Positions 1-15,142 of a stretch of 15,142 nucleotides of DNA are shown here, piece after piece. The stretch is from Cytauxzoon felis. Lineage: Eukaryota > Apicomplexa > Aconoidasida > Piroplasmida > Theileriidae. The notes under the pieces were generated by a model, which was given only the letters and a program-made list of their open reading frames with translations, searched no databases and had not been told where the DNA came from. Location of the stretch: NCBI GenBank assembly GCA_020283715.1, contig JAIQCW010000323.1, forward strand, positions 1 through 15,142, read 5' to 3'. The stretch's first letter is position 1. Each line of letters starts with the position of its first letter. A program made the position numbers and the translations under genes.

Positions 1-4
1 AAAC

Positions 5-470
5 TCTCTTCGTCCTGCAGACAGCTCTCCACTTGAGGTCGTCCTGCCGTCAGCTCTCTCTATTTACTTCCCCCTCCAGCTCCCGTAGATCGCTTCCAGG
101 TATTACAGTTGAGGTTTCCACTTGAGGTTACATCACTACCTTCATTTTACCTCCAAAATTTGAAGGAAAATCTCAATTTCTGGGGAAACTCACGACGATA
201 TCTCAATGACCATTGGATGAAATTCAGATGTCAATATCTCATTCAAGAGGAATTTGATGATTGTATCGGAATGAAGAGATGTCATTCGTTTTCATGTTAT
301 ATTCATTGAGTTATACTCTAAAACATGTAATTCCATCACTTTAACCTTATCTCTCCGAGATTAGGATTATAACCTCAAGTGGAACCTGGAAGCGATCTAC
401 GGGAGCTGGAAGGGAAGTAAATGAAGGAGCTGACGGCAGGACCTCAAGTGGAAGTAAAGGACGAAGATTA
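5..470. repeat. Foldback repeat, copy A (long imperfect inverted repeat)
   Basis: This GC-rich island in AT-rich DNA has two arms that are inverted copies of each other. A perfect 27-base match pairs 75-101 with the complement of 384-410, and a 13-base match pairs 43-55 with 428-440. The outer ends share TCTTCGTCCT. The 11-mer CCACTTGAGGT occurs at 29-39 and 118-128, and its complement at 372-382 and 441-451. The arms enclose about 240 bases of unrelated, more AT-rich DNA with no recognisable protein. The structure resembles a MITE or foldback element, but no transposase is visible. The left end is close to the window edge, so its limit and any target-site duplication cannot be judged. It lies downstream of, or in a large intron of, the hydroxylase gene. 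Confidence 0.75.
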
Positions 471-549
471 GCCTCAATATGGATGTTTATTGAATGATAG
501 CAAGTGCAGGTGCATAGGGACTGTCTTGTAAAACTTTCATGTTACTTAC

Positions 550-1159
550 CATTGATATATAATAGGATTGTAGCGGATCTGAATGCTCCATCATGATGTT
601 CCTTGAAATAGTCTCCAGGGTTATATTTGACCATTACTAGTTTTTCTAGATAATTTACATCCATATTGGCGATTGATGAGACTCTATGCTCTATTTTGGA
701 GATACTTTCTGTTTCTCCATACTCGAATATAGCGCTCATACTCTTCCTGGTATTACTTACACTTGTATGATATGTATCCTGGGGGATAATAAAAACGAAT
801 GAATTTCAAATTAAACATACAGGATGTCCAGATAATTTACCTTTAGATGTTTGACTAAATGTCCATTTATATTCACTTAATTTTAATAATTCATCTATCC
901 ACTCTTCATCTAATATGTTAAAAATCATTGATATTTCTGGATTTATATTTATGTATAATTTCAGTAACTTTTTATAATCGTAATTATCACCCTTTTGTAT
1001 AGTTAGTGTACTCTTTTTAAAACAATTTATATCAAATCCATCGTCAGATTCTTTTATAATATGCCTTAGATTACTATAATTATCTATACTGCATTCACAT
1101 AATCCAACAAATTTAGTATCTTGTATACCAATTTTATTATAATCCATCTTTTGACTCAT
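550..1159 (-). CDS. Prolyl 4-hydroxylase-like 2-oxoglutarate/Fe(II) oxygenase, 3' end not visible
   Basis: Exons, 5' to 3' on the minus strand, are 1159-821 and 778-550, joined across a 42-nt intron (820-779, GTATGT...CCAG, phase 0). They give 189 complete codons, then a donor (G|GTAAGT at 549). The oxygenase fold starts near residue 80. The stretch PGDYFKEHHDGAFRSATIL carries the HxD iron ligands at about His174 and Asp176 and a prolyl-hydroxylase-like context. The distal iron His and the 2-oxoglutarate-binding Lys/Arg, normally about 50-70 residues further on, are not found in any frame down to position 1. The last exon is therefore either beyond the window, past repeat A, or lost. No signal peptide is visible, which suggests a cytosolic or nuclear enzyme such as the Skp1-type hydroxylases of other protists (inference). 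It is divergent from the PDI gene. Confidence 0.8.
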
Positions 1160-1821
1160 AAAAATAAGATAAATACCTTATCTTATTAATCATTTCAATG
1201 TCTATACAGATGTGCAAATTAGCTATAGATAGGATATGTAGGTGCAATCAATTTTATATAGTAAATTGCTTTGAATATAGACTTTTAAGTCTCGTTTATT
1301 CCTTTTAGTGTGATTATATACAACATGAACAATAGAATCCCAGGTAATATATTTATATGTATAATAATGTCAACAGTTATGGTCAAATCATGATTAGACA
1401 AGTAAATAAAGTTTTTAAATTTTGTAGTTAATTAACATTTAACGCATAAATTTATATTTTATCATTGATATGTTATTAAAATGTGTAAGTAATAATTTAT
1501 TAATACATAAATGTTTACATAGTACTAAAGGGTATTACAAAACATGCTTGTGTATATGTTGATATATGTAAAAGTATCGAAGTAATGTGTACATAAATTA
1601 AGTGTTATTATGCTTCTAAATATAATACTAGATACTATATATGATCCCCATAATTAGAGCATACCTGCGTCTGAACCTTTGTCCAAATGCTGTTAAATCT
1701 ATATTTATAATTAATTATTTATATATATAACTAACAATTCGATTTTTTTAATCCGTAAAATTGTTAGTATTTTGTAATAAAGTAACATTGTTGTATAAAG
1801 ATCGATTTAATTCTAGTGAAA
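1160..1821. promoter_or_regulatory. AT-rich divergent intergenic region, hydroxylase/PDI
   Basis: This 662-nt spacer lies between two head-to-head start codons and should hold both promoters (inference from layout). It is mostly low-complexity AT with no recognisable RNA gene. The only less AT-rich stretch is about 1658-1700. On the minus strand that stretch is flanked by an acceptor-like TATAG and a donor-like AG|GTATGC, so it may be a short untranslated or unassigned exon. Confidence 0.5.
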
Positions 1822-3365
1822 ATGTTACGACTATCTAAACTGTTTATGATCACCCTTGTCTCACTCATATACACATTGCCAACTATATACTGTGCTCCTG
1901 ATACAGATAATAATGATGATGCAGTTGTAGTTTTAACAGAAACTGATCTAGATCCATTTTTAGAGAAGAATGATGCCGTTCTCGTCAAATTTTATGCCGA
2001 TTGGTATGTTGATTCCATTAATTTTTTATCATAAAAATAAATTATAGGTGTATGCATTGTAAAAATTTAGCACCTGAATATGCTAAAGCCGCTAAACTTC
2101 TCAAAGATGAAGGATCAAACATACTCTTAGCCAAAGTCAACGCTGATGGAAATTCCAATCTTCTCGGTAAATATAATATAGAAGAATTTCCTACATTAAG
2201 ATTCTTCAAAAAAGGAGTACAAATCAGCTATTCTGGCGATAGAAAGGTTTGTTTATATACAATGGTTCATTCATACTTCGCTCTTTTGTACTAATTTTTT
2301 TCTTGATTAAATTACATGATAATATAGGCAGAGGGTATAGTGGATTGGTGTAAGGATATATTGGTTTCGGCGGTTGTAGAGGTGGATAATTTGGCTGCGG
2401 AGTTGGCGTCAATTGATGCAGGTGTTGCTTTTGTTGCATCGGGTGTTCCAAAGGATAGTGAATTGTATAAGACGTTTGAGGAACAGGCTGATTTGTATCG
2501 TAAATCGACTAAATTCTATTATACTAGTAGTGGTAGTGGTAAATTTGAGGTTCATCATCCAGAAGATGGTGTAACATCGTTTGAGGGTAATAGTGGTGAT
2601 GAATTGGCAACATTTTTGAAGGAGGAATCATTACCATTATTTGCTGAGATTACTGGGGATAATTATTTATTGTATGTAACGAGTGGTAAGAGTATGTCAT
2701 GGTTTTGTGGTGCTGAAGAGGATTATAAATCATTTAGATCCGCATTTGTTGGTGCTGCAAGAAGGCTACGTTCATCTGTACTGTTTGTGTGGGTAGATTC
2801 CGTGAAATTTTCAACCATTAAAGACGCATTTGCTATTGAAACATTACCGGCGGTAGCACATCAAACATCAGATGGACGTTATATTATGGAATCTGGATCA
2901 TATGATTTTAATAGTACAGATTCTATAGTATCATTTTATAATGATGTTGATGATGGTAAAATACCAAAGAGCGTACGTAGTGAAGATGAGCCTGAAGTTG
3001 ATGATGGCCCTGTACGTGTTGTTGTTGGTAAAACATTAGAGAAATTATTTGTACAAAAAGAAGCTGATGTATTATTAATGGTACATGCACCACATTGTAA
3101 ACATTGTAAGAACTTTATGCCCGTATTTGAGGCATTCGCTGAGGCCAATAAAGATAATGCATCATTAATTGTTGCCAAAATTAATGGTGATGCTAATGAA
3201 TCACCCATTGAGGAAGTCAGATGGGATTCTTTCCCCACACTCTTATTCTTTAAAGCCGGATCCACTACACCCACAGTATTTGGTGGTGAAAGAACACAAA
3301 AGGCTATCGAAGAATTTGTAACTCAAAATGGTGGCGTCGTCGCCGATGTTAGATCTGAATTATAA
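1822..3365 (+). CDS. PDI: Protein disulfide isomerase, two thioredoxin domains
   Basis: Exons 1822-2003, 2048-2246 and 2328-3365 (introns of 44 and 81 nt) encode 472 residues, close to the usual length of about 480-510. The ATG at 1822 opens a signal peptide ending near residue 24 (YCAPD). Thioredoxin domain a has WCMHCK at 61-66, formed across intron 1, and the cis-Pro loop EEFPT near Pro109. Redox-inactive b and b' regions follow from about 130 to 355. Domain a' has HAPHCKHCK with Cys384 and Cys387 and its own SFPT cis-Pro near 430. PDI catalyses disulfide formation and isomerisation in the ER lumen. Both active sites differ from the canonical CGHC. The C-terminus ends RSEL, a poor match to KDEL-type retrieval signals. 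Exon 3 is less AT-rich than its surroundings. Confidence 0.95.
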
Positions 3366-3458
3366 ACATATCAATCTCATATCGAAAAACTGCACATGTA
3401 TTATTATCCAGAAGGGATATCAAGATTGAACTTTTGTTCAGTGATGATTAACATATCC

Positions 3459-3770
3459 TTGTCTTGCAGACAGCTTTCCACCTGTGTTCCATCTCTTCCA
3501 TTGCATGGAGCTCTTCTATTTACTTCCCCCTTCGCTTCCCTGAGATCAGCTGCGGGTTCCACTTGAGGTTACATCCAACACATCCTTAGCACCATCTTCC
3601 ATCATTCCTATGATGGATGATCCATCACTACCTCCTCTTCCGCCACGATCTCTGGGAGTGGCTCTACCGTTTACTGGGAAGTAATTGGAAGAAGCTCCAC
3701 GCCTAGTGGAAGAAGAGTTGGTTGTAACCTCAGGCGGAACAACGAGTGAGTAGCAGTGATGCCTAGTAGA
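3459..3770. repeat. Foldback repeat, copy B
   Basis: This GC-rich block lies between the PDI and hydrolase genes. It shares a 21-base identical stretch with copy C (3461-3481 = 5141-5161). It also contains a 22-base block (3641-3662) that is the exact reverse complement of 5234-5255 in copy C. CCACTTGAGGT is at 3559-3569 and a variant complement, ACCTCAGGCGG, at 3727-3737. The TATTTACTTCCCCC and CCCTGAGATCAGCTGCGGG modules also occur in copies A, C or D. The two arms pair less well than in A and C, which suggests an older or rearranged copy. No protein is encoded that I can recognise. Confidence 0.7.
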
Positions 3771-3992
3771 AGTATAAATATTCCATTGAATGTGTATTTC
3801 ATTATTATTTTCATCCCAGTTCTTGTAAATGGTCTTTTTTATTATTTATGTATTTCCCCATTTATGTCAATTTACCCCAGCGTAGCTAATTCTCAAAAAT
3901 CGGTGACTGCTTCTATTGAATTTAAAATAATATGTAGAGAAAGCCCAAATTATTTTAATATTCAATCGATGTTATTTTGTAATTCATTATAG
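3759..3992 (+). CDS. Doubtful small ORF with hydrophobic N-terminus
   Basis: This 77-codon frame begins with an ATG at the right edge of repeat B. Its N-terminal half is hydrophobic and signal-peptide-like (VYFIIIFIPVLVNG), followed by a polar tail with no family I recognise. Hydrophobic frames arise easily by chance in AT-rich DNA, and there is no supporting splice structure or conserved motif. It could be a lineage-specific secreted peptide, a decayed exon or noise; noise is most likely. The rest of 3771-4149 is AT-rich and holds nothing else that I see. Confidence 0.15.
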   Translation: MPSRSINIPLNVYFIIIFIPVLVNGLFYYLCISPFMSIYPSVANSQKSVTASIEFKIICRESPNYFNIQSMLFCNSL

Positions 3993-4149
3993 TTGTTTGT
4001 ACAATATGTGTAGTCATTTTTAAATACATGTTATAATCCAGTTTTAAAGATCGTGAAAACTATTATCATCTTATATATTTATTACCTTAAGGATACAGCG
4101 TTACCATTAATATACTCATCAATTGAATTTCTATCGCATTACTTCGAGG

Positions 4150-5801
4150 ATGTATATCCTTCCATTCATTATCATCGCATTGTGTAAATACACATATATA
4201 GCTGTTGATTATGGTACTGAAATTCCGGATTCTATTAGTCATACTGCTGAAGACGATGAAGATAATAAAGGCAAACTTGTTATGAGTAGTTTCTTAAATA
4301 AACAAGGGATTAGGATTAGAACGTATGCCTCAAGAGTTAAGAATCCAAAGGGACACATGATACTTATTCATGGTGTCCGTGCCCATTTTAGAGGTCATTT
4401 CTGTAGGTATAATCTTGAATGGTATGCGAAAAATGTTACAGAATATGTAAGATCGGATGCGAAGACTGTATTGGATAAAGAATTGAATGATATCTTTCCT
4501 GATTTGAAATCATTAAAGGGTTTAAGAGTACGTCATAATGATTCATTAAATGGTATAAATGCCTTTGATGTGACACCTAGATTTTTATATGAAGGAAGTT
4601 TTGTACATGCACTCAATAAATTTGGACTCTCAGTATATGGGTTGGATTTACAATCCCATGGGTTATCCGGTGGTATAGATAAACAAAGATGTTATTTTCG
4701 TAAATTTGATGATTTTGTATATGATGTTATGCAGTTTGTCAGCATCGTTAAGAGAGGTAGATTTGATGATCCAACTGAAGTATGGGATGAACAATTGGTC
4801 TTCAGTGATCAACGCCATGATAACCTCCAATACCATCTCATTGGATTATCATTGGGTGGTAATATAGTATTGAAGTCACAACTTTTATTTGATTTGAATA
4901 CCAATCGACAGGGTAAATTCATTGATAGCATAATCTGTATGAATTCTACGCTTAATATTGACCGTATAGTTACACGTTGCAATAGACTTCTACTCCCATT
5001 TATATGGTTATATTCAATTGTAGCACCAAGACGTGGATTATTATTTGAAAGTATGGATGTATATGCACATGGCATTGAATTGTGCATGCGCTATAATGTA
5101 AGTTGACCGTTTAACGTCCAATCCACTTCCACCTGAGGTCGTCTTGCAGACAGCTTTCCACTTGAGGTCCAGTACTACTCTTCTTCCACTTGCCGTGGTG
5201 GCCTCTTCCAATTACCTATCTCTAAAGAGTAAAGCCACTCCCAGAGATCGTGGCGGTGAAGAAGGTGTAGATGGAAGTGGAATGAAGAGTAGTACTGGAC
5301 CTCAGGTGGAACCCGCAGCTGATCTCAGGGAAGCGGAGGGAGAAGTAATTAGAAGAGGCCTCCACGGCTAGTGGAAGAGTTGGATTGTAATATTAGTTGG
5401 GTTAATCACTATTTTCCTTATTTTCTATATTCATTTTACATATATATTCTATAGGACCCATTACATCATGTGAGTAGAATACCATCAAGGACTTTAGTAT
5501 TAATTTATAATGCGACTAAAGATTTAAGAACTAAGATGGATCATTACCCTAAAGATTTACCCACTCTATTCATACATTCCAAATATGATCGTATATGTAC
5601 TTTAGAGGTTAGTTGATGATACTTGATATATCACACCTCCTTCTTCAGGGTCCAAGATATTACATAAATACATATTTTAAAGATAGCAATGTTGTTAAAT
5701 TACACGAATTAGATGGTAAATCACATATTATCACAAATCCATCAGATTTTCCAATAATGGAACCAGTTTTAAAAAGGTGGTTTAATACACTTTATCAATA
5801 G
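4150..5801 (+). CDS. Secreted alpha/beta hydrolase, lysophospholipase/PST-A-like
   Basis: Exons 4150-5097, 5455-5607 and 5649-5801 give 417 residues. The first in-frame ATG (4150) opens a signal peptide or anchor (MYILPFIIIALCKYTYIA). HGVRAHFRGHF (oxyanion region, near 70-80) and FGLSVYGLDLQSHGLSGG are typical of monoacylglycerol lipase/lysophospholipase-like hydrolases. The nucleophile elbow GLSLGG places Ser234. HSKYDRIC in exon 2 supplies Asp361 and GKSHII in exon 3 supplies His393, so the catalytic triad is complete and spread over all three exons. Family members cleave lysophospholipids or acylglycerols; the apicomplexan group is expanded and often exported, but the substrate here is unknown. 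Intron 1 is 357 nt and contains repeat C; intron 2 is 41 nt, the usual size in this window. Confidence 0.92.
5114..5392. repeat. Foldback repeat, copy C, inside hydrolase intron 1
   Basis: This GC-rich palindromic element fills most of an otherwise AT-rich intron (5098-5454). Inner arms pair 5157-5191 with 5276-5310, including a perfect 17-base match (5167-5183 with 5284-5300). An outer pair around CCACTTGCCGTGGTGG (5186-5201) matches the complement near 5354-5373. CCACCTGAGGT and CCACTTGAGGT are at 5129-5139 and 5158-5168, with the complement at 5299-5309. As transcribed RNA it could form a long hairpin within the intron (inference). It shares modules with copies A, B and D. A long open frame crosses it but is only a by-product of its base composition. 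Confidence 0.8.
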
Positions 5802-5921
5802 AATGTAGTTTTTGTCTTGTAATTAATCACATCGTAGGACTATTTCCTATATGAAACACACATGTAATTGAAATGTACTATAATTTTAAACTATTTATAT
5901 CTTTTTATTTATACCCGAAGT

Positions 5922-6058
5922 CATTCCACCTCTTCCACCTGAGGTCACCTCCACCTTCTCTTCCCACTCGCTGTTCCACCTGAGGTCCGTCCTTCCCATT
6001 GCAGACAGCTTCCTTATTTAGCTCCCCCTCCGCTTCCCTGAGATCAGCTACGGGTAGT
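5922..6058. repeat. Partial foldback repeat, copy D
   Basis: This GC-rich half-element lies 120 nt past the hydrolase stop codon. It has CCACCTGAGGT at 5935-5945 and 5976-5986, TTGCAGACAGCTT as in B and C, and CCGCTTCCCTGAGATCAGCT as in B and in the complement of C. The matching right arm is missing: the sequence drops abruptly into AT-rich DNA after about 6058. It therefore looks like a truncated copy or a solo arm. Confidence 0.65.
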
Positions 6059-6732
6059 GTACTATCATTACTGGCAGGATATCAGTAATATTATATTCGT
6101 GATATATTACTATAATATCATCTCAATAATTTAATGGTATATAATGTATTTTATTGCATAATTTGTATAAATATAACTATAATAATGTAATAAATTAGTT
6201 AACAAGCGGAAATATATTCAATTTTAAATTTAATTTAGATGAAATATTTTATGGGGTAATTGTGGTGTTAAAATTTTACCTAAACTTCATATATAAAATT
6301 CAAGTACATTTACTAAATATAAATCTAATACTTTAAATATTTATTAAAATATGGATATAAAAGCTTCTATTTAATGTAATAAAATTGAAATTGATACTAA
6401 TATAACGAATATTTATGGGTTTTTAAATGGTGCAACCCCCACATGATTTAGTAACAAAATTTCAAATAAATACGATTATAATTCATTATAATATAATAAT
6501 AAGAATACCAAATCCTGATACTTATATATCTAATTATTATATATCTTCAAAATGTATTAATATTTTACTTTATACAATTTAGTAATTATATAATGATATT
6601 TCACTACCATATATACTTACATGTATATATTAAAGTGATAATAGTAACGTATTGTTTAATATAAAATATTAATTTATAATATATTGCATGTAAATGATAT
6701 TTTATCATTATTTCAACTCTTATATACATAAA
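6059..6732. other. AT-rich intergenic spacer, nothing recognised
   Basis: This stretch is almost entirely A and T, with stop codons in all frames. I see no tRNA-like cloverleaf, no coding-like segment and no repeat-family module. It separates the repeat-rich left third of the window from the repeat-free remainder. Confidence 0.5.
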
Positions 6733-7031
6733 TCAACACACAAAATGGTATTCATAATTTATGTCTACAGTACTAGCAGGATGATCCTCGCCATCTTGGA
6801 GCAATTTTTTTGATATTTCGTAATTTTTCAAAATTTTAGAAATAACATCATTGAATATAATAACATGTTGTAAAACTTCCATTTATACCATTATTTTGTA
6901 CTGGAAATGCGTATATTCTGAATTAAATACCAATTAAATTCAGATGGTAGTGGTGGTAATAATACAATCGAACTAAACTCATTGAATATAGCTAATATGA
7001 CAAAATTAAAACGTTTCAAGCTAATTATAAC
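6733..7031 (-). other. Coding-like tract downstream of the SET exon, possible extra 3' exons
   Basis: Two open segments on the minus strand read like protein: 7031-6894 (46 codons, including NEFSSIVLLPPLPSEFNW) and 6882-6733 (49 codons ending ASTVDINYEYHFVC and a stop). The first has no ATG, so it would have to be an internal or 3' exon. One route joins it to the SET gene. A donor at G|GTAAT (7062) inside the last SET codons and a weak acceptor (TGAG, ending at 7032) would replace the final residues of the SET protein with this tail, and a 26-nt intron (donor near 6901) would join the second segment. The acceptor is unconvincing, and SET proteins normally end soon after post-SET. The alternatives are a decayed neighbouring gene or chance. 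I recognise no family. Confidence 0.35.
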
Positions 7032-7052
7032 TCATTTTAAATCTAAATTTGA

Positions 7053-9939
7053 TTAAATATTACCTATATAGCCTCTACAAGATTTCGCTCCACATAGACA
7101 TGGTATTGACCTATATGATGACCCATAACAATAAGTCAATGCTTCTCCAGCAGAGATATCACAGAGTGCATAAACACCTATACATGGAAAATCATCACCT
7201 TTCCAGACTGTTATAACTTCTACATTTGGTTCACATGAGTGATTTAAAAATCTAGCAATGTTTCCTAGAACCATACTATCTAAACATGGCATTTGCCAAT
7301 CATCGTATTGTTTTTCTGCTTCAACAGCTTCCATACAATAATTAAAATGACCCAATTTATCATAATGATGTTCCCTTGAGGCCATTTCACTCCTACATAT
7401 AATCTCTCCAACATATTGCATTATGAACGTCCCGCTTGCTATTGGTACCTAAAGTAACGTATAATTTTAAACGAAAAATAGATATTTCATAATCTAAAAT
7501 TATTGATTAACATACCCTAGTATGTAAAGCCCAACCCAGATGTGGTACTTTAATCAATTTTACTGGTACTTGTAAACCATCGGGTAACCTATTTATATGA
7601 TTGAATCATTTCAACTCATTCATCATAAATAACGTATAAAATTCTATAAACTCACCTATTTGTACATGTATTTGGACATGGACAATTATCGGAGCATGCT
7701 GCCCTTGATCGTATGGTAGATAGATATCTTTTATTGATACCATCACAATAAATTGAACCATTTTCATCAATATAACCTTTACAAAATCCATTTACAGCTC
7801 TACAATATAATTATCTATGAGTTATATTACATGCTTACATCTTATAACAGTTTTCAGGTTTAGTACCCTCTGGTGAACATCCAGCACAAATAGGTTCCAA
7901 ATTAAATTGTGGTAATCTTGAGAAAAATACATTATTTCTTATATAACTAATTATAATTTCAGTTGAAATATAATGAAAAAACATACGTAAAACCCATTGG
8001 TGGTAAATCTGAATCAACTTCGTTTTCCACGGGTATAGGATATACTTCAGACCCAGCACTAATATCTACATATGGATTCCAATCTCTAGGAAATGGTTCA
8101 CATAATTCAATATAAGTCCAAATTGATGTTGAATCACTCTAATAAATATAATTTTTTAAAAAAATGAAATATATTTAAACCTGTGGAAAGAATGGTCTTG
8201 CGATAACTTTGGCCATTTCATAATTTATAGCTAATGATTTTTGATATTCGATTTTTTTTCGATAGAATTTTTTCTTTAATTCCTAATTTAGTAAATTCAA
8301 ATATTAATTGTTTTTTATGTTCAATTCTTTGTATAATTAATTTTAATGGTAAGAATTTACCTTTAGCCCACCATAATTTAGAATTTAATAGTTTTTCATA
8401 TTCTCTAACAGGACCTCTTAACCAATATTTAGCAACATTTTTCTTAATACACATCTAAATTAATTAATATAAATGTATTTTTTAATTAAACTTACATGTT
8501 TAATATAATTATAAATTGTACATAAATTAACGGGTATAGGTAGATTTTTATCTTTATTTTTAATTGTAATTAAATGTGGTATACCAATTGTAAATAATTT
8601 TTTACCCCTATAAATAATATTAACATGTTTAATATCAGCAATATTTCTACTATTTAATGATTTTAATATCTTTAATCTTGAATATGTATGATTAAATAAT
8701 ATACCACGCATTGTACGTTCTTTTATTCTTTTAAATTTTAATATACCATCCATTGTCATATTATACATTGGTGGTACTAAATTTATATTACATGCTGAAA
8801 ATACATATACCCACACTCTAATATCATTATTATCATTATCTGAATATACATTAATTATGCGATATAATCCATCATAACGATGACCCCAAATTGGAGCATA
8901 TCTAGAATAACAATTATAACTACGCACTACTCTTATAGGTATTTCATGTATCCATGATTTTTGTAATGTAAAATGAATATCAGCATATTCCGTAGGTTCC
9001 TATAAATAATAAATAATCGGTATAAACAAAAATTCTTATAATAATTTACATCATATATCATTTACCAATATAAAACTTACATTTCCATTACCAAATTTAA
9101 AGTACATTATAAATCTAGTACCCATATCTTGACGTAAAGATAATGTAGAATCTAATACTATGGCATGTACCAATTTATCAGTCTGATCAAATGTAGAAGC
9201 AGATTCATCAATTAAATCATGTTTAATATCATCAACTGAGAATATTTCATATGGAGTTTGAGCTATACCAAAAAATAATAACTCCTCTCTTCTCAAAAAA
9301 ATGTGTAAACGGTGGAACTTTAAGTGAAGTTTCTCCAGGTTGTAATTTAGCATCTTTTCCAAATATTCTCCTTCGCTCTTCCCAAATTAATTCCAATAAA
9401 TAATTACGTCCAGTTTTTACCCTCCCACTCCTTAATTTAGATATACTCATACCATTAGATTGTATTGCAGAACAAAATGCATCATATCTTGCTAGCAACC
9501 ATATCAACTTTTTTTGACTTGACAAATTGTCCGGATTCATACATAATAAATTCCCTAAACCTTTCGCAGTTGGTGCTATAATTAAATTATATTATTGATA
9601 TTGATACATATAAAATATGTCCATCAGTTAATTTATAATACATAAAATAAATACAAATAACATACCTATATGTCTTGTAGGATCACATTCTAATATTCTC
9701 ATTTCATATTCATCTATACTATTATATGGACGAGTAATTCTCGTCACATTTTTATACCCAAAATCATTCGTTTTTGTGTCATTTTCAACACTAAGCACGA
9801 GATCATACTTATCACTTGATGCAATAGTATCTTCAATAATATCCTGATTACATTCATCCAAATTCTTTAGTTTAATCAACTTTTGGGAAGATGATGAGTT
9901 TTTTCTGATCTTTTTGTTGAGTTTGCCATTACTAGTCAT
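7053..9939 (-). CDS. SRA-SET histone lysine methyltransferase (SUVH-like), two homopolymer frameshifts
   Basis: Exons on the minus strand: 9939-9666, 9575-9081, 8999-8496, 8454-8181, 8138-7987, 7916-7839, 7799-7656, 7588-7516, 7448-7053. Introns are 39-90 nt and phases match throughout, provided one extra base is ignored in each of exons 2 and 4; this gives about 795 residues. The order is: basic N-terminus; helix region like that preceding SRA in plant SUVH proteins (about 110-140); SRA/YDG domain (about 190-320) with IPIRVVRS, RYAP and HRYDGLYRI; pre-SET with nine cysteines (about 575-640, ending CSDNCPCPNTCTNR); SET with HLGWAL, NHSCEPN (733-739) and LTYCYG; post-SET CLCGAKSC. By family it should methylate histone H3, probably Lys9, with SRA binding modified DNA; both roles are inferred. 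It is divergent from the cis-prenyltransferase gene, 354 nt between start codons. Confidence 0.9.
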
Positions 9940-10293
9940 ATTATGTTACAATTTCATGTCTATTATACATTGTTATTTATGAAATGAAAGTTCGTGTTAT
10001 GATTCTATTATAATTCCTAACACATTCGATACATTTTAATTGTAATTGTTATAAATGTTGAATTATAATGTATAAATTCCTACTTACAATAATTTGAATG
10101 AAGCAACACACTATATATAAGGATATATGGATTCTTATCTTGTTGATAAAAATGTCGGATTTATTATATGTTTTTATTTTATATAAAATGTATATTTGTG
10201 TTATTTTAAATTAATGTAAAATAGTTGCATTTAGAAATATGAAATTCTATTATTTTATAGACATATCCTTTTATCGATTAATTATCGAATAAA
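9940..10293. promoter_or_regulatory. Divergent intergenic region, SRA-SET/cis-prenyltransferase
   Basis: These 354 nt of AT-rich DNA lie between two head-to-head start codons, so both promoters should lie here (inference from layout). I see no distinct motif, RNA gene or repeat module. Confidence 0.45.
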
Positions 10294-11257
10294 ATGTTAA
10301 CAATATTGGAAAAGTGTGTTATTTCGATAATTAAATTGCTTACAAATGTTAAGCATATTGCTATTATAATGGATGGGAACAGAAGATTCGCTAAAAGTAT
10401 GTCATTGGATATTTCTAAAGGTCATGAATGTGGATTTAATAATCTTATACGTGTATGTTAAACGTATAAATATCTATCATATTATTAATTATTATAATTT
10501 AGATCGCTAACTTATGTTATTATCTTGGGATTAATACACTTACAGTATATGGTTTATCTTTATTAAACTTTAGAAGATCAAAAAAAGAAATTAATGATTT
10601 GATTGATTTATTTATACGTGTTATAGATAATAAAGGGGAATTGATGTAAGATATATGATTACTATATGACATTATTATAGTAAATTTGCCGATGATATTA
10701 AGTGTAAGATTCGATTTTGTGGAGACTTGTCATTTATTGGAGATGATGTTGTAATAATGATTAAAGATGTCGAGAATAGAACTAGTGTTTATAACAAGTA
10801 TGTTATATTAATAATATTAATAAATTTATTTAGTATGACTTTAAATATATGTGTAGCGTATGGAGCTAGAAATGAGATCGCAAATACAATAAAAAGGTGT
10901 AAAGAAGATGGTGTATCTATGTATGTTTAATAATAATAGTATATATTAATTAATATAGTAAAAATACAAGAGATTTTTATAATAAATTATATACCGGTAA
11001 TATAGATCCACCTAATATATTAATTAGAACATCCGGTGTAACAAGATTATCAGATTTTTTAATATATCAGGTAATGTTTGTAAAATAAATATGTTTATTT
11101 ATAATATTATATTAATATTTTATAGTGTTCAGAATTTACATCACTATATTTTGTGAATGAAATGTGGCCCGAACTTAATATTTGGAGAATCATTTACATA
11201 GTTATACATCATTTGATATTTCAACCATCAATGTTTAACGGTACAAACTGTTATTAA
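10294..11257 (+). CDS. cis-Prenyltransferase (polyprenyl diphosphate synthase, DHDDS/UppS family)
   Basis: Exons 10294-10452, 10503-10645, 10681-10797, 10834-10920, 10959-11070 and 11126-11257 encode 249 residues, the usual core length. Introns are only 35-55 nt. The family motifs run in order: HIAIIMDGNRRFAK (catalytic Asp27; the RRF form is eukaryotic-like), LTVYGLSLLNFRRSKKE, IRFCGDLSFIG, MTLNICVAYGARNEI, PNILIRTSGVTRLSDFLIYQ (RTSG at 192-195) and LYFVNEMWPEL. The enzyme adds isopentenyl units in cis to an allylic primer, making dolichol-type polyprenyl diphosphates for ER glycosylation and GPI anchors. The C-terminus is short (QPSMFNGTNCY) and lacks a clear RxG motif. Most exons are too short to show in a simple ORF scan, but their phases all agree. 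The stop lies 18 nt from that of the convergent ASH2-like gene. Confidence 0.93.
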
Positions 11258-11275
11258 TTAATCTTTTATATAAAA

Positions 11276-12436
11276 TCAACTTATTAAAGGCTTATCCATC
11301 AAACAACTTGCTTTATATTCATCTGGTGGTTTATATGTAAAATCAGGTCCTAAATATATATTTTAAAATTACAAAATAAAATGTACCAAAATTTATTGTT
11401 ACAGTAGCACCCATATATAATGAAACTGCTGGATGATAAAATCCATCATAAACGATTAATTCACTTTTTGGGAACCTAAAATAATATAATAATTTAAAAA
11501 ATATAATATATTTAAACTTACATTTTTCCATTTACTGAAAACTGTACAAATGAATTACTATTATAATCCGATTTTGGTATATTGCGTGGATCACACAGCA
11601 TACCATCTATAGAAGAATAACAATATGATTATCATCTAATACAAACTTCTTAGAAATTCATATAGTTTAAGATTTTTACGTGGATCAATAAAATGTGTAG
11701 TAGGATCCTCTAGACTAATATAACAACCTATAGTATCACCAGGGCCTGATATAAATATTCATATATATTATTATTTATTAAAAATTACCAAATGGGATAG
11801 CATATGGATGTTTTTTACGATTATTAACAATACGCCCATCTATATCAGATATAGAAAAACCAAAATTATTTATGCCAATTGGCATATCATATCTTTGATA
11901 TCTACATGCATAACCAACTCTATAATATAATGTATAAATACTTATTACATTATAAACTACCTAATATGACCTTTAACATCAAGTTTATTAGATGTATCAT
12001 AACCAACAAAACGTATACATTTATCATTATCTTCATTAATCTTTACTTCAAAATACCTACAAATTGAATACAATTATATCCAATTTTCAATAAAAATTAC
12101 CACTTTCCATAGGAAGCACCGTGCGTACCAAATACTGACGTCCATCCCTAATTAGAATATGATTACATTGTAAACAACAACATACTTTGTAGCCAGTTGC
12201 CGATAATCTATCGTTTGATAATTTTATATTTTTATCTTTATATTTAAATGAAAGTCTAGGACATTCATTGTCATCTAAATAATACAGACACATTCAAATA
12301 AAGGAATAGTCTTCTTACCAATATTATTGCCATTCTTTTTATTGTTATAATCAGTTAGTGTTTCATTATATGGCCTTTTTAAATTCGATTTAAGTGACAA
12401 AATACATGAGGAGTCATCCTTCTCCTCGTTGTTCAT
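11276..12436 (-). CDS. ASH2: ASH2-like SPRY protein, COMPASS subunit
   Basis: Exons on the minus strand: 12436-12319, 12274-12136, 12056-11961, 11919-11789, 11745-11647, 11606-11522, 11475-11387, 11349-11276. They encode 276 residues, with introns of 37-79 nt. The ASH2-type SPRY fold fills the protein from about residue 50: KLSNDRLS, YFEVKI (87-92), HIRVGYACR, NNFGFSISDIDG, GPGDTIGCYISLED (162-175), VQFSVNGK, HPAVSLYMGATVTINFGP. A short tail, FTYKPPDEYKAS, sits where other ASH2 proteins carry the DPY30-binding segment. ASH2 proteins activate SET1/MLL methyltransferases on H3K4 in the nucleus. The N-terminal PHD/winged-helix part of animal ASH2L is absent. I placed the exon 2 donor at CA|GTATTTG (12135) because the later G|GTAATT donor breaks the frame and the conserved YFEV. 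It is divergent from the primase gene. Confidence 0.9.
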
Positions 12437-12548
12437 GATTGGTTGCTTTACATTTTTTGACTTATCTCTTACACATTACACCATCCTCCACATAAGACAA
12501 CTAATATATATAATCAAACCAGGCCCATTATATACCTTTTTCGTTGAA
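12437..12548. promoter_or_regulatory. Compact divergent promoter, ASH2-like/primase
   Basis: Only 112 nt separate the ASH2-like start codon (12436) from the preferred primase start (12549). An upstream in-frame ATG for the primase at 12435 would overlap the ASH2-like start codon itself. Transcription of both genes must start within or very near this stretch, unless regulatory DNA lies in the coding exons. I see no clear consensus motif. Confidence 0.5.
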
Positions 12549-14724
12549 ATGGGTTTATTACAAAATAATATTAATGATGATATCTACATTAATTGCTTCT
12601 ACAAGGGTTGTAAACATGTTCTATCATTTTATAACGACCCACCTCTCCAAGGAGAGATTAACCTTCGGAATATTCAGGAAATTGCCGCTAAACGTTTAGC
12701 TTGTATGTTTATTATGTCAATTTTATCATTTTTATGTTAAATTCTCAGTGTTACAATTTATTGATGCTAGAAGTGATATAAAATTAAAATCGCATAAATC
12801 TAAAGATAGTGAACGCTCCAAATCAGACCAAAAATATAGTATGTGTAACTTCTATACTTATTGTTTACATTCACAAATAGATGACCGATTAAATGAAATA
12901 GAAGAAAAGATGTATGAATTTGGTTTCATGCTATCTAAACCTCTATTTAACACGGAAGATATGCTCGAACATATTGAAATCGCTCAAGCTGATGTAATAT
13001 CACATTTTATCTTAAGACTGGCGTATATTTTTATTTAAATTATTTATTAATTTCATTTCAGCTTTGCCCGTGATAAAGAAAAGAGTGAATGGCTAATACA
13101 CAACGAGTGTAAATTATTTGACATAAGATTGGAGAAGTTACGCAATATCAAAGTACAAGAAGTTGACGGTGTTGATAAATTGGAAACATTTTTATCAAAT
13201 CAAGGAATTAAATATCAAGTTGTGGGTTTAATAACTTTTTAATATATAAATTTACTAGATGAAAAACCCAAATTCATTAACAAAAAATCGCTATTTATCG
13301 AAAGAAGGACAAGATTTTAATGATTTAATACGATTTAGATCTGATTTCAATAGTATAGATAAGGTTTACTTGGTATATTCTTTAAATTAAAAAACAATTT
13401 TTATGACTCAATTTCCATAGGTACCTTTTTATCCGGATGCTATGCAATTGGTGAGGTCACGGCAAGTTGTCATAAGAAGTTTGTTAACATATTTATTTTT
13501 ATTATTTATGTTATTTTTTAATAGAATCTGTCGCATTTGTTCCACCAAGTAGTTTATTTATGGTTATATCTACTAGATTTAAGTATAATTGCTGTATTAT
13601 ACATGAATATATTATTTTAGGATAAACCTACAACAATCTGTGCGATACCTTACTGAGCAATCGCATTTGTTGGATTCAAATGTGTTTAAGGATGAAAGAC
13701 TCGCTGGATTTTTGAAAGTATTACCAGAATCATATCTAGGTGAGTATTACTTTTGTAGTTAGATTATAATGCACAGCTGCTGATTACTCTAAATTTAATA
13801 TAACTGAGGGGAGCCGTTTATCATTGGCTAATATTAATCAGGTAAGTATATTTTAATGGTTCACTGAATGTTTTTATAGATATACAAAATTACTTTCCCA
13901 CCATGTATGAGAAGGCTTTTTTCACATTACATGTAAGGATAGAAACGTTTAATATCTTGATCTAAATTAAATAGCAAAACCGGTCATTTGAAACATTATG
14001 GAAGACAACAATTATGGTTATTTTTGAAGGTATGCTATTTATTATTCAATTTATACATATTATTACATGGTATGTTTTTAGGGTGCAGGCATGACACTTG
14101 AAGAGTCTATGCATTTAAATCGCACAATATGGTCAGATTCAAGTAATTTTGAGAAAGAGTATATTAAAACTAGTAATTATACCATATTTATAACTTTAGA
14201 CATGGTTACAATGTGAGACATTTGTACGGCAAAGAAGGTCGCAGGGCAAATTATCCGCCATATAGTTGTGGAAGAATTCTAACTAAACTACCGGTATATA
14301 AACTCTATTTGAAGTTGTTTGTAATAGATATTTTTAGGTAAATACGGGTGGTAGCGTTCACGGATGTCCATTTAAAGAACTGGATATGAAAAGCTTAAAT
14401 ACACTACTTCAGGAATTCAATTTATCATGTATAGTTTTTAAGATAATATTGCAAAACAATTACTATTAGCTAAACAAATTACACCAATACTGGACCTTAA
14501 ATCAACACATCAATATCAAATGGCATGTGTAGAATATTTTAATCAAACTACACCAAATGGTAATGGTATGTTTTATTCATTTGCTAATATCTCATTTTTA
14601 TATAGCTGAAGGTGTGGGTACACATCCGAATATCTTTTTCCAAAATAGTTTCAAGGCTAAATTTAATCAATCAACCGAAGATACAACTGACGTTAAAGTT
14701 GATAAAGTAAATAGTGTACCTTAA
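12549..14724 (+). CDS. PRI2: DNA primase large subunit (iron-sulfur)
   Basis: Sixteen exons: 12549-12702, 12749-12838, 12881-13022, 13062-13218, 13259-13363, 13421-13478, 13525-13582, 13621-13739, 13777-13841, 13880-13932, 13975-14029, 14082-14158, 14200-14293, 14338-14428, 14470-14565, 14606-14724. They give 510 residues, matching the usual length of about 500. Markers are [45 protein letters not shown] and VHGCPF. The four 4Fe-4S ligands are Cys325, Cys401, Cys419 and Cys459, with the expected wide-narrow-wide spacing. The subunit works with the catalytic small subunit and DNA polymerase alpha to start RNA primers in nuclear DNA replication. Intron 12839-12880 (42 nt) keeps the frame if retained, so it is uncertain. 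The ATG at 12435 is an alternative start, but 12549 fits the family N-terminus better. Confidence 0.95.
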
Positions 14725-15142
14725 AGGTTACAATGTTGTTGTAATACTACTTTAATCATATAATTTTCTAATATACAATGTATTATATTCATCTTAACTA
14801 GAGTTACATATAATTTTATGAATCAAACATGATTACTATATGATATAATAGTAGTTATATATGATATGCAAAATGGGTTTGTAGTATATAAATTTTTATT
14901 AATTAAAAATACTCACGTAATAATACAATTGAAGGATGATATATAGCTGTATGAAGCTGTATAAGTGTTAATATGAATAATTATTGAGTATAAATATTGT
15001 TATTTTAATAATATTTAATAATATGTATAATAGTGATAGTAAAATATATGTATAATAATATATGATAATAATTGATTAATATATTATTTAGATGATAATA
15101 TAGTATAGAATATGGTCATGAATATATAAATTAATATGTAGT
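14725..15142. other. AT-rich 3' flank of primase gene, nothing recognised
   Basis: This low-complexity A/T sequence with many ATAATA-type runs presumably contains the primase 3' UTR. There is no coding-like segment, RNA gene or member of the foldback repeat family. Confidence 0.5.

Follow-up and report, generated by a model that had tools for sequence, protein, structure and literature searches.

SRA domains, as in UHRF1 and the plant SUVH proteins, are treated as readers of modified cytosine, and broad comparative surveys of protist chromatin proteins exist. In UHRF1 the flipped methylcytosine is stacked between Tyr466 and Tyr478 and hydrogen-bonded by Asp469, while Thr479 contributes to the choice of cytosine (PMC5995235); paired tyrosine walls are likewise described for TagI and UHRF1 in the accessible part of a second source (PMC6212794). 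PMC9487757 gives nine cysteines in the pre-SET as the norm for the SUV39 family of histone methyltransferases, and reports no such pre-SET in C. parvum. H3K9me3 heterochromatin is reported over multigene families of Babesia MO1, in a paper whose available text does not contain the word 'methyltransferase' (PMC11370697). Our literature search, made by title and the start of the abstract and covering few subscription journals, found no paper on an apicomplexan SRA–SET protein.

Here we describe a gene that joins these two kinds of domain, in a 15,142-nucleotide stretch of the assembly of Cytauxzoon felis, a tick-borne blood parasite (hereafter the window). By alignment, its SRA has lost the cage that grips flipped methylcytosine, and we think it somewhat probable that the gene encodes a nuclear piroplasm H3K9 methyltransferase whose SRA has been repurposed.

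A single gene with SRA and SET domains

The gene occupies 7053..9939 on the minus strand, with its ATG at 9939 and a stop codon that ends at 7053, exactly the single gene that a first-pass annotation had drawn from the sequence. Its nine exons, about 807 codons, are separated by eight introns of 39–90 nt, all GT–AG, and orthologues are collinear with it. Exon 1 (9666..9939, minus strand like all that follow) carries the start codon; exon 2 (9081..9575) encodes a pre-SRA part, seen as helices in a model of the B. bovis orthologue, and the N-terminal half of the SRA. The C-terminal half follows in exon 3 (8496..8999; SRA part roughly 8787–8999), with the motifs IPIRVVRS, RYAP and HRYDGLYRI, after which an apicomplexan insert begins that is carried on by exon 4 (8181..8454, WWAKGKFLP). 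The Pre-SET, with nine cysteines, lies at about 7656..8057 in exons 5–7 (8138–7987, 7946–7839 and 7799–7656). SET begins in exon 8 (7516..7588, LGWALHT) and its core, with QYVGE, NHSCEPN (7224–7244) and LTYCYG, is in exon 9 (7053..7448), which also holds the post-SET CLCGAKSC, a CxCx4C pattern.

Pfam was run on the exon-joined protein with an X placed at each frame break. SET (residues 670–785) scored 76.6 bits against a cut-off of 22.4, Pre-SET (545–652) 32.6 against 29.1, and SAD_SRA (228–325) 31.7 against 30.7, barely above its cut-off. When the whole assembly (8.62 Mb, 181 contigs) was searched in six frames, part of exon 3 alone reached an SRA score of 32.1 bits, and this gene was the single SRA place found. 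All three profiles that the first-pass annotation had proposed running are thus above their cut-offs, and profiles and motifs agree with its reading of SRA, pre-SET, SET and post-SET in plant SUVH order. As in SUVH-type proteins, the SRA stands N-terminal to pre-SET and SET in one protein, likewise in the orthologues, and the NHSC motif of SET accompanies the post-SET CxCx4C. Nine pre-SET cysteines are present in 11 of the 16 rows counted, with eight in four and 12 in one that has an odd gene model. Among Pfam matches at E<=1 there is neither a RING, PHD or ubiquitin-like domain of the UHRF1/VIM kind nor a chromodomain or ankyrin repeats as in SUV39 and G9a. In several species one predicted protein, collinear with the window, carries both SRA and SET, which speaks against exons drawn from two genes and bears out the treatment of the locus as one.

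The first-pass annotation had also called the gene complete. This holds for the domains, all of which are present, but not for the reading frame, which is broken in exons 2 and 4, at a 7-nt homopolymer run (9295–9301) and an 8-nt run (8252–8259). Homopolymer runs are a common site of assembly error. Predicted orthologues from other piroplasms that cover these sites have an open frame through them, and no further break was seen in the coding sequence, so we think an assembly error the most likely cause; the breaks could be genuine. If they are, this would be a pseudogene or decaying gene in this species with functional orthologues elsewhere, which we judge very unlikely. Two breaks within one coding sequence would fit such decay, and T. 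parva, T. annulata and T. orientalis have no row in our protein lists, as would be expected from loss in related lineages. Against it, both breaks are of a common assembly-error kind, the splice sites, nine cysteines and catalytic motifs are intact, and the window protein's end branch in the SET tree measures 0.17, against 0.25 for B. microti, although four other Babesia rows have shorter ones (0.06–0.10).

Relatives and family history

A protein search gave 75 rows, and 14 of the 16 leading ones (P0001–P0016) are named as apicomplexans, mostly piroplasms; identity to Babesia bigemina is 60% over the queried region. A second search (9 rows) added Neospora, two Toxoplasma clusters and Cystoisospora, and the family is found in coccidia and Cardiosporidium as well. 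The gene is the piroplasm copy of an apicomplexan SRA–SET protein family, orthologous to proteins already named in public records, and as such is not new. A third search, led by Cardiosporidium, gave 7 rows, and no chromerid, dinoflagellate or ciliate name was among them. No row in the three lists is named Plasmodium, Cryptosporidium, T. parva, T. annulata or T. orientalis, and missing rows are weak evidence of absence given the length limits and word-sharing of these searches. The gaps in Plasmodium, Cryptosporidium and several Theileria may mean repeated gene loss within Apicomplexa.

A tree of the N-terminal and SRA parts (10 rows, no coccidia) pairs the window with Theileria equi (support 95/95), which, with the leading matches, confirms the earlier suggestion of a probable apicomplexan and points to a piroplasm on the T. 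equi side. In a pre-SET/SET tree of 33 rows (G9a, ASH1L and 31 of the 81 profile matches), the 11 apicomplexan rows group in a single clade (100/99), and ten plant SUVH rows form a separate one (98/99). Forcing the two into one clade is not rejected (p-AU 0.451, 27 rows), and when ATX1 serves as root of the SET tree, the apicomplexan clade lies weakly (84/72) outside the SUVH/G9a/SUV39 group. 'SUVH-type', as the gene had first been labelled, stands as a description of architecture, while descent from the plant SUVH fusion is neither shown nor rejected.

Between SRA and pre-SET lies an insert of about 200 residues that is conserved in Apicomplexa (8496–8786, 8181–8454 and 8058–8138 in the window, minus strand), with the motifs WWA.GGFLP and VNF..IY.YI. 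In the B. bovis orthologue model it forms helices and a long beta hairpin, mostly at high confidence and with no named fold, in a part of the model, as in all parts outside 530–799, that VIA-align barely tests.

The methylcytosine cage of the SRA

We compared pocket positions by profile–profile alignment, setting 16 apicomplexan SRA rows against 14 canonical ones, namely UHRF1, SUVH4/5/6/9 and nine plant or algal matches hand-picked from the first protein search. P0005, P0014, P0015, P0016 and P0077 were left out as fragments, rows without SRA, second gene models or near-copies. Tyrosine fills the Tyr466 column in 14 of 14 canonical rows and in none of the 16 apicomplexan ones, none of which has any aromatic residue there. 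Across the whole 463–470 stretch an aromatic occurs in 3/16 apicomplexan rows, none at the 466 column, versus 14/14. An acid at the 469 column is found in 11/14 canonical and 0/16 apicomplexan rows; Gly464 is retained in five of the 16 and Gly465 in one. The Tyr478 column holds tyrosine in every canonical row and in a single apicomplexan one (Cardiosporidium; one further row has a gap), in a register uncertain by one residue, as 12 of the 16 have a tyrosine one place on. In contrast to these losses, Arg537, Arg554 and the YDG triplet are retained in 16/16. A separate multiple alignment, read by eye, gave the same register.

By these alignments, then, the SRA has lost the two-tyrosine cage of SUVH-type proteins on its Tyr466 side, with the second tyrosine uncertain by one position. 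Among nine piroplasm rows the replacement loop has a mean pairwise identity of 0.60, similar to the flanking SRA (0.57 and 0.63); the core is more alike (0.79) and the finger region much less so (0.31). The identity of the loop argues for constraint and against free decay.

Search for DNA methylation machinery

The cytosine-5 methyltransferase family PF00145 gave no match at E<=1 in the assembly. A six-frame search for Pre-SET (PF05033) also returned nothing, though the window holds an intron-broken one, so absence calls from such searches are weak for intron-broken domains. We therefore added a search for the PPCQ codon pattern, which occurs at 10 places, while its reversed form occurs at 21, with none of the 10 translations resembling a DNA methyltransferase by eye, and a control RNA methyltransferase family (PF01189), which gave 6 matches. 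Tet/JBP had no match in the assembly, under the same weakness for intron-broken domains. Absence of a methyltransferase is not proved by this, and the assembly may be incomplete. The observed/expected ratio of CpG over about 192 kb is 0.74, against 0.84 for GpC, only a mild CpG shortage. Plasmodium DNMT2 is reported to act on tRNA-Asp in the accessible text of PMC9778586.

These results bear on the possibility that a rebuilt pocket lets the SRA go on reading modified cytosine (5mC, 5hmC or another base), with the mark made by a divergent or unassembled methyltransferase, as in plant SUVH–CMT3 loops. The SRA fold is kept in the orthologue model, the two arginines and YDG are invariant, most rows have a tyrosine next to the Tyr478 column, intron-broken families can escape the search and CpG is somewhat short. 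We nevertheless regard this as decidedly improbable, as the Tyr466 column is aromatic in no row, Gly464 and Gly465 are mostly gone, neither PF00145 nor PPCQ yielded a candidate and the CpG shortage is only mild. The link between DNA modification and heterochromatin drawn in the first-pass annotation fares poorly for the same reasons, namely the missing Tyr466 side in 16/16 rows and the lack of a cytosine-5 methyltransferase match in a search of limited power; its alternative, a repurposed SRA, fits better and is the reading we carry forward.

Predicted fold and enzyme class

We used an AlphaFold model of the B. bovis orthologue (P0003; 40 sequences, mean pLDDT 77.9) in place of the window protein; an earlier model of P0001, built from 18 sequences, was poor (mean pLDDT 54.5) and set aside. 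The SRA fold of the B. bovis model matches the UHRF1 SRA. The model also has the pre-SET, SET and post-SET fold of the KMT1 class, and its best structural matches are GLP/G9a and SUVH, with plant SUVH in the top Foldseek rows. A viral structure library was not informative, its top rows being mainly SET proteins and one viral protein named SRA-like. The Tyr in LTYCYG is, we presume, at the position where SUVH- and G9a-type enzymes tune mono-, di- and trimethylation.

Two results point away from H3K9. Among sequence matches to solved structures the window protein has ASH1L (H3K36) first, with EHMT1 just below, and the apicomplexan clade falls, weakly, outside the H3K9 group in the SET tree. Both would suit a SET domain whose main substrate lies elsewhere, at H3K36, H4K20 or another histone site or in a non-histone protein, and for which the SRA is a scaffold, as would the precedent of TaSETup1, another apicomplexan SET protein that can methylate H3K18 (PMC8163883, accessible text). 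We consider such a substrate unlikely, given that a nine-cysteine pre-SET is usual for the SUV39 family (PMC9487757, in the part available), that GLP/G9a and SUVH are the best structural matches, and that the Besnoitia orthologue has EHMT1 first. A separate locus, with PHD-like and cysteine-rich parts before SET, also reads as a SET2/ASH1-type gene.

That locus is one of seven SET places in the assembly, this gene included. The others, read from single exons, are SET1-like, SMYD-like, SET8-like and LSMT-like, with one further SET; at none of the six was a nine-cysteine pre-SET recognised, in a single-exon reading that can miss intron-broken domains. For T. annulata, five SET candidates are reported in the accessible part of PMC8163883. 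On contig C81 (L006, about 46.3 kb) lies what reads as an HP1-like gene, its chromodomain split over exons (EVEDIIDFR ... YLVKWKGFPPEDNTWEPE), with a second chromo-like stretch downstream.

Neighbouring genes and an interspersed repeat

On the plus strand, the window holds a protein disulfide isomerase-like exon (2328–3365; Thioredoxin_6 and Thioredoxin), a serine aminopeptidase S33 or alpha-beta hydrolase-like gene (4111–5106; Hydrolase_4) with a repeat downstream, and a cis-prenyltransferase (PF01255; 10297–10930) of at least two exons, the second above the cut-off and the first just below. The repeat is a 24-mer, CGCTTCCCTGAGATCAGCTGCGGG, found at 3533 (+), 5312 (-) and 6031 (+) in the window and in 2583 copies (1288 +, 1295 -) with <=3 mismatches in 8.62 Mb, against 0 for a control. 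The conserved region around it is about 60–70 nt long (37 copies, from sampled stretches of which two overlap by 2.6 kb), and copies adjoin hydrolase-gene exons as well as exons of a SET gene. So abundant an interspersed repeat seems unusual for a compact piroplasm genome. Contigs C111 (L007–L010) and C119 (L017–L018) have 0 copies in 60 kb sampled, and L014 has none either; other sampled 10-kb stretches have 1 to 6 each. CpG and GpC ratios are mostly higher in the C111 and C119 stretches. The absence of the repeat from some sampled contigs raised the possibility of a mixed assembly, but ribosomal protein S6e gave one match, which favours one organism.

Discussion

The enzyme most likely writes the histone H3 lysine-9 heterochromatin mark, which an HP1-like protein would read; H3K9 specificity, the silencing role and the ligand of the SRA are what we infer. 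Judging from motifs and fold, the zinc clusters of Pre-SET and post-SET would hold the SET fold, and NHSC and TYxY would form the AdoMet and lysine sites. The SRA appears to be kept as a folded module beside the catalytic domain and, its cage being lost, probably acts otherwise than by reading 5mC, targeting or stabilising the enzyme through contacts with unmodified DNA, the nucleosome or proteins. It is conceivable, though on balance doubtful, that an SRA freed from 5mC reading has come to recognise something new, be it the shape or sequence of plain DNA, another base modification or a chromatin protein, and now directs where H3K9 is methylated in parasites without DNA cytosine methylation, including at clonally variant gene families.

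The interest of the gene lies in the loss of the cage across a conserved family, together with the failure to find a DNA methyltransferase. An SRA that is conserved in fold and in its position on a histone methyltransferase but lacks the cage, alongside no detected cytosine-5 methyltransferase, would be a natural separation of two functions. The gene is also a candidate for the writer of the H3K9me3 heterochromatin over Babesia multigene families. Either point can be tested directly in B. bovis and T. gondii.

Among known systems, the nearest are the apicomplexan orthologues, including the T. gondii 'histone lysine methyltransferase SET/SUV39' (P0078) and Babesia SET-domain proteins (P0001–P0004, P0006), which share the domain order, the conserved insert, the missing Tyr466 and one clade; the window copy differs in its two frame breaks, and the coccidian proteins in having long extra inserts and in keeping more of the DQ..N..L stretch. 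Human GLP/G9a (EHMT1/2) differ in their ankyrin repeats, absent here among Pfam matches, with an SRA in their place. With UHRF1 and UHRF2 the family shares the SRA fold and the (K/R)YAP..G.RYDG motif, but it has no RING, PHD or ubiquitin-like domain among Pfam matches, has lost Tyr466 and has a shorter, variable finger region. Finally, plant SUVH4/KRYPTONITE, SUVH5, SUVH6 and SUVH9 have the same order of SRA, pre-SET, SET and post-SET and the same DIS.G.E and N.VDD..PP..FTY linker leading into the pre-SET, whereas the apicomplexan family lacks Tyr466, has a longer SRA-to-pre-SET insert, forms a separate clade and carries in its SRA a RYAP..G.RYDG motif that resembles the KYAP..G.RYDG of UHRF1 and is absent from the plant rows shown.
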